Shown: positions 1 to 64,000 of the stretch, one piece after another | Numbering within the stretch: position 1 is the stretch's first letter | Layout: each line of letters starts with the position of its first letter | Origin: Draconibacterium mangrovi | GTDB lineage: Bacteria > Bacteroidota > Bacteroidia > Bacteroidales > Prolixibacteraceae | DNA: 64,000 nt | NCBI RefSeq assembly: GCF_010586825.1 | Contig: NZ_JAAAGB010000002.1 | Span: forward strand, 310,001 to 374,000 | Direction of reading: 5' to 3' | Made by a program: the position numbers and the translations under genes | The notes under the pieces: generated by a model | The model's input: the letters and a program-made list of their open reading frames with translations, nothing else | What the model was told of the DNA's origin: nothing | Database searches by the model: none

Positions 1-448
1 TTTCTTCGTCGTAAATAATATCGTAGTTAATTTCAGCGTAGGTTAAAACCATGGTCACGGCATCGTCCCACGGTTGTTTGTTGGGTGGCGAATACACCGC
101 AATTTTGGGTGCTTTATTCATTGCCACGGCATCCTGATTCATATCGGGCTGGGCAATTTCGTTTAAAATTCCTGAAGCCTGTGCATCGCTGATCACCTCG
201 AAACTAACGCCACGAATCACACACTCATTTTCAATCTCGGGGTAGTGCTGCATTAAAAAACTGCCTCCGCGGTAGTTGAGCAGCCATTTTACCTCAATGT
301 CCTGTTCCAACACCCAGTAGGCAATACCGTACGATTTCAGGTGGTCCTTTTGCATGTCATCCATGGGAATGAGCAGCGAAACGGCTCCGGCATTTAATGC
401 CATGAAGAGCAGTGCCGGCAAAAGGAATATTTTTATGAGTGTGCGCAT
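1..448 (-). CDS. Secreted protein of the Bacteroidota family often labelled 'asparagine synthetase B' (3' part missing)
   Basis: The reading frame starts with ATG at 446-448 and runs off the left edge, so only about 149 N-terminal residues are visible. Residues 1-22 form a signal peptide (MRTLIKIF, a hydrophobic core, then LNAGA), so the product is exported. The next part (LLIPMDDMQKDHLKSYGIAY, then WLLNYRGGSF) resembles, from memory, a Bacteroidota family that databases call asparagine synthetase B. That label is doubtful: an exported protein without the N-terminal Cys2 glutaminase nucleophile cannot be a normal AsnB. The true function is unknown. A later stretch (KIAVYSPPNKQPWDDAVTM) looks like the start of a second alpha/beta region. 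Confidence 0.6.
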   Translation of the reverse strand, partial: MRTLIKIFLLPALLFMALNAGAVSLLIPMDDMQKDHLKSYGIAYWVLEQDIEVKWLLNYRGGSFLMQHYPEIENECVIRGVSFEVISDAQASGILNEIAQPDMNQDAVAMNKAPKIAVYSPPNKQPWDDAVTMVLTYAEINYDIIYDEE

Positions 449-494
449 GTTGTTTTTTGTATTAGTACAGCAAAACAGGCAATTGGTTCATCTT

Positions 495-647
495 GAATTT
501 CGAATGATGATTAACGAACTCCGATTTCAGAAGTGGTTTCATATTTTGCATGTATTTTTTTATCTCAAATCTAGAATCGTTAATCGATATTCTACATTCG
601 ACATTCAACTTGATTTGCGAATGATGATTAACGATTTTTGATTTAAG
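495..647. repeat. Two copies of a short dispersed intergenic repeat downstream of dnaB
   Basis: Positions 495-530 and 612-647 share the core CGAATGATGATTAACGA followed by a GATTT-containing tail. A third, inverted copy lies at 53393-53424 just after hemE. The 294 bp between the flanking genes (449-742) hold no other gene; several small palindromic AT-rich words such as ATCGTTAATCGAT lie between the copies. Confidence 0.5.
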
Positions 648-742
648 AACTCTGTCTTTACAAGATTATTGTTTGGCAGAAAAATCTGCAATCGTTAAAC
701 AACAATCTATATTCATCATTCTGCCTCCGTCCTTAATCCTTT

Positions 743-2275
743 CTAAAACGGTGCATCGCTGGTTGACGAGTGGTGACTGTCGAATCCACTGTTTGACGAC
801 ATTCCTGCAGCCAGATTATCGTCATCCAGGTTCATCGATGAGCCAAAAGTTTGAACTTCTTGTGAGAAATCCCGCGAGTCGAACTGCGGATCAAGATCGG
901 AGAAGCGAGCCATTTCTTTCTGGAAACGCAGCGGAACGTCGGCAGTGGCACCGTTACGGTGTTTTGCAATGATCAGCTCAGCAATTCCCAGCAGCGAATT
1001 ACCCGATTCGTCTTCGGTAATACCAAAGTACTCAGGGCGGTGAATAAAACACACAATATCGGCATCCTGCTCAATCGCTCCCGACTCACGAAGGTCGGAC
1101 AGCTGCGGGCGTTTGCCTTCGCGCGATTCAACGGCACGGCTCAACTGCGACAAGGCAATAATCGGTACGTCCAACTCCTTGGCAATTGCCTTTAACGATC
1201 GTGAGATCATACTTACTTCCTGTTCACGACTTCCGCGCGAGTCAGTTCCGGCTGTCATCAACTGCAGGTAGTCGACAATGATAATGTCAACATCGTGCTG
1301 CATTTTCAAGCGGCGGCACTTTGCCCTGAATTCAAAAATCGAAAGGGCAGGTGTATCGTCGATAAAAATAGGGGCTTCATCAAGCGTTTTAATTCGCTGG
1401 TTTAGCTGCGCCCATTCGTAATCTTCCAGTTTCCCTGTCTTGATTTTTTCACCACCCAATTCCGACTCTGCCGATATTAAACGGTTAACCAACTGCAACG
1501 ACGACATCTCGAGCGAGAAAATAGCCACCCCTTGTCGGTGATCAACGGCCATATTTCGGGCCATGGATAATACAAAGGCCGTTTTTCCCATCGCAGGACG
1601 TGCAGCTATAATTATCAATGCCGAGCGTTCCCAACCCGAAGTAATCCGGTCTACCGCAGTAAATCCTGATGGCACACCACTTAATCCGTCGGGTTTGCTA
1701 CGTGCAGCCTCAATTTGCAACACTGCCTGGTTCAGGATGGGTTTAATCGGTACGGTCTCTTTCTTAATATTTCCTTCGGATACCTGAAATAATGCCGACT
1801 CTGAAAAATCGATCAGGTCGTCAACATCGATGGTATCGTCGTATGCTTTTGTCTGAATTTCGGAAGAAACACGAATCAACTCGCGCTGCATAAATTTTTG
1901 GGCAATAATACGCGCGTGAAATTCGATGTGGGCAGCGGAAGCAACACGGCGAGTCAGCTGGGTGATGTAACCCGGTCCGCCAACTTCGTCAAGCTGGTTA
2001 CGGTCTTTCAATTCCTGAGTTACCATCAGCAGGTCGACAGGCTTTTCCTTACCTGAAAGGGTTTTAATCGCCTCGAATATTTTTCGGTGTTCCTCTTTGT
2101 AAAAACTGTTCGAATCAATCGTGTCAGCAACCGTAACATACGCGTCGCGCTCAAGCATTAACGCTCCAAGCACAGCTTCTTCAACATCAACTGCCTGAGG
2201 CGGAAGTTGTCCGTATTGGGCGTTGATTTGTTCTATTGTATTCTGTTGTTGATTTGGTCTTTTTCGTTGTGCCAT
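743..2275 (-). CDS. dnaB: Replicative DNA helicase DnaB
   Basis: The product (510 aa) is the hexameric helicase that unwinds DNA ahead of the replisome. Residues about 25-130 are the DnaB N-terminal helical domain (PQAVDVEEAVLGALM). The RecA-like ATPase domain follows, with Walker A ARPAMGKTAF at about 225-234 and a Walker B-like IIIVDYLQLM. SQLSRAVESR and DLRESGAIEQDAD are DnaB signatures. There is no intein, and the length is normal. The last 40 residues are low-complexity and rich in Asp, Asn and Ser, as is common in this phylum. A good promoter lies just upstream, so it is probably transcribed alone or leads into the repeat region downstream. Confidence 0.97.
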   Translation of the reverse strand: MAQRKRPNQQQNTIEQINAQYGQLPPQAVDVEEAVLGALMLERDAYVTVADTIDSNSFYKEEHRKIFEAIKTLSGKEKPVDLLMVTQELKDRNQLDEVGGPGYITQLTRRVASAAHIEFHARIIAQKFMQRELIRVSSEIQTKAYDDTIDVDDLIDFSESALFQVSEGNIKKETVPIKPILNQAVLQIEAARSKPDGLSGVPSGFTAVDRITSGWERSALIIIAARPAMGKTAFVLSMARNMAVDHRQGVAIFSLEMSSLQLVNRLISAESELGGEKIKTGKLEDYEWAQLNQRIKTLDEAPIFIDDTPALSIFEFRAKCRRLKMQHDVDIIIVDYLQLMTAGTDSRGSREQEVSMISRSLKAIAKELDVPIIALSQLSRAVESREGKRPQLSDLRESGAIEQDADIVCFIHRPEYFGITEDESGNSLLGIAELIIAKHRNGATADVPLRFQKEMARFSDLDPQFDSRDFSQEVQTFGSSMNLDDDNLAAGMSSNSGFDSHHSSTSDAPF

Positions 2276-2324
2276 TTTGATTTTTCTGCATTCAATATTC
2301 TCCCGGATAATTATAACCCGGATT

Positions 2325-2356
2325 CAAAAATAGAAATTTACGTTGCCTGTTACAAA
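2325..2356 (-). promoter_or_regulatory. Bacteroidota-type promoter for dnaB
   Basis: Read on the minus strand, TTTG (2353-2356) is followed after 20 bp by TATTTTTG (2325-2332). This matches the -33 TTTG / -7 TAnnTTTG consensus and would give a leader of about 45 nt before the dnaB start codon. Confidence 0.6.
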
Positions 2357-2415
2357 GGATTGCTGGCTCTGTTTTAAACAGTTGCAAACAGGCGAAGTTC
2401 ACAATTGTTAATTGA

Positions 2416-3408
2416 TTATTTGGCCAGTTTTTCCTCGATAATTTGCGAAATAATTGATTTTAACGTGCTTCCCATTGCCCTTATTTGTTGCGGAATAAAG
2501 CTGGTAGCAGTCATTCCGGGCGTAGTATTCACCTCAAGGAAATAGAATTCGTCGCCCTGCAAAATGAAGTCGATCCGAACGATTCCTGAGCATTCGCACA
2601 AGTCGTATATTTTCGAAGTCAGGTCCTGGCACTTTTTGAAAAGCGGCTCGGGTAACCTTGCAGGCGTAATTTCCTGTGTTGCTCCGGGAGTGTATTTTGC
2701 CTCGAAATCGAAAAACTCATTTTGCGGAATAACTTCGGTAATCGGGAAAACCACTTTTTCACCCTTCAGGCGAACGGCGCCACAGGTAAACTCGTGTCCG
2801 TCGATAAATTGTTCCACCAGTGCTTCGTCGCTTTCTTTCCATGCCTTTTCAATGGCTGCTTTTACCTCGCCGGTTTCTTTAACTTTGGTAATTCCAAAGC
2901 TTGAACCTCCGGCATTTGGTTTTACAAAAATTGGTAAGCCCAGGTCTGCAACAATTGCTTCAGCATCGATTACTTCGCCTTTTTTGAACTTTTTCGAGAT
3001 CGCCATTTTTATGCCGTGCGAACGCAGGTAGTTGTTACAAAACCACTTGTTAAAAGTAAGCGACGACGCATGGACGTTGCAGCTGGAGTAGGGAACATTC
3101 AACAATTCGAAATAAGCTTGTAAAATCCCGTCTTCGCCCGGTGTTCCGTGAATGGTGATATAGGCAAAATCGAATTTTATCTTTTCGTTGTTTACGGTAA
3201 AACTAAAATCTGATTTGTCGACATCGGCAATTTTCTCTTCGTTCTGAAAAACTTCCCAGTTTAGTCCCTGTATTTGAACTAACCATGGAGTGAATTTTTC
3301 GCTATCTACAGCTTTTAAAACGTTTGCTCCGCTTTTTACGGACACCACAAATTCCGACGAATCGCCTCCGGCAATTACGGCTATGTTGGGTTTGTTGTTC
3401 TTACTCAT
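2416..3408 (-). CDS. ddl: D-alanine--D-alanine ligase
   Basis: The product (330 aa) is an ATP-grasp enzyme that joins two D-alanines for the peptidoglycan stem peptide in the cytoplasm. The N-terminal domain shows HGTPGEDG (residues 87-94). The ATP-grasp part shows VKPNAGGSSFGITKV and VEQFIDGHEFTCG. The C-terminal metal-binding stretch is FLEVNTTPGMT. Its start overlaps the end of the upstream pseudouridine synthase gene by 8 bp, so the two genes are translated from one mRNA. The length is usual for Ddl. Confidence 0.95.
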   Translation of the reverse strand: MSKNNKPNIAVIAGGDSSEFVVSVKSGANVLKAVDSEKFTPWLVQIQGLNWEVFQNEEKIADVDKSDFSFTVNNEKIKFDFAYITIHGTPGEDGILQAYFELLNVPYSSCNVHASSLTFNKWFCNNYLRSHGIKMAISKKFKKGEVIDAEAIVADLGLPIFVKPNAGGSSFGITKVKETGEVKAAIEKAWKESDEALVEQFIDGHEFTCGAVRLKGEKVVFPITEVIPQNEFFDFEAKYTPGATQEITPARLPEPLFKKCQDLTSKIYDLCECSGIVRIDFILQGDEFYFLEVNTTPGMTATSFIPQQIRAMGSTLKSIISQIIEEKLAK

Positions 3409-4441
3409 TTCTGTTTGCTATATAATTTTCCCATTTATCAATTGCGGTAGCCATGTCTTCAGGCAGTTCCGAATTGAATAACATCTTTTCTCCTGTTGTT
3501 GGATGAATAAATCCGAGTGTTTTGGCGTGCAGCGCCTGGCGGGGCAGCACTTTAAAACAGTTTAGTACAAACTGTCGGTATTTGCTGAAAGTAGTACCGC
3601 ACAAAATCTGGTCGCCACCATAATTACTGTCGTTAAACAGCGTGTGGTTAATGTGTTTCATGTGCACCCTTATCTGGTGTGTGCGTCCTGTTTCGAGGCG
3701 GCATTCAACCAGCGTAACATAACCAATGCGGCGTAAAACTTTATAATGCGTAACGGCATGTTTTCCGTAATCGCCTTCAGGAAATACGGTAAAAACCTGC
3801 CTGTTTTTCAGGCTGCGCCCGATGTGACCGGTTATGGTGCCTTCGTCATCTTTTACACTTCCCCAAACCAATGCGAGATAACGGCGCTCGGTTGTTTTCT
3901 CGAAAAACTGCAACGCCAGTTTATTTTTCGCCAATTCGGTTTTGGCAACCACTAGTAGTCCCGATGTATCCTTGTCGATACGGTGAACCAGTCCCGGTCG
4001 CGGATCTTCGCTGTTAAACAAAGGAAGGTCGCGGAAATACCAGGCCAATGCATTCACCAGTGTTCCGGTATAGTTTCCATGTCCGGGATGTACCACAAGG
4101 CCCGGTGGTTTATTTATTACAATCAGCTGATCGTCTTCGTAAACAACATCAAGCGGAATATCTTCGGGGATGATCTTTAGCTCACGCCGCGGAAAATCCA
4201 TTACGATCAATATTTCCTCGTTGGGTTTAATTTTGTAATTGGGTTTTACCGGGATTCCGTTCACAAGGATATTTCCGGCGTCGGCAGCAGCCTGAATGCG
4301 GCTTCGCGAGGCGTTGTCGATTCTGTTCGAAAGAAACTTATCGATACGCAAGGGAGATTGCCCCGGATCGACAGATAAACGGTAATGTTCGTATAGCTCG
4401 TTCTCTTCCAGTTCTTCGTTTTCCTGATTGTAATCTTCCAT
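3401..4441 (-). CDS. RluA-family 23S rRNA pseudouridine synthase (RluD type)
   Basis: The product (346 aa) isomerises uridines in rRNA. Residues about 30-90 form an S4 RNA-binding domain (LRIDKFLSNR, then RSRIQAAADAGNILVNG). The catalytic domain has HRIDKDTSGLL at 153-163, with the expected nucleophilic Asp at 156, and RLETGRTHQIRVH further on. An S4 domain plus this length points to RluD rather than RluA, but the target uridines cannot be read from sequence. It lies 2 bp after the PASTA gene and overlaps ddl by 8 bp, so the three form one operon. Confidence 0.9.
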   Translation of the reverse strand: MEDYNQENEELEENELYEHYRLSVDPGQSPLRIDKFLSNRIDNASRSRIQAAADAGNILVNGIPVKPNYKIKPNEEILIVMDFPRRELKIIPEDIPLDVVYEDDQLIVINKPPGLVVHPGHGNYTGTLVNALAWYFRDLPLFNSEDPRPGLVHRIDKDTSGLLVVAKTELAKNKLALQFFEKTTERRYLALVWGSVKDDEGTITGHIGRSLKNRQVFTVFPEGDYGKHAVTHYKVLRRIGYVTLVECRLETGRTHQIRVHMKHINHTLFNDSNYGGDQILCGTTFSKYRQFVLNCFKVLPRQALHAKTLGFIHPTTGEKMLFNSELPEDMATAIDKWENYIANRNE

Positions 4442-4443
4442 TG

Positions 4444-5250
4444 TTAAAAATTTCTTTCGTAAGCCTGGTTAATAATTGTTGTGTCGGTGGTTAACCATAT
4501 GTCAACCGACGAACCCAGATTTACGTGTTTTGTAAATTGAGGATTTGGTTGTTGTTTCCATATTCTTGCACTGGCCGAGTCTTCGGCAGTTTTGGCTGTT
4601 TCATCGTAAATAACGGCGCCCATATTCAGCATGGCGTCGGTAATGGTCGACTGCGCTTCTTCAATGTTAAACCCGGTGAGATTTGGCAGTGTAGTTTGCA
4701 TATTTCCCTGGCTGCGACCAACAACCAAATCAACATCAGAGCCTTTAATAATCTTGTCACCTTCAAAGATTTCAACCGAATTTTGCAGCGATTTTAGTAC
4801 CAGGTCGTTGTATTCCGATGGCTGATATGAAATATTACCTATTTGTAATCCGGCGTTTTCAATTAGTGCCTGTGCCTGCCGGAAAGAAATGTCGGTTAAA
4901 CGCGGCAGAACAACTTTTTCGGGCTCGTTTGAGTTTATGGTTATACGAATCACACGGTTTTCTTTTACATGCGAGTTGGCCAGTGGCAATTGATCGACAA
5001 CTGTACCCGGCTCAAAATTTTTGTTGTAAAGCGAATCGATTACTTCCACACGCAGCATATTTGCTTCGGCGCTGGCAGTAGCTTCATCCAAACTCAGGCC
5101 TGTTAACGCCGGAACCGGATAGGAAACACCATGTTTGGTGTATAATTGTAATCCTTTTAGGGTTATAAAAAGGAGAAGCGCCACAAGCCCAATGGCAATT
5201 AACAGGTGCTTTACAAAAGCACGGCTGGTGATAAATTTTCCTAAACTCAT
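4444..5250 (-). CDS. Membrane-anchored PASTA-domain protein
   Basis: The product (268 aa) has a short cytoplasmic start, one membrane helix at about 14-33, and three PASTA repeats in the periplasm. The repeats begin near VPALTGLSLDEA, VLPRLTDISFRQA and TLPNLTGFNIEEA. PASTA domains in other proteins bind peptidoglycan fragments or beta-lactams. Here there is no kinase or transpeptidase domain, so the protein may be a cell-wall sensor or adaptor. It is the first gene of an operon with an rRNA pseudouridine synthase and ddl, which links it loosely to wall synthesis. Confidence 0.85.
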   Translation of the reverse strand: MSLGKFITSRAFVKHLLIAIGLVALLLFITLKGLQLYTKHGVSYPVPALTGLSLDEATASAEANMLRVEVIDSLYNKNFEPGTVVDQLPLANSHVKENRVIRITINSNEPEKVVLPRLTDISFRQAQALIENAGLQIGNISYQPSEYNDLVLKSLQNSVEIFEGDKIIKGSDVDLVVGRSQGNMQTTLPNLTGFNIEEAQSTITDAMLNMGAVIYDETAKTAEDSASARIWKQQPNPQFTKHVNLGSSVDIWLTTDTTIINQAYERNF

Positions 5251-5403
5251 TTTTTTGTACAGTACTTATATAAGAGAACAAAAATAAGTCAAAAAAAGTA
5301 TGATGAAAGGATTTCGGCGATAAACAAATTTCAAATATTGAATAAAATGATTTTGGAGGATTTGTTTTAGAGAAGCCGTTTTACAAACATGTATAAACAC
5401 GAA

Positions 5404-5430
5404 AAGGTAAAGAACTGAATTCTTTACCTT
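5404..5430 (-). terminator. Hairpin terminator downstream of rpmH
   Basis: An 11-bp perfect stem (AAGGTAAAGAA at 5404-5414, TTCTTTACCTT at 5420-5430) with a 5-nt loop lies 29 bp after the L34 gene. On the minus strand a short T-run follows. Confidence 0.6.
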
Positions 5431-5458
5431 CCCGCAAAATGTAACAAGATAAAATAAA

Positions 5459-5617
5459 TTATCTCTTATGTCTTGGCTCGTCTGAGACGCTAAGTTTTTT
5501 TCTACCTTTTGCTCTACGGGCTTTTAATACTTTACGGCCGTTTGCAGTCGACATTCTTTCTCTGAAGCCGTGCTTGTTCTTTCTTTTTCTATTCGATGGT
5601 TGAAATGTACGTTTCAT
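5459..5617 (-). CDS. rpmH: 50S ribosomal protein L34
   Basis: The 52-residue product reads [18 protein letters not shown] and continues with the L34 signature [19 protein letters not shown]. It is a structural protein of the large ribosomal subunit. It ends with [10 protein letters not shown], a slightly longer tail than in E. coli, as is usual in Bacteroidota. The gene has its own promoter and a downstream hairpin, and is not next to rnpA or dnaA here. Confidence 0.96.
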
Positions 5618-5660
5618 TTCTATAAAGTTTTACTTGTTTCTATTCAGAATTTTCGGACTG

Positions 5661-5691
5661 CAAAAATAGTGCTTTTTTTAATTCTTCCAAA
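5661..5691 (-). promoter_or_regulatory. Promoter for rpmH
   Basis: On the minus strand TTTG (5688-5691) and TATTTTTG (5661-5668) are separated by 19 bp, matching the Bacteroidota -33/-7 consensus. The start codon of rpmH is about 44 bp further on. Confidence 0.6.
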
Positions 5692-5871
5692 AACTTAAAC
5701 ACTTTTTTCAGGAAAAATACACTTTGTATGTTTATTTCTATGAATCAGTGTTTTATCCGCGCAAAGAAAAGCATTTTTTTCAACGGACCATGTTCTCGTT
5801 CAATAAATATGTGCTGAAAGCTTTTAAATGCATACCTGGTGCCTTGTACAGCCCGGTTGCAATAGTACCGT

Positions 5872-6573
5872 TTATCCTTTTTTTACTGAGAAACGGAATC
5901 CGATTCCGTGCAGGTTGATGATTTTTACCGAAGCATCGGCGTTAAAATATTTCCTCAGGCGCGAAATAAAAACATCGAGGCTGCGCCCCAGAAAATAATC
6001 GTCGGAGCCCCAAACGTTTTCCAGGATCTCATTTCTGCTAAGCACTTTGTTAGCATTCCTGGCAAAATAACGGATCAGTTCAGCCTCTTTAAGTGTAAGG
6101 TTGCGGGTGTCGCCGTTTAATGTAAGCGAGAGGTCATCGAAGTGAAAATCGAACTGCCCGATTTTTAAAACGGACGATTCACTATCAATAGGCTGCGACT
6201 GGCTACGCTTCAAAAATATCTTGATTTTTAAAAGCAGCTCTTCCATACTAAACGGTTTGGGTATGTAATCGTCGCCGCCAATAGTAAGCCCGGTAATTTT
6301 GTCTTCGGTCATGCTGCGGGCCGTTAAGAAGATAATAGGTATCTGGTCGTTGTTTTTTCGTATGGTTTCGGCTACCTGGAAACCATCTATTTTCGGAAGC
6401 ATCACGTCGAGCACAATCAGATCGAAATTGTTATGCCCGAAAAGCTGGAGTGCAATTTCGCCGTCGGCCGCTACTTCTACATCGTAGCCGTGCTCCATTA
6501 AATTATCTTTTACTATAAAACGAAGCGCTTCGTCGTCTTCAACCAATAATATTTTAAATGAATTGTTGCTCAT
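5872..6573 (-). CDS. OmpR-family response regulator
   Basis: The product (233 aa) has an N-terminal receiver domain (LLVEDDEALRF; phosphoacceptor Asp56 in IVLDVMLPK; switch Thr and Lys in FLTARS and YIPKPFSME). A C-terminal winged-helix DNA-binding domain follows (LTLKEAELIRYFARN, then RSLDVFISRLRKYF). It lies 3 bp after the histidine kinase gene, so the two form a cognate pair. The receiver resembles RprY of Bacteroides, but that is not enough to name it. Confidence 0.92.
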   Translation of the reverse strand: MSNNSFKILLVEDDEALRFIVKDNLMEHGYDVEVAADGEIALQLFGHNNFDLIVLDVMLPKIDGFQVAETIRKNNDQIPIIFLTARSMTEDKITGLTIGGDDYIPKPFSMEELLLKIKIFLKRSQSQPIDSESSVLKIGQFDFHFDDLSLTLNGDTRNLTLKEAELIRYFARNANKVLSRNEILENVWGSDDYFLGRSLDVFISRLRKYFNADASVKIINLHGIGFRFSVKKG

Positions 6574-6576
6574 ATT

Positions 6577-7842
6577 TTACGTTGGAATGGTTAGGCTAAA
6601 AATGCTTCCCCCTTTTGGGTTATCGTTTACTTTTATTTTCCAATTATGCGTTTTTACAATTTTGTACACGTAGTCGAGACCGAGACCAAAACCTTTTACA
6701 TTGTGTACATTTCCTGTCGGAATTCGGTAAAACTTTTTAAAAATCCGTTTCCGGTGTTCGCGCGGAATTCCTATTCCGTTGTCGATAAAATTCAGCTCGT
6801 AACTTTTCTGTTTTTGCAGAAGTTCAATCTCAATTACAGGCGTTTTGTCGCAGTATTTTGCTGCATTTTCAAGAATATTCGATACCAGGTTGGCAAAGTG
6901 GAAACGATCGGCCAAAATGGGACAATCGCTAATTTTGGTCTTGATTTTTACTTTTGCATTTTGTCCGGCTTTCGATTCCCGAAAATGATCACTGGCTTCT
7001 TGTAAGAACTCGGTGAGATTTACCTTTTCCAGGTTAAGCAGGATTCGGCTTTTCTCGATCGAAGCTAAGTTAAGCACTTTTTCAACATTCTTCGATAGCC
7101 GTGTTGTTTGTTCCTGTATTATGTGTGTGTAATCAAACAACCGCTTGGGCGATTTTAAGATTTTTTCATCGTTAATAACGTTTGCTGCCAGTGCAATCGA
7201 CGAAATGGGTGTTTTTAATTCGTGGGTGAGGTTGTTAATGAAGTTTTTCTGTATTTCGGATAATTGCCTTTGGCGGATGATAACCCAAAGCGTGTAACCA
7301 AAGAAAAAGATGACCAGCATTAACAGCGCGGTTAAAAAATACCAGATGGAAAGTTGGTTTAAAAAGTAGGGTGACCGGTCGGGGAAATGAATGCCGAAAT
7401 AATTGGAGTATTCCTCGTTTAGCGGGAAGTCAAAATCCGATGGCTCCTCGTTTTCGTCGATATGGACCAGCGTGGTCTCGTCCATTTGCTCCTGAATGGG
7501 GCTGTATATCGAAAATTCGTAATCGAAATAAATATCGTGCCTTTTAAGCTGGGTGGTAAGGTTCTGTTTTAGTAGGTCTTTGTCGATTGCTACACCAACA
7601 TTTACGAGGTAGGTGTTGTTCGAAATAACTTCAACAGGCGTAATGCTATCGAAGTTTTCAGTAGTTCCGGTGGCGAGCATTACCTGCCAGGCAACTTCCT
7701 TTAAAGCCACACTCGCACTTTCCTGAAATTGTGTTTCTGAAAGATTATAGGAACTGCGTATCAAAGCAAACTGCACTAAAAAAACGCCAACTATCGACAC
7801 AGTTGCCAGCATTATAATGTATTTAAGTGCTTTCCCTTGCAT
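6577..7842 (-). CDS. Two-component sensor histidine kinase
   Basis: The product (421 aa) has a membrane helix at about 7-28, a periplasmic sensor of about 135 residues rich in acidic residues, and a second helix at about 167-189. HisKA carries the phosphoryl-accepting His207 (NNLTHELKTPISS), and the HATPase domain shows NAAKYCDK, DNGIGIP and GFGLGL. There is no HAMP domain between the second helix and HisKA. It should phosphorylate the regulator encoded 3 bp downstream. The signal sensed is unknown. Confidence 0.92.
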   Translation of the reverse strand: MQGKALKYIIMLATVSIVGVFLVQFALIRSSYNLSETQFQESASVALKEVAWQVMLATGTTENFDSITPVEVISNNTYLVNVGVAIDKDLLKQNLTTQLKRHDIYFDYEFSIYSPIQEQMDETTLVHIDENEEPSDFDFPLNEEYSNYFGIHFPDRSPYFLNQLSIWYFLTALLMLVIFFFGYTLWVIIRQRQLSEIQKNFINNLTHELKTPISSIALAANVINDEKILKSPKRLFDYTHIIQEQTTRLSKNVEKVLNLASIEKSRILLNLEKVNLTEFLQEASDHFRESKAGQNAKVKIKTKISDCPILADRFHFANLVSNILENAAKYCDKTPVIEIELLQKQKSYELNFIDNGIGIPREHRKRIFKKFYRIPTGNVHNVKGFGLGLDYVYKIVKTHNWKIKVNDNPKGGSIFSLTIPT

Positions 7843-7951
7843 GGATTTTTATTCAAAAGCTAAACTATATATTTTTTTGTTTGCCTGCCCTAGTTAACAA
7901 CTCATTAACAAATAATTGAATTCATTAACAGCGAAACTAGTCAAGCATCAA

Positions 7952-7959
7952 TACATTTG
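7952..7959 (+). promoter_or_regulatory. -7 promoter element upstream of the DUF1573 gene
   Basis: TACATTTG matches TAnnTTTG and lies 41 bp before the start codon at 8001. No clear TTTG is seen at the ideal -33 distance. Confidence 0.45.
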
Positions 7960-8000
7960 CTTTATAGATTTCGAGAAAGAACAAATTTAATTAATAAATT

Positions 8001-9098
8001 ATGAAAAGCATTCTACAAATATTAGCAGTTTTCGCACTGGTGATTGCTGTTAATACAGCAATGGGCCAGGGACAAGCAAAAATTGTTTTTGACAATCAAG
8101 CGCATGATTTTGGTTCGTTTAAAGAATCAGACGGTGTGCAAACAACAACTTTCAAATTTACAAACAAAGGAAACGCACCACTGGTGCTATCAAATGTTCG
8201 CGCTTCGTGTGGTTGTACAACTCCAAAATGGACGCGTCAACCGGTTGCTCCGGGCGAAAGCGGAAGTATTGATGTGAGTTATGATCCTAAAAACCGTCCG
8301 GGTTCGTTTAACAAGTCGGTAACTGTTAGCTCAAATGCCGAGAATCCTACAGTTATTTTAAGAATAAACGGAAAAGTTGAACCGCGCGAAAAAACACTGG
8401 CAGAGCAATATCCAAGAAAAATTGGAGATCTTAGAGTAAAATCAAACTACCTGTCGTTCGCAAAAATTACAAAAGGCGAAAAAGTAAGTGAAGAATTGGA
8501 ATTGGTAAACGATACTGATAAACCGGTTGAAGTTGGTTTCCGTACCGTACCAACGCACCTTAATGCTAAAGTTGAACCGGAAACTATTCCGGCAAACGGA
8601 AGAGGTAAATTGATTGTTACTTACGATTCGGATGCTGCTGACACTTATGGATTTGCATCGCACCGAATTTACTTGTCGTTAAACGGAAGCAACGACTATA
8701 AAAATTCAGTGGGAGTAAGTGCTACAATCGAAGAAGATTTCTCGCACCTTACAGCTGAAGAACTGGCAAAAGCTCCTGTGGCTGATTTCAAGGAAACATC
8801 ATTCGATTTTGGTGATATGAACCAGGGCGATAAAAAGGAACATACTTTTTCTTTAACCAATACTGGTAAAACTGATTTGATCATCAGAAGAGTTCGTTCA
8901 TCTTGCGGATGTACTGCTGTTGCTCCTTCGAAAAGTGTAATTGCAGCAGGTGAAACAGCGCCTATTAAAGTTACTTTCGATTCACGCGGAAAACGTGGCC
9001 GTCAGAGTAAATCGATCACGGTTATTACCAATGATCCAAAAACACCAACATCAACATTGCGCATTTCAAGCCAGGTTGTTGTTCCTAATGCAGGCTAA
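8001..9098 (+). CDS. Secreted protein with two DUF1573 domains
   Basis: The product (365 aa) begins with a signal peptide (about 1-22, ending TAMGQG). It has two Ig-like DUF1573 units, at about 28-125 and 258-362. Each carries the family core (HDFGSFKE or FDFGDMNQ), a TFxFTNxGxxxL-type strand and the motif S-C-G-C-T. The middle part (about 135-255) is a third, more divergent Ig-like segment without the Cys pair. The family is abundant in Bacteroidota and periplasmic or surface-located, with unknown function. It is flanked by its own promoter element and terminator. Confidence 0.85.
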   Translation: MKSILQILAVFALVIAVNTAMGQGQAKIVFDNQAHDFGSFKESDGVQTTTFKFTNKGNAPLVLSNVRASCGCTTPKWTRQPVAPGESGSIDVSYDPKNRPGSFNKSVTVSSNAENPTVILRINGKVEPREKTLAEQYPRKIGDLRVKSNYLSFAKITKGEKVSEELELVNDTDKPVEVGFRTVPTHLNAKVEPETIPANGRGKLIVTYDSDAADTYGFASHRIYLSLNGSNDYKNSVGVSATIEEDFSHLTAEELAKAPVADFKETSFDFGDMNQGDKKEHTFSLTNTGKTDLIIRRVRSSCGCTAVAPSKSVIAAGETAPIKVTFDSRGKRGRQSKSITVITNDPKTPTSTLRISSQVVVPNAG

Positions 9099-9120
9099 GT
9101 TTATTTAAAGTCAATATTTC

Positions 9121-9160
9121 AGAAGGTGTTGCAGGCGAAACTTGCAGCACCTTCTTTTTT
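9121..9160 (+). terminator. Rho-independent terminator after the DUF1573 gene
   Basis: A 13-bp stem with one G-U pair (AGAAGGTGTTGCA at 9121-9133, TGCAGCACCTTCT at 9143-9155) is followed by a T-run. Confidence 0.85.
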
Positions 9161-9191
9161 GCTGTACTTTTGAACGATAAATTTTATTCGG

Positions 9192-10304
9192 ATGTCAGAA
9201 AAGGATAATCACCATATAGAAAACGACCCGCAGTACAAAGGGTTGATAGTTAATGCAGGAGTCGAAAAACCGGATATGGTTAACAACGATTCGGTTCAGC
9301 GTTTTTTGAAAAAGAATAGAAAATTACTGTCGGTTGACGAATATGTTGACGGCATTTTGAAAGGCGATATCACACTGCTTAGTAAAGCTGTAACTTTGGT
9401 CGAGAGCTCAAAATCAGCACATCAGCAACTGGCGCAGCAAATTATACAAAAGTGTTTGCCACACAGTGGTAATTCGGTTCGGATTGGAATAACCGGAGTG
9501 CCGGGTGTTGGGAAAAGTACCTTTATTGAAGCACTCGGAAAATATCTAACCAACAAAGGCGAAAAACTGGCTGTGTTGGCTATCGATCCGAGCAGCGAGC
9601 GAACCAAAGGAAGTATTTTGGGCGACAAAACGCGCATGGAAGAATTGGCCAGCGATAGGAATGCTTACATTCGTCCCAGTCCATCGGCAGGATCGCTGGG
9701 AGGTGTTGCCCGAAAAACCCGCGAAACCATTATTTTATGCGAAGCGGCCGGCTACAACAATATTTTTATTGAAACCGTTGGGGTAGGGCAAAGCGAAACC
9801 GCTGTTCATTCCATGACCGATTTCTTTTTGTTGCTAATGTTGGCCGGAGCGGGCGACGAACTGCAGGGAATAAAACGTGGAATTATGGAAATGGCCGACC
9901 TGGTTACCATTAACAAAGCTGATGGCAGCAACATTGAAAAAGCAGAAATGGCAAAAGTACAATATCGAAATGCCATTCATCTTTTTCCGGCCAAAGATTC
10001 GGGGTGGGCAGCCAACGTAGTTACGTGTTCTGCCTACAAGAAAACCGGCATTGAAACCATTTGGGAGCAGATTGAAAAATACCGGAAACAAACGGTTGAT
10101 AACGGATATTTTTACCAAAAACGAAACGAACAAGCTACATACTGGATGTACGAAACCATTGAAGAGCAATTGAAACGAAACTTCTACGATCATCCCGAGA
10201 TTAAAACGAAATTGAAAATGCTCGAAAATTATGTGCTTACCGATCAGATGAGTTCGTTTGTTGCAGCCACCGAGTTATTGAATACGTATTCAAAATTAAA
10301 ATAA
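9192..10304 (+). CDS. meaB: Methylmalonyl-CoA mutase-associated GTPase MeaB
   Basis: The product (370 aa) is a G3E-family GTPase that protects and reactivates adenosylcobalamin-dependent methylmalonyl-CoA mutase. The P-loop is GVPGVGKST (residues 102-110). Further family marks are LAIDPSSERTKGSILGDKTR, RPSPSAGSLGG and ETVGVGQSE. The guanine-specificity motif appears as NKAD. The first 45 residues are a family-typical extension. The mutase genes are not in this window. The gene has its own terminator. Confidence 0.95.
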   Translation: MSEKDNHHIENDPQYKGLIVNAGVEKPDMVNNDSVQRFLKKNRKLLSVDEYVDGILKGDITLLSKAVTLVESSKSAHQQLAQQIIQKCLPHSGNSVRIGITGVPGVGKSTFIEALGKYLTNKGEKLAVLAIDPSSERTKGSILGDKTRMEELASDRNAYIRPSPSAGSLGGVARKTRETIILCEAAGYNNIFIETVGVGQSETAVHSMTDFFLLLMLAGAGDELQGIKRGIMEMADLVTINKADGSNIEKAEMAKVQYRNAIHLFPAKDSGWAANVVTCSAYKKTGIETIWEQIEKYRKQTVDNGYFYQKRNEQATYWMYETIEEQLKRNFYDHPEIKTKLKMLENYVLTDQMSSFVAATELLNTYSKLK

Positions 10305-10343
10305 ACGGAGCTGTTAATATCTTAAATAGTTAGCAGCGATAAT

Positions 10344-10391
10344 AAAGCAGGCAAAAAATGGATTTATTCTATCCTTTTGCCTGCTTTGTTT
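10344..10391 (+). terminator. Rho-independent terminator after meaB
   Basis: A perfect 13-bp inverted repeat (AAAGCAGGCAAAA at 10344-10356, TTTTGCCTGCTTT at 10375-10387) followed by GTTTT. Confidence 0.85.
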
Positions 10392-10440
10392 TATGAGAAG
10401 TTTCATGTAGTTAACACTTTCAAATCCATCTTAAAAGAAG

Positions 10441-10448
10441 TAAATTTG
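10441..10448 (+). promoter_or_regulatory. -7 promoter element for lpdA
   Basis: TAAATTTG matches TAnnTTTG and would give a leader of about 60 nt before the start codon at 10514. Confidence 0.45.
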
Positions 10449-10513
10449 TTAGAACCTTTCTGTAGGTAAGGTGTTACTTACATAAATCAAATATCAATAA
10501 ATTTCAAAATACA

Positions 10514-11905
10514 ATGAATTACGATGTAATAGTGATAGGTAGCGGACCAGGAGGATACGTAGCAGCAATTCGTGCGTCGCAACTCGGATTAAAAGTTGCC
10601 GTGGTTGAAAAAGAAAACCTGGGCGGAATTTGTTTAAACTGGGGATGTATCCCTACAAAGTCGTTGCTAAAAAGTGCACAGGCTTTTGAGTATGCTATCC
10701 ACGCTGCCGATTATGGTGTAGCCATTGAAGGAGAAGTGAAACCCGATTTTGGTGCAATGGTAAAGCGTAGCCGCGATGTTGCCGACGGAATGAGCAAGGG
10801 AATTCAGTTCTTGTTTAAGAAAAATAAAGTAGAATCGATTTTTGGCTGGGGAAAATTAGCCGGAAAAAATACCGTTGAAGTTACCGACGACAAAGGCAAA
10901 AAATCGTCGTACACCGCTAAACACATTATTCTGGCAACAGGTGCACGTTCTCGCGAATTGCCAAATCTGCCACAGGACGGTGAAAAAATTATCGGATACC
11001 GCAAAGCACTTACGCTTGACAAACAACCGGAAAGTATGGTTGTTGTTGGATCGGGTGCCATTGGAAGCGAGTTTGCCTATTTCTACCACACCATCGGAAC
11101 CAAAGTAACGCTGGTTGAGTTTATGCCAACTTTGGTGCCGAACGAAGATGAGGAAGTTGCCAAACAGCTGGAACGCAATTTCAAAAAATCGAAAATGAAA
11201 GTGATGACCGGTTCGTCGGTTGAGAGCGTGGATACTTCGGGCGATAAGTGCAAAGTAACCATTAAAACCAAAAAAGGCGAAGAAGTGATTGAAGCAGACA
11301 TTGTTCTTTCGGCAGTTGGTATTGCTCCAAATACCGAAAATATTGGTTTGGAAGAACTGGGCGTTGAAACCGACAATGGCCGTGTTAAAGTTAACGAATA
11401 CTACAAAACCAACGTTGATGGGGTATACGCCATTGGCGATATTGTTGCCGGACCGGCATTGGCTCACGTTGCTTCGGCCGAAGGTATTACCTGTGTTGAA
11501 AAAATTGCCGGACTGAATCCTGAACCGATCGATTACGGAAATATTCCTGGATGTACATACACCAGTCCTGAGGTTTCTTCTGTTGGGTTAACCGAGGCAA
11601 AAGCTAAAGAAGCGGGTTACGAAATTAAAGTGGGTAAATTCCCTTACTCGGCCAGTGGAAAAGCAAGTGCTGCCGGACAAAAAGATGGTTTTGTTAAATT
11701 GATTTTCGATGCAAAGTACGGAGAGTTACTTGGTGCACATATGATCGGTGGAAATGTTACCGAAATGATTGCCGAAATGGTAGTTGCCAAGAAGCTTGAG
11801 ATCACCGGACACGAGTTGATTAAAACCATTCATCCGCACCCAACAATGAGCGAGGCAGTGATGGAAGCCGCAGCTGCTGCTTACGACGAGGTGATACATA
11901 TTTAA
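10514..11905 (+). CDS. lpdA: Dihydrolipoyl dehydrogenase (E3)
   Basis: The product (463 aa) is a cytoplasmic FAD enzyme that reoxidises dihydrolipoamide in 2-oxoacid dehydrogenase or glycine cleavage complexes. The FAD-binding motif is VIGSGPGGYVAA at the N terminus. The redox-active disulfide is Cys40 and Cys45 (GGICLNWGCIPTK). The NAD-binding motif is VVGSGAIGSEFAYF, and the C-terminal active-site base lies in HPHPTMSE (about 440-447). It is monocistronic, between a promoter element and a terminator, and no E1 or E2 genes are adjacent. Confidence 0.95.
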   Translation: MNYDVIVIGSGPGGYVAAIRASQLGLKVAVVEKENLGGICLNWGCIPTKSLLKSAQAFEYAIHAADYGVAIEGEVKPDFGAMVKRSRDVADGMSKGIQFLFKKNKVESIFGWGKLAGKNTVEVTDDKGKKSSYTAKHIILATGARSRELPNLPQDGEKIIGYRKALTLDKQPESMVVVGSGAIGSEFAYFYHTIGTKVTLVEFMPTLVPNEDEEVAKQLERNFKKSKMKVMTGSSVESVDTSGDKCKVTIKTKKGEEVIEADIVLSAVGIAPNTENIGLEELGVETDNGRVKVNEYYKTNVDGVYAIGDIVAGPALAHVASAEGITCVEKIAGLNPEPIDYGNIPGCTYTSPEVSSVGLTEAKAKEAGYEIKVGKFPYSASGKASAAGQKDGFVKLIFDAKYGELLGAHMIGGNVTEMIAEMVVAKKLEITGHELIKTIHPHPTMSEAVMEAAAAAYDEVIHI

Positions 11906-11932
11906 AAAATAGAAAAACTATAAAATAAAGAG

Positions 11933-11959
11933 CCCGAGGTATTTAACTTCGGGTTTTTT
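11933..11959 (+). terminator. Rho-independent terminator after lpdA
   Basis: CCCGAGGT pairs with ACTTCGGG (one G-U) around a short loop and is followed by six T residues. Confidence 0.75.
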
Positions 11960-12032
11960 GTACAATAAGTATCGAATAAATGACGAAATTGTTCTAAAAA
12001 ACCATAAAAAGCTGAAAATCAATCGTGAAGTT

Positions 12033-12061
12033 TTTGTATTTAAGAATTAGTTTTAAATTTG
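12033..12061 (+). promoter_or_regulatory. Promoter for the OmpP1/FadL gene
   Basis: TTTG (12033-12036) and TAAATTTG (12054-12061) are 17 bp apart, a slightly short but plausible Bacteroidota promoter. The leader would be about 80 nt. Confidence 0.45.
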
Positions 12062-12151
12062 CCGCTCAGGCATCAACTACAGTAACCGTAAATTTCTCGG
12101 AATACTATTGTTAAATAAAGGGAAAAATTCTTTAATAAAAACTTGAAATAA

Positions 12152-13792
12152 ATGAAAAAACTGACATTGCTAGTGGCATTTTCTATGCTGCTTCAGCTTG
12201 CTTTTGCAGGAGGTTTATTAACTAACTACAACCAAAGTGCGCAATACATTCGTATGTTGTCGCGAAATGCAGCTTTAGAAATTGATGCTGTTTTCTATAA
12301 CCCCGCAGGACTGGTGAAAATGGAAGATGGCTGGTATTTTGCTTTTTACAGCCAAACAATTTTTCAGACCCGCGATATCGATACTCAGTTTCCTACATTA
12401 AATTCAGGACATTACGAAGGAGAAACTACAATTCCTGTTTTTCCTGATGTTTATGCTGTTTACAAAAAAAATAACTGGGCCTTTTCATTAGGAATTGGTC
12501 CGGTAGGTGGTGGTGGAACAGCCGAGTTTCCATCGGGTATTCCAACACTTGAAGTACCTTTTTCACTGATTCCAGGTCAATTGGCCGCGCTGGGACAGGT
12601 CGACCCTGCACTGGCAGTAAACAGTTACGATCTGGAAATGGCTTTGGAGGCTTCTTCAACATTTTGGGGAATTCAGGTAGGGGCATCTTATGCGCCTCAT
12701 GATAAATTCTCGTTTTATGGAGGTTTGCGTATAGTACCGTCAACAAACAAATACGAAGGAGCAATCCGTAATATTCAGCTAAATGGAGTGAATGCGGCTG
12801 CCTGGTTAAACGGAGCATCTACACAGGTAAGCACAATGGCAGCAAATTTAAACGCTTTGGCAAATGTGCCGGAAGCATTAGCGCCAATACTTCCTGTTGC
12901 AGGTAATTATACATTAGCTCAATTGGTAGGTGCAGGACAAATGGATCCTGTACAGCAGGGACAAATTGAGGCCGGTTTGCAATTAATGGGACTTTCGCTG
13001 GAACAAATTTCGGCTATGAACCTGAACCAGATAAACGGTGCATATGTACAAGCAGCACCGGCTTTTGCGTCAACCGCACAAACATTAAGCGGTACTGCGC
13101 AAACTCTTACCGGAACAGCTTCGCAACTGGGTGATAAAGAAGTAAAAACCAAACAAAAAGGAATGGGTTTTACCCCGATTATTGGTTTTAACATTTCGCC
13201 AACCGATGACTGGACATTTGCCGTAAAATACGAGTTTGAAACCAAGTTGACCTTGGAAAACGAAACCGACGTTGACGATATGGGCTTATTTCCTGACGGA
13301 GCTGAATCATCGAATGATATTCCCGCAATTTTGGCAGGGGGTGTAGGTTATCGTGGTTTGGGTTGGCTGGAAGCACAACTTTCATTCAATATGTATTTCG
13401 ATAGAGATGTTAATTACGGTAACAATATTCGTTATTCTACTTTAGGACAGAAGGTACACCGCGATATTAAAGGTAACTACACCGAGCTGGCGCTGGGTTT
13501 GCAGTTTAATGTAGCCGATAATTTTGCATTTAGTGTTGGTGGTTTGCGCTCGAAAAATGGTGTAACACCTCAGTACCAAAGCGATTTTAGTTACAGCAAC
13601 TCATCGCATACCTTGGGCGGCGGAATTATGTGGAACATTACCGATAAACTAACTTTTGATGCAGGCGTTTCAAATACTTTCTACCAAGATGATACCGTAA
13701 AGTTTACACATCCAGGTATTGGAAGCTATGATGAAACTTATGCAAAAACCACACTTAGCTTGTCGGCCGGTATTTCATACAGCATTTTTTAA
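12152..13792 (+). CDS. OmpP1/FadL-family outer-membrane transport protein
   Basis: The product (546 aa) has a signal peptide (about 1-19, ending AFAGG) and then the FadL-like start (SAQYIRMLSRNAALEIDAVFYNPAGLVKM), in which the NPAGL word is typical of the family. Alternating strands and an aromatic C-terminal end (AGISYSIF) fit a 14-stranded barrel. The family moves hydrophobic compounds such as long-chain fatty acids across the outer membrane. Residues about 225-330 form a long insert rich in Ala, Gln, Leu and Thr without strand pattern, probably an extracellular or hatch segment. The substrate is not known. Confidence 0.88.
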   Translation: MKKLTLLVAFSMLLQLAFAGGLLTNYNQSAQYIRMLSRNAALEIDAVFYNPAGLVKMEDGWYFAFYSQTIFQTRDIDTQFPTLNSGHYEGETTIPVFPDVYAVYKKNNWAFSLGIGPVGGGGTAEFPSGIPTLEVPFSLIPGQLAALGQVDPALAVNSYDLEMALEASSTFWGIQVGASYAPHDKFSFYGGLRIVPSTNKYEGAIRNIQLNGVNAAAWLNGASTQVSTMAANLNALANVPEALAPILPVAGNYTLAQLVGAGQMDPVQQGQIEAGLQLMGLSLEQISAMNLNQINGAYVQAAPAFASTAQTLSGTAQTLTGTASQLGDKEVKTKQKGMGFTPIIGFNISPTDDWTFAVKYEFETKLTLENETDVDDMGLFPDGAESSNDIPAILAGGVGYRGLGWLEAQLSFNMYFDRDVNYGNNIRYSTLGQKVHRDIKGNYTELALGLQFNVADNFAFSVGGLRSKNGVTPQYQSDFSYSNSSHTLGGGIMWNITDKLTFDAGVSNTFYQDDTVKFTHPGIGSYDETYAKTTLSLSAGISYSIF

Positions 13793-13811
13793 ACCAAGAA
13801 CAATATAACGC

Positions 13812-13848
13812 AAAAGCAGGGGGCAATTTTTGTTCCCCGCTTTTTTTG
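13812..13848 (+). terminator. Terminator after the OmpP1/FadL gene
   Basis: AAAAGC-GGGG pairs with CCCCGCTTTT (one bulged A) and is followed by a run of seven T residues. Confidence 0.75.
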
Positions 13849-13864
13849 AATTGAAATTAGCCCT

Positions 13865-14222
13865 CTATTTGACTGTTTTACAAATAAAGCAGGAAATCAG
13901 ATGGTCAGAATGAATATTTTGTAGCCAAAATATTAATCTGAACCATCAGGATTGTTGTTTTGCAGACAAAACACAAAAAAAAATCGTTGAGATTGACATT
14001 TTACAAATAAAACAGGAAAACGGATGATTAGGATGAACGTTTTGTAGCCAAAATATTAATCTGAACCATCAGGATTGTTGTTTTGCAGACAAAACACGAA
14101 AAAAAATCGTTGAGATTGACATTTTACAAATAAAACAGGAAAACGGATGATCAGGATGAACGTTTTGCGGCCAAAATATTAATCTGAACCATCAGGATTG
14201 TTGTTTTACGAACAAAACATAA
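13865..14222. repeat. Tandem array A: 41-bp hairpin monomers in a 123-bp higher-order repeat
   Basis: Three tandem copies of a 123-bp unit are in exact register (TTTTAC at 13876, 13999 and 14122). Each unit splits into three related 41-bp monomers (123 = 3 x 41), so there are about nine monomers. Most monomers centre on a small hairpin: GTTTTG-CAGA-CAAAAC, GTTTTG-TAGC-CAAAAT, or TTTTA-CAAA-TAAAA. The array lies between the 3' ends of two convergent genes and outside both terminators. Stop codons interrupt it, so it is not coding. Arrays B and C have the same plan. Confidence 0.85.
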
Positions 14223-14223
14223 A

Positions 14224-14255
14224 AAATAAAGGGCTGGTTTAACAACCAACCCTTT
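14224..14255 (-). terminator. Terminator downstream of the lipoprotein gene
   Basis: AAAGGGCTGGTT (14228-14239) pairs with AACCAACCCTTT (14244-14255) with one G-U. On the minus strand it is followed by a T-rich run, so it serves the gene ending at 14291. Confidence 0.75.
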
Positions 14256-14290
14256 GGAGAACTAACTAAGCAGCAAAATTAGTGGAATAC

Positions 14291-14944
14291 CTAATCTAGC
14301 TGAAATATTTTGTTGTACACTTCGTCGCCGATAAGTTTGGCGGTAAGTACAAATTCGGTTTTCCCTTCGGCTTTTAAATCCGACATGTCGAAACGGAACT
14401 CGCGGGTAAACCAGGCTTCGCACAGATCGCCGTTGGCATTGTGCCTGATCTCAAAAGTAGGAACCGTTGAGCTGCTGGCTGTCCACGGATGCATGCGTGC
14501 CAAATCGATGGTATGATCCTGGCAACCTCCGCTGTACGATAGTTTAAAATAAAGGCAGTCGCCGTCCATGTAAGCTTCGTGCAAATGAACGGGATCGCGG
14601 GCCAGGCTGTCGTAATTTTCAAAATAAAGATCAACATAAGGCGAGCACGACAATTCTTCGACGTAGATTACCTCGCAAGGCACTCCCTGTTCGCAGCTTA
14701 TGTAAACATTATCGAGCTCGGTATAAGTAATTAGCACGCGCTGCCCCTGCGAAAAAGTAAAATCATCGGGATAGTACAAGGGCTGAACTTTATTGCCATT
14801 ATCCAACTCGATGATAAAACCACAGTCGCCGGCACCGGCATAATCAATTACGGTACCTTTTGCGTCAAACGACATCAGTTCATCGTCCTGACAACTGGTA
14901 AATACAATAAGAAATACAGAAAGTATTGCGACTAATTGTTTCAT
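14291..14944 (-). CDS. Lipoprotein of unknown function
   Basis: The product (217 aa) has a lipoprotein signal peptide with the acylated Cys at residue 18 (FLIVFTSCQDDE). Acidic residues right after the Cys can act as a surface-export signal in Bacteroidota. Beyond this there is an OB- or beta-sandwich-like first half (GTVIDYAGAGDCGFIIELDN), which contains further Cys residues (CEQGVPCEV, GGCQDH) that could pair as disulfides. I do not recognise a family. It has its own terminator and is probably monocistronic. Confidence 0.7.
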   Translation of the reverse strand: MKQLVAILSVFLIVFTSCQDDELMSFDAKGTVIDYAGAGDCGFIIELDNGNKVQPLYYPDDFTFSQGQRVLITYTELDNVYISCEQGVPCEVIYVEELSCSPYVDLYFENYDSLARDPVHLHEAYMDGDCLYFKLSYSGGCQDHTIDLARMHPWTASSSTVPTFEIRHNANGDLCEAWFTREFRFDMSDLKAEGKTEFVLTAKLIGDEVYNKIFQLD

Positions 14945-15303
14945 GGCTTTTTATAATTTTATGTACAACGCAGGTCATTTGCGTTTATTTCGCTCTATTC
15001 CTCACTTTCAGGATTTTTAACAGTTCCCATAAAAAGAATGGCATCCGTGTCTTTTTCTGTAATGAAGTTTTCATAATAAAGGTTTAACAAATTTACATTA
15101 TAGATGTGTTTAGGCAAGTTAAGGTTGCGTAACAAATGTTAAATGACGTTTTCTTGTCGACGCGTGTCGGGAAGCTTTTTGAAAATCTGTTTTCGTTGAT
15201 ACAGCTGTTAAAGCTATTTTGAAGAATTTCTCAATTGAGCCAAAGAATTTTCACCCCAACGCAACCTTTTTTATAAACCACACATCTATCCAATGATTTT
15301 AGC
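14945..15303. other. Intergenic region between divergent genes
   Basis: About 359 bp separate the lipoprotein gene from the ECF sigma gene. It must hold promoters for both directions, but I see no convincing TAnnTTTG pair, which would fit an ECF-dependent promoter for the sigma operon. No RNA gene or repeat was recognised. Confidence 0.4.
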
Positions 15304-15960
15304 TTGAGAGAACTGACTGTAAAAGCAGATGCCAAAAAGAAAGATGAAAACCAATTCGTTTTTATCAGTACTTTTAGGCGTTATTTGCGAACGATTTTGG
15401 AAGACCTGAGAAAAATAATAAACGGTTGTGCTTCGGGGAAAAAACGTGCACAGGAACAATTATACCAACTATTTGCGCCAAAAATGTTTGGGGTTTGTTT
15501 GCGCTATGCCAAAGATAATACCGAAGCCGAAGATAACCTGCAGGACGGGTTTATAAAGGTATTCCAAAATATTGGCCGCTTTAGGCACGAAGGTTCTTTG
15601 GAAGGGTGGATAAGGAGGATAATGGTAAATGTTTCGTTAGAGAAATTCAGGAAACAGCATGTTATGCATCCGGTTGAGGATGTGAGTATTTACGAGGGGC
15701 AAAATGTTTCGGATGATATTCTGGCCGGTATTTCAGCAAAAGAATTAATTGCAGAAATACAACAACTACCACCTCGTTACCGAATGGTTTTTAACCTTTT
15801 TGTAATTGAAGGAATGAACCACCAGGAAATTAGTGAAGAGATGAAAATTACCGTGGGCACATCAAAATCGAACCTGGCACGCGCCAGAGACATTTTGAAA
15901 CGCCGGGTAAAAGAACTTTATGGAGATATTGAGAAAACAAGTAATTATACAGCCGGATGA
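15304..15960 (+). CDS. ECF-type RNA polymerase sigma factor
   Basis: The product has sigma region 2 (AQEQLYQLFAPKMFGVCLRY, then EAEDNLQDGFIKVF) and region 4 with its helix-turn-helix (MNHQEISEEMKITVGTSKS). The start is uncertain. The frame has no upstream ATG, and both candidates are TTG: 15304 (218 aa) or 15397 (187 aa, giving MEDLRKIING). The shorter form matches the usual length and N-terminus of this sigma group. The last 4 bp overlap the next gene, so the two are co-translated and the next product is probably its membrane partner. Confidence 0.9.
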   Translation: MRELTVKADAKKKDENQFVFISTFRRYLRTILEDLRKIINGCASGKKRAQEQLYQLFAPKMFGVCLRYAKDNTEAEDNLQDGFIKVFQNIGRFRHEGSLEGWIRRIMVNVSLEKFRKQHVMHPVEDVSIYEGQNVSDDILAGISAKELIAEIQQLPPRYRMVFNLFVIEGMNHQEISEEMKITVGTSKSNLARARDILKRRVKELYGDIEKTSNYTAG

Positions 15961-17384
15961 GTAAAAAACTAAATATTGACGATTCGATCCGAGAAAAGCT
16001 CGATGGTTTTTCGGCTGCGCCACCGTCGCATGTTTGGGATAGTATTCAGTCGCAACTCGACGGGCAGCGGAAAAAGCGCCGTATGGCTTATGCCGGGTGG
16101 ATTTCGGCAGCGGCAGTTGTTGTGCTGGCCTTTATTGCCGGGTGGTACTTTAGTGGAAAAAGCGTTGTTGAAGAGCCAACAATGGCTCAGCAACAAACGG
16201 CACCCGAAAAAACGCAGGAACCTGCCGTTTCGCCAAAAGATAATAGCATTGAAATAGAAGTTGACCAACTGGCCGGAGCTCAGGAAATAAATAGTACCGA
16301 GACAAATGCAAACAATACAATATCAGAAACTAAAATGCTGGCAGAAGTTGAACTTGCTGCTGAACAAAATAAGTCTGAAACCGATCAGGTATTTTCGACA
16401 CGTTCTGAGGAAGACTGCAGCTTGTTAGAACGTATTGAGGCAATATTCACTACACAACAATCCTACGTGTTGTTAGCGGAAAAGAATAATGAAACGAAAA
16501 TTGAAGAACGTTTTACTGCTGATGAAATGCTGATTGCGGCCAATCTGCGAAACTTAAACGAACAAAAACAGCAGGAGAACGGATGGATTATCGGAGCCCA
16601 GGTTTCTCCGGGATATTCGTCGCACTCGGCAAGCCACAACGATTCGTATGCCCAAAATATGACCTACGAAAGCGATAATGGCGGAAGTAATATTGGCGGA
16701 GGTATTTCGGTGCAGTACAAAACCGGTAAACGCCTGCGTGTTGAGAGTGGAATCTATTATGCGAAGGACGGCCAAAAAGCTGATAATTCATTTAACCTGT
16801 TTGCATCAGACAAAGACATGTTTTATGGCGCAGCACCCGATGCAGCATACGATGGATTGAATACGGGCTTTTCAAATCTGGTGCAAACCGGAAGGAGTGA
16901 GGGGGGAATTGCCATGAACAGCACAGCCGGTGTTATTGAAATGAAAAGTACACCACAGGGAGCCAATATTTCGGCAAACCTTGAAAACTCAAACGATGTT
17001 ACAGCACAACGATTGTACTCTGATGGTGAGTTCTCGCAGGTGTTCGAATTTGTGGAAGTGCCGCTGTATGTACGTTATAGCGTGCTCGACAAAAAAGTTG
17101 GTGTAGAACTGCTTGGTGGAATTAATGCCGGATTTGTAATTGGAAACAATGCCTATCTCGATAATAGTTACGGTGTGCAAAACATTGGAAGTACTGCCGA
17201 TATTTCAACGCTTAATTTTTCGGGAACACTTGGGGTGGGAGTTAATTATGCATTGGGAAAACACTTCTCGTTTGCGCTTGAGCCTCGTCTGAATTATTAC
17301 CTTTCTTCGATAAACTCGAACCCCGATGTTAATTATCGTCCGTACAGGATTGGTATTTATACCGGAGTTTATTACGAGTTTTAG
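15957..17384 (+). CDS. Transmembrane protein with anti-sigma-like N-terminus and C-terminal outer-membrane beta-barrel domain
   Basis: The product (475 aa) starts with a 43-residue cytoplasmic segment (NIDDSIREKLDGFSAAPPSHVWDSI), a pattern found before the membrane helix in Bacteroidota proteins encoded next to ECF sigma genes. A membrane helix follows at about 46-66. Next come about 130 acidic, Gln- and Glu-rich residues and then an OmpA/PorT-like beta-barrel of about 270 residues, ending in an aromatic residue (GIYTGVYYEF). A plausible role is to hold the sigma factor at the inner membrane and release it when the periplasmic or barrel part senses envelope stress; this is inference. It overlaps the sigma gene by 4 bp. 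Confidence 0.75.
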   Translation: MSKKLNIDDSIREKLDGFSAAPPSHVWDSIQSQLDGQRKKRRMAYAGWISAAAVVVLAFIAGWYFSGKSVVEEPTMAQQQTAPEKTQEPAVSPKDNSIEIEVDQLAGAQEINSTETNANNTISETKMLAEVELAAEQNKSETDQVFSTRSEEDCSLLERIEAIFTTQQSYVLLAEKNNETKIEERFTADEMLIAANLRNLNEQKQQENGWIIGAQVSPGYSSHSASHNDSYAQNMTYESDNGGSNIGGGISVQYKTGKRLRVESGIYYAKDGQKADNSFNLFASDKDMFYGAAPDAAYDGLNTGFSNLVQTGRSEGGIAMNSTAGVIEMKSTPQGANISANLENSNDVTAQRLYSDGEFSQVFEFVEVPLYVRYSVLDKKVGVELLGGINAGFVIGNNAYLDNSYGVQNIGSTADISTLNFSGTLGVGVNYALGKHFSFALEPRLNYYLSSINSNPDVNYRPYRIGIYTGVYYEF

Positions 17385-17408
17385 TACCCGGTTCTTACTG
17401 AAAAGTAT

Positions 17409-18422
17409 TTAGCAGTAATTAAAAATGCTACTCAGGAATTTTGGTGCATCAAAACGATAACCGGCATAAAGTTGAAACTGAAAATTCTCGTTTAAAGTAA
17501 CAGTTGTTTTTTGTTGATTGTATGCTTCAAGGTTGCCGGTTATTTGTATTCCGGCAAAAAAACGGTTGGAATTGTAACCGGCGGCAAGCATCGTTTTTGC
17601 CCTAAAAACGGCATAATTAGTTTTTGTCTCGTAGCGGGTTGTATAAAAGCGGGTTTCAAGGTTTGTGTGAATTAAACCTCCACCCGTTGCAGCACCTGCC
17701 GATACAAAAAGGCTTTTGTTTACCACCCAGGTATAAAAGTAGCCTAATTGAAGGCTCAATGAAAGATTATTACTCTTTTGCGAGCTGCTATTGGGTGCCA
17801 GTTCCGATTTATCATCAATAATATAATACCTGTAAACAAGGGTCGGAACAAGGCTTCCTGCACTTTTTAGCTGTCTTTCGGTTTGTGTTTCGATAGCTGA
17901 AAACGAGAAATTCGGATTAATTTTATATGCGGTGTAACCCGAAATCCGGGTATAATTTAAATCGGGCAATTTTGTGTAGTTGGCATCCTTGCTTCCGCTT
18001 TGCAAAAGGTTCGAGCTGCTGTGAAAATAGAAGCCTTTTATTTTGGTGTATTCCAGGTGTTGTGTCCAGTGACGAAGATTTACATTTGTTCCTGTCCAGA
18101 ATATTTTAGACCTGCCTTTTTGCTGCTCATCGTCGTTTCCTGGAATAAATCTGGGGCTGTATCCTATTCCAAACAACAAAGCCCGGTAACTTAAAATCAG
18201 GTTGGTTTTTATCGAGGTGTTTGGTTTTATGGTGTAGCGTTGGTTTTGCTGGTAAATCTGAAAAAATTCGGTGTTGTTGGTAAGCGATAGTTTTATGGCT
18301 AGTTGTTGATTGTGTTTTTCAATAAATGCATTTTTTTCGGTTGTAGTTTTGCTTTCTACTTTTTGGGCATAACTGTTCAAAAACAGAATACCGGAAAAGA
18401 GAATAGTGGAGATCAGTTTCAT
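17409..18422 (-). CDS. Exported, probable outer-membrane beta-barrel protein of unknown function
   Basis: I place the start at the ATG at 18420-18422 (338 aa), because it gives a clean signal peptide (MKLISTILFSGILFLNSYAQ). An ATG 39 bp upstream would put hydrophilic residues before it. The mature part is rich in alternating aromatic and polar residues (FSLQLGYFYTWVVNKSLF, LYAGYRFDAPKFL), which suggests a small beta-barrel of 10-14 strands. No family is recognised. It converges on the sigma-linked barrel gene with only 24 bp between. Confidence 0.65.
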   Translation of the reverse strand: MKLISTILFSGILFLNSYAQKVESKTTTEKNAFIEKHNQQLAIKLSLTNNTEFFQIYQQNQRYTIKPNTSIKTNLILSYRALLFGIGYSPRFIPGNDDEQQKGRSKIFWTGTNVNLRHWTQHLEYTKIKGFYFHSSSNLLQSGSKDANYTKLPDLNYTRISGYTAYKINPNFSFSAIETQTERQLKSAGSLVPTLVYRYYIIDDKSELAPNSSSQKSNNLSLSLQLGYFYTWVVNKSLFVSAGAATGGGLIHTNLETRFYTTRYETKTNYAVFRAKTMLAAGYNSNRFFAGIQITGNLEAYNQQKTTVTLNENFQFQLYAGYRFDAPKFLSSIFNYC

Positions 18423-18615
18423 GACTGAAAAATAATCATTTCGCTGATGTTTAGGAAACATTCATTCTGTGATGGCCGATTTTGTTCGAAAATTATCCAA
18501 ATCTCAATTTTTGTCAATATGATGATTGTCAGGTGTTAATTTCAACGAAATGTGAAATTTTGCGCTGTTAACAGTTAATTAAGACTATTGCTTAAGAACA
18601 AGAAAATTTCTTTTA

Positions 18616-18623
18616 TACTTTTG
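18616..18623 (+). promoter_or_regulatory. -7 promoter element for pta-ackA
   Basis: TACTTTTG matches TAnnTTTG and is followed by a leader of about 90 nt before the pta start at 18721. No ideal -33 TTTG is seen; TATTG at about 18586 is somewhat far. Confidence 0.45.
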
Positions 18624-18720
18624 CCAACTATTCAACGCAACCTGAACGATTCATCAAATAACCCAATGGTGTTCGTTATACAAGAAAATATTTAATATAC
18701 AGAGTTTTTAAAATTTTTGA

Positions 18721-20814
18721 ATGAAAACTGGAATTTATATCACAAACACCGAAAGCAACACAGGAAGATCGCTTGTTACGCTGGGTGTTTTAAAAGTGTT
18801 ACTTTCAAAAGTAACCAAGGTCGGATATTTCCGGCCAATCATTAACGATTATCCAAAGGGAGTTCACGATAATCATATCGAAACCATGATATCGTATTTT
18901 AACCTCGATATGGAGTATAAAGACGCATACGGCTTTACCATGTCGCAGGTAGTGAAATACAAAAATATGGGGCAGGAGGCACGTTTGATCGATCAGATTA
19001 TTGATCGTTACAAGCAGCTAAAAGAGAAGTTTGATGTGGTTGTGGTTGAAGGTTCTGATTTCGACAATAAGGGTGTTACTTTTGAGTTGGATCTGAATAT
19101 TGAGTTTGCCAAAAACCTTTCGATTCCGACCATTTTGGTTAGCTCGGCAAAAGATAGAAACATGGGTAGTGCCATTGCGAATATCGACCTGGCTATTAAA
19201 TCATTTGCCGAAAGAGATGTAGTGGTACAGTCGGTTGTTATGAACCGTGTTGAACCCGGAAATTGCGACATGATGCGCGAAGAGCTGAGCAAGGTAGTAC
19301 CTGCCGAAACTTCTATTGAGATCATTCCGGAAATTAAAAAACTGGGCAGCCCTACCATAAAAGAAATTAACGACGAATTGGGTGGTACTGTACTATTTGG
19401 CGAAAACCTGTTGTGCAAACAAGCCGACCGTTACGATGTTGGAGCAATGCAGTTACGCAATTATCTCGACAGGGTAGAGGAGAACAGCCTTATTATTACA
19501 CCGGGCGACCGCTCTGATATTATTCTGGCGGCGCTTCAGGCCAATGCGTCGGCAAATTATCCGGGCATTGCCGGTATTGTGGTTACCGGAGGTATTGCTC
19601 TCGAACCCCAAATTGTAAGGCTGATTGAAGGTTTACCAAATATTGTTCCTATTATTTTGGTTGACGATGTAACGTTTACTGCAGCCAAAAAAATATCGGA
19701 TGTAAAACCAAAATTGCACCCGGGATTACCACGTAAAATCGATTTAAGCATTTCTACCTTCGAAAAATATGTCGACACCGACTTCCTGATCGACAAATTC
19801 AGAAGTTTCAAAACCGATGTGGTAACACCGCATATGTTTCAGTATAACCTGGTGGCAAAAGCCAAATCGAAAAAACAACATATTGTTTTACCCGAAGGTA
19901 CCGACCCTCGTATTTTGCAGGCTGCTTCAAGTTTGGTTGATCAAGGGGTGGTTGATATTACTCTTTTGGGAAGACGCGATGAAATTATTACCAAAGCTAC
20001 CGAGATCGGTGTAAAAATCAATGGTAATATTAAAATCATCGATCCGGTAGAATCGGAGTATTACGAAGACTACTGGAAAACTTACCACGAACTGCGTAAA
20101 CACAAAAATATACCTGAAGATATGGCACGCGATGCCATGGCCGACGTTTCGTATTTCGGAACAATGATGGTTTACAAAGGGCATGCCGACGGTATGGTTT
20201 CAGGTGCCGCACATACTACAGCACACACCATTATTCCGGCACTACAGTTTGTAAAAACCAAGCCGGGCGTTAAAACCGTATCGTCTGTTTTCTTTATGTG
20301 TCTCGACGACCATGTTTCGGTAATGGGCGATTGCGCTGTAAACGTAAGTCCAACTGCCGAGCAGCTGGCTGAGATTGCAGTTACCTCGGCCGATTCGGCA
20401 ATTGCTTTCGGTATCGATCCAAAAGTGGCATTGTTGTCGTATTCGTCGGGTACATCAGGTTCAGGTGTTGAGGTTGATAAAGTTCGCAGTGCTACTGAGA
20501 TCGCTATTGCTGCACGTCCTGATCTGAAAATTGAAGGACCTATTCAATACGATGCTGCAGTTGATCCGAGTGTAGGGAAAAGCAAAATGCCTGATTCGCA
20601 AGTGGCAGGGCAGGCCAACGTGCTTATTTTCCCCGATTTGAACACCGGAAACAATACATACAAAGCCATCCAGCGCGAAACCGGAGCACTGGCGATTGGC
20701 CCTATGTTACAGGGATTGAATAAACCGGTTAACGACCTTAGCCGTGGTTGTACTGTCGACGATATTTTTAATACCGTTGTAATTACAGCTATTCAGGCTC
20801 AGGAAGGGTTTTAA
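18721..20814 (+). CDS. pta: Phosphate acetyltransferase
   Basis: The product (697 aa) converts acetyl-CoA and phosphate to acetyl phosphate and CoA. It is the long form: an N-terminal BioD-like P-loop domain (YITNTESNTGRSLVTLGV), a DRTGG domain in the middle (about 215-330), and the catalytic PTA domain from about 375 (HIVLPEGTDPRILQAA, then MVSGAAHTTAHTI and SYSSGTSGSG). The last stretch GPMLQGLNKPVNDLSRG is a PTA signature. It precedes ackA by 89 bp, and the two form the acetate overflow and ATP-forming pathway. Confidence 0.96.
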   Translation: MKTGIYITNTESNTGRSLVTLGVLKVLLSKVTKVGYFRPIINDYPKGVHDNHIETMISYFNLDMEYKDAYGFTMSQVVKYKNMGQEARLIDQIIDRYKQLKEKFDVVVVEGSDFDNKGVTFELDLNIEFAKNLSIPTILVSSAKDRNMGSAIANIDLAIKSFAERDVVVQSVVMNRVEPGNCDMMREELSKVVPAETSIEIIPEIKKLGSPTIKEINDELGGTVLFGENLLCKQADRYDVGAMQLRNYLDRVEENSLIITPGDRSDIILAALQANASANYPGIAGIVVTGGIALEPQIVRLIEGLPNIVPIILVDDVTFTAAKKISDVKPKLHPGLPRKIDLSISTFEKYVDTDFLIDKFRSFKTDVVTPHMFQYNLVAKAKSKKQHIVLPEGTDPRILQAASSLVDQGVVDITLLGRRDEIITKATEIGVKINGNIKIIDPVESEYYEDYWKTYHELRKHKNIPEDMARDAMADVSYFGTMMVYKGHADGMVSGAAHTTAHTIIPALQFVKTKPGVKTVSSVFFMCLDDHVSVMGDCAVNVSPTAEQLAEIAVTSADSAIAFGIDPKVALLSYSSGTSGSGVEVDKVRSATEIAIAARPDLKIEGPIQYDAAVDPSVGKSKMPDSQVAGQANVLIFPDLNTGNNTYKAIQRETGALAIGPMLQGLNKPVNDLSRGCTVDDIFNTVVITAIQAQEGF

Positions 20815-20903
20815 AAGTAAATTCATACTTTTTACGATAACAGGTTAACTGTCGCGAGAATGGTTGTACTGTTACCAAAAAACTTTAATTGATATAATTT
20901 AAA

Positions 20904-22100
20904 ATGAATATTTTAGTAATTAATGCAGGTAGCTCGTCAATTAAGTATCAGTTGATTGATATGAACACCGAGATGCCTTTGTCGAGTGGTATTGTAGAAC
21001 GGATCGGTCTGGAGATGGGACTGATCAAACACAAAACATTCCTTAACGGTTCGGAAGAAAAGACCGTTGAAGAATTCCCGATTCCCGATCATGGAGTTGG
21101 TTTAAAGCGAGTTGCTGAATTGCTTACTGACGAAAAAGTTGGTGTTATCAGCGATCCGTCAGAAATTCAGGCTGTTGGTCACCGTTTGGTACATGGTGGC
21201 GAAACTTTTACCAAAACGGTTGAGATTACCGATGAGGTAAAGGCCAAAGTAAAAGAATTGTTCCCATTGGCTCCACTACACAATCCGGCTAACCTGATTG
21301 GCGTGGAAGTGGCTGAAAAAGTATTTCCAAATGCAACACAGGTTGGTGTATTTGATACTGCTTTTCATCAAAGTATTCCGGAAAAAGCCTATCGTTATGC
21401 TATTCCGGAGAAATTTTACCGCGAATTGCGTATCCGTAAATATGGTTTCCACGGAACTTCGCACAAATTTGTTTCAGAAAAAGCAATTGAGTATTTAGGA
21501 AATCCTGATGCTAAGATTATTACCATTCACATTGGTAACGGCGCTTCAATGGCAGCTGTTAAAGGTGGTGCCTGTATTGATACCACCATGGGAATGGGAC
21601 CGTTAAGCGGACTTATCATGGGAACCCGATCGGGAGACATCGACCCTGCAATTATTTTCTACCTGGCGCAACAAAAAGGCTTTTCGGTTGAAGAGATTTC
21701 AGATCTTTTAAACAAAGAAAGTGGAATGAAAGGGTTAACCGAACTTACCGATATGCGTGATATTGAAAAATGTCAGAGAGAAGGCAACCCGGTTGCAATT
21801 TTGGCATTGGAAATGTATGCCTACCGGATTAAGCAATATATTGGAAGCTATACCGCCGCAATGAATGGTGTTGATGCCATTGTATTTACAGCCGGGGTAG
21901 GGGAAAACAAAACTACGGTTCGCGAGATGGTTTGCGAGGATATGGATTACCTTGGAATTACCTGGGACGAAGAAAAAGATAAGAACCGCAAAGGTGATGT
22001 TCACGAAATTAACGTGGACGGCGCAAAAGTTAAAGTTCTTATTATTCCTACCAACGAAGAGTTGGAGATTGCAAAACAATCGTTGGCACTTGTAAAATAA
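20904..22100 (+). CDS. ackA: Acetate kinase
   Basis: The product (398 aa) makes ATP and acetate from acetyl phosphate. It has the ASKHA-fold phosphate loop NAGSSSIKYQL at the N terminus, the HRLVHGGE motif, the catalytic region VFDTAFHQSIP, RKYGFHGTSH, and the adenosine motif FTAGVGEN. Its length is normal. It follows pta and ends at a strong terminator. Confidence 0.97.
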   Translation: MNILVINAGSSSIKYQLIDMNTEMPLSSGIVERIGLEMGLIKHKTFLNGSEEKTVEEFPIPDHGVGLKRVAELLTDEKVGVISDPSEIQAVGHRLVHGGETFTKTVEITDEVKAKVKELFPLAPLHNPANLIGVEVAEKVFPNATQVGVFDTAFHQSIPEKAYRYAIPEKFYRELRIRKYGFHGTSHKFVSEKAIEYLGNPDAKIITIHIGNGASMAAVKGGACIDTTMGMGPLSGLIMGTRSGDIDPAIIFYLAQQKGFSVEEISDLLNKESGMKGLTELTDMRDIEKCQREGNPVAILALEMYAYRIKQYIGSYTAAMNGVDAIVFTAGVGENKTTVREMVCEDMDYLGITWDEEKDKNRKGDVHEINVDGAKVKVLIIPTNEELEIAKQSLALVK

Positions 22101-22120
22101 AGTGTTAAAAGACAATATTG

Positions 22121-22153
22121 AAAAGGCGTATCCGGTTTTGGATGCGCCTTTTT
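22121..22153. terminator. Bidirectional terminator between ackA and the hybrid kinase gene
   Basis: A 13-bp stem (AAAAGGCGTATCC at 22121-22133, GGATGCGCCTTTT at 22140-22152; one T-G pair) with A-runs and T-runs on its sides serves both convergent genes. Confidence 0.8.
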
Positions 22154-22171
22154 AGTATGTTGTTTCCCAAC

Positions 22172-25100
22172 TTAAAAATCGTTCAGAAACAGTGCGTTGA
22201 TTGTTTCAATCAATAGTTTCCTGTTAATTGGTTTTGAAACAAAATCATCGCAACCGGCGGCCCGTGCCTTTTCTATGTCCTCTGTTTGTGCAAATGCCGA
22301 TTGAGCGATTATCTTCACTGATGTGTTGAACTCTCTTATCATTTTTGTTGCTGTATACCCATCAATTACCGGCATTTTAATATCCATCAAAATCAGGTTA
22401 AGGTCAGGGGTATTTCGGGCCATCTCAACTGCTTTTTTTCCGTTATTGGCAACCAGTATTTCCGACGCAAGATCACGAACCAAAAGTTTTAGCAATTCTA
22501 TCGATATAGTATCATCTTCAGCAATCAATATTTTTAATTTATTCTCCAGTAAATCTTTGACAATCACCTGCAAATCAGAAGTTGTAGTTTGTTGCGAATT
22601 GATTGTGGCCTGCAGAGGCAGCGAAACATAAACGGTAGTTCCTTTGCCAACTTCCGATTCAAGGTTTATTGTTCCGTTTAACATTTCGGTGTACGATTTT
22701 GTAATGGAAAGGCCCAGCCCCGAACCTTCGAAAACCCGTGAGTCCGCAATGTCGGCCTGCACAAAACGTTCGAAAATGGCTTCTTGTCTTTTCTGTGGTA
22801 TTCCAACGCCGGTATCTTTTACAAAAAAGTTTATGTGGCTGTTGGTGGTGGTATAGCCAAACTCAACAGTACCAGATGCTGTGAACTTGTATGCATTCCT
22901 AATCAGGTTGGTAAGAATTGAATTGAGTTTGTCGGGATCGGTGTGTAACAGCATTACCGGATTACCATTGTTTTCGTTAACTTTAAAAGTAATGCCTTTC
23001 TGTTTCATCGGCTGCTCAAAGAAAATGTACAGTTCTTTTATCAATGCCGGTAGGTTAATGTCCTGCATGTGTGCAATAACCATTCCCGACTCAATTTTAG
23101 AAATATCGATAATGTCGTTGATGGTAGTAAGCATTCTTTCTCCACTGTTTTGAATTACATCGATAAATTCTGTGCGTTGTTGAAGAGATAATTCATTATC
23201 TCTCAGCAATTCTGTAAATCCTAAAATACCATTCATCGGTGTTCTGATTTCGTGACTCATATTGGCCAGGAAAGAGGATTTTAACTTATCGCTTTGTTCG
23301 GCATTTTCTTTGGCCCGTACCAGTTCTTTTTCAATTTCTTTTTGTTCGGTAATATCTCTGAATTCTACAACACGAACTATTTTATTGTTGTAGGGAATCA
23401 TTTTACCCTGAATGCGAAGTGGGTAAGTTTGCCCGTTTTTACGGAGTCCAACGGATTCATAAGGTTTTGTATATTGTTCCTGAATATGTTTCTTTACCAG
23501 GTCGCGTTGATCTTCTGCAATTAAAAGCAGCCCGTCCATACCTATCAGCTCTTCGTGCGAATAGCAGGTAATTATTGATAATCCGTGGTTACAATCCAAA
23601 ATTTGTCCTTTGTCGTGTATGGCTATTCCTCCGAACGAAGCATTGTGCAGAGCTTTAAAACGAGCTTCGTTCTGTTCTGCTTTTTCTTTGGCGCGTTGCA
23701 GTTCTTTTAAGGTTTGTTTCTTTTCGGTAATATCTTCGCGAACAGCTATAAACTGGGTAATTTCTCCCTGGTTGTTAAAAATAGGAGAAATAACGGCTTG
23801 TACCCAATACAGCTCTCCGTTGTTTTTCTTGTTGCGGATTTCTCCATGCCATATTTTACCTGAATTAATGGTTTGCCAAAGGTGTTTGAAGAATTCTTCC
23901 GAATGGTATTCTGAATTCAGGAGACGTGGATTTTTTCCAACTATCTCCGCATTTTTATAGCCGGTTAAGTTTTCAAAAAAAGGATTTACGTATTCGATTC
24001 GCCCATGTTTATCTGTAATAAGAATGCTAACCGGGCTCGCTTCAATAGCCTTTGAAAATAGTTCGTTGGCTATTTCGAGCTTTTTACGCGTGGTGATGTC
24101 ACTAATAAAACCTTCAAGATGAAAGTTGTTATGTTCGTTGATTGCTTTTCCGCGTTCCCAAACCCATTTTAATTGGTTTTGTTTGGTGTAAATACGGTAT
24201 TCCACCTCAAACGATTCGTCTTTATCTATGGCTTCCTGAATCGTATTTCTTATGCGTTCTTTGTCATCGGGATGGATGAGGCTTTCGTATGTTACCGTTT
24301 GTTCTGCTGTTAGCTCTTCGGGGCTGTAGCCAAAAAGTTGAGAACTTCCCCGGCTTACAAAATTCAAGGTCCAGTCTGCATTATTTTGGCAGTTATAGGC
24401 CACCCCTGGAAGGTTGTCGAGAATGCGGTTTAACTTTTCGTGGCCTTCTTTTATTTCTTCCTGTAGCTGATAACGTTCTGAAATATCGCGTACAGCAGCA
24501 ATTCGCACTTTTTTGCCTTTGTATTGAATTTCGCGTGCCTCAATTTCAACATGTCTATAGGTACCATCTTTTTTAAAGGCCTTAAGAACATAAGGTTTTA
24601 CGACTTCGCTATTTATCCTACTGTATATTTTATCATGGTCTTTTAAGTCAATAAACTGTGCAAGTAGGTTTTTGCCAATTATTTCTTCGCGCGAGTAGCC
24701 TGTAATGTTAAGCAGTGTATCATTGACGTCAAGAATAACACCGTTATCGTGTATAATTATTCCTTCAAATGCCGAATCCGAAAGGAAACGAAAATATTCT
24801 TCACTTTCCTTTATTTGCTCCAGTGATTTTTTTAACTCGGAATTATCATGGAGGATCACCATAATTGCCGGCTTATTATCATAAACCGTATGGCTAATCG
24901 TGACTTCAACAGAGAATGTTTCGCCCGATTTTGTTACAGCTGCCGAATCATAATGTGTTTGCGATGATTTTCCGGTAATAAAATCAGTATACAATTTTAT
25001 TACCAGTTCGCGCTCTGTGGGGGCAACCATTGTAATAAATGGGTTTTCGAGTATTTCTTTCTCTGTGTAGCCGGTTAGCCTGCAAAGCGACTGGTTAACA

Positions 25101-25705
25101 AACTTGGTTATCTCGTCCTGAATGATAAGAACACCGTCGTTTAAGGAATCTACCAAATTTTTATAGCGGAGTTCGTTGGCTTTTAATTCGTTGTGCTGTT
25201 TGAATTTTGTTAATGCAAAAGCCAGACCTTGTGCCAGATCATCCAATCCAATTTCTTCAACCGGCTGTTTGCTATCCTCTGCAGGGATAGCTACGCATAA
25301 AACACCTAATGTTTGTTTTTCATCTTTTATTTGTGCAAGAAATGGTGTCCATCCCGTAGTGTCAAGGTCTATCAGTAACTCGCCGGGTAACCCGGAATGT
25401 ACGGTTTCCGGTGTATTAGAAAGTGTTTGCCAAAGGTGATCGGGAAAGCCCTTTGATGTAGCCTGGTTCCTGATATTGTTGATAACGGAAATAGCGCCTG
25501 CTCCCGTAAAGAATTTTGTATTTCTCTTCTCATCAAAAAGGGTGATCCACGCAAAATAATATCCACGAGTATCAACTAAAATTTCACAGGTTTTTTCCAA
25601 TATGGTTTCCGAATCTTTACCGGAAATGATTAAATGCTGAATTTTTCGTATGGCGGTGATTATGGTTTGGAGGTGTGCAATTTTTTGATCGGCCTGATTT
25701 GTCAT
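22172..25705 (-). CDS. Cytoplasmic multi-PAS hybrid histidine kinase/response regulator
   Basis: The product (1177 aa) has no membrane helix. In order: a GAF-like domain (about 15-175), five PAS domains (about 180-300, 300-420, 425-545, 548-670, 680-795; each ends near an ITE- or ISE-type PAC word such as REDITEKKQ), HisKA with SFLANMSHEIRTPMNG, an HATPase domain (NLIRNAYKFT, DTGVGIP, GSGLGLSI), and a C-terminal receiver with the acceptor Asp in LILMDIKMPVIDG. It probably integrates soluble cues; no output regulator is adjacent. It stands alone between terminators. PAS boundaries are approximate. Confidence 0.92.
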   Translation of the reverse strand: MTNQADQKIAHLQTIITAIRKIQHLIISGKDSETILEKTCEILVDTRGYYFAWITLFDEKRNTKFFTGAGAISVINNIRNQATSKGFPDHLWQTLSNTPETVHSGLPGELLIDLDTTGWTPFLAQIKDEKQTLGVLCVAIPAEDSKQPVEEIGLDDLAQGLAFALTKFKQHNELKANELRYKNLVDSLNDGVLIIQDEITKFVNQSLCRLTGYTEKEILENPFITMVAPTERELVIKLYTDFITGKSSQTHYDSAAVTKSGETFSVEVTISHTVYDNKPAIMVILHDNSELKKSLEQIKESEEYFRFLSDSAFEGIIIHDNGVILDVNDTLLNITGYSREEIIGKNLLAQFIDLKDHDKIYSRINSEVVKPYVLKAFKKDGTYRHVEIEAREIQYKGKKVRIAAVRDISERYQLQEEIKEGHEKLNRILDNLPGVAYNCQNNADWTLNFVSRGSSQLFGYSPEELTAEQTVTYESLIHPDDKERIRNTIQEAIDKDESFEVEYRIYTKQNQLKWVWERGKAINEHNNFHLEGFISDITTRKKLEIANELFSKAIEASPVSILITDKHGRIEYVNPFFENLTGYKNAEIVGKNPRLLNSEYHSEEFFKHLWQTINSGKIWHGEIRNKKNNGELYWVQAVISPIFNNQGEITQFIAVREDITEKKQTLKELQRAKEKAEQNEARFKALHNASFGGIAIHDKGQILDCNHGLSIITCYSHEELIGMDGLLLIAEDQRDLVKKHIQEQYTKPYESVGLRKNGQTYPLRIQGKMIPYNNKIVRVVEFRDITEQKEIEKELVRAKENAEQSDKLKSSFLANMSHEIRTPMNGILGFTELLRDNELSLQQRTEFIDVIQNSGERMLTTINDIIDISKIESGMVIAHMQDINLPALIKELYIFFEQPMKQKGITFKVNENNGNPVMLLHTDPDKLNSILTNLIRNAYKFTASGTVEFGYTTTNSHINFFVKDTGVGIPQKRQEAIFERFVQADIADSRVFEGSGLGLSITKSYTEMLNGTINLESEVGKGTTVYVSLPLQATINSQQTTTSDLQVIVKDLLENKLKILIAEDDTISIELLKLLVRDLASEILVANNGKKAVEMARNTPDLNLILMDIKMPVIDGYTATKMIREFNTSVKIIAQSAFAQTEDIEKARAAGCDDFVSKPINRKLLIETINALFLNDF

Positions 25706-25817
25706 CCCTTATTTTCTATGGTTACACTTGAAATGAGCATAATTCCATTCACCTTAATGTGCTAATATAGTAAAATTGAGGAACACTTTCTTATATAAAA
25801 AATCATGAGGATACAAA

Positions 25818-25846
25818 AAAAGGTGCATCGTAAAGATGCACCTTTT
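25818..25846. terminator. Bidirectional terminator downstream of transketolase
   Basis: A perfect 12-bp stem (AAAAGGTGCATC at 25818-25829, GATGCACCTTTT at 25835-25846) with a 5-nt loop and an A-run on the left, which gives a T-run on the minus strand after tkt. Confidence 0.85.
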
Positions 25847-25866
25847 GATTTATAAGGTTATTGTTC

Positions 25867-27882
25867 TTATGCCAATAATTCTTTTACCTGGTTGTATACA
25901 TTTTCGCCAGTATAACCCAGTTTTACATCCAATACTCCGGCCGGAGCAGAGAATCCAAATGATGCAAGACCAAATACTTTTCCGTCCATTCCAACCAAAC
26001 CTTCAAGTGTTACAGGCAATCCGGCTGTTAAACCAAATTTAACAACGCCCGCAGGAAGAACTTCTTTCTGGTATTCGGCACTTTGTGTGCGGAACAAACC
26101 TTCAGAAGGAACAGAAACGATACGGCTTTTAACACCGTCTTTGGCCAATAACTCGGCACCGGCAACCAAGGTACTTACTTCCGATCCGCTTGCAAGCAGA
26201 ATTACATCAGGTGTACCTTCGCAATCCTGAAGGATGTACGCACCTTTTGTAGCTCCCTGTGCTGTTTCGTAAGTAGTAACATCTTTAATTCCCTGGCGCG
26301 ATAAAATAAGCGCTGTTGGAGTATCGGTATTTTCCATTGCCATTTTCCATGCAACAGTAGTTTCGTTACCATCGGCCGGACGCAATACCAACATTGAGTT
26401 TTTGTGGCTGTGGTTTTGCAATTTTTCCAACAAGCGAATCTGCGCTTCCTGCTCAACAGGTTGGTGAGTAGGACCATCTTCTCCCACACGGAATGCATCG
26501 TGTGTCCATATGTATTTAACCGGTAGCTCTTGCAGTGCAGCAAGACGCGCCGCCGGTTTTTGGTAATCGCTGAATACGAAGAAAGTACCACTTGCCGGAA
26601 TCACTCCACCGTGCAATGCCATACCGTTCATAATTACGGCCATTGTAAGCTCGCAAACACCTGCCTGCAGGAATTTACCGCTAAAATCGCCTTTTTTAAA
26701 CGATGTTGTATATTTTAGGAAACCGTCGGTTTTATCCGAGTTTGAAAGGTCAGCAGACGACACGATCATGTTTTCAACCTCCTTGGCAAATACTGAAAGA
26801 ACAGTTGCAGAAGCACCACGTGTTGCGATACCTGCTTTTTGTTCAATTTTGCTGTAATCGATTTCCGGAACTTCGTTTGAGAAGAAAGCTTTTAGTTTTG
26901 CTGCCAATTCAGGATTTGCAGCTTCCCATTTTGCTTGTTCAGCCTTTTTTGCTGCTGCAGCTTCAATCAATGCTGCTTTACGTTTTTCGTAGTATTCTTT
27001 TACATCATCGAAAATTACGAATGGATTTTCAGGATCTCCACCCAAATTCTCGATTGTTTTTGCAAATGAAGCACCGGCACCCGATAATGGCTGACCGTGA
27101 GTTGAACACTGACGCTCGAAGTTTGTACCATCTTCGGTAATGGCACCTTTACCCATAATTGTTTTACCAATAATAAGGGTTGGTTTTTCAGTTTCTGCCT
27201 GTGCATCTTTTAATGCTTTGCGAATGGCATCAGGATCGTTACCAACAATAGTTAAAACGTTCCAGCCCCAGGCTTTATATTTCATTTCAGTGTCTTCAGT
27301 AGTCACCTCGTCGGTTTCTGTCGACAGCTGAATGTCGTTTGAATCGTAGAACATGATCAGGTTGCTCAATCCCAGGTGACCGGCAATTCTACCCGCACCC
27401 TGCGAAATCTCTTCCTGAATACCACCATCAGAGATGAAAGTATATGTTTTGTGCGCCATCCACTCGCCAAAACGAGCTACTAAAAAGCGCTCGGCAATGG
27501 CTGCACCAACTGCCATAACATGGCCTTGTCCGAGTGGACCTGATGTATTTTCTACACCACGCTCAACGTCAACTTCGGGGTGTCCCGGAGTTACGCTTCC
27601 CCACTGACGGAAATTGGCAACATCTTCCATGCTGTAAAAACCTGCCAATGATAAAATTCCGTAAAGCATTGGAGACATATGGCCCGGATCGAGGAAAAAA
27701 CGGTCGCGGTTTGCCCATGTCATGTCCGATGGATCGTAATTAAGGAATTCAGAATAAAGGATGTTTACAAAATCTGCTCCGCCCATAGCTCCGCCTGGGT
27801 GGCCCGAATTTGCTTTTTCAACCATTGCGGCAGCCAGAATGCGAACATTATCAGCTGCTTTAACTTCAATACTTTTACTCAT
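25867..27882 (-). CDS. tkt: Transketolase
   Basis: The product (671 aa) is a full-length, single-chain thiamine diphosphate enzyme of the non-oxidative pentose phosphate pathway. Signatures are KANSGHPGGAMGGAD near the N-terminus, GPLGQGHVMAVGAA, the diphosphate-binding FISDGGIQEEISQGAGR, and in the pyrimidine domain THDAFRVGEDGPTHQPVEQ. The C-terminal domain contains LLASGSEVSTLVAGAELL. Some Bacteroidota split the enzyme into two genes; here it is one. A -7-like TATTTTTG lies at 27928-27935 on the minus strand. Confidence 0.96.
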   Translation of the reverse strand: MSKSIEVKAADNVRILAAAMVEKANSGHPGGAMGGADFVNILYSEFLNYDPSDMTWANRDRFFLDPGHMSPMLYGILSLAGFYSMEDVANFRQWGSVTPGHPEVDVERGVENTSGPLGQGHVMAVGAAIAERFLVARFGEWMAHKTYTFISDGGIQEEISQGAGRIAGHLGLSNLIMFYDSNDIQLSTETDEVTTEDTEMKYKAWGWNVLTIVGNDPDAIRKALKDAQAETEKPTLIIGKTIMGKGAITEDGTNFERQCSTHGQPLSGAGASFAKTIENLGGDPENPFVIFDDVKEYYEKRKAALIEAAAAKKAEQAKWEAANPELAAKLKAFFSNEVPEIDYSKIEQKAGIATRGASATVLSVFAKEVENMIVSSADLSNSDKTDGFLKYTTSFKKGDFSGKFLQAGVCELTMAVIMNGMALHGGVIPASGTFFVFSDYQKPAARLAALQELPVKYIWTHDAFRVGEDGPTHQPVEQEAQIRLLEKLQNHSHKNSMLVLRPADGNETTVAWKMAMENTDTPTALILSRQGIKDVTTYETAQGATKGAYILQDCEGTPDVILLASGSEVSTLVAGAELLAKDGVKSRIVSVPSEGLFRTQSAEYQKEVLPAGVVKFGLTAGLPVTLEGLVGMDGKVFGLASFGFSAPAGVLDVKLGYTGENVYNQVKELLA

Positions 27883-28020
27883 TTTTTTGTACTTTTTTTC
27901 AATTTACTTTAGGCAGGACAGGAACGCCAAAAATAGTAAAAAAGAGGGACTTGGAAAGCGGGTTTGCTTGTTATTAATAATAATTTAGCAATGAGCTCGA
28001 TGCAGTTGCAGGCATAAAAA

Positions 28021-28054
28021 AAAGGAGAACCAGATATAAACCTGATTCTCCTTT
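28021..28054 (-). terminator. Terminator downstream of serA
   Basis: AAAGGAGAACCAG (28021-28033) pairs with CTGATTCTCCTTT (28042-28054), with one mismatch. The A-run before it becomes a T-run on the minus strand. Confidence 0.75.
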
Positions 28055-28084
28055 TTGTGAAATATTTCTTTAAACTGTTACGCG

Positions 28085-29257
28085 TTATGAATTAATCAAA
28101 CGAACCATAAAGATGCCATCGATAGCTAACAGTTTTTCTTTTACGCTGTCGTTAATTTTCTCAGCGTCAACATCGATAATGTTATAAGCAATATCGTCGC
28201 GTTTTTTGTTCAGCATATTATCGATGTTCAATCCTTCGGCAGCCAAAACAGTTGAAATCTGGCTTACCATATTCGGAACATTGCGGTTTGCAATTAGAAT
28301 ACGGCTTCCACCGTTGCGCTCCAGTTCGGCAGCAGGGAAATTCACCGAGTTTTTAATGTTACCGTTCTCCAGGTAGTCGCGCATTTGTTCAACGGCCATA
28401 ATGGCGCAGTTGGTTTCCGATTCTTTTGTTGAAGCACCCAGGTGAGGAATCGAAATTACGTTCTCCAGTTTCAGGCATTCTTCATCAGGGAAATCGGTAA
28501 TGTATTTGGCTACTTTACCCGACTCGATAGCCACTTTTAAATCGGCGTGATCGACCAGACCTCCACGTGCAAAGTTCAGAATTTTAACGCCATCTTTCAT
28601 CATGGCAAATTTGTCTTTGTTAATGTAGCCTTTTGTATCAGGTAATAACGGTATGTTGATGGTAATAAAATCGGCTTGTTGCAACAACACCTGTATACCT
28701 TCAACCACTTTTACTTCGCGGCTCAGTTTCAGTGCGTGTTTTACCGACATGTATGGATCGTAACCAATTACGTTCATACGCAGTGCCGATGCGGCATTTG
28801 CTGCCAAAACACCAATAGCTCCCAAACCAATTACGGCCAGTGTTTTACCTTTAATTTCTTCCCCTGCAAAGTTCTTTTTACCTTGTTCTACTAACGACGG
28901 AACAGCATCGCCCTGTCCGATTAATGTTTTTGCCCAGTTAGCAGCGCCAATATAATCGCGCGATGCCATAAGCATTCCGGCAATTACAGCCTCTTTTACT
29001 CCGTTGGCATTAGCTCCCGGCGTATTAAAAACTACGATACCTTTCTCGGTGCATTTCTCGATTGGAATATTATTCACACCTGCGCCAGCTCTTGCAACAG
29101 CTTTTACCGACGAAGGAATTTCAATATCATGCATTTTAAAACTGCGCAAAACAATAGCATCCGGATTTGGAAGCTCGCTTGCAATCTCATAGTTGTCAAG
29201 TGGGAATAGTTTCAGACCATCGGGGTCAATCTTATTCAGAGTTTGAATTTTAAACAT
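28085..29257 (-). CDS. serA: D-3-phosphoglycerate dehydrogenase
   Basis: The product (390 aa) carries out the first step of serine synthesis, oxidising 3-phosphoglycerate with NAD. It has the NAD motif VIGLGAIGVLAANAA, the D-2-hydroxyacid dehydrogenase words INIPLLPDTKGYINK and ILNFARGGLVDHADL, and the catalytic His in IPHLGASTKESE. The C-terminal 75 residues form an ACT-like regulatory domain (NMVSQISTVLAAEGLNID), so serine feedback is possible. serC is not adjacent. It has its own terminator. Confidence 0.93.
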   Translation of the reverse strand: MFKIQTLNKIDPDGLKLFPLDNYEIASELPNPDAIVLRSFKMHDIEIPSSVKAVARAGAGVNNIPIEKCTEKGIVVFNTPGANANGVKEAVIAGMLMASRDYIGAANWAKTLIGQGDAVPSLVEQGKKNFAGEEIKGKTLAVIGLGAIGVLAANAASALRMNVIGYDPYMSVKHALKLSREVKVVEGIQVLLQQADFITINIPLLPDTKGYINKDKFAMMKDGVKILNFARGGLVDHADLKVAIESGKVAKYITDFPDEECLKLENVISIPHLGASTKESETNCAIMAVEQMRDYLENGNIKNSVNFPAAELERNGGSRILIANRNVPNMVSQISTVLAAEGLNIDNMLNKKRDDIAYNIIDVDAEKINDSVKEKLLAIDGIFMVRLINS

Positions 29258-29545
29258 GTAGCTTGCTTTTTAATTGATATTCTCTGTAGCTGATAACACT
29301 ATCCAAAAATGCAAAATATTGGGTAGCATATGTTTTAATGACAAATATCAGCATTATATCTATAAATTATAAGCGATCGCGGGGATTAATTATCAATATG
29401 AAATTAACATTAATGATCGAAGCCTGAAAGACTAAGAAATTTAAGATACATCAGAACAATATTTTATCAAGAATTGATATAAAAAATGGATAGAGATATG
29501 GATTTTTAAATCGTTAGAATTACCGGAAGGTTTTTAAGTTGCGGA

Positions 29546-29626
29546 CAAAAAAAAGCCAGACTCTCCAGCCTGGCTCATCAACCTTCAACTACTAACCGAT
29601 TTTATAACCCAAAAAATTATGAAACA
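29546..29626. promoter_or_regulatory. Hairpin and leader-like sequence with an aborted start
   Basis: AGCCAG/TGGCT-type arms (29554-29575) with an A-run form an intrinsic terminator on the minus strand, suited to the Crp-type gene. On the plus strand the same hairpin is followed by TATAACCCAAAAAATTATGA, which is nearly the leader end seen directly before cysI (ACTATAACCCAAAAATTATG). The frame after this ATG closes at once (Met-Lys-Gln-stop). It may be the orphan 5' leader of a lost gene. The rest of 29258-29704 holds no gene that I can see. Confidence 0.4.
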
Positions 29627-29704
29627 ATAGTTATGAACTATTATGTCTTTAGATTTTATACTTGCAAATAAAATAATAGAATACAAATGGGTATGTAATG
29701 TAAG

Positions 29705-30334
29705 TCACAAAAGCCCGGAAAAATCAATAAAATTTCGTGAAAGTGAAACTTTTCCGTTTTTTTCCAGCTTTTTTAGCAGGCGCGAGATCACTTCGCGCGA
29801 TGAATTAAGTTGAAGAGCCAGATCCTGATGTGTGCCGGAATAGGTATGAACACCCGATTTTTTATGTCGGTCGATAAAAAATTTGACTAAACGTTCATCG
29901 AGTTTTAAAAAGGCAACAGCATCAAGTGTATTGATTAGTTCGCGAAACCTGTTCTGAAAGGTTTGCATCACATATTGTTTCCACAAGGGATATTTGCTTG
30001 TCCAGGCATCCAGCATTTCAACCGGAATCATCAGCACCTCGGTATCCACTTCGGCAATGGCATTTACTTCGCTAATTTGGCGGGCCATACAGCAGGTTAA
30101 CGACATGGCACAAACTTCGTCGGCCTGCAGGTAATAAAGCAGCAATTCGTTGCCGGCCTCGCTGGTGCGCGAAACCCGTATCAGGCCTTTCAGCACCATC
30201 GGAAAGCTGGAAATAAACTGACCTTCGCGAATTAATGTTTCGTGTTGAGTAAACTTTTTTCTTACAGCAACCTGTAGGATTTCTTCCTGTAATTCGGGTT
30301 CCAGAAAATTGTATCTTGTATAAAAGTCTTCCAT
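29705..30334 (-). CDS. Crp/Fnr-family transcriptional regulator
   Basis: The product (209 aa) has an N-terminal cNMP-binding-like domain (REGQFISSFPMVLKGLIRV) and a C-terminal helix-turn-helix (THQDLALQLNSSREVISRLL). The recognition helix keeps Arg180, Glu181 and Arg185, the residues with which E. coli CRP reads GTGA, so the predicted half-site is TGTGA. A Cys pair (SLTCCMARQ, residues 81-82) sits at the end of the sensor domain; whether it binds cAMP or something else cannot be told. There is a strong promoter upstream and a terminator downstream. A perfect TGTGA-N6-TCACA site occurs before the cys operon in this window. Confidence 0.88.
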   Translation of the reverse strand: MEDFYTRYNFLEPELQEEILQVAVRKKFTQHETLIREGQFISSFPMVLKGLIRVSRTSEAGNELLLYYLQADEVCAMSLTCCMARQISEVNAIAEVDTEVLMIPVEMLDAWTSKYPLWKQYVMQTFQNRFRELINTLDAVAFLKLDERLVKFFIDRHKKSGVHTYSGTHQDLALQLNSSREVISRLLKKLEKNGKVSLSRNFIDFSGLL

Positions 30335-30353
30335 GTTAGCAGTTCAATTTCAG

Positions 30354-30384
30354 CAAATTTAATGTTGTGCCGCATTTCTGCAAA
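30354..30384 (-). promoter_or_regulatory. Promoter for the Crp-type regulator
   Basis: On the minus strand TTTG (30381-30384) and TAAATTTG (30354-30361) are separated by 19 bp, close to the phylum consensus. The leader would be about 15 nt. Confidence 0.6.
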
Positions 30385-30538
30385 AAAAATCAACGAAATA
30401 CGCTGTCTATGTAAATTTTTCTAATTGAAATGGTTATATGGATCATACGAAATTTCTGGTGGAGACAGCTTTTGGGTGAAATATAGATTTTACATTTTGA
30501 ATAATGGTATTTGTCTTATCAGGAGAATTAAACAAGCT

Positions 30539-30745
30539 TCGGGGCTTCCCGACGAGCAGAAATAAACTCTGGACTAGCTTTCGGGGCTTCCCGACGAGCA
30601 GAAATAAACTTCGGACAAGCTTTCGGGACTTCCCGACGAGCAGAAATAAGTTGAAAACAATCTTTCGGGGCTTCCCGGCGGGTAGAAATAAATTTAAAAC
30701 AGACCGCCGGAAATTTCCGAAATTCAGAAATGAACTTCGGTTTGT
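30539..30745. repeat. Tandem array B: 42-bp hairpin monomers
   Basis: The word GGGGCTTCCC or GGGACTTCCC recurs at 30541, 30583, 30625 and 30667, exactly 42 bp apart, and a fifth decayed copy follows near 30709. Each clear monomer centres on TCGGG-GCTT-CCCGA, a 5-bp stem with a 4-nt loop; the linker runs GCAGAAATAAACTT and on. Because 42 is a multiple of three and the unit has no stop in several frames, both strands stay open (91 and 108 codons), but this follows from the repeat. The rest of 30335-30987 holds a terminator and no gene. Confidence 0.85.
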
Positions 30746-30802
30746 TCTTCGGGAAAGGAATGAGATCTGCTTTTATTGAATTTGAACCAGGTATCCGGAA
30801 AC

Positions 30803-30837
30803 AAAAAAAGACTCCAAATAAATATGGAATCTTTTTT
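30803..30837 (-). terminator. Terminator-like hairpin downstream of dnaJ
   Basis: AAAAGACTCCA pairs with TGGAATCTTTT (one mismatch) and is flanked by A-runs and T-runs. It lies 150 bp after dnaJ. A nearer, weaker hairpin pairs TCAAAGT (30948-30954) with ACTTTGA (30968-30974). Confidence 0.55.
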
Positions 30838-30987
30838 CGTTGTGTTGTCATCAAATTCTTTTATACCAATTAGAAATTAAACTTATCTTTTGGTTCGCAA
30901 ACGCCCCAAGGCTCTTTAATTTTCTATCGGCATTAATCATTATAATCTCAAAGTTTCACTATCGCTCACTTTGAAATACAATTGATA

Positions 30988-32154
30988 TTATTCAAACATG
31001 TCTTTCATTTTCTGAAAGAATGATTTTTCCTGTGCTGAAGGTCCGTCCTGAAACCCGGGCGAATCCTGAAGTTTCTCCAGCGCACGTTTCTCTTCGTTGC
31101 TCAGTTTCTTCGGAATCCAAACATGCACACGAACCAATAAATCGCCGCGTCCGTAACCGTTTACATCGGGAATCCCTTTTCCGCGCAGGCGAAGTATTTT
31201 TTCGGGTTGCGTACCGGGCTCAATTTTTACTTTCACTTTGCCTTCAACCGTTGGAATTTCGGATGTGGTACCCAGTGTAATTTCCGGGAACGACAAGAAC
31301 AGGTTGTAGATCAGGTTATTTCCATCGCGAACCAATTCCTCGTCGTCGGCTTCGGTAATAACCACTAACAAATCGCCGTTTATGCCGCCACGTCGTCCGG
31401 TGTTTCCCTTACCCGAAACATTAAGCTGCATTCCTTCGCCAACACCTGCCGGAATTTTGATGTTGATTACGTCCTCTTCGCGAACAACTCCTTCGCCGGC
31501 ACAGTGATTACATTTGTCGGTAATCATTTTTCCTTCGCCCTGACAAGTTGGACAAGCCGAAGTGGTTTGCATTTGTCCGAGCAAAGTATTTTGAACACGT
31601 GTTACCTGGCCGGCACCACCACAAGTTCCGCAAGTAGAGTACGACGAACCATTTTTAGCTCCGGTTCCGCTACAATGCTGGCAGGCAACGTATTTTTTTA
31701 CTTTTATCTTTTTCTCAACGCCGTTAACAATTTCCTGGAGGTTCAGCTTTACTTTAACGCGCAAATCGGAGCCACGACTCACTCTGCGGCCACCTCTGCT
31801 GCGACCACCGCCGCCGCTAAAACCACCGAATCCGCCAAAATGTCCGCCAAAAATGTCGCCAAAAGCCGAGAAGATATCTTCAATGTCAGAGAAACCGCCT
31901 CCGCTAAATCCGCCACCGCCGGCAGCGCCGCTCATTCCGGCATGACCGAATTGATCGTAACGTTGTTTTTTCTCCGGATTGCTAAGTACTTCGTAGGATT
32001 CAGCTGCTTCTTTAAACTTCTCTTCAGCTTCCTTGTTATCCGGGTTTTTATCCGGGTGATATTGGATTGCCTTTTTTCGATAAGCTTTCTTTATCTCCTC
32101 AGCAGAAGCACTTTTGCCAACTCCTAATACTTCGTAATAATCTCTTTTTGCCAT
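30988..32154 (-). CDS. dnaJ: Chaperone DnaJ (Hsp40)
   Basis: The product (388 aa) is the DnaK co-chaperone. It has the J domain (residues 1-70) with the HPD motif at 33-35, then a Gly/Phe-rich stretch (about 75-125, extended with Ser and Arg), then four zinc-binding repeats ([32 protein letters not shown]) and the C-terminal substrate-binding domains. It lies 18 bp after grpE and is co-transcribed with it. dnaK is not in the window. Confidence 0.97.
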
Positions 32155-32172
32155 TCTTCCTCCTCTGAATTA

Positions 32173-32763
32173 TTATTCTCCGATTACAACTTTGGCAAAC
32201 CGGATTACCTTTTCGTTTAAGCAATAACCTTTTTGAATTACATCAACTACTTTGCCTTTTAATTCCTCACTGGGCGCCGGAATTTTTGTAATGGCTTCGT
32301 GAAGGTCAACATCAAAATCAGCGTGTTGAGCTTCAATTTCCTTCACGTTGTTTTGTTTCAGGAACTCCTGAAATTTCTTGTATATCAGGGCTGTTCCGTG
32401 TTTGCCCGCATCCTCGTCCTCAAGGTGTTTCATCGAATCAAGCGCACGCTCAAAATCGTCGATAACTGGAAGAATATTAACGATAACCGATTCGCCACCC
32501 GTTTTAATCAGGTCGGCTTTTTCTTTCATCGTTCTTCTTCTAAAGTTGTCAAACTCAGCCTGCAAACGAAGGTGTTTGTCCTGAAGTTCCTGAAGTTTTT
32601 GCCCCAATTCTTCCAACTGTTCTTCGTTTTTATCTTTTTTCGATTTTTTCTTCTTGTCTTTTTTATCGTCTGCTTTTTCTTCCTTTTCGGCAGCAGCATC
32701 TTCAACCTGAGCTGCGATATCTTTTTCTTCTTCTGTTTCCTTGTTTACTTTTTCTTCTGCCAT
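32173..32763 (-). CDS. grpE: Nucleotide exchange factor GrpE
   Basis: The product (196 aa) releases ADP from DnaK. It starts with about 55 highly charged residues (alternating Glu and Lys tracts), then the long dimerisation helix (LQAEFDNFRRRTMKEKAD) and the beta-wing domain with the family end EVIRFAKVVIGE-like (NEKVIRFAKVVIGE). It is the first gene of the grpE-dnaJ operon. A TATATTTG-type -7 element lies at 32842-32849 on the minus strand. Confidence 0.95.
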   Translation of the reverse strand: MAEEKVNKETEEEKDIAAQVEDAAAEKEEKADDKKDKKKKSKKDKNEEQLEELGQKLQELQDKHLRLQAEFDNFRRRTMKEKADLIKTGGESVIVNILPVIDDFERALDSMKHLEDEDAGKHGTALIYKKFQEFLKQNNVKEIEAQHADFDVDLHEAITKIPAPSEELKGKVVDVIQKGYCLNEKVIRFAKVVIGE

Positions 32764-32855
32764 TTTACCTAAATTTTCAGTATAAATAATTAACTGTAAG
32801 CCTTTTTTATGCTACGCTGACATAGCAAAAATTTTGCCATGCAAATATAAACGAC

Positions 32856-32891
32856 AAATTGGCACCCGAGTCTGATTCCGAGTGCCAATTT
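32856..32891 (-). terminator. Hairpin downstream of the TlpA-like gene
   Basis: AAATTGGCAC (32856-32865) pairs perfectly with GTGCCAATTT (32882-32891). The T-run after it is weak, so termination is likely but not certain. Confidence 0.5.
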
Positions 32892-32921
32892 GAACGATTT
32901 ATACTATTTTTAAAGTAGTGT

Positions 32922-33443
32922 CTACAGCTCTTCTCTTAGAATTTTGTGCAGAGCAGCGTCGAGTGACGGGCCACGAAGCTTTTTGGCAATAATTACCCCG
33001 TTTTCATCAATTAAGTAGTTATCGGGAATTCCGCGAACCTGGTAAATCATACGGTATTTTGAGTTCCATTTTTGGAAATCGCAAATATGATTTGGCCATT
33101 CCAGACCGTCTTGTTCAATTGCTGCTTTCCATCTTTCGGGTGAATCGTCGAGCGACACGCCAAAAACGGTAAATCCTTTGCCAACGGTAAATTTAGCGTC
33201 TTTGTATTTTTGGTAGTTGGCAACAACAGTTGGATTTTCGCGGCGACACGGACCACACCATGCTGCCCAAAAATCAATCAACACAACTTTGCCTTTTAAG
33301 TCGGATAATTTTATGGTTTCACCATTTGGCCCTTTGCCAATCAATTCGGGTGCTTTATTGCCAATGTTTAAACCAAGTTCCTGGGCATTAATAAAAGTTG
33401 TGCCCATAAAAATGATCGCTGCCAGTAAAATAAATCTTTTCAT
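32922..33443 (-). CDS. TlpA-like periplasmic thioredoxin-fold protein
   Basis: The product (173 aa) has a signal peptide (about 1-20, ending FINA) and a redoxin/thioredoxin fold with the active site WAAWCGPCRRE (Cys63 and Cys66). A cis-Pro region follows in VRGIPDNYLID. It probably reduces or exchanges disulfides in the periplasm, as TlpA/ResA proteins do in cytochrome c maturation or stress. No partner gene is adjacent. It has its own promoter. Confidence 0.88.
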   Translation of the reverse strand: MKRFILLAAIIFMGTTFINAQELGLNIGNKAPELIGKGPNGETIKLSDLKGKVVLIDFWAAWCGPCRRENPTVVANYQKYKDAKFTVGKGFTVFGVSLDDSPERWKAAIEQDGLEWPNHICDFQKWNSKYRMIYQVRGIPDNYLIDENGVIIAKKLRGPSLDAALHKILREEL

Positions 33444-33472
33444 CTTTTGCGTATTGTTATTTCTAAAAAGTT

Positions 33473-33502
33473 CAAATATAGAATTTTAAGTAGTAACACA
33501 AA
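33473..33502 (-). promoter_or_regulatory. Promoter for the TlpA-like gene
   Basis: On the minus strand TTTG (33499-33502) and TATATTTG (33473-33480) are 18 bp apart. Confidence 0.55.
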
Positions 33503-33529
33503 GCTCTAGATAAAGTTTTAACATCGCGT

Positions 33530-34834
33530 TTACATTCTTGAAATGTGAGCGCCAATGGCATTTAATCGGCCGTCTATGTTTTCGTAACCGCGGTCTATCT
33601 GTTCGATGTTATCGATAGCGCTCGTTCCTTTTGCCGACATGGCAGCGATTAACAGAGCAATACCTGCACGAATATCGGGCGATACCATTTTGGTGGCACG
33701 CAAAGTATTTTTTCGGTCGAGGCCAATTACAGTGGCGCGGTGCGGATCGCAAAGAATAATTTGCGCTCCCATATCAATAAGTTTATCCACAAAGAATAAA
33801 CGGCTTTCAAACATTTTCTGATGAATAAGCACACTTCCTTTGGCTTGTGTGGCCACTACCAGGAAAACACTAAGTAAGTCGGGAGTGAGTCCCGGCCACG
33901 GTGCGTCCGAAATGGTCATTATCGATCCATCGATGTACGAATCTATTTCGTAATGTTCGGTGTCTTTAATCAGCAGGTCGTCGCCTTTTTGTTCAACGTT
34001 AATTCCCAATCGGCGAAATGATTCGGGGATAATCCCCAGGTGCTCAATACCCACATTTTTGATGTTGATTTCGGAAGCTGTCATGGCAGCGAGGCCAATA
34101 AAACTACCCACTTCAATCATATCGGGAAGAATGCGGTGTGTGCATCCTTTTAACGATGAAACACCTTGGATGGAAAGCAGATTGGAGCCAATTCCTTCAA
34201 TTTTGGCACCCATGGAAACCAGCATTTTGCAAAGTTGCTGCAGATAAGGTTCGCAGGCTGCGTTGTAAATTGTTGTGGTTCCCTCGGCTAAAACGGCAGC
34301 CATTACAATATTTGCTGTTCCGGTAACCGAAGCTTCGTCGAGCAACATATAAGCTCCGGTAAGTTTTTCGGTCGAAACGGAGTACCATTTGTTTTCACGG
34401 TCGAAATCAAAACGGGCACCCAGCTTTTGTAAACCAATAAAGTGAGTATCAACTCTGCGGCGGCCAATTTTATCACCACCCGGTTGCGGAATAAAACCTT
34501 GTCCGAAGCGGGCCAACAGCGGGCCGATAATCATTATCGAACCACGCAGTACCGCGGCTTGTTGGGCGTATTCCTCAGTTTTCAGAAAATTGATATCGAC
34601 TTTGGAGGCGTCGAAACTATATTTGCCTTTAGCGAGGCGCGTTACCTGAACCCCTAATCCTTTCAGAATCTCGATTAATTTCAGCACATCCCGAATTTCA
34701 GGAATATTCTCGATGATCGTTTGTTCGGCAGTTAACAAGGTGGCACATATTATTTGAAGCGCCTCGTTTTTTGCTCCTTGCGGCTCAAGGTCTCCTTTTA
34801 ACTTAAAACCACCTTCAATTTTGAAAGTCGACAT
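33530..34834 (-). CDS. murA: UDP-N-acetylglucosamine 1-carboxyvinyltransferase (MurA), Asp-type active site
   Basis: The product (434 aa) adds enolpyruvate to UDP-GlcNAc, the first committed step of peptidoglycan synthesis. The EPT fold is shown by LEPQGAKNEALQI at the start and by PLLARFGQGFIPQPGGDKIG. In the flexible loop the usual catalytic Cys (115 in E. coli) is replaced by Asp121 (PGGDKIGRRRVD). Asp at this position keeps activity and prevents fosfomycin attack in other bacteria. The next gene upstream on the strand (a DUF4290 protein) is 25 bp away and may be co-transcribed. Confidence 0.95.
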   Translation of the reverse strand: MSTFKIEGGFKLKGDLEPQGAKNEALQIICATLLTAEQTIIENIPEIRDVLKLIEILKGLGVQVTRLAKGKYSFDASKVDINFLKTEEYAQQAAVLRGSIMIIGPLLARFGQGFIPQPGGDKIGRRRVDTHFIGLQKLGARFDFDRENKWYSVSTEKLTGAYMLLDEASVTGTANIVMAAVLAEGTTTIYNAACEPYLQQLCKMLVSMGAKIEGIGSNLLSIQGVSSLKGCTHRILPDMIEVGSFIGLAAMTASEINIKNVGIEHLGIIPESFRRLGINVEQKGDDLLIKDTEHYEIDSYIDGSIMTISDAPWPGLTPDLLSVFLVVATQAKGSVLIHQKMFESRLFFVDKLIDMGAQIILCDPHRATVIGLDRKNTLRATKMVSPDIRAGIALLIAAMSAKGTSAIDNIEQIDRGYENIDGRLNAIGAHISRM

Positions 34835-34859
34835 GGGGTGTGATATTATAGCGTATTAC

Positions 34860-35444
34860 CTATTTTTTCTTTTTTACTTTTTTCTTCTTTGGAGCACTAA
34901 CCAGTGTTTTGGAGTCGGCCAGTTGAGTTCCCTCAGGTACTTTTAATTTTCCATGCGACATTTCTTCCAGATCACTAAAAATCATGTGGTCCTCAACTGC
35001 ATCTTTATTCCACGCGAGGTACGATTTTTTCATGTGGTTGGCCAGTTGTTCGATAATGATGTCACGCTCTTCACCTTCAAAGTTATCGGCTTCCTGGATC
35101 AAAAGCTCCATGGTGCGGCCGTAGTGTTTGTGCTTTATGCGGTGTTTGGTATAAGGTACCGTATTGGGGCGTTCTTTTAATGATTCCGGCGTTGGCGGTT
35201 CGTAAGGATAATCAATGTCAAGTTGAAAATCAGACATAATGGCCAGGTGATCCCAGAGTTTGTGTCTGAATTCCTGAACATCGCGTAAATGAGGGAAAAG
35301 GTTGCCCATTACATCGATAACCGTTTGTGCCGATCTGTTTCGTTTTTCGCGATCTTCGATGGTCATCAGGTAATCAACCATGTTTTGTATATTTCTTCCA
35401 TATTCAGGAAGGGCCATTTTTTTTCTCTTGGTATTATAATCCAT
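34860..35444 (-). CDS. DUF4290-family protein
   Basis: The product (194 aa) matches the Bacteroidota-specific DUF4290 family: it opens with YNTKRKKMALPEYGRNIQNM and contains IMGNLFPHLRDV and DHLAIMSDFQLDIDYPYEP. It is mostly helical and soluble, with a Lys-rich tail (SAPKKKKVKKKK) that could touch nucleic acid. Its function is unknown. Its place directly before murA is what I would expect from other genomes of the phylum, but I could not check this. Confidence 0.88.
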   Translation of the reverse strand: MDYNTKRKKMALPEYGRNIQNMVDYLMTIEDREKRNRSAQTVIDVMGNLFPHLRDVQEFRHKLWDHLAIMSDFQLDIDYPYEPPTPESLKERPNTVPYTKHRIKHKHYGRTMELLIQEADNFEGEERDIIIEQLANHMKKSYLAWNKDAVEDHMIFSDLEEMSHGKLKVPEGTQLADSKTLVSAPKKKKVKKKK

Positions 35445-35618
35445 CTGTAAATGTTTAATGCTAAAAATCTAACTTTCAAGTAAATTGGATTTATTTGCGA
35501 AATGATGTTACAAAACTAATCATTTCCCGATAAATCCCGAAGTTTTATTTTTTAGTTCGTTTTTATTCGATTCCGGATACTGAATGCTCGATACTCGCGG
35601 TTCGTCTCACTAATCCGC

Positions 35619-37949
35619 TTATTCTTTAATTTTAAGCTTGGCGAATTTTAGCAGCAACTGTTTCTGTGTACCCGATTTAAAAAATACTGTAGCTTTTATA
35701 TTTGGTGCGACACCTTCAATATTAATTACTTTTCCTTCTCCAAAACGTTGGTGTTCTACCACCATCCCGGTTTGTATTTTTTCCGGTGCATCGCCCTGAA
35801 AAGTATTTTGCATTCTGCTACTTTCCTTTAACGAAACGAGTTTTTTATTGAAAATGTTTTGCGACTCAGGTGTTTTAAATGCTCCAGGTGCCTGCCGGCG
35901 AACAGAATTTTGGTGATAACGTTCGGGCTGAATGTCGTCGTTATTCTGTGCCCGGCGTGTAGGAGAGGAGTGTGCAGCGATTGCCGAAGTATCGAGAAAC
36001 TGCTCATCAATTTCTTCGAGAAACCGACTTGGCGTACAAAAATCAAGATTTCCCCAACGGTAGCGCTGGTTGGCATACGAGAACCAGGCGTTTTCTTCGG
36101 CGCGGGTTAGGGCCACGTAAAACAGGCGGCGTTCTTCTTCCAGCGTTTCCGGTTTATTGTCGCCATTTTGGTTCGAAGGGAAAAGGTTCTCTTCCATCCC
36201 TACAACAAACACATTTTTAAACTCCAGTCCTTTCGATGAGTGCACGGTCATCAGAGTCACTTTATCGCGGTCTTCTTCCTTTTCGTTGTCCTGGTCGGTA
36301 AGAAGTGCCACATCTTCAAGGTAATTTTCCAGTTTTTCGGGCTCACCGGTTTCTTTGGCGTTTATGCTAAATTCCTGGATACCGTTCAACAATTCCTGGA
36401 TGTTTTCGTGGCGGCTCAATCCTTCGGGTGACTTGTCGATGTATAATTCTTTCAGGATACCGGTTTGTTCGGCAATGGTTTTGGCCGTATCAAAAGCATC
36501 GCTGTCTTGCGACAGTTGCATAAACCTCTGAATTAAACCCACAAAGTGTAGAATTTTACCAGCAGTTCCTTTATTTAAATTGCCGTGATTAACGGTAGGT
36601 AAATCGCTAATAATCTTCCAAATCGAAGTTTCGTTATTAATTGCCGCAGCCTCCAGTTTCGCGAGGGTAGTGGCCCCAATTCCGCGAGCAGGATAATTGA
36701 TGATACGTTTTAACGCTTCGTTGTCGGCAGGATTTATCGTCATTCGGAAATAGGAGATGAGGTCTTTAATTTCCTTGCGTTGGTAGAAACTTAAGCCGCC
36801 ATAAATTTTGTACGGAATATTTCTTTTGCGCAACGATTCCTCAAAGATCCTCGACTGCATATTCGTACGATACAAAATCGCGAAGTCTTCGTATTTGTAG
36901 TGATCACGCAATTGCGATTGGGCAATTTCCTGTGCTACCAAAAATCCTTCTTCGTTGTCGGTTAGCGCCGAAATCAATTTGATGGGTTTTCCGGTGGCGT
37001 TTTCAGAAAACACCTTTTTCGGAATTTGCCGTTTGTTTTTGGCAATTATGCTGTTGGCAGCGTTTACAATGGTTTGTGTTGAGCGGTAATTTTGCTCCAG
37101 CTTAAACACTTTATGCTCGGGGTAGTCCGATTTAAAATTCAGAATATTTTCGATACGTGCACCACGAAACGAGTAGATACTTTGAGCATCGTCGCCCACC
37201 ACACAAATGTTTTTATGCCCGGCAGCCAGTTTTTTCACAATCAGGTATTGCGAGTAGTTGGTATCCTGGTACTCGTCAACCATCACGTAACCAAAGCGCT
37301 CCTGGTATTTTTTCAGCACCTCGGGATGATCGCGAAACAACACGTTTGTTTTCAACAGCAGATCGTCGAAATCCATGGCTCCCGAAAGTAAACAGCGTTT
37401 GGCATATTCTTTATAGATCTGGGCAATTTGTGGCAAACGCATGCTTTTATCAGCGCTGCGTATTTCGGCTGAGTTTTCATACGCATTGGGCGTAATCAGG
37501 TTGTTTTTTGCCATCGAAATACGGCTGGCAACCACTCCCGGCTTGTATATTTTATCGTCGAGCTGAAAACTTTTGATGATTGTTTTTATCAAACTTTTAC
37601 TGTCGGCACTGTCGTATATCGTAAAGTTTGCCGGGTAGCCGATTGTTTCGTGTTCAAAACGTAAAATACGTGCAAAAATACTGTGAAAAGTACCCATCCA
37701 AAGGTAGCGGGCGGTGTTTTCGCCTACTACACTTGAAATACGTTCTTTCATTTCGCGGGCTGCCTTATTGGTAAAAGTCAGCGATAAAATGCTTGACGGC
37801 TTGGCGCCCTGTTTCAGCAAATTGGCAATACGGTACGTTAAAACACGCGTTTTCCCCGATCCGGCTCCTGCAATAACCAGTGCAGGTCCTTCGGTACGAA
37901 GAACAGCCTCTCGTTGGGCCTCATTTAAATTTTGAAGATAATCGAACAC
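35619..37949 (-). CDS. UvrD/PcrA-type superfamily 1 DNA helicase
   Basis: The product (776 aa) is a 3'-5' helicase used in repair and replication-restart. Motifs: Q-motif LNEAQREAVLRTEGP, Walker A GAGSGKT (28-34), Ia LTFTNKAAREMKERI, II VDEYQDTN, III VVGDDAQSIYSFRGA, IV QNYRSTQ, V VTLMTVHSSKGLEF, VI EERRLFYVALTRA. The C-terminal tail ends in a PcrA-like Tudor segment (GMVVEHQRFGEGKVINIEG), which in PcrA contacts RNA polymerase. This points to PcrA rather than Rep. It is probably transcribed alone. Confidence 0.94.
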   Translation of the reverse strand: MFDYLQNLNEAQREAVLRTEGPALVIAGAGSGKTRVLTYRIANLLKQGAKPSSILSLTFTNKAAREMKERISSVVGENTARYLWMGTFHSIFARILRFEHETIGYPANFTIYDSADSKSLIKTIIKSFQLDDKIYKPGVVASRISMAKNNLITPNAYENSAEIRSADKSMRLPQIAQIYKEYAKRCLLSGAMDFDDLLLKTNVLFRDHPEVLKKYQERFGYVMVDEYQDTNYSQYLIVKKLAAGHKNICVVGDDAQSIYSFRGARIENILNFKSDYPEHKVFKLEQNYRSTQTIVNAANSIIAKNKRQIPKKVFSENATGKPIKLISALTDNEEGFLVAQEIAQSQLRDHYKYEDFAILYRTNMQSRIFEESLRKRNIPYKIYGGLSFYQRKEIKDLISYFRMTINPADNEALKRIINYPARGIGATTLAKLEAAAINNETSIWKIISDLPTVNHGNLNKGTAGKILHFVGLIQRFMQLSQDSDAFDTAKTIAEQTGILKELYIDKSPEGLSRHENIQELLNGIQEFSINAKETGEPEKLENYLEDVALLTDQDNEKEEDRDKVTLMTVHSSKGLEFKNVFVVGMEENLFPSNQNGDNKPETLEEERRLFYVALTRAEENAWFSYANQRYRWGNLDFCTPSRFLEEIDEQFLDTSAIAAHSSPTRRAQNNDDIQPERYHQNSVRRQAPGAFKTPESQNIFNKKLVSLKESSRMQNTFQGDAPEKIQTGMVVEHQRFGEGKVINIEGVAPNIKATVFFKSGTQKQLLLKFAKLKIKE

Positions 37950-38401
37950 TATAGATTTCTTTTTTCTGCTTGCAAATATAAAATACTGACCGAATTAAAT
38001 GTTTGTTAGCCGATTTCCGTGTGTGGGCGATTTTCGGTAAACATTCAGCATTCAATCGTAGTAAAACAACAACCGACGCGGCAGGTTGTTCTGCTTGCAA
38101 AATTAATGATGTCGGGTGGAATCTTTTCCTTATTGCCGGTGTTTTATTAACAAATTATTGAAGGCTTCTGTATTTCGGCGCAGGTTCACTATTTTTGCTT
38201 GTAACACCGATTGGAAATCAAATAAAGACTTTGGTTCAACTATTTCCAAAGTCTCTTTGATTAACCATCGACATTAACTCCCGAAAAAATTTCGGGATAA
38301 TTTCACCATTTCGCTTAAGCTTTACGTTGAAAAACAATTGGTAGAACACGCAATTAAATGAAATTTATACGTTAATATTGTATCTTAAAGAGCAATAATT
38401 T
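37950..38401. other. Intergenic region with a possible short transcript
   Basis: These 452 bp between divergent genes hold no coding frame. A TATTTTTG element (38192-38199, plus strand) is followed after about 27 bp by a 9-bp hairpin (AGACTTTGG at 38226-38234, CCAAAGTCT at 38246-38254) and TCTTT, and then by a second hairpin (CCCGAA/TTCGGG, 38280-38296). This could be a short terminated transcript or a leader for the T9SS gene. Confidence 0.35.
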
Positions 38402-39694
38402 ATGAAGCGAAGTCTTTTTATTGTAACCATTCTGGTATTTTCTTTTTACGCTCTTCAGGCACAAATATCTTCGCCAGGAGCTGACGCCACAGATGTAACA
38501 CAATACCCGGTATTTCCGGAAACCGACGATATTTTTATTTTCTGTAGTAACGACTCTGCAGCTGTTGTTGGTGCTTTAACCGCCAGTACTGCACTGGCAG
38601 GAACAAAAACCTGGTTGTGGGAAAAGTACAATGAAACAAGCGGAGCGTTTAATGAAGAATACCAGGAAACTACCGACGCTGCTTCGTCGCAAATAACTGG
38701 TTTGGCCGATGGTTGTTACCGGATAACCATTACACAGGGAACAACTACTGAAATCGACCGTGCGTGGGTTTTTAATAACTGGATGTATGCCGCTGGAGAG
38801 CTTGCTCTTTCAGACTGCGAACATTTTGTAATGAATGCAGAAATGAAGTCGGCCGTGCTGACGTATTACGATTTAAGCAGCAACGCGCCACTTTCTGTGA
38901 ATAAAGATGTGCAGGTGGAATGGCTGGAAAATGGCGACCGCATTGCATCGATAATCAACTTAACGGTTTATGATCCGCCAACAGAAAATACAAACTACAC
39001 TATGCGTGTTTACGATAAATTCGACTGTGATGCGCAGGCTGTTGTTTTGTACGAGTCGATTGTTACCAAAGCCAGTTTTACTGCTAGCCCGATGGAAGGC
39101 GAAGCGCCGCTTGAGGTTACTTTCTCGAATAACTCTGAAAATGGAACACCGGGTTATTACGAATGGTATTTCTACCGCGATTTAAATGCTATAAAAGCGG
39201 ATTCGGACGGAACCGGAGCTCCGGTTGACAGTATCGATTTTGTAGCTTACGACGATGCACCTGTTTATACCTACGAAAACTCGGGAACATACATGGTGAA
39301 GCTGGTTTCAAAACACCTTTCCGACACGCAGACTTGTGCCGATACTGCTTATATGGAAGATTATATTGTGGTAGACACTTCGTTTATTGCCGTACCGAAT
39401 GTATTTACGCCAAACGGCGACGGAGTCAACGATGAGTTTGTGGTTCAGTTCTGGTCGATGCAAAGTATCGAGATCAGTATTTTCAACCGTTGGGGCAAAC
39501 GTGTACATTACTGGAAAAGTGGCGATGTACGTGGTTTTGATGATACCTACATTGAAACCGTTTGGGATGGCCGTATTATGGGAGGCCGTTACGCCAGTCC
39601 GGGAGTGTATTTTTACGACGTTGTGGGCCGTGGCCGCGATGGCGAAAAACGCAAAAAGCACGGATTTGTGCACCTGTTCCGAGATAAGGATTAG
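38402..39694 (+). CDS. Secreted PKD-domain protein with a type IX secretion (type B) C-terminal domain
   Basis: The product (430 aa) has a signal peptide (about 1-20, ending ALQAQ), a central region with a PKD-like domain (TASPMEGEAPLEVTFSNNS, then YTYENSGTYMVKLVS), and from about residue 330 the gliding-motility-associated C-terminal domain (VPNVFTPNGDGVNDEF, then ISIFNRWGKRVHYWK and GVYFYDVVGRG). That domain sends proteins through the type IX secretion system to the cell surface. So the organism should encode T9SS. The substrate-facing part is not recognised, and the function is unknown. Confidence 0.9.
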   Translation: MKRSLFIVTILVFSFYALQAQISSPGADATDVTQYPVFPETDDIFIFCSNDSAAVVGALTASTALAGTKTWLWEKYNETSGAFNEEYQETTDAASSQITGLADGCYRITITQGTTTEIDRAWVFNNWMYAAGELALSDCEHFVMNAEMKSAVLTYYDLSSNAPLSVNKDVQVEWLENGDRIASIINLTVYDPPTENTNYTMRVYDKFDCDAQAVVLYESIVTKASFTASPMEGEAPLEVTFSNNSENGTPGYYEWYFYRDLNAIKADSDGTGAPVDSIDFVAYDDAPVYTYENSGTYMVKLVSKHLSDTQTCADTAYMEDYIVVDTSFIAVPNVFTPNGDGVNDEFVVQFWSMQSIEISIFNRWGKRVHYWKSGDVRGFDDTYIETVWDGRIMGGRYASPGVYFYDVVGRGRDGEKRKKHGFVHLFRDKD

Positions 39695-39798
39695 GGACTA
39701 AAATTTCAAATTAGATTTATTATACCCGTCCATTATCTTCATGGAATGGAGAGAAAGGGGAGAGGTTAAAATTCAGAAAATTAAGTACATGTTTCAAA

Positions 39799-40743
39799 TT
39801 ATTCTGTAGTTTCAATAGTATCGTCAGCTAGTTCAGCTAACCGTGGAAATACATTGTATTCGTCGCCAAACTGCGCCAGAAACTCTATACTAAACGCCCT
39901 GAACGTATAACTTACCGGCAATAAAATTACGGCTCCAATATAAGGGATGGCAATAAGCAACAAGCCAATGCAACAGGTCATCAGAGCAAAGAAAATAACA
40001 GCGATACCAATTGCAATTCCCAGTACAAAAATAAACAGCCCGTAAAGGATAAACGGTAACGCCTTTTTACCAAACAGCATAAGGAATTTTCCCCAGCCTT
40101 TTAATACGCCAACACGGTGTTTGTACATAATAGGCACCACAAAGTCTTTCAGAAACAGCGATATGTATCCAAACACAATCAGGTAGCCGATAAACAGCAG
40201 TATCATTTGTGTAACTCCGGCGAAAATAACCGCCTTGGGAGCATGTGTAAGGTATAAATCTTTACCGGTAACAAAACAGTAGGCGGCAATTAAAACAAAC
40301 ACTGCAAAAGCGAACCAGCCCCAGAAGAACTCAAAAATAAAAAGCGAGTTTCCCTGTTTTCGGAATTCGTGCCAGGGTTTACTGATTTCGGCTTTATCGT
40401 GTGCTACATTATCGAGAAACATAAATTTTCCACGCGAACTCACCCAAATAATCATCGAAATTATAATAAACAGAATAACCAAACCTACAAGAATAAGGTT
40501 GGCCCAAATCGGGTTGTCGAGCAGCCAATCCCAGGCCGTTTGCGGAAAGCTGAAAAATTCGTCCCAGTTTGCATTGTTCCCGGTGCTGTTTCCCGATCCG
40601 CTGCCACCTCCACAATCGGTTAGCCCGGCCAGCCAGGCTGTAAATCCTACTTTTATCCATTTGTTAATGTCGAACGGTTGGAACAAGGCTTTTTTCATGC
40701 GGTCCCAACCTGCAGAAAGTGGTAGGCTGTAGCTGATTTGCAT
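39799..40743 (-). CDS. Polytopic membrane protein of unknown function
   Basis: The product (314 aa) starts with a soluble segment (SYSLPLSAGWDRMKKALFQPF) and has about five membrane helices (about 78-104, 135-160, 172-198, 225-250, 250-280). A Gly- and Ser-rich stretch (GGGSGSGNSTGN) near residue 45 is followed by an amphipathic part. I do not recognise the family. It is monocistronic and convergent with the T9SS cargo gene. The product is inner-membrane by topology. Confidence 0.65.
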   Translation of the reverse strand: MQISYSLPLSAGWDRMKKALFQPFDINKWIKVGFTAWLAGLTDCGGGSGSGNSTGNNANWDEFFSFPQTAWDWLLDNPIWANLILVGLVILFIIISMIIWVSSRGKFMFLDNVAHDKAEISKPWHEFRKQGNSLFIFEFFWGWFAFAVFVLIAAYCFVTGKDLYLTHAPKAVIFAGVTQMILLFIGYLIVFGYISLFLKDFVVPIMYKHRVGVLKGWGKFLMLFGKKALPFILYGLFIFVLGIAIGIAVIFFALMTCCIGLLLIAIPYIGAVILLPVSYTFRAFSIEFLAQFGDEYNVFPRLAELADDTIETTE

Positions 40744-41132
40744 GGCAGTAGTTTTTTGGTTTCCTGCAAGTTATAGCATTCGCTAAAAATTACCAAACCA
40801 AATGCCCATAAATAGCCCCACCCAAGCAAAATCCTTGTGTTGTCAGCTAGTGTATTTCGTTTTGTCCGGTAATTCTAATCCGGTGAAATTTTGAACTTCA
40901 AATTCGCATTAGTTTATTTCTATTCCTTATATTTGCTCCCTCAGGCAAACCTTTATTATATTGTGCGTATATTCACAGGGTGTATATATTGTAAATGTAC
41001 AAGCTGTATTTATCTTTACAGTTGAAATAACAAGTGTACGGATTCTGCGTTACGTTGAATAGTTATTGAGTTTATTACAGATATTCGGCCAATGGTGAAA
41101 GGCCCGGCCATTAAATCGAAAATTGTTGTTAT
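40744..41132. other. Divergent intergenic region with a -7 element
   Basis: No gene is seen in these 389 bp. TATATTTG at 40928-40935 on the plus strand is a good -7 element, but the start codon at 41133 is about 200 bp further on. The next gene would thus have a long leader or another promoter nearer. Confidence 0.35.
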
Positions 41133-41735
41133 ATGAAAAGGATATTTGCTGTAGTTGTATTGGTTTTTGTTGTGTTTAATACTTTCGCAAAAAAGGATGT
41201 AAATGCCTGGAAACAGGAGCAGACCCTGTCGAGCCAATACGCAAAATTTAAAGAAAACCTTAATTTCTGGAATGGATCTTATTTTTTGAAAGAGGATCAG
41301 TTGGATGATCTCTACGAAGCACTTACCGATACCATTGGTGTGCTGGAGAAAAGTTCGGAGCAGAAAAATGCGCAGATAAGAGACCTAAACAGCCAAATAA
41401 GCTCGAAAGATGCACAAATGAATACACTGCAGGAGCAACTCGACGAGAGTTTGAAGTTGCAGAACTCAATCGTGTTTTTAGGTATGAAAATAGATAAGAG
41501 CGCTTATTCGGTAACCATGTATTTGCTTATTGCCGGAGTTTTGGTTCTGGCCGGTTTTGTTTTCCTTTTATACAAACGAAGTCTTACAGTTACGCGCCGC
41601 ACCAAAAAAGATTACGATGAGTTAAAAGAGGAATACGAAACGCATAAAAAGAATGCACTGGAGCGTTACACCAAAATGAATATGGAATTGCATCAAACCC
41701 GCCTGGAGCTAAAGAAGGGCTCGATAAAATCGTAA
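41133..41735 (+). CDS. Signal-peptide coiled-coil protein with one membrane helix
   Basis: The product (200 aa) has a signal peptide (about 1-19), a periplasmic coiled coil (about 60-110; EKSSEQKNAQIRDLNSQISS and on), one membrane helix at about 124-148 (YLLIAGVLVLAGFVFLLY) and a cytoplasmic Lys/Glu-rich coiled coil. Similar Bacteroidota proteins are often annotated as tRNA (guanine-N1)-methyltransferase; nothing here supports that activity, since no SAM fold is visible. A structural or signalling role across the inner membrane is more likely. Confidence 0.7.
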   Translation: MKRIFAVVVLVFVVFNTFAKKDVNAWKQEQTLSSQYAKFKENLNFWNGSYFLKEDQLDDLYEALTDTIGVLEKSSEQKNAQIRDLNSQISSKDAQMNTLQEQLDESLKLQNSIVFLGMKIDKSAYSVTMYLLIAGVLVLAGFVFLLYKRSLTVTRRTKKDYDELKEEYETHKKNALERYTKMNMELHQTRLELKKGSIKS

Positions 41736-41770
41736 TTGATTACTAACAGAGAATACAAAATATATAATAA

Positions 41771-41806
41771 AAAAAGTCCTGCACTGTTTTCGGTGCAGGA
41801 CTTTTT
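41771..41806. terminator. Bidirectional terminator
   Basis: A perfect 14-bp stem (AAAAAGTCCTGCAC at 41771-41784, GTGCAGGACTTTTT at 41793-41806) serves the coiled-coil gene and the convergent peptidase gene. Confidence 0.88.
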
Positions 41807-41831
41807 TGTTGGTGTAAGGTTGAGGTAGGTT

Positions 41832-42623
41832 TTAATTGTTAGCCCTTATTTGTTTTCTCCATTTATTTTCGATTTGATTCATCTCCAGGTGATAAATTCT
41901 TTCAAATATCATTTCAGCTTCAGTACTTTTTGTGTTTGATAACGATTTAAATAATTCCAGGAATTTCTGTTTGCCAAACTCCCTGGTTAGAAATTCAACA
42001 AAAGATGCTGCTTGGCAGTAGTCTAAAGTAGCATTGTTCGAATTGCCAAATTCATCATATGAAAGAAGAGTTGAGATACTTTTTAATCCGTCCTTTTTGC
42101 TAAGCATTAAAAGAATTTCATTTGTACTTTTTGTTGGGTAGCCAATTAATCTTGAAAAAGCTTTGTCTCCAAATTGCTGGGATAGGTATACTGCTGTGCC
42201 TTCATCAATCAACGCCGGAGGTTGATTAAGTGTGTATCCCATAACATGCGACAATTCGTGATATGGATCCATCTGCACTAAATCATTAAATACCTCAACA
42301 ATATTATTATCAAATCCCCATCCAAAACCTTTGTGCCCGGTAAGATAATACTTTATTTGCTCATTCTTAAAAAGAAAAATATTGAATGATAAACTTGTTT
42401 CTATCTCAAAAAAATCGGAAATCTCGTGGTATGCTATTTCTCTTTTCTTCAGTAAATCTAATCTTGTTTTAGTGCCAAGATGTCCTTTGAAAGTGTATAG
42501 ATTGAAATGTTGTGAAGATGTTGATGTAAAAATCGAATCTTTGTTTGATAGCCATTCTGCCTCCTGTCCTTTAGTCATAAAAGGAATGAGGATTAGGGTG
42601 ATTATGAATATCCGTTTTTTCAT
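41832..42623 (-). CDS. Secreted zinc metallopeptidase (HExxH, peptidase MA-like)
   Basis: The product (263 aa) has a signal peptide (about 1-19, ending MTKGQ). The zinc motif is H122-E-L-S-H126, and Glu141 in PALIDEGTAVYLS is the expected third ligand of a gluzincin. This spacing fits the small peptidase MA-like group. The protein probably acts in the periplasm or outside the cell. Its codons are more AT-rich than those of its neighbours, and it sits next to repeat array C, so recent acquisition is possible but not shown. The substrate is unknown. Confidence 0.78.
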   Translation of the reverse strand: MKKRIFIITLILIPFMTKGQEAEWLSNKDSIFTSTSSQHFNLYTFKGHLGTKTRLDLLKKREIAYHEISDFFEIETSLSFNIFLFKNEQIKYYLTGHKGFGWGFDNNIVEVFNDLVQMDPYHELSHVMGYTLNQPPALIDEGTAVYLSQQFGDKAFSRLIGYPTKSTNEILLMLSKKDGLKSISTLLSYDEFGNSNNATLDYCQAASFVEFLTREFGKQKFLELFKSLSNTKSTEAEMIFERIYHLEMNQIENKWRKQIRANN

Positions 42624-42989
42624 TGCTTGCTCCTTATAATCTCCGAAGTTTGATAGTCTTGTAGGGGGTGTGGTGTCGCGTTAATTTGATCTTGTAGCTG
42701 TGCTTTTTGCGTATGTATTTTAATAGGGCGCATATTCAATGCGTTTTGGTTTTTATCGGAAGTTTAAAGTTAGCATTAAATAAATAAAACAACATAAGTT
42801 TAGTTCATTAGGATTTGATCCGTATAGGTTGGTGCAAAAACGAATCGGGTCCTTTTTTTTATTGGTTTAGCCCTGTGCCCTGCTATAAGCGGCTTTTTGA
42901 ATGTCAGGCAATTTTGCAGTCTTTGTAACTCGCTGATTTTAGGCTTCATGCATTCGTGTAATTGCTCAGCAAAAGTTGTAGCTTGCTTG
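42624..42989. other. Intergenic region before array C
   Basis: About 366 bp without a gene. The last 60 bp may be decayed monomers of array C (for example GCTTG at 42981 pairing with CAAGC at 43003). No clear promoter for the peptidase gene was seen. Confidence 0.35.
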
Positions 42990-43395
42990 TAACAGCGCTG
43001 CGGCAAGCAAAGAAATGTTGTGGCTCGTGCGTTGCACGGCTGCAATAAGCAAGAAATTTTTCTGGCGACCTTGTCGCACGGCTGCGATATACGAAAAAAG
43101 GTTGTGGAAGGCATGTCGCAATGTTGCAGCATGCGAAAAAATATTGTGGAAGGTATGTCGCAGTATTGTAATTAGGAAAAAATGTTGTTGCTCACCTGTT
43201 GCAGGGCTGTAACGTACAAAAAAGAATGAAGGAAGCCTGCTGCGCGGCTGTAAGAGGCAAGAAACTTTTATGGCGACCTCGCCGCACGGCTGCGGCATAT
43301 AAGAAAGAGTTTTGGAAGGCCTGTAGTGGCAATGCAATATTCGAAAAAAAAGTTGTGAGAGCACGTTGCGTGGCTGCGGTAAGGGAATTTGATTC
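42990..43395. repeat. Tandem array C: diverged 42-bp hairpin monomers with partly compensated stems
   Basis: At least nine monomers of 41-42 bp follow each other from about 42990. Several centre on a hairpin with a 5-6 bp stem and a 4-nt loop ending GGC: TTGCA-CGGC-TGCAA (43032), TCGCA-CGGC-TGCGA (43074), GTTGCA-GGGC-TGTAAC, GCCGCA-CGGC-TGCGGC. Both sides of these stems change together. Other monomers have lost clear pairing. Linkers share ACGAAAAAA-N2-TTGTGGAAGGC. Both strands stay partly open because of the period; I do not call a protein. A terminator separates the array from the EF-G-like gene. Confidence 0.82.
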
Positions 43396-43404
43396 GGTCG
43401 GACA

Positions 43405-43442
43405 TAAAAACAAAACCCCGATCCGTCAGCAGACGGACCGGG
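43405..43442 (-). terminator. Terminator downstream of the EF-G-like gene
   Basis: CCCGATCCGTC (43417-43427) pairs with GACGGACCGGG (43432-43442), one G-T pair, loop AGCA. On the minus strand it is followed by GTTTTGTTTTT. Confidence 0.88.
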
Positions 43443-43478
43443 ATTCATTAGTTATAGTAAAATGGATTAGAAAATGGT

Positions 43479-45635
43479 CTATTCTTCTTCCTGCTCGGCT
43501 TCGTAAGCTTTCAGCAGTTCTTCCTGCACGTCTGTAGGAACTTTTTCGTATCCGTCGAAATTCATTTTAAACACGCCTCTACCGCCGGTAATCGAACTTA
43601 GCGAAGTGGTGTATTTGAACATTTCTTTTTGCGGTACTTTAGCTGTAATTTTCTCCATGCCTTTTTCCGAGCCCATACCCATAATCATGGCACGACGTCC
43701 CTGCAGGTCGCTCATTGCATCGCCCATGCGGTCTGACGGTACCCAAACTTCAAGATTTAAAATTGGCTCAAGAATTTTAGGACCTGCACTTTTAAAGGCC
43801 ATGCTAAAGGCATTACGTCCGGCCAGTTTAAACGAAATTTCGTTCGAGTCAACCGGGTGCATTTTTCCGTCGTAAACATAAACGATAATATCGCGGGCAT
43901 ACGAACCGGTAAGCGGACCTTCCTCGATTTTCTCCATAATTCCTTTCAGAATAGCCGGTAGAAAGCGGGCGTCGATCGATCCGCCAACAATACTGTTCAC
44001 AAATACCAGTTTACCGCCCCAGTCCAATTTGTGCTCTTCAACCGCACGAACCGAAATTTTCTGCTCCTTATCGCCAAATTTAAACATGGTTTTAGGAGCA
44101 GCACCTTCTTCGTAAGGTTCAATAATCATGTGTACCTCGCCAAACTGTCCGGCACCACCCGATTGTTTTTTGTGGCGGTAATCGGCCTGAGCAGGTTTGG
44201 TAATGGTTTCGCGATACGGAATTTTTGGCTTCAGGTATTCCACTTCTACTTTGTGAACCTGGTCGAAATACCATTTTAATACGTTGAGGTGGTATTCGCC
44301 CTGTCCGTGTATCAATTGTTGTTTTAATTCTTTCGAGTACTCAATTACGTAAGTTGGATCTTCGTATTTGATCTTACTTAGGATTTCGCCTACTTTCTCG
44401 TCGTCGGAATCGTTAACAGCCTTAGCTGCTACAGTGTGGCGCGGCGTAGGAAATACAATCGGAGCAAATGCAGTTCCAATTTCTTTGGCTGACAGTGTTT
44501 GGTTGAATCGTGTTTCTTTCAGTTTAACGGTACAACCAAGGTCGCCTGCGTGAAGCTCTTCAACTTTCTCGCGGCTTTTACCATCAGGTACAAACACCTG
44601 CGATAAGCGTTCTTTGTTTCCGGTTTTTGAGTTGATGAGGTCTAAACCTTCTTTAACAATTCCCGACATTACTTTGAAATAGGTGATCTCACCAACGTGA
44701 GGCTCAACAGCAGTTTTAAAAACAAAAAGGCTTGGCGGTTGCGAAGCATCCATTGTTACCTCTTTTCCGGCAACAATTTTACCCATTTTCTTTTCCTTGG
44801 GTGTCGGAGCAATATTGGTAATAAACTCCATTAAGCGGCCAACACCAATGCTTTTCTTTGCACAGGTACAGAATACAGGAAACAGGGTAAGGTCGAGCAT
44901 TCCCAGCTTAATACCTTTGCGCATTTCGTCTTCGGTAAGTGTTCCTTTTTCGAAATACAGCTCCATTAAAGCTTCTTCGTTTTCGGCAGCTTTTTCAACC
45001 AGTTCGTTGTGCAGTTCTTCTGCTTTCTCCATTTCCGATTCAGGAATGTCGGAAATTTCAGGTTTACCGCTATCGTCTTTGTAGGTGTACATCTTCATTT
45101 TAAGTACATCGATAATAGACGAAAAGCCTGTTCCTGCATCAACAGGGTATTGTACTATGGTAGTTTTATTACCAAAAGTAGTTTTGCACTGATCAAGTGT
45201 GCTATCGTAATTCGAGTTTTCGTGATCGAGCTGATTAAAAACCACAACAAGTGGCGTGTGTGCGTTATCGGCATGGCGGGCTGCGGCCTCGGTACCGGCT
45301 TCAATGCCGTTTGATGCGTTAACCGTTAGTAAACCTAGTGCCGTAACACTTAACGACGAAACAACACCTCCGCACAGATCGTCCATCCCCGGGGTGTCCA
45401 TTATATTTATTTTTTTTCCGTTGTATTCGGTGTGCATCAGGGTTGAGAAAACAGAATTGCCATAATCCTGCTCTATCGGGTTGTAGTCGGATACGGTATT
45501 TTTTGAACCAACATCACCTTTACGTTTTATAATTCCACCCTCGAACAGCATAGCTTCTGCAAGGGTGGTTTTCCCACTGCCGGCATTACCAATTAGAGCA
45601 ATGTTCCGAACTTCATCGGTTTTGTAAACTTTCAT
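43479..45635 (-). CDS. Divergent elongation factor G-like protein (EF-G2 type)
   Basis: The product (718 aa) has the five-domain EF-G layout, with P-loop GNAGSGKTT (16-24). Its GTPase motifs are unusual. The switch II motif is DTPGM (80-84) where EF-G has DTPGH, so the catalytic His is Met84. The RGIT word of switch I is replaced by YGNSV (58-62). The base-specificity motif is NQLD (134-137) instead of NKxD. Domain IV keeps KQSGGAGQFGEVHM. This fits EF-G-like paralogues; Bacteroides has an EF-G2 reported to move ribosomes without GTP hydrolysis. Whether this protein is its orthologue is inference. Housekeeping fusA must lie elsewhere. Confidence 0.85.
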   Translation of the reverse strand: MKVYKTDEVRNIALIGNAGSGKTTLAEAMLFEGGIIKRKGDVGSKNTVSDYNPIEQDYGNSVFSTLMHTEYNGKKINIMDTPGMDDLCGGVVSSLSVTALGLLTVNASNGIEAGTEAAARHADNAHTPLVVVFNQLDHENSNYDSTLDQCKTTFGNKTTIVQYPVDAGTGFSSIIDVLKMKMYTYKDDSGKPEISDIPESEMEKAEELHNELVEKAAENEEALMELYFEKGTLTEDEMRKGIKLGMLDLTLFPVFCTCAKKSIGVGRLMEFITNIAPTPKEKKMGKIVAGKEVTMDASQPPSLFVFKTAVEPHVGEITYFKVMSGIVKEGLDLINSKTGNKERLSQVFVPDGKSREKVEELHAGDLGCTVKLKETRFNQTLSAKEIGTAFAPIVFPTPRHTVAAKAVNDSDDEKVGEILSKIKYEDPTYVIEYSKELKQQLIHGQGEYHLNVLKWYFDQVHKVEVEYLKPKIPYRETITKPAQADYRHKKQSGGAGQFGEVHMIIEPYEEGAAPKTMFKFGDKEQKISVRAVEEHKLDWGGKLVFVNSIVGGSIDARFLPAILKGIMEKIEEGPLTGSYARDIIVYVYDGKMHPVDSNEISFKLAGRNAFSMAFKSAGPKILEPILNLEVWVPSDRMGDAMSDLQGRRAMIMGMGSEKGMEKITAKVPQKEMFKYTTSLSSITGGRGVFKMNFDGYEKVPTDVQEELLKAYEAEQEEE

Positions 45636-46010
45636 AGTATATAAGTTTTATTGATTTATTTATTCTCGTTTTCTTCATCATTTTGAAGCGAGGTCATCAA
45701 AAATAGTAATAATTTATTAACAATCAAGAGGTAGAAATCAGGTGGAAAAAATATATAATCCGGCCCCTGTATAGTAATGGTGTTAATGCGCATCAAAACA
45801 GCTTTTTAAGTACTTTTGTTAATAATTGTTATAGTCTGAAATCATTATAAATAAGGGGGTGTAGCGAATTATCAGAATAGCATAACAATTATATCAATTA
45901 AAAAACATATGTCCTGTTTAAGCCCCTTTCAGCGCCCTTTTGGTTTGTTAATTAATTTAGAACAAATAAAAATAAGTGATAAAAATTCTTTTTTGTCTGG
46001 AATTTTCATT
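45636..46010. other. Intergenic region upstream of the cys operon
   Basis: About 375 bp without a gene. TATTTTTG (45698-45705, minus strand) is a -7 element for the EF-G-like gene. On the plus strand TACTTTTG (45811-45818) precedes an 11-bp perfect inverted repeat, ATAATTGTTAT (45822-45832) and ATAACAATTAT (45882-45892), 49 nt apart. This may be a small structured transcript or a regulator site. Confidence 0.35.
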
Positions 46011-46018
46011 TACATTTG
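46011..46018 (+). promoter_or_regulatory. -7 promoter element of the cys operon
   Basis: TACATTTG matches TAnnTTTG. A TTTG at 45992-45995 is 15 bp upstream, shorter than ideal. The transcript would start near 46025, giving about 36 nt before the leader peptide. Confidence 0.5.
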
Positions 46019-46023
46019 CACAG

Positions 46024-46039
46024 TGTGATATAAGTCACA
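46024..46039. promoter_or_regulatory. Crp-type operator TGTGA-N6-TCACA
   Basis: TGTGATATAAGTCACA is a perfect match to the CRP consensus palindrome. It overlaps the predicted transcription start, a position that favours repression. The Crp-type regulator at 29705-30334 has the recognition residues (Arg180, Glu181, Arg185) suited to such a site. Confidence 0.6.
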
Positions 46040-46060
46040 TAGAAATAATTTTAAAGCGCA

Positions 46061-46150
46061 ATGGTTAATACTTTCTCTAAAATAGCAATGATGAAAATGA
46101 CATGTATGATGTGTATGTGTTGTGATGTTATTGTTGTGCAGAGGAACTGA
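46061..46150 (+). CDS. Cys/Met-rich leader peptide of the sulfite-reduction operon
   Basis: The frame encodes 29 residues beginning MVNTFSKIAMMKM and continuing TCMMCMCCDVIVVQRN. Between codons 10 and 21 there are six Met and four Cys codons; the densest run is 46103-46123 (Cys-Met-Met-Cys-Met-Cys-Cys). An internal ATG at 46088 could also be the start. Such codon clusters before an intrinsic terminator mark attenuators, here fitting the end products of the operon (cysteine, then methionine). The stop codon is 32 bp before the terminator stem. Confidence 0.75.
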   Translation: MVNTFSKIAMMKMTCMMCMCCDVIVVQRN

Positions 46151-46215
46151 CCATAGATTGAAAATATTACTCGATTTGAAAGGCTCTTCTGTATTTGCAG
46201 AAGGGCTTTTTTTTT
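46137..46215 (+). terminator. Attenuator: intrinsic terminator with competing antiterminator pairing
   Basis: The terminator stem pairs 46183-46191 (GCTCTTCTG) with 46198-46206 (CAGAAGGGC), one T-G pair. Flanking A and T residues extend it, and nine T residues end it. The alternative stem pairs TGCAGAGGA (46137-46145, the last leader codons) with TCTTCTGTA (46185-46193), nine pairs of which two are G-U. A ribosome stalled on the Cys/Met codons would leave the first arm free, while one reaching the stop codon would cover it. So shortage of cysteine or methionine should allow read-through. Confidence 0.72.
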
Positions 46216-46262
46216 AGAATAATTCAGATGACAGAATGATAGTTTAAATAGTGATATGGCGT

Positions 46263-46514
46263 ATGGCAAAAGAAAATGGAAATACAGTTGAGAGGAAACG
46301 AAGGAGTATCGTAAAAACGATTTCGTGGCGCACCATCGGTACCATCGATACCATTCTGATCTCGTGGTTTGTGGTGGGCGATATAAATTTTGCGGTTACC
46401 ATTGGTGGTGTCGAGCTTTTTACCAAAATGACTTTATACTTTTTTCATGAGCGCGCCTGGAACAAAATCAGCTTCGGAAGGGTTAAACATACACCAATTG
46501 AATACGAAATATAA
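46263..46514 (+). CDS. DUF2061-family small membrane protein
   Basis: The product (83 aa from the ATG at 46263; a GTG at 46251 would add four residues) matches DUF2061 with RSIVKTISWRTIGTIDTI, SWFVVGDINFAVTIGGVE and KMTLYFFHERAWNKI. It has two short membrane segments. The family often travels with sulfate assimilation genes; its role is unknown. It is the first gene after the attenuator and lies 5 bp before the siroheme gene. Confidence 0.88.
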   Translation: MAKENGNTVERKRRSIVKTISWRTIGTIDTILISWFVVGDINFAVTIGGVELFTKMTLYFFHERAWNKISFGRVKHTPIEYEI

Positions 46515-46519
46515 ACAGT

Positions 46520-46972
46520 ATGGATGACAAGAATTTTTTACCAATTGCAATTGATATTGCCAACCAGAAAATACTGATAGTTGGTGGCGGAAAAAGTGCT
46601 TACAGCAAGCTAAAGATCTTGCAGCGCCACAACGCTGAAGTTGAGATACTGGCCATTGATGTATGCGATGAAATTAAAAACAGCGGGGTGAAATACATTG
46701 AAGCGCCGTATCATAAAAAATATTTAAAAGACTATTTAATGCTTTATTCCTGCTCGAACAACGAAGAGCTCGACCGGCAAATTGAAAAAGACTGTCGCGA
46801 AGAAAAGGTATTAGTTAATATTCATGATAAACCATCTCGCTGTCAGTTTGTTTCTCCTGCTATCTACCGACATGGAAATATTTCGGTGGCGGTGAGCTCG
46901 AATGGCGAGAATGTTTATGAATCGATTAGAATAAGAAATTTAATAAAAGATAAGTTGCAACTTGAAGATTGA
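46520..46972 (+). CDS. Precorrin-2 dehydrogenase (Met8/CysG N-terminal type)
   Basis: The product (150 aa) has the Rossmann start LPIAIDIANQKILIVGGGKS and the Met8 word NIHDKPSRCQFVSPAIYRHGN. This family oxidises precorrin-2 to sirohydrochlorin with NAD; in longer members it also inserts iron. The protein is short: the C-terminal dimerisation and chelatase part of about 60 residues is reduced. Iron insertion may therefore need another enzyme. CobA, encoded at the end of the same operon, supplies its substrate. The siroheme made is the CysI cofactor. Confidence 0.9.
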   Translation: MDDKNFLPIAIDIANQKILIVGGGKSAYSKLKILQRHNAEVEILAIDVCDEIKNSGVKYIEAPYHKKYLKDYLMLYSCSNNEELDRQIEKDCREEKVLVNIHDKPSRCQFVSPAIYRHGNISVAVSSNGENVYESIRIRNLIKDKLQLED

Positions 46973-47013
46973 GTTGGATACGTTCAATTCAATCTCTTAA
47001 TTAAAAATCAAAA

Positions 47014-48819
47014 ATGAGTTTAAAAGCAAATCCATTAAATGATGCACAGTTAAGTGCTTTAAGCCAGTTGGTTGAAGGCTTGAATAAAGAGCAGACTGTT
47101 TGGTTAAATGGTTATTTTGAGGGGCGATTGGCAGCCCTTGGAGGAGTTGAAGTGCCAGCTGCAGCAGGAACAACTGTAAGTGCAGCTGCTCCGGCACCAC
47201 AAAGTTCGATTAATCTTACCATTTTATATGGTACCGAAACCGGACACTCGCAGGGACTGGCCGAAAAATTAGGAGAGAAAGCTTCGTTTAAAGGAATTAA
47301 TGTCCAGGTTTTGAGTTTGTACGATTACAATTATAAAAAGCTGCACGAGGAAGACAATGTAGCGATAGTTGTTAGTACCCATGGCGAAGGCGATCCGCCG
47401 GATATGGCCGAAGATTTTTACAAATACGTCACCGGGCCGCGCGCGCCTCAACTCGAGGGAGTAAACTATTCGGTGCTGGCATTGGGTGATAAAACCTACA
47501 AACATTTTTGTAAAACCGGCGAAGAAATTGATGTGGCATTAAAAAACCTGGGTGGTTACCGAATTACGCCAGCCGTAAAATGCGATGTGGATTACGAGCA
47601 ACCATCAGAAATGTGGATGAACAACTTTCTGCTTAACCTGTCGGCTACTGAAACTCCGGAACCTGCCGCAGCAGGTGGATCAACAGCAACAGCAGGCGGT
47701 ATTGGAGAGGAGTTCTCAAAGTCAAATCCATATATGGCCACGGTATTAGAGAAAGTTCGGATTACCGGAAGCGATTCCGACAAGGAAGTGTACCATGTTG
47801 AACTTTCGCTTGAAGGATCAGGTCTGGAATACGAACCGGGCGATTCGTTGGGGATTTTCACCAAAAACCCTGAAGCTTTGGTAGAAGATATTCTGGCTTT
47901 TACGGGATTCGATCCGGAACAGAAAGTTGATGTTGGTGAAGACGAGATGAGCATAAAGGAGGCTTTGTCGCATCACCTTGAAATTACAATATTGACTTTT
48001 GATTTGCTGAACAAATACCAGGAGAAAACAAAGAATGCCGAACTGGCCAAATTGCTTGCCGACGATGAGGCACTGGATGAATATTTGTATGGCCACGATG
48101 TGCTCGACCTGCTGGAAGATTACCCTTTCGAGTGGAACGCGCGCAAACTGGTTGAGGTTTTACGTCCTATTCCGCCACGCTTGTATTCTATTTCATCAAG
48201 CATGGAAAGTGTGGGAGAGGAAGTTCACGTTACCGTTTCGGTTGTGCGTTACGAGCGTAAAAACCGCAAACGCAATGGAGCATGTTCGTCTCACCTTGCC
48301 GATAGCATTGAAATTGATGAGCAAATACCGATTTACATCGACAAAAATCCATCGTTTAAATTGCCGGCCAACGGATCAAAAATTATCATGGTTGGCGCCG
48401 GAACCGGTGTAGCACCGTATCGCGCTTTTATGCAGCATCGCGAGAGTATGGGCATTAAAGGAGAGTCGTGGTTGTTTTTTGGCGACCGTCGTTTTAGCTC
48501 CGATTTCCTGTACCAAACCGAGTGGCAAAAGCTATTAAAGAATGAAATACTAACCAAAATAGATGTGGCTTTTAGTCGCGACCAGGAAGAAAAAGTTTAT
48601 GTGCAGCATAAGCTAAAAGAGCAGCAAAAGGAAGTGTTCGACTGGCTGGAAAACGGTGCCCACTTGTATTTGTGTGGCGATATGAAATACATGGCCAAAG
48701 ATGTAAACAAGGCTTTGCTTGATATCATTCAAACTCAGGGTGGAATCAGTGAGGAACAAGCCGAAAAATATGTGAAAAATTTGAAACGTGAAAAGCGTTT
48801 CCAAACCGATGTTTATTAG
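47014..48819 (+). CDS. cysJ: Sulfite reductase flavoprotein subunit (CysJ)
   Basis: The product (601 aa) passes electrons from NADPH via FAD and FMN to CysI. The flavodoxin domain begins at about 68 (NLTILYGTETGHSQGLAEKL) and has STHGEGDPPDMAEDFY. The FAD domain has RLYSISSSMESVGEEVH, and the NADPH part has MVGAGTGVAPYRAFMQHR, LFFGDRR and YLCGDMKYMAKDV. It ends in ERFQTDVY-like KRFQTDVY. The order cysJ-cysI matches the assimilatory NADPH-sulfite reductase. The first 60 residues are a variable N-terminal region. Confidence 0.95.
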   Translation: MSLKANPLNDAQLSALSQLVEGLNKEQTVWLNGYFEGRLAALGGVEVPAAAGTTVSAAAPAPQSSINLTILYGTETGHSQGLAEKLGEKASFKGINVQVLSLYDYNYKKLHEEDNVAIVVSTHGEGDPPDMAEDFYKYVTGPRAPQLEGVNYSVLALGDKTYKHFCKTGEEIDVALKNLGGYRITPAVKCDVDYEQPSEMWMNNFLLNLSATETPEPAAAGGSTATAGGIGEEFSKSNPYMATVLEKVRITGSDSDKEVYHVELSLEGSGLEYEPGDSLGIFTKNPEALVEDILAFTGFDPEQKVDVGEDEMSIKEALSHHLEITILTFDLLNKYQEKTKNAELAKLLADDEALDEYLYGHDVLDLLEDYPFEWNARKLVEVLRPIPPRLYSISSSMESVGEEVHVTVSVVRYERKNRKRNGACSSHLADSIEIDEQIPIYIDKNPSFKLPANGSKIIMVGAGTGVAPYRAFMQHRESMGIKGESWLFFGDRRFSSDFLYQTEWQKLLKNEILTKIDVAFSRDQEEKVYVQHKLKEQQKEVFDWLENGAHLYLCGDMKYMAKDVNKALLDIIQTQGGISEEQAEKYVKNLKREKRFQTDVY

Positions 48820-48870
48820 TGAGACTCAACTTCTAAAAGTGTAACGCATTAAAAGTTATTAGTCGACCTA

Positions 48871-48946
48871 ATCCCGAGAATAAAGTTCATCGGGATAAAT
48901 AAAAATAGCAGGAGCGACTGCAACTACCTTCATGTAGTTGCTCCTG
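48871..48946 (+). promoter_or_regulatory. Two hairpins in the cysJ-cysI gap
   Basis: ATCCCGA (48871-48877) pairs with TCGGGAT (48890-48896). A stronger, bulged hairpin pairs GCAACTAC (48920-48927) with GTAGTTGC (48934-48941), closed by CAGGAG (48909-48914) and CTCCTG (48941-48946). The leader ACTATAACCCAAAAATT then leads straight into the cysI ATG. They may stop decay or set translation; there is no T-run. Confidence 0.5.
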
Positions 48947-48965
48947 AAACTATAACCCAAAAATT

Positions 48966-50666
48966 ATGAGTGAAAATATTAACTGGCAGGAGCTTTCAGA
49001 AGTTGAAAAGCTCAAATACGATAGTAACTATTTACGGGGAACCTTAACCGAAAGTCTGGCCGATCCGATTACCGGGGCCATATCGGATGGAGATACGCAA
49101 ATCTCGAAATTCCATGGTATTTATCAGCAGTGGGATCGCGATATTGACAAAGAGCGAAAACGGCAAAAACTGGAACCTGCCTTTTCATTTTTGATACGGT
49201 TGCGTATGCCCGGCGGAAGATTTACGCCAGGGCAATGGCTGGCAATGGATGAGTTGTCGGAAAAATATGCCAATGGTACATTGAAATTGACAACAAGGCA
49301 AACATTTCAGTTGCACGGTGTACTGAAGCGCAATCTGAAGGCCACCATTAAAGAAATGAACGACCATTTGATGGACACCATAGCTGCGTGTGGCGATGTA
49401 AACCGTAACGTAATGAGCCATGCCAATCCGGCGCAGTCATCGTTTCATGCTGAAGTGATTGAGACAGCTAAAAATATCAGCGAGCATCTTTTGCCCAAAA
49501 CAGGTGCTTACCACGAAATCTGGCTGGATAAAAAACTTGTGGCCGACAGTAAAGAGGAAGTGGAACCCTTGTACGGAAACCGTTACCTGCCGCGAAAATT
49601 TAAAATCGGGATTGTAATTCCACCACATAATGATTGTGATGTTTTTTCGCAGGATTTGGGTTTTATTGCCATTGTTGAAAACGACAAAATTGTTGGGTAT
49701 AATGTTGCTGTTGGCGGTGGTTTGGGAACTACTTTCGGGAAACCCGAAACTTATCCGAGAACCGGAACTGTAATTGGTTTTTGTACCCCAGGTCAAATTA
49801 TTGATGTTGCAGAGAAAGTGGTGCTGGTACAGCGTGATAACGGTAATCGAAAAGACCGGAAACAGGCCCGTTTAAAATACACCATCGACCGAATGGGTGT
49901 AGAGGAGTTCGTTGCAGAACTGACAAAGTACCTGGGGTATGAACTGGAGCCGGAACGCGAATATGTTTTAGACCGAAACGGAGATGATTTTGGCTGGATA
50001 AAAGGCAGCGACAAAAAGTGGCATCTCACTTATTTTGTAGAAGGCGGCCGCGTGCTTGACCGGGGAGAATACAAACTGAAAACCGCTCTTCGTGAGATAT
50101 CAAAAGTGATCGACGGTGATATTATCTTAACCGGAAATCAGAACCTGATCATTTCGGGAATGAGCACAAAAGTGAAAAACCAGGTGGATGCCTTACTAAA
50201 AACTTATGGCGTGTCTCCTGAAGATATTTCCGGCTTGCGAAAAAATTCAATTGCCTGTGTTGCTTTGCCAACATGCCCGCTGGCATTTGCTGAAGCCGAA
50301 CGTTATCTGCCTGATTTGGTATCGAAAATTGAAACAATACTGAATGAACACGAGCTGGGCAAAGAAGAGATTGTAATTCGTATGACCGGCTGCCCCAATG
50401 GTTGCGGGCGTCCTTATCTGGCCGAAATTGGCCTGATCGGTAAATCGCCGGGTTACTACAATTTATACCTTGGTGGAAGTTTTAACGGATCGCGTTTGAA
50501 TACGCTCTACAAACAAACCATCAACGAGGAAGGGATACTGAACGAGCTACGTCCGATTATTGCTGATTTTGCAGCAAACCGTGAGGATGGAGAGCATTTT
50601 GGCGACTTTGTTATCCGCAATAATTATGTGGAGGAAATTAAAGAAGGCAAGTATTTTAAGCACTAA
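48966..50666 (+). CDS. cysI: Assimilatory sulfite reductase hemoprotein subunit (CysI)
   Basis: The product (566 aa) reduces sulfite to sulfide with six electrons at a coupled siroheme and 4Fe-4S centre. The cluster ligands are Cys431 and Cys437 (CVALPTCPLAFAE) and Cys476 and Cys480 (MTGCPNGCGRP). The half-repeat sulfite-binding words are KLTTRQTFQLHGV and GDVNRNVMSHANP. With cysJ before it, this is the NADPH-dependent form rather than a ferredoxin-linked nitrite reductase. Its siroheme comes from the two other enzymes of the operon. Confidence 0.95.
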   Translation: MSENINWQELSEVEKLKYDSNYLRGTLTESLADPITGAISDGDTQISKFHGIYQQWDRDIDKERKRQKLEPAFSFLIRLRMPGGRFTPGQWLAMDELSEKYANGTLKLTTRQTFQLHGVLKRNLKATIKEMNDHLMDTIAACGDVNRNVMSHANPAQSSFHAEVIETAKNISEHLLPKTGAYHEIWLDKKLVADSKEEVEPLYGNRYLPRKFKIGIVIPPHNDCDVFSQDLGFIAIVENDKIVGYNVAVGGGLGTTFGKPETYPRTGTVIGFCTPGQIIDVAEKVVLVQRDNGNRKDRKQARLKYTIDRMGVEEFVAELTKYLGYELEPEREYVLDRNGDDFGWIKGSDKKWHLTYFVEGGRVLDRGEYKLKTALREISKVIDGDIILTGNQNLIISGMSTKVKNQVDALLKTYGVSPEDISGLRKNSIACVALPTCPLAFAEAERYLPDLVSKIETILNEHELGKEEIVIRMTGCPNGCGRPYLAEIGLIGKSPGYYNLYLGGSFNGSRLNTLYKQTINEEGILNELRPIIADFAANREDGEHFGDFVIRNNYVEEIKEGKYFKH

Positions 50667-50712
50667 TTCCATTAGTAACAGGTAGAAATCAAAACTTAAA
50701 AAGCAAACAAAC

Positions 50713-51552
50713 ATGAGAACAACAGTATCGATATTAGGTTGTGGATGGCTTGGAACAGCGTTGGGAAGATCATTGCTCCGAAAAGGCTGGAAAGTTAAAG
50801 GTTCGGTGGCGTCAACGCAAAGTTACAACCGGCTTGAGGTGAGTGGAATTAGTGCATTTTATGTGAAAGCCAAAGCGCAATCGCTGACGGTGGATTACAA
50901 TAGTTTTTTCAATACCGATGTGCTTATTATCAGCATTCCGCCAACGCGAACAGATTGTGTGGAGGACTCATACCCAAAAAAAATTGAGCAGGTGATTGCC
51001 AAAGTTGAGGAGTTGAACATTAAAAAAGTTCTTTTTATTTCTTCAACGTCGGTGTACGAATCGAAAAATGCAGAAGTAAAAGAAGGTGATGAGGGAACGC
51101 CGGAAAAAGCCAGTGGGCGAGCTTTGTTAAAAGCGGAAAAACTGTTGCTGAATAATCCGGCATTTCAAACTACTGTAATTCGTTTTGGCGGTTTGATCGG
51201 ATACGACCGCAATCCGGCACGTTTTGTACAAGGCAAAAATACACCGGTTTTTGATGCACCTGTAAATTTGATTCACCGCGACGATTGCATAAATATCATC
51301 ACTCAAATTATTGAAAAAGATATTTGGGGCGAGGTGTTCAATGCATCGAGCCCTGAGCATCCCGGACGAAATGAGTTTTATGCAAAAGCTGCAAAAATCA
51401 GTGATCTGCCAATTCCGGTGTTTTCAAAAGACAAAGGAAGTTACAAGGTGATTAACAGCGATAAACTTATTGAGGCGTTGGATTATAAGTTTGTATATCA
51501 AAGTCCGATGGACTACTTAAAAGAAGTGGAAGAGTGGGCCTACAGAATTTAG
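50713..51552 (+). CDS. Atypical SDR-family NAD(P)-dependent protein
   Basis: The product (279 aa) has a Rossmann start ILGCGWLGTALGRSLLRKGW, which is the GxGWLG type of YeeZ-like atypical SDRs, followed by LFISSTSVYES, where SDR epimerases have their Ser/Thr and Tyr. The usual YxxxK is not clear (the nearest is ASGRALLKAE). It is 46 bp after cysI and 2 bp before cobA, so it belongs to the operon. Its role in sulfur or siroheme metabolism is unknown. Confidence 0.78.
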   Translation: MRTTVSILGCGWLGTALGRSLLRKGWKVKGSVASTQSYNRLEVSGISAFYVKAKAQSLTVDYNSFFNTDVLIISIPPTRTDCVEDSYPKKIEQVIAKVEELNIKKVLFISSTSVYESKNAEVKEGDEGTPEKASGRALLKAEKLLLNNPAFQTTVIRFGGLIGYDRNPARFVQGKNTPVFDAPVNLIHRDDCINIITQIIEKDIWGEVFNASSPEHPGRNEFYAKAAKISDLPIPVFSKDKGSYKVINSDKLIEALDYKFVYQSPMDYLKEVEEWAYRI

Positions 51553-51554
51553 AT

Positions 51555-52280
51555 ATGGAACAGTTGGGAAAAGTTTATATTGTAGGAGCGGGCCCCGGAC
51601 CGGCAGATTTACTCACTGTGAAAGCGCACAATTGTATTAAAGAGGCAGATGTGATTTTATACGATGCCTTGATTTCGCGCGATGTTCGGGCGCTTTTCCC
51701 GGAGAATGCAGAACTTATTTTTGTGGGTAAACGTGCCGGCGATGGCGTTGATGTAACGGAGCGGCAAAACTCCATCCACCACAAAATTGAAAAGCACGCA
51801 AAACAGGGGAAAGTGGTGGTGCGTGTGAAATCGGGAGATCCGATGATTTTTAGCCGGGGAGCGGAAGAAACCTCGTATCTGCAGGAAAAAAATATCCCTT
51901 TTGAAGTGGTGCCGGGTATTTCGGCGTTTAATGCGGCATCGGCGGAATTTGGTATTCCGTTAACCGACCGGCGGGGAAGCAACTCGCTGCACCTGCTTTC
52001 AGGACGCGATGTGGCTGGGAAATTGCTCAGCGTAAAACAGTTGGTAAGTATTCTGGAAAACCGCGGGACCGCTGTGATTTACATGGGCACGAAAGTACTG
52101 GAGGAAATTTACGAGGCGCTGGATGTCTTTCACCGCGAATGTATTCAGACTACAATCGTTTCACGTTCCGGCCGGTGGGATGCACAAAAGTTTAAAGGGA
52201 CATTGCAGGAGATGGTTTCTTTGAATAGCGAAACACCTGTAAAAACGCCGGCTTTGATTTATTTACGAATGGAATGTTGA
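51555..52280 (+). CDS. cobA: Uroporphyrinogen-III C-methyltransferase
   Basis: The product (241 aa from the ATG at 51555) methylates uroporphyrinogen III twice with SAM to give precorrin-2. Signatures are VYIVGAGPGPADLLTVKA, DALISRDVR, FVGKRAGD, the VRVKSGDPMIFSRGAEE SAM site, and VVPGISAFNAASAEFGIPLTDR. It is a single-domain enzyme; the dehydrogenase part of CysG is encoded separately at the front of the operon. The longer frame from 51534 overlaps the previous gene and is less likely. The gene ends the operon. Confidence 0.95.
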   Translation: MEQLGKVYIVGAGPGPADLLTVKAHNCIKEADVILYDALISRDVRALFPENAELIFVGKRAGDGVDVTERQNSIHHKIEKHAKQGKVVVRVKSGDPMIFSRGAEETSYLQEKNIPFEVVPGISAFNAASAEFGIPLTDRRGSNSLHLLSGRDVAGKLLSVKQLVSILENRGTAVIYMGTKVLEEIYEALDVFHRECIQTTIVSRSGRWDAQKFKGTLQEMVSLNSETPVKTPALIYLRMEC

Positions 52281-52831
52281 TATAGCAATTTAATGTTCGT
52301 TGCTGTTTTGCAGTACTCAAAAAACTTCGTGGCCAGATTATTTTCGTTTCTTTTGTCTTCATGCCAGACGGGCAGTTCCTTTTCCAGTCGATGAAAAGGA
52401 ACCAAAAATCTTGTCAAAAAATAACCTTTGCGTTTTTTCAATGTTGTAGGTTAGCCCGACTGACGGATTTTTGACGAGCCCGCACCAGTTTCATTACTCT
52501 GTAGGTTTAGGGAGAACTAGAATTGCAGCGCCACCTATTATTTGTAGAAATATATTGAATTTTAAAAAGGCGTTTCATTAGTGGAACGGCCTCTTTTGGT
52601 CTTTGTCAGGAGGTGAAATGAAACCTTAATGAGAGCGGGAAGCTCCGAAGAATTGAGGAGATCACCCGTCCGAATTTAGGTTTTATGAAACGGAGGATAA
52701 AGATCAAAAGCAGCCTTGATTTTTTTGCTTCGTTTTTGCATTAAGGCAAAAATGAAGGCCTCCGGCAGGAGATTTAAACTTTTATGGGTTTCAAAAGATA
52801 GTTTGGCAAATGGCAAATTGATAAGCTACTG
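52281..52831. other. Intergenic region with hairpins and repeat-like words
   Basis: These 551 bp hold no gene. A perfect 10-bp hairpin pairs GTTCCTTTTC with GAAAAGGAAC (52374-52401). A terminator-like structure pairs AAAGGC-GTTTC with GGAACGGCCTCTTT (52564-52596) and would end the cys operon. Between 52715 and 52770 a stretch with CTTGATTTTTTTGCTTCG resembles short interspersed elements common in Bacteroidota intergenic DNA. Confidence 0.45.
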
Positions 52832-53284
52832 TTAAGCGTAAATCGATAACAACGAAATAGCAATTAGCACAACTGAAACAGAATAGTAAACGAGGATTTT
52901 TATAAACCGGCTACGACTCTGCCTGGTCAGGAATGAAGATATTAACCCGAGGTTGGCAATAAAAAGAGCGAACAACATAAGAACAATGTGTTCTACGGGC
53001 CACAATCTTTTGGCAACCATATTATTGCTTTCGTCGGGGATGTACTGAAAATCGAAACCTGATCCCAGATTCGTAAACATTATCAGCCCTAAAATAAGTT
53101 GCAGATACAAGGCCACAATAAAAGCAATGGCAACATACTTGTCGGTTTTGGCGTAGGGCAGGTGGTTTTTTATTCCACGAACCGAGCGGTAAATCAACGT
53201 AACCGCCAAAAGTAAAAATGATACACTAACAATGTCGTGTATTATTTTTACTACGTCGGATGTGATTATTGCGCTCAGATTCAT
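52832..53284 (-). CDS. Four-helix membrane protein of unknown function
   Basis: The product (150 aa) has four predicted membrane helices (about 15-32, 47-68, 93-115, 128-149). His and polar residues inside the helices (DVVKIIHDIVS, PVEHIVLM) could bind a heme or quinone, as in small cytochrome b-like proteins, but this is only a possibility. It is downstream of hemE on the same strand, 138 bp away, and may be part of the heme operon. Confidence 0.6.
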   Translation of the reverse strand: MNLSAIITSDVVKIIHDIVSVSFLLLAVTLIYRSVRGIKNHLPYAKTDKYVAIAFIVALYLQLILGLIMFTNLGSGFDFQYIPDESNNMVAKRLWPVEHIVLMLFALFIANLGLISSFLTRQSRSRFIKILVYYSVSVVLIAISLLSIYA

Positions 53285-53392
53285 AATTTTCAGTATTCAG
53301 TCTCAGTTTGCAGTCTCAGTTTTAATTTCGCAGACTCTTTGTTTTGTATCCAGTTTCCGGTTTTCATTAGCGGAGTTTTCTTATCCTTCGCC

Positions 53393-53424
53393 AATCGAAA
53401 ATCGTTAATCTTCATTCTCAAATC
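53393..53424. repeat. Dispersed intergenic repeat, third copy
   Basis: The inverse complement of this stretch (GATTTGAGAATGAAGATTAA and on) matches the two copies at 495-530 and 612-647. It touches the hemE stop codon, as the others lie after dnaB. Confidence 0.45.
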
Positions 53425-54454
53425 AACCGTTCCAGTTTGCACTTTTGATCCAGTCGACAACGAATTTAGCATTTTCAACCGGAATGCCGGGAACAAATCC
53501 ATGACCTACGTTAAAAATCCATTTGTCTTCTTTTGCTCCAAACGAAAGGTATTCCTGCAATTTTGTTTCAATCACTTCCTGGTTGGCAAACAGAATACGT
53601 GGATCTAAATTTCCCTGAATTCCCATGTCTGCCGGGATCATTTCGCGTGCTTCTTTAATTGGTACCTGCCAGTCGACACTGATAAAGTCGGCATCGCCGG
53701 GTTGCAACTGTTTTAAACCGGTTCCCAAACCTTTTGGTAAGAAAATGGTTGGCGTACCAGTTTCCATTACTGCTGCCGATATTTTTCGTACAAACGGCAT
53801 AATCAATTCCATATATAAATCTGCAGGGATAAGTCCTGCGTGCGTTTCAAAAATCTGAAAAGCAGCAATGCCATGTTTTACCTGGTTTAATGCGTACTCA
53901 ATCGACAAATCGGTAATGGCAGCTAACAGTTGTTTTGCCAGCTTTTTGTCTTTATACAACAGCGAAACCGCATCCGGGAAAGTGTGGTTTGTTCCCAATC
54001 CCTGCACCATGTAACAAAGCGTTGTAAATGGCGCACCGCAAAAACCAATCAGCGGGAAATCCGCCGGTTTGGTTTCCTGTATTTTGTCGATAACATCATA
54101 AATGTATTCCAGTTTTGTGGCGTCCGGATTGATAAGTGACATCGGATCGTCAAGGTCTTTTAAAGCCGTGGCAAAACGTGGCCCTGAATCGGTAAATGTC
54201 AATTCCATTCCCATCGCCTCGGGAATTACAAGAATATCGGAAAAAAGAATAGCTGCGTCAACGCCCAAATCGTAAACCGGGAGCAGCGTAACTTTGGCTG
54301 CCAGTTCCGGATCGCGCATCAGTTCTTTAAAGCTATACTGTTTCCGCATTTCAAGGTACGACGGCAAAACTCTTCCCGCCTGACGCATAAACCACACCGG
54401 TGGCCGTTCCGTTTTTTGCCCTTCAAGTGTTTTTATAAATATTCCTTTTTCCAT
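53423..54454 (-). CDS. hemE: Uroporphyrinogen decarboxylase
   Basis: The product (343 aa) removes four carboxyl groups from uroporphyrinogen III to give coproporphyrinogen III. It has the N-terminal signature PPVWFMRQAGRVLPSYLEMR, the GFCGAPFTTLCYM stretch, and the C-terminal NVGHGFVPGIPVENA. It commits tetrapyrroles to heme, against the siroheme branch encoded by the opposite operon. It lies 160 bp after hemL on the same strand. Confidence 0.96.
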   Translation of the reverse strand: MEKGIFIKTLEGQKTERPPVWFMRQAGRVLPSYLEMRKQYSFKELMRDPELAAKVTLLPVYDLGVDAAILFSDILVIPEAMGMELTFTDSGPRFATALKDLDDPMSLINPDATKLEYIYDVIDKIQETKPADFPLIGFCGAPFTTLCYMVQGLGTNHTFPDAVSLLYKDKKLAKQLLAAITDLSIEYALNQVKHGIAAFQIFETHAGLIPADLYMELIMPFVRKISAAVMETGTPTIFLPKGLGTGLKQLQPGDADFISVDWQVPIKEAREMIPADMGIQGNLDPRILFANQEVIETKLQEYLSFGAKEDKWIFNVGHGFVPGIPVENAKFVVDWIKSANWNG

Positions 54455-54614
54455 CTATTTTGGTATTTCTTTCTTATCAACAAAATTTGTGTAACTATCT
54501 GCAAAATATATCCAACTGGTTTCTGATTGAAATGATTGAATGGATTGACGAGATTGAGTTAATCCGCATCAATCTACAATCAATCTTTAATCGATCTTCT
54601 TTCAATCTCTCTTC

Positions 54615-55907
54615 CTAAGCTAATTGTTTTAAGGCGTTTAAATTGGCGTTGATGATGTTGTCGATATCTTTATCGGTGTGTGCGTACGAAACAAACAAAC
54701 ATTCAAACTGCGACGGCGCAATGTACATACCGCTCTCCAATGACATTTTGAAATATTCTGCATAACGTGCAGTATCTGCACTCATTGCTTCCTCATATGA
54801 GCTCACTTTTTCTTCGTTAGTGAAGAACAAGGTCATCATCGATCCAACACGGTTCAACACTGCTTTGATACCTGTTTCTTTCAGGTTGTTGCGAATTCCT
54901 TCTTCCAGCTTTTTAGCTTTCCGCTCCAATTCCGGGTAGAAGTCGGCAGTGTTCAGGATCAGTTTCAACATGGTGCTTCCGGCTGCCATCGCCAATGGAT
55001 TTCCCGACAAAGTTCCTGCCTGGTATATTGGACCGTTTGGCGCCAGTTGATCCATAATTTCTTTTTTACCACCGTAAGCGCCAACCGGCAAACCTCCGCC
55101 AATGATTTTTCCCAGAGTGGTAATATCGGGCATTACGTTAAAGTATTCCTGTGCACCTCCTTTTGCCAAACGGAAACCGGTGATCACCTCGTCAAAAATA
55201 AGCAGTGCGCCATTTTTAGTGGCAATTTCGCGCAGTCCCTCCAAAAATCCTTTTTCAGGAAGAACAACACCCATGTTTCCGGCAACCGGTTCAACAATAA
55301 TTGCAGCAATATTTTCTCCGTCTTCAGCGAATAGTTGTTCTACTGAAGCCAGATCGTTATAATTGGCCAGCAAGGTATCTTTTGCATTTCCGGCAGTTAC
55401 GCCCGGACTATCAGGTAATCCCAGAGTGATAGCTCCTGAGCCGGCTTTGATCAGAAAACTGTCTCCGTGACCGTGGTAATTACCCACAAACTTTACAATT
55501 TTCTCGCGGCCTGTGTAACCACGTGCCAAACGAATGGCGCTCATTGTGGCTTCAGTTCCCGAGTTCACCATACGCACTTTTTCTATCGATGGCACCATCT
55601 CAACGATTAGCTCTGCCATTTCTGTTTCGTACAAGGTAGGAGCACCGTAACTGGTTCCTTTTTGTGCGGCTTCATTAATGGCTGAAACAATTTCAGGGTG
55701 TGCATGACCAAAAATCAGTGGCCCCCACGACGATACAAAATCAGTGTATTGGTTTCCGTCCAGATCAACAACTGTTGATCCATTGGCACAGTCGATAAAA
55801 ACCGGATTTAGATTAACACTTTTAAAAGCCCTAACCGGAGAATTTACGCCTCCCGGAATACTTTGCTGAGCTTGCTGAAATGCTTCTATACTTTTTGAAA
55901 ACTGCAT
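54615..55907 (-). CDS. hemL: Glutamate-1-semialdehyde 2,1-aminomutase
   Basis: The product (430 aa) is a PLP enzyme that converts glutamate-1-semialdehyde to 5-aminolevulinate. It has [52 protein letters not shown] and the PLP lysine in [13 protein letters not shown]. It is the second step of the C5 route after HemA. It lies 3 bp after hemB. Confidence 0.96.
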
Positions 55908-55910
55908 GTT

Positions 55911-56894
55911 CTATCCTTTTATTCCATTCAAAATTTTCGCTGCCTCAACAGCTGAATACGTAATAATAATATCGGCGCCGGCTCTTTTTATCGAGGTAAG
56001 AATTTCCATCATCACACGCGGCCCGTCGATCCAATCTTTCTCTTCAGCTGCTTTTAACATCGAGAATTCGCCACTAACATTATAGGCAGCCGTTGGCATT
56101 TTGAATTCGGTTTTTACACGGTAAATAATATCGAGAAATGAAAGCGCCGGTTTTACCATAACAATGTCGGCACCTTCGGCAATGTCGAGTTCTACCTCGC
56201 GCATGGCTTCGTCTGAATTGGCCGGATTCATTTGATAAGTGGCACGGTTGCCAAATTTTGGTGCACTTTCCGCAGCTTCACGGAATGGCCCGTAAAAACC
56301 CGATGCATATTTAGCCGAATAAGCCATGATCGGAATTTTCTCGAATTTGTTGTCATCCAATGCTTCGCGGATACGTCCAACGCGTCCGTCCATCATATCG
56401 CTCGGAGCAATCATATCTGCACCGGCTTCTGCCAATGAAACTGATTGTGCGGCCAATGTTTCAAGTGTGGTATCGTTATCCACATCGCCATCAATTATGG
56501 TTCCGCAATGTCCGTGAGTGGTGTATTCGCAATTACACACGTCGGCAATGACATACAAATTCGGAAGTTCAGCTTTTATGGCACGAATGGCTTGCTGTAC
56601 AATACCGTTGTGCTGACAGGCAACTGTTCCGTCTTCGTCTTTTTCGGCAGGAATGCCAAACAAAAGAACCGCTTTCACGCCTGATGCCGCAACCTCCTTA
56701 CATTCCTCAACCAGGTTTTCAACTGATAATTGGAAATTGCCCGGCATTGAGCTGATCGGGTTGCGAACGTTGGTTCCGGCACAAACAAAAAGTGGCATCA
56801 CCAAATCGTCAACCGATAGTTTTGTTTCGGTTACCATGTCGCGTAAAACCGAATTGTATCTTAATCTTCTTAATCTTGTTTCAGGAAACATCAT
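55911..56894 (-). CDS. hemB: Porphobilinogen synthase (5-aminolevulinate dehydratase)
   Basis: The product (327 aa) joins two 5-aminolevulinates. It keeps the Cys-rich metal site (DVCNCEYTTHGHCG), so it is of the zinc-using type. The two Schiff-base lysines are in AYSAKYASGFYGPFR and MVKPALSFLD. Two Met codons lie at the start (56894 and 56891). It lies 11 bp after hemCD and 3 bp before hemL. Confidence 0.96.
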   Translation of the reverse strand: MMFPETRLRRLRYNSVLRDMVTETKLSVDDLVMPLFVCAGTNVRNPISSMPGNFQLSVENLVEECKEVAASGVKAVLLFGIPAEKDEDGTVACQHNGIVQQAIRAIKAELPNLYVIADVCNCEYTTHGHCGTIIDGDVDNDTTLETLAAQSVSLAEAGADMIAPSDMMDGRVGRIREALDDNKFEKIPIMAYSAKYASGFYGPFREAAESAPKFGNRATYQMNPANSDEAMREVELDIAEGADIVMVKPALSFLDIIYRVKTEFKMPTAAYNVSGEFSMLKAAEEKDWIDGPRVMMEILTSIKRAGADIIITYSAVEAAKILNGIKG

Positions 56895-56905
56895 ATAGTG
56901 TAGTT

Positions 56906-58618
56906 TTATTTGGTTTGATAATAGTCGATTATTGCTTTGTACAGTCCTTCAGCATTTGAATTTTCTGCGGTAACCAATGGTTCGGCACCACCTTGTCGGA
57001 TAGCTTCCGAGGTTGTTTCACCAATGCTGGCCATTTTCACACATGAAATATTTTCAGTGCCATAAAAGTGGCAGAAATTGTTAAACGTTGACGGACTTGT
57101 AAATACGATCAGATCGTAATTGTCATTCGAAATCGTATCCAGTATTTTCGAATCAGCACCCGATGGTTTTACCGTTTGATATGTATTGATACGGGTAACT
57201 GTATTTGTTTTTGACAATTCGGTCTCCAGTTTATCACCGGCCAGCTTTCCGAGGGCCAGTAAAATATTTTGGTTTTGCAGATTGTGCTTCTCTGCTAATT
57301 CCTTTAGCAGGCCGTCAGATGAATTCTCACTTGCCGTAAAATACGGCGCATAACCGTAATAATCCAGTTCTGCTGCTGTGTTTTTGCCAATCACGGCAAT
57401 CTTTAAATCGTTGGGCAAAGTGGTATTGCCTAAGGTTTCGATAAGTTGTTTGAAGAAACTAACAACGCCATTTTTGCTGGTGAAAATAATCCACTGAAAC
57501 TGATCGAGATTTTGTAAAGATTGTTCTTCTGCTGCAGTCAGTTGTGTCTGTTCAATTTGAATCATTGGCAGCGAAACAACCGATGCGCCTGCTTTTGTAA
57601 GCAGCTCAGGAAGATCATCGTGAATATCAGCCGGACGAGTTGAAATGATCACCTTGTCATTTAGCGGAAGTTCCGTTTTTGTAACAGGTAAATTCTCCGT
57701 GCGGATTGCATCCAGAATTTCTTTTCCGCCGGCGTTAAATAATTTATTGGCCAGGTTTCTTGCCAATTCATTGGCATCTTCAACCGGTCCGGTTGCCGTT
57801 TCTTTCAAAAATTTACTTCCGTCGATGCTGGCAATAAAACCGGTTATCTTTACCTGATCACCTTCAACTTTGCAGGTGCTTCCCACCGGAATTTGGCAAC
57901 CGCCTTCCAAAGAATTCAGAAACACACGTTCTGCCGAACTTGTAATCATCGTTTCCTTGTGATTGATCTGCGCAATAATTGCTTCAATCTCCGGATCGTT
58001 ATCTTTTATTTCGATTGCGATTGCACCTTGACCACACGCCGGAATCATTGTTTCCGGGTCAAGAATTTCGGTGATCGCATCATCCATTTCTAAACGTTGT
58101 AATCCGGCTCCTGCCATGATCATGGCATCGCAGTAACCTTCATTCATTTTGCGGATGCGCGTGTTTACGTTTCCTCTGATTTCAACGATATTAAAATCGG
58201 GATTCAAACGAAGCAATTGTGCTTTGCGGCGTAAACTTGAAGTTGCGATTATATGCTCCGAAGTCAGTTCCGAAAGTTTTAAATGATCTTTGCTGACCAG
58301 TGCGTCGTTAACGGTTCCTCTTTCCAGTACGGCTCCCAGTTTTGTTCCTTCAGGAAAAATAGTGGGAAGGTCTTTTAAACTGTGCACGGCCATGTCGATT
58401 TCGTTGTTGAACATGGCTACTTCCAGCTCTTTGGTAAAAAGGCCTTTATCGCCGATTTTTGACAACGGGACATCCAGAATTTTGTCGCCTTTTGTTTTTA
58501 TAACAACAATCTCAAATTGCTTTTCAGGGAATTTTGGTTTCAGTTCATCTTTTACCCTATAAGCTTGATATAAGGCAAGTTTACTGCCTCGTGTACCAAT
58601 GCGAATTATATGTTTCAT
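56906..58618 (-). CDS. hemCD: HemC-HemD fusion: hydroxymethylbilane synthase/uroporphyrinogen-III synthase
   Basis: The product (570 aa) joins two consecutive enzymes. Residues about 1-305 are HemC (RIGTRGSKLALYQAYRVKDE, VHSLKDLPTIFPEGT, and the dipyrromethane-carrying Cys in LEGGCQIPVG). Residues about 320-570 are HemD (KVIISTRPADIHDDLPELL, then FTSKNGVVSFF and FTSPSTFNNF). Fusion would pass the unstable hydroxymethylbilane directly on. It overlaps hemA by 4 bp. The start at 58618 is well fixed by the HemC N-terminus. Confidence 0.94.
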   Translation of the reverse strand: MKHIIRIGTRGSKLALYQAYRVKDELKPKFPEKQFEIVVIKTKGDKILDVPLSKIGDKGLFTKELEVAMFNNEIDMAVHSLKDLPTIFPEGTKLGAVLERGTVNDALVSKDHLKLSELTSEHIIATSSLRRKAQLLRLNPDFNIVEIRGNVNTRIRKMNEGYCDAMIMAGAGLQRLEMDDAITEILDPETMIPACGQGAIAIEIKDNDPEIEAIIAQINHKETMITSSAERVFLNSLEGGCQIPVGSTCKVEGDQVKITGFIASIDGSKFLKETATGPVEDANELARNLANKLFNAGGKEILDAIRTENLPVTKTELPLNDKVIISTRPADIHDDLPELLTKAGASVVSLPMIQIEQTQLTAAEEQSLQNLDQFQWIIFTSKNGVVSFFKQLIETLGNTTLPNDLKIAVIGKNTAAELDYYGYAPYFTASENSSDGLLKELAEKHNLQNQNILLALGKLAGDKLETELSKTNTVTRINTYQTVKPSGADSKILDTISNDNYDLIVFTSPSTFNNFCHFYGTENISCVKMASIGETTSEAIRQGGAEPLVTAENSNAEGLYKAIIDYYQTK

Positions 58619-59868
58619 GGAGCGAGCTTGAACAGATCGTTAACGAGTTCGATGTATTCTTTTTTACGCCCGTTATCGGTGATCGATTTAACGTTTTTAA
58701 TCATCAGGCGAATAAATTTATTGGTAATATGGTCGGCGTACATCGAAGCTTCATCGGTGTTGTCTTTCGACTGTCGTTTGATAAAACCTTCGAGTTCGGC
58801 TTCATTTATTTTCTTGAAATTATCGCTGATGCTTTGGAAAGTCGGAGTAAGGTTACGGGTGTGTTGCCAGTCGCTAAAATCGGTAACAAACTCGGCAATG
58901 ATAGCTTCTGCTTTTTCAATTTCACCCTTACGAATATCAAATGTTTTATCGACAACGGCATTTAAATCATCGATATCGTTAACAAAAACATTTTCTATTT
59001 CTGCTACGTTCGGTGCAACGTTATGCGGTACTGAAAGATCGACAAAAAACATTGGTTTATATTGTCTTTCAATCATTACCTGTTCCACCATTTCTTTTGT
59101 AATAAGTGGCTTTTTCGATGCGGTTGATGTAACTACAATGTCGTTGTGAACCAGTTCATTTTGCAGTTCCGAAAATTCTCTGGCCACTCCTTTGTAGCGT
59201 TTTGCCAGTTCCTGCGCTTTTTCTGCGGTACGGTTAATAATGGTGAACTTGCTGCATCCTTTTTTCAGCAGATTTTGCAGTGTGAGTTCACCTGTTTGAC
59301 CAGCTCCAAGCAACAATGTTGGATGCGAACTAAGATTGTGCAGTTTTTTGTTAGCCAGTTCAACGGCAGCGTAACTAATTGAAACGGCTCCTTTTGAGAG
59401 TGCAGTTTCTGTTCTAACTTTTTTACCGGCCTCAAAAGCCTTGTTAAACAGGCGAATTAGAGTTGGAGTGTGCAGCTCATATTTGTCGGCAATGGCAAAA
59501 GCATCTTTCAACTGGCCAACAATCTGATATTCGCCCAGCGCCATTGAGTTGAGGCCCGATGCTACACGGAATAAATGTTGCGAAGCTTCGTCCTGAAATT
59601 TGTGGTAAAAATGTGCTCCCACACTTTTATCCGCTTTCCTCCAGTCAAAAAGCATTTTTGCCAATGTTGATGTACAATCAAAAATGTCTTTTTCCGGGTA
59701 GTCAAAATATATTTCGGTACGGTTGCATGTCGAAACAACGATTGCACCGTTTATACCTGCGTCGATTAATTGCGGCACAAAACGCTTCACATCTTCTTCG
59801 CAAAAAACAAATTTTTCGCGAACTTTTATAGGAGCAGTTTTGTGGTTTAATCCAAGTAATCCTATCAT
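58615..59868 (-). CDS. hemA: Glutamyl-tRNA reductase
   Basis: The product (417 aa) reduces glutamyl-tRNA to glutamate-1-semialdehyde, the first step of tetrapyrrole synthesis. I place the start at 59866-59868 (MIGLLGLNHKTAPI), the family-typical N-terminus; the longer frame to 59964 adds a non-conserved 32 residues. Other marks are the catalytic Cys in VVSTCNRTEIYF, GEYQIVGQLKDAF, the NADPH motif LLLGAGQTGELTLQ and the C-terminal dimerisation helix. It is first in the hem operon. Confidence 0.94.
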   Translation of the reverse strand: MIGLLGLNHKTAPIKVREKFVFCEEDVKRFVPQLIDAGINGAIVVSTCNRTEIYFDYPEKDIFDCTSTLAKMLFDWRKADKSVGAHFYHKFQDEASQHLFRVASGLNSMALGEYQIVGQLKDAFAIADKYELHTPTLIRLFNKAFEAGKKVRTETALSKGAVSISYAAVELANKKLHNLSSHPTLLLGAGQTGELTLQNLLKKGCSKFTIINRTAEKAQELAKRYKGVAREFSELQNELVHNDIVVTSTASKKPLITKEMVEQVMIERQYKPMFFVDLSVPHNVAPNVAEIENVFVNDIDDLNAVVDKTFDIRKGEIEKAEAIIAEFVTDFSDWQHTRNLTPTFQSISDNFKKINEAELEGFIKRQSKDNTDEASMYADHITNKFIRLMIKNVKSITDNGRKKEYIELVNDLFKLAP

Positions 59869-60031
59869 GAATGAATTGATTAAGTCTTGATTTTGAAACA
59901 ATACTATTAAAACAATCTGTAGAAAATCTGTAGAAAAAACAAGATTTGGAGGGGTATTGAACAAAGGCTTGTAAGTGTTGTGTTAATGTGTCAGAAAAAC
60001 AGGAGATTAAGCGGTGTTGTTATTTTGAGAT

Positions 60032-61315
60032 TCAGTCTTCAAAATTCTTTGTTTCCGGGTTGAAAATAATGCTAAAATTGTGCAAATTATTCTCATAGGA
60101 ATAAAGGGCCTTAAAACCCGAAACTTCGCATATTTTCTGAACGATGGCAAGCCCCAATCCAACTGAACTGTCGGAGGATGATGATTTGTAAAATCGTTTG
60201 AAAATATCGTCGGCGTTTCCCTCGATTTTTTCACCGCTGTTGGCAATCGTTAGTTGCGTTTCCGTTGTGGATATTGAAATAGAACCGTTTTTATGATTGT
60301 GGCGTATGGCATTTTTTAACAGGTTGGAAATAAGAATGTCGGCCAGGTACGGATTCATTTCAACAAAATATGCTTTGCCGGGGCTTACCACCGAAATCTT
60401 TTTGCTTTCGATAACATCTTCAAGGAACGAAAGTTGGGTGTTGATAATTTGAGTTAAATCGATTTTTTTGACTTCCGGAAATTGACGGTTTCCAATTTTA
60501 GAAAGCAACAGCAAGGTATTGGTCAGGCGCGAAAGTTTGTTGGAAGCTTCGTACGCGTCACTAATTGTTTTTAGTTCTTTCTCCTGCATACAATCCGACT
60601 GCAGCAAAAGCTCCATTTTTGAAATAATTACGGCAATGGGAGTCTGCAGTTCGTGAGAGGCATTTTCAGTATATTCCTTCAGGTTATAATAGTCTTCTTT
60701 TATGCGCTCGGTCATCGAAGTTAAAACCTTGTTTAGCTCGTTGAATTCCTTGATGTCGCTTTCTTTCAACTGAAAATCTTCGTGGGTGTTCAGGTCGTAT
60801 TTTTTTATTTTGTTGATGGTGTCGTAAAACGATTTTAGTGTTTTTTGCGAAATATGCCGGTTTAGCACCAAAAGTCCTACAATAAGGGCAACTACCAACA
60901 GAGTCATTGATAAAATAATGCGGACCATCAGGTTGTCGGTTTCGGCGTGCGATTTAAAGATTCGTACCAGGTATTTTTGCCCGCCAATCTCCGAAACAAA
61001 CTGCAGTTGACGGTAAGCGGTGTAAGCGCCTGTTTCATTGTTCACAATTAGCGTATCGGAATAACCTTCAACCGGAGTTTGGTTAGCAGGAATCGGAGTT
61101 ATTTCAACCTTTTTTTCAAAATCGGTCGGTGTGGTAGCAGCCGAGTGTGCGGATTTCAATTCGTTCAGAATACTGGTTTGCCGTTTTTGCAGCTCAACAT
61201 TAATGTTTTGGTTTACTTGCTGTCGGAGTAAAAAATAAAAAGCAATTAGCCCTACCAGAAAAATGAAAAGGGAAATGGAGAGGAAATTGAGACTTATTTT
61301 GGTAAGTAGTTTCAT
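60032..61315 (-). CDS. Two-component sensor histidine kinase
   Basis: The product (427 aa) has membrane helices at about 10-32 and 130-155, with a periplasmic sensor between. A HAMP-like linker follows, then HisKA (NASHELQTPIAVIIS) and an HATPase domain (NLLKNAIRHN, then GLGLAIVQKI). It lies 24 bp after its response regulator gene. hemA starts 164 bp further on, but a functional tie to heme synthesis is not shown. Confidence 0.9.
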   Translation of the reverse strand: MKLLTKISLNFLSISLFIFLVGLIAFYFLLRQQVNQNINVELQKRQTSILNELKSAHSAATTPTDFEKKVEITPIPANQTPVEGYSDTLIVNNETGAYTAYRQLQFVSEIGGQKYLVRIFKSHAETDNLMVRIILSMTLLVVALIVGLLVLNRHISQKTLKSFYDTINKIKKYDLNTHEDFQLKESDIKEFNELNKVLTSMTERIKEDYYNLKEYTENASHELQTPIAVIISKMELLLQSDCMQEKELKTISDAYEASNKLSRLTNTLLLLSKIGNRQFPEVKKIDLTQIINTQLSFLEDVIESKKISVVSPGKAYFVEMNPYLADILISNLLKNAIRHNHKNGSISISTTETQLTIANSGEKIEGNADDIFKRFYKSSSSDSSVGLGLAIVQKICEVSGFKALYSYENNLHNFSIIFNPETKNFED

Positions 61316-61339
61316 TATTTTTCTTTCTGGCTTTGCCTT

Positions 61340-62023
61340 TTATTCCTGGGTTAAATCAAATTTATAACCAACGCCGTAAATAGTTTTAATATAATCGGCA
61401 CATCCTTTTTTTATGAGCTTTTTGCGCAGGTTTTTAATATGGCCGTATATAAAATCGTACGAATCGGCAATGTCCATATAGTCGCCCCAGAGGTGTTGTG
61501 CCAAACCTGTTTTGGTAATTACCTTGTTTTTGTTGGCCACAAAAAACTGAAGCAGTTCGTACTCTTTTTTGGTGAGTTGCAACTCGTCGTCGTTTACAAA
61601 AACCTGGTGCGAATCAGGAAGAATCTTTATTTCGTTGACCAGAATATGATTGTCGCCATCGAAATTTATTCGCCGGTTAATCGATTTTAAGTGCGCATTT
61701 AATTCGGCCAGATGAAAAGGTTTTGTGAGGTAATTATCAGCACCAATTTCGAGTCCTTCAATTCTGTTTTCCACCGAATCGCGTGCCGAAATAATAATGA
61801 TCCCCATTTTTTTATTGTCCTTTTTTACCTGCCGGATAAGGTCGAGCCCGCTGCCGCCCGGCAAATTAATATCTACCAAAATGCAATCGTAAAAATGAAT
61901 TTCAATATGTTCGGCCGCCGTGTTGTAATCGTAGGCAGTTTCGCACACATAACCTTCATCGGTCAGGTACTGAAAAATGGCGTCGGATAAAGCTATTTCG
62001 TCTTCTATAATCAGAATCTTCAT
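61340..62023 (-). CDS. OmpR-family response regulator
   Basis: The product (227 aa) has a receiver domain with acceptor Asp51 (CILVDINLPGGSG), ISARDS and YLTKPFHLAEL, and an OmpR-type winged helix (LTKKEYELLQFFVAN, ending TIYGVGYKFD). It is the first gene of the pair with the downstream kinase. Confidence 0.93.
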   Translation of the reverse strand: MKILIIEDEIALSDAIFQYLTDEGYVCETAYDYNTAAEHIEIHFYDCILVDINLPGGSGLDLIRQVKKDNKKMGIIIISARDSVENRIEGLEIGADNYLTKPFHLAELNAHLKSINRRINFDGDNHILVNEIKILPDSHQVFVNDDELQLTKKEYELLQFFVANKNKVITKTGLAQHLWGDYMDIADSYDFIYGHIKNLRKKLIKKGCADYIKTIYGVGYKFDLTQE

Positions 62024-62145
62024 GAATGCTTATTTTCAATTTGCAATATAATAACTTTTCAATCTTATGTCGTCATTTGTTCGAACTGAGTTAGAATATG
62101 GCCTTTAAGTTGTACCGTTCAAAAACTTTATAATTATCTTGCGCT

Positions 62146-62436
62146 ATGCAAAAAAATAAACTTTGTTGCCGTATTTATCCGGTGGTAATTATTCTTGTTT
62201 CAGCCGTTATTTCTGCTGCCATTTTTTATTTTAGGGAAGGAGCGCACCAATTTCGTTTTCTAACTGAAAAGGTGGCATTTTTCGATTTTTTTGGAATAAG
62301 TATGGTAATTGCAGTGCTGCCGGTTGCACTATATTATTATTTAAGCGAGAAAGAACGATTTCAGAATTCGGCACGGCCAATATCGTTGCTTGGTTTTTTG
62401 CCAGCTTTAATTTATCTGATCTTTATTCTGTTATGA
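62146..62436 (+). CDS. Small membrane protein of unknown function
   Basis: The product (96 aa) has three predicted membrane helices (about 11-29, 44-66, 77-95). No family is recognised. It diverges from the two-component operon and has its own terminator, which supports it as a real gene. Confidence 0.6.
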   Translation: MQKNKLCCRIYPVVIILVSAVISAAIFYFREGAHQFRFLTEKVAFFDFFGISMVIAVLPVALYYYLSEKERFQNSARPISLLGFLPALIYLIFILL

Positions 62437-62470
62437 TCCCGGGGAGTTGTAGAGTTATGTGAGATCACAA

Positions 62471-62519
62471 AAAAACACAATAGAATCAACTTTTTATACA
62501 GTAATTCTATTGTGTTTTT
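62471..62519. terminator. Bidirectional terminator
   Basis: A perfect 16-bp repeat (AAAAACACAATAGAAT at 62471-62486, ATTCTATTGTGTTTTT at 62504-62519) serves the small membrane protein gene and the convergent secreted protein gene. Confidence 0.85.
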
Positions 62520-62529
62520 TTGTATTGTT

Positions 62530-63030
62530 TTATTCCGGGATTGTATCCTGAAGCGAAGGCGTTTCTTCTGTTTTCTGGCGTTTAAAGATATAACGTGTAA
62601 TAAAAATACCATTGGTGTCATCAGCACCGCCGTAACTTTCAACACCGGTATTTACAAAAGCCAGTTCCCATCCCTGGCTCATCATATCGTTAATTTTAGA
62701 GGTTAACAATGCATCGTTCGAAGCAATGTTCTGAAAACGGATACCTCCAACATTAAAAAAGTTGAGCAGCTTTGTTTCGTCGTAATCCTTAATACGAATT
62801 TCTTCGCGGTCGCTTTTGTTTCTGTCTCCGTTTTCGGCTGTTTGTCGTGTGGTAAATTCTTTGTAATCCACTTCGTGATCGGTAGAAATTAAACGCGAAC
62901 GGCCAACGCCACTTGGAATGATCGATTCGATAGTGGTAATTATTTTTACCTCGTATTGCGGAGTTTCCTGTCCGTTAGCTGCCGGCGATAAAAATATCGC
63001 CAAAAGGATGAACATGAGTGCTTGTTTCAT
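62530..63030 (-). CDS. Secreted protein, first of two paralogues
   Basis: The product (166 aa) has a signal peptide (about 1-20, ending PAANG) and a single domain with TIESIIPSGVGRSRLIS, RIKDYDETKLLNFFNVGG and FQNIASNDALLTSKIN. It is clearly related to the next protein upstream on the strand and not to a family I know. A tandem duplication is the simplest origin. Confidence 0.68.
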   Translation of the reverse strand: MKQALMFILLAIFLSPAANGQETPQYEVKIITTIESIIPSGVGRSRLISTDHEVDYKEFTTRQTAENGDRNKSDREEIRIKDYDETKLLNFFNVGGIRFQNIASNDALLTSKINDMMSQGWELAFVNTGVESYGGADDTNGIFITRYIFKRQKTEETPSLQDTIPE

Positions 63031-63077
63031 TTTGTATTTGTTTTTGTGATTTATAACTTGTTCTGAATGACGAATCC

Positions 63078-63602
63078 TTATTCTTTAATTTCTTTTCTGA
63101 AATAATATCGTGTAAGAAATAATCCGTTCGGATCATTCGCACTTTCGCTATCGTCATTAATCAGTGCCTTGAAGATTTCTTTTTTCACACTGGCATTGGC
63201 CATTTTGCTTTCAACACCGGTTTTTACATCAAACAGCTCCCATCCGTTGGACAGCATTTCGTTAATTTTCGATGTTATCAACGCATCATTCGAGGCAATG
63301 TTCTGGAACCGGATTCCTCCTTCGTTGTAGAAGTTCAGTAACTTGGTTTCTTCATATTCCTTAATGCGTATTTCACTTCGTTTACTTTTGTTTTTGTCGT
63401 TTTTTGCTGCCGTTTGTTGCGAGGTAAAATCCTGGTAATTTACTTCCACAACCAGCGAAATCATTCGCGATCTTCCCAGGCCGCTCGGAACCAGCGATTC
63501 AATACAGCTAACAACCTTAATGTCGTATTTTGGCTGTTGGGCCAGTGCAAATACAGGCAGGCAAAAAAGCATGAATAAAGAAATTCGAATTTTGAGGTGC
63601 AT
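63078..63602 (-). CDS. Secreted protein, second of two paralogues
   Basis: I place the start at 63600-63602 (174 aa), giving the signal peptide MHLKIRISLFMLFCLPVFAL; an upstream ATG would add ten residues. It shares SCIESLVPSGLGRSRMIS, RIKEYEETKLLNFYNEGG and FQNIASNDALITSKINEM with its neighbour. It has a longer variable insert near the end (KMANASVKKEIFKALINDDS). The function is unknown. The two genes are 47 bp apart and probably one operon. Confidence 0.66.
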   Translation of the reverse strand: MHLKIRISLFMLFCLPVFALAQQPKYDIKVVSCIESLVPSGLGRSRMISLVVEVNYQDFTSQQTAAKNDKNKSKRSEIRIKEYEETKLLNFYNEGGIRFQNIASNDALITSKINEMLSNGWELFDVKTGVESKMANASVKKEIFKALINDDSESANDPNGLFLTRYYFRKEIKE

Positions 63603-63685
63603 TCTGAAACTAATTATGTTTAGCGCTAACAAATATAGTTAATTCATATTATCAACTTTATAGCAAAGGATAAAAACAAAAATCG

Positions 63686-63771
63686 ATGCTCCAGGATTTT
63701 GTATGCTGATAACTCTGTTAGTATCAAATCGTCAATACTGGCGGGAGCATTGAGAATTTTTTCTATCTTTC
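63686..63771 (+). promoter_or_regulatory. Stem and promoter-like element before the C39 gene
   Basis: ATGCTCC (63686-63692) pairs with GGAGCAT (63744-63750), enclosing an inner AGTAT/ATACT stem. TATCTTTC (63764-63771) is a -7-like element, leaving only about 10 nt before the ATG at 63789. The stem is therefore upstream of the start and may be an operator or upstream terminator. Confidence 0.35.
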
Positions 63772-63788
63772 CGCAACAAAAGTAAGTT

Positions 63789-64000
63789 ATGTCAAAGTTC
63801 CCGTTTTATCAACAATTTGATGCAATGGATTGCGGCCCTACGTGTTTACGTATGGTGGCTAAATATTACGGGAAGCATTACACCACCGAATTTCTTCGCG
63901 AAAACTCCTATATCACCCGCGAAGGTGTGTCGTTGCTGGGAATCAGCGATGCTGCTGAAGCCATAGGTATGCGCTCGATGGGAGTAAAAATTACTTTTGA
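63789..64000 (+). CDS. C39 peptidase-domain protein, probably a peptidase-containing ABC exporter (3' part missing)
   Basis: The 70 visible residues open with FPFYQQFDAMDCGPTCLRMV, the start of a C39 peptidase domain with its catalytic Cys in DCGPTCL. Such domains stand at the front of ABC exporters that cut double-glycine leaders from peptides; many Bacteroidota have them. The transporter part lies beyond the window, so the call rests on the domain only. No leader-peptide gene is seen beside it. Confidence 0.8.
   Translation, partial: MSKFPFYQQFDAMDCGPTCLRMVAKYYGKHYTTEFLRENSYITREGVSLLGISDAAEAIGMRSMGVKITF

Follow-up and report, generated by a model that had tools for sequence, protein, structure and literature searches.

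The operon for sulfite reduction and siroheme synthesis in the window is very probably (we put the probability near 0.88) controlled by a ribosome-mediated attenuator of the trp/his type that would sense charged tRNA-Cys and probably also charged tRNA-Met. The window is the whole stretch of 64,000 nucleotides that was analyzed, and it comes from a Draconibacterium-group genome of 5.9 Mb. At the sequence level, an open reading frame rich in the relevant codons, an intrinsic terminator, a covarying antiterminator, a protector helix and a pairing region that a stalled ribosome would leave free were all found upstream of the first gene.

Organization of the leader and the operon

The operon spans positions 46263 to 52280 and comprises genes for a DUF2061 protein, SirC, CysJ, CysI, an epimerase-like protein, and a uroporphyrinogen-III methyltransferase. 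In the 5'-to-3' direction, the DNA upstream of the operon contains the sequence TACATTTG, a palindrome, a 29-codon open reading frame, and a terminator hairpin with nine T residues. The features are as follows, with the basis of each assignment in parentheses.

46011 to 46018, + strand: promoter -7 box, TACATTTG (sequence; conservation of TAnnTTTG)
46024 to 46039, no strand assigned: palindrome TGTGATATAAGTCACA, TGTGA-N6-TCACA (sequence; at the inferred transcript start)
46061 to 46150, + strand: leader open reading frame of 29 codons, MVNTFSKIAMMKMTCMMCMCCDVIVVQRN followed by a stop (direct reading, peptide search)
46072 to 46078, + strand: region 1, TTTCTCT, which pairs with region 2 to form the protector 1:2 (folds)
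46088 to 46123, + strand: putative regulatory codon run, codons 10 to 21, with six Met and four Cys codons (direct reading; family comparison)
46136 to 46146, + strand: region 2, GTGCAGAGGAA, in the last sense codons, which pairs with region 1 or region 3 (folds, covariation)
46182 to 46194, + strand: region 3, the 5' arm of the terminator, which pairs with region 2 (antiterminator) or region 4 (terminator) (folds, alignment)
46197 to 46215, + strand: region 4 (46197 to 46207) and nine T residues (46207 to 46215), intrinsic terminator (sequence, folds, alignment)
46263 to 46514, + strand: DUF2061 membrane protein, first gene (PF09834, E 1.7e-21)
46520 to 46972, + strand: siroheme synthase N-terminal-domain protein of the precorrin-2 dehydrogenase type, here named sirC (TIGR01470 above cut-off; PF13241)
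47014 to 48819, + strand: cysJ, NADPH sulfite reductase flavoprotein (TIGR01931 above cut-off)
48966 to 50666, + strand: cysI, NADPH sulfite reductase hemoprotein (TIGR02041 above cut-off)
50713 to 51552, + strand: NAD-dependent epimerase-like protein (weak PF13460 and TIGR01777, both below cut-off)
51534 to 52280, + strand: uroporphyrinogen-III C-methyltransferase of the cobA/cysG C-terminal type, for siroheme (TIGR01469 above cut-off)

An earlier note on this DNA had described a promoter element, a 29-codon frame with six Met and four Cys codons within codons 10 to 21, and an intrinsic terminator with nine T residues. All three were recovered: the promoter box was read at 46011 to 46018, the frame was read directly at 46061 to 46150, and the hairpin was located at 46178 to 46211, with the T residues at 46207 to 46215. 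The epimerase-like gene (50713 to 51552), which lies between cysI and the siroheme methyltransferase gene, is an unexpected operon partner. In another part of the window, at 42800 to 43540, overlapping open reading frames with repeated motifs lie between an elongation-factor-G-like gene and its neighbor and look like imperfect repeats.

Conservation of the leader among Draconibacterium and its relatives

The earlier note had proposed that related genomes be searched for a conserved short frame and a conserved alternative pairing. In order to obtain a denominator, genomes were screened with PF01077 (cysI), which was found in 86 of 140, and 78 stretches reaching up to 7 kb upstream of cysI were fetched. 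DUF2061 and/or sirC together with cysJ-cysI and enough upstream DNA were present in 61 of the 78 regions, which with the window makes 62 loci. A Met/Cys-dense leader was present in every one of these 62, and the short frame is thus conserved. Three regions that end before the possible leader position (L138, L144, and L175) and one that shows no operon gene (L183) were excluded.

The densest nine residues contained at least six Met or Cys in 59 of the 62 leaders and four in the remaining three, compared with at least six in only 6 of 3,677 other short open reading frames of the same loci. Leaders were chosen as the densest short open reading frame per region, and the fair controls are therefore those in which the best frame of each searched stretch was taken in the same way: none of 62 reverse-strand windows (maximum, three) and none of 1,240 shuffled windows (maximum, five) reached six. 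Thirteen loci had another operon type (L173, L174, L179, L180, L181, L185, and L188 to L194), with a CysJ that was 41 to 44% identical in most and without DUF2061 or sirC. The same search found no leader in these 13 loci, with at most four Met or Cys in nine residues.

The leader of Draconibacterium sediminis (L031) was 97% identical to that of the window. A search with the 29-residue peptide gave matches in 26 of 140 genomes at an E value of ≤0.1, of which 24 were judged from their surroundings to be true leaders; the other two (L024 and L026) were attributed to chance, as was a second match in the window's own genome (L002; E value, 0.36), which is not a leader. The leaders of L160 and L163 lie about 2.3 kb upstream of DUF2061 and were located by a search widened by hand. 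In L014, L018, L019, and L150, a glutamyl-tRNA-reductase-like gene comes first (Pfam GlutR_N was checked for L014). In the window's own genome, no short open reading frame with at least five Met or Cys per nine residues was found at cysD, at cysH, at the one SAM riboswitch locus, or at the three PF01053 genes examined among nine such places.

Seventeen leader peptides were compared with Pfam and NCBIfam, and no model matched. An Rfam scan of the window detected no riboswitch or leader at or above the gathering score; the best weak match was PyrR, with 25.6 bits compared to a gathering score of 54. As a consequence, current annotation misses these leaders.

Codon content of the leader

In the window, Met stands at leader codons 10, 11, 13, 16, 17, and 19, and Cys stands at codons 15, 18, 20, and 21. 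The Met/Cys core lies several codons before the stop, as it does in the other family leaders except L195. The order of residues in the core was CMMCMCC in most of the window's genus and differed between genera (MMMCMCC, MCMCMCMCF, MCCCMCC, MYMCMW, and others), whereas the Met/Cys content was maintained. Because the order varies between genera while the content stays constant, it is the codon content that is kept, rather than one peptide.

It is possible, if somewhat doubtful, that the same attenuator senses cysteine only and that the Met codons serve as filler or tune the pause. The Cys codons are the closest to region 2, and they are TGT in 84% of cases in the leaders (207 of 247) compared to 47% (223 of 478) in downstream open reading frames of at least 140 codons at the same loci. 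Such a bias points to selection acting on these codons themselves, but TGT also accounts for 14 of the 21 Cys codons in the window's own operon genes. Outside the family, three leaders of family f122 (L231, L245, and L249) end in runs of Cys with few Met before genes of the PAPS-reductase type (Pfam was checked for L245). However, every one of the 62 leaders has three to eight Met codons beyond the start, and Met makes up 19.8% of leader residues when starts are included. Furthermore, the Met density is kept in three leaders (L143, L158, and L166) in which Cys falls to one core codon, and it recurs in unrelated leaders of the Balneolaceae. These observations argue against a sensor for cysteine only, and the supply of charged tRNA-Met is probably sensed as well.

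Promoter and palindrome

The sequence TACATTTG at 46011 to 46018 is presumably a -7 promoter box of the Bacteroidota type. At 56 of the 62 loci, TAnnTTTG occurred no more than 110 bases ahead of the leader, compared to 9% of shuffled sequences. The -33 element is weak (TTG at 45993 to 45995, just 15 bases before TACATTTG). A sigma-70-style scan of 45500 to 47000 for promoters and terminators reported neither this promoter nor the terminator at 46178 to 46215.

The palindrome at 46024 to 46039, which the earlier note does not mention and which we take to resemble the Crp/Fnr-type class of operators, overlaps the inferred transcript start. TGTGA-N6-TCACA with at most one mismatch was present at 24 of the 62 leader loci, compared to 0.13% of shuffled sequences, which suggests a second, transcriptional layer of control in part of the family. 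A Crp/Fnr-type factor bound at this site might even be the main control, with the terminator setting only a basal level. This seems unlikely, because the palindrome was not found at this stringency at the other 38 leader loci. Control by such a factor and the attenuator may act together.

Alternative helices in the leader RNA

The terminator hairpin at 46178 to 46211 has 15 pairs in the fold, with a core in which 46182 to 46192 pair with 46197 to 46207, and the whole terminator extends to 46215. The fold of 46025 to 46215 had a z score of -5.6, and none of 200 shuffled sequences was as stable. The nine-pair stem that the earlier note had proposed between 46137 to 46145 and 46185 to 46193 is present, with two G-U pairs, and in the fold it extends to ten pairs (46136 to 46145 with 46185 to 46194). 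The duplex between the last 30 bases of the leader and the terminator arm was calculated at -13.1 kcal/mol, a value reached by 42 of 5,000 shuffles of those 30 bases. The fold of the window also contains a 1:2 helix, absent from the earlier note, in which 46072 to 46078 pair with 46140 to 46146. Because region 2 also pairs with the leader's own start, the full trp-type set of helices (1:2, 2:3, and 3:4) is available, and the trp/his-type layout is matched more fully than had been claimed.

When the window sequence was folded with a ribosome stalled at the last Cys codon and with RNA up to the end of region 3, the antiterminator formed (-16.8 kcal/mol). When region 4 was added, the terminator folded, as it did when the ribosome was placed at the stop codon. 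Leader L195, which has a Met/Cys leader and a terminator without recognizable regions 2 and 3, was omitted from the structure counts because it lacks the region 3 motif. With a stalled ribosome and before region 4 exists, 2:3 folded in 59 of 61 leaders; with the ribosome at the stop codon, 3:4 folded in all 61. In untranslated full leaders, 1:2 (at least five pairs) formed in 60 of 61 and 3:4 formed in 61 of 61. Without a ribosome and before region 4, only 34 of the 61 leaders formed 1:2 (at least five pairs), and 27 formed 2:3 (at least six pairs). The 3:4 hairpin had a median energy of -17.9 kcal/mol over the 61 leaders, and a run of five T residues was present within 125 bases of the leader stop in 62 of 62.

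At equilibrium, all 61 leaders favored the terminator over the antiterminator, and they did so even when a stalled ribosome was in place. The model therefore depends on 2:3 forming first in time. Escherichia coli trpL behaved in the same way in the same folding test, including the preference for the terminator at equilibrium, and this preference is thus not in itself evidence against attenuation.

The alternative pairing is conserved in the relatives, with covariation. Anchors for regions 1 and 2 were set by motif (by hand for L153), and L187 was omitted from the anchored 3:4 count. The terminator helix 3:4 was paired in 98.9% of cells over 42 sequences. In the anchored blocks of regions 2 and 3, nine positions were 89 to 100% paired over 61 leaders, and pairing dropped outside the blocks, to 15% at the next position on one side and 57% on the other. 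Two positions covaried among the 42 distinct blocks, and the controls with which they were compared, like the other shuffle controls for pairing and covariation, leave the kinship between sequences in place. One position was G-C in 17 blocks, G-U in 9, U-A in 7, U-G in 6, and unpaired in 3, and none of 20,000 shuffles was as well paired; the other was G-C in 21, A-U in 9, G-U in 6, and unpaired in 6, and 66 of 20,000 shuffles were as well paired. All nine 2:3 pairs were intact in 28 of the 42 blocks compared to a mean of 14.4 when partners were swapped, and none of 2,000 swaps gave as high a number.

An unguided alignment of the 42 distinct sequences (A2), which misplaces region 2 of L187, served as a check on the anchored blocks. 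In this alignment, 2:3 had eight pairs and was 95.5% paired, with 22 cells changed on both sides. Its covariation score was not reached by any of 500 shuffles, and slid versions of the helix were 41 to 57% paired. The number of pairs changed on both sides (two) and the number of pair types (eight) in A2 were no higher than in shuffles. For the protector, 43 leaders have an intact region 1 motif, and one 1:2 position was paired in 28 of them, a level reached by 3 of 5,000 shuffles.

In 49 of the 61 leaders, the CAG of region 2 begins 12 or 15 bases past the last preceding Cys codon, about where the footprint of a stalled ribosome ends. The remaining spacings were 1, 3, 9 (two leaders), 13, 18 (two leaders), and 21 (five leaders) bases. 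Region 2 was in the frame of the leader in 59 of 61. In the two exceptions, L177 and L187, the bases of region 2 are kept but are read in another frame (AEE instead of QK or QR). In these two leaders it is the RNA that is kept, not the peptide.

The frame shift in L177 and L187 bears on a further explanation, in which the nascent Cys/Met peptide would bind siroheme, heme, a metal, or a thiol and arrest the ribosome. The peptide is rich in soft-metal ligands, and its CMMCMCC core was nearly invariant in the 17 leaders that were aligned first. The core order nevertheless changes between genera, down to a single Cys in MYMCMW, and the other conserved stretches are those needed for RNA pairing. 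Thus, it seems very unlikely that the peptide itself is the sensor.

That the core is a UG-rich site for an RNA-binding protein and the reading frame is incidental is highly improbable: the core is indeed UG-rich and TGT is preferred over TGC, but TGC still accounts for 40 of 247 Cys codons, an ATG-started frame of 26 to 39 codons runs through the core in all 62 leaders, region 2 nearly always follows in that frame, and Balneolaceae cores with more C still read Met/Cys. A plain terminator accompanied by a fortuitous open reading frame was considered as well and, like the arrest peptide and the protein-binding site, was ranked low.

Proposed mechanism

Computation established that the leader is conserved, which codons it contains, the three alternative helices with their covariation, and the spacing, whereas it is inferred that the ribosome stalls, that transcription terminates in the cell, in which direction the system responds, and that methionine is sensed. 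In the attenuator model, a ribosome would begin the leader while the leader is still being transcribed. If Cys (or Met) were short, the ribosome would stall within codons 10 to 21 and would leave free the CAG of region 2, which in the window lies 15 bases past the last Cys codon. Free region 2 would then pair with region 3 once region 3 had been made, no terminator would form, and the operon would be read. If sulfur amino acids were plentiful, the ribosome would reach the stop and cover region 2, and regions 3 and 4 would form the terminator. If the leader were not translated, region 1 would take up region 2 and the terminator would also form. The product of the operon's enzymes is sulfide, which supplies the sulfur of both Cys and Met.

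Comparison with known systems

To our knowledge, the regulation of assimilatory sulfur metabolism in the Bacteroidota is little known in comparison with CysB or CymR. The trp, his, thr, ilv, leu, and phe attenuators of Proteobacteria are the established examples of ribosome-mediated transcription attenuation. The leader of the window resembles them in that runs of codons for the product amino acids, regions 1 to 4 with the helices 1:2, 2:3, and 3:4, and a U-run stand before a biosynthetic operon. It differs in its combination of Cys and Met codons, in the sulfite-reduction and siroheme operon that follows, and in its occurrence in the Bacteroidota, and with no Rfam match it shares no sequence family with them. 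Terminator-based control of sulfur-amino-acid genes is also known from the SAM-I riboswitch (RF00162), but that is a metabolite-binding RNA without a reading frame, and none is present in the window.

The candidate cysteine attenuator uORFC-8-2 of cysS in the Rhodobacterales (PMC8632094) likewise has Cys codons in a short leader and a terminator. It has two tandem Cys codons before a cysteinyl-tRNA synthetase gene in Alphaproteobacteria, with no Met run mentioned in the available text, whereas the type of leader found in the window has a mixed Met/Cys run and precedes DUF2061/sirC-cysJ-cysI or a glutamyl-tRNA-reductase-like gene. Leaders with Cys runs and without terminators have been described for mycobacteria and others (PMC1262725), and the mycobacterial cys leader is reported to be cysteine responsive in Mycobacterium smegmatis (Canestrari 2020, as cited in PMC9094748 and PMC9031893). 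Those leaders resemble the one studied here in placing a reading frame with Cys codons before cys genes, but their Cys codons are contiguous and close to the stop, the terminator hairpin is not conserved, and the transcripts are leaderless (PMC1262725); they also belong to another phylum. Unlike in these polycysteine attenuators, the terminator is conserved here and the core lies several codons before the stop.

In 2010, the authors of PMC2965389 knew of no leader-peptide system outside Proteobacteria and Actinobacteria, and they extended the range to Firmicutes. For Flavobacterium psychrophilum, leader-peptide attenuation before amino-acid operons has been suggested, without detail in the part available (PMC9723704). 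The available portions of PMC7366714, PMC13236596, and PMC4833913 describe no Cys/Met attenuator of sulfite-reduction genes. A search of open papers, represented mostly by titles and the beginnings of abstracts, likewise returned no such attenuator and no Cys attenuator in the Bacteroidota. The earlier note had regarded the use of this mechanism for sulfite and siroheme genes in Bacteroidota as novel. That stands with respect to the papers searched, Rfam, Pfam, and NCBIfam, but Cys-codon leaders are known elsewhere, and attenuation had already been inferred in F. psychrophilum. The mechanism is thus of a known kind, and the amino acids, genes, and phylum appear to be new.

Related leaders outside the family

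When 393 genomes of the order were searched with a profile, no additional clear leader turned up beyond the family; the best E value besides the window was 0.004, and none of the 8 loci inspected among the 29 fetched non-window loci had a leader. A search of the genome collection with the exact DNA pattern for CM[MV]CMCC, in which the residue order is selected by construction, gave 31 stretches: 13 from the family, six from Balneolaceae, four from Flavobacterium, one from Saprospiraceae, one from a Bacteroidetes metagenome-assembled genome (MAG), and six (L033, L036, L045, L049, L050, and L058) that were judged to be chance or unrelated.

In the six Balneolaceae matches (L035, L041, L042, L044, L048, and L054), a CMMCMCC leader with a terminator of its own is directly followed by a SAM-I riboswitch (RF00162, in 6 of 6), which places two sulfur sensors in series. 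The next gene in all six encodes a metY-type enzyme of Cys/Met metabolism (PF01053 was checked in L041, the others by eye). In the four Flavobacterium matches (L037, L038, L053, and L055), a short open reading frame ending in SCMMCMCC and a stop, with no clear terminator, lies immediately upstream of a gene for a TonB-dependent receptor, whose product has 848 to 849 amino acids in the three complete loci (Pfam was checked in L053).

In other families of the phylum, the DNA upstream of cysI-type genes was also examined, in 40 stretches. A short open reading frame with at least six Met or Cys per nine residues was present in 12 and absent from 28, including most of those with sulfite reductases of about 700 amino acids. 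In the Balneolaceae (f142), leaders were found in all six stretches fetched, out of 13 such genomes in the search list; f142 was assigned to this family because the genomes that hold L054 and L042 share their hits with f142 members. These leaders (for example, MCCMMCCMMM or MCMCCMCCMC) lie 145 to 163 bases before a rhodanese gene (Pfam was checked in L229), which is followed by cysI. The leader end, GGTAGTGG, matches the arm of the terminator (CCACTACC or CCGCTACC), and L237 shows coordinated changes on the two sides. At another locus (L247, 4602 to 4870), two tandem Cys-rich leaders, each with a terminator, precede genes for a siroheme methyltransferase, a CysJ-type protein, and CysI.

In family f122, five stretches (L230, L231, L241, L245, and L249) have Cys-rich leaders with no clear terminator, and except in L230 the downstream genes look like cysH-cysD-cysN (Pfam was checked in L245, the others by eye). 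By eye, these five share the sequence GTAGACTA immediately ahead of the leader; in some of them it is repeated or inverted, and it looks like a candidate operator of a sulfur regulator.

Antiterminator pairing was compared with 200 shuffles for each leader. At most five were as good in L229, L233, L234, L236, L237, L262, the six Balneolaceae loci with a riboswitch, and the first of the two L247 leaders; the number was 12 for L232 and for the second L247 leader. The pairing was not better than in shuffles (at least 25 of 200 as good) in L032, L057, L226, L251, L253, and L254. Judged by these loci, the principle extends beyond the window's family, but the sequences differ from one another and most of the stretches sampled have no such reading frame.

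Implications for sulfur regulation in the Bacteroidota

A broader proposal can be put forward tentatively, and we give it somewhat less than an even chance. Attenuators with mixed Met/Cys runs that read both amino acids may be widespread in the Bacteroidota, Balneolaceae included, where they would replace a sulfur repressor or act on top of one. They may have emerged, or been remade, on several occasions with pairing sequences that are unrelated, sometimes in duplicate, and may be stacked on a SAM-I riboswitch at the metY-type loci of Balneolaceae. If this is true, tRNA charging and S-adenosylmethionine would be integrated on one transcript at those loci.

The combination of a Met/Cys-dense short open reading frame and a terminator offers a search signature for other families. 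For the family of the window, a conserved, covarying attenuator provides a rule that can be tested on the sulfite-reduction operons of most members, and it would extend terminator-based leader-peptide control to cysteine and methionine and to the Bacteroidota.
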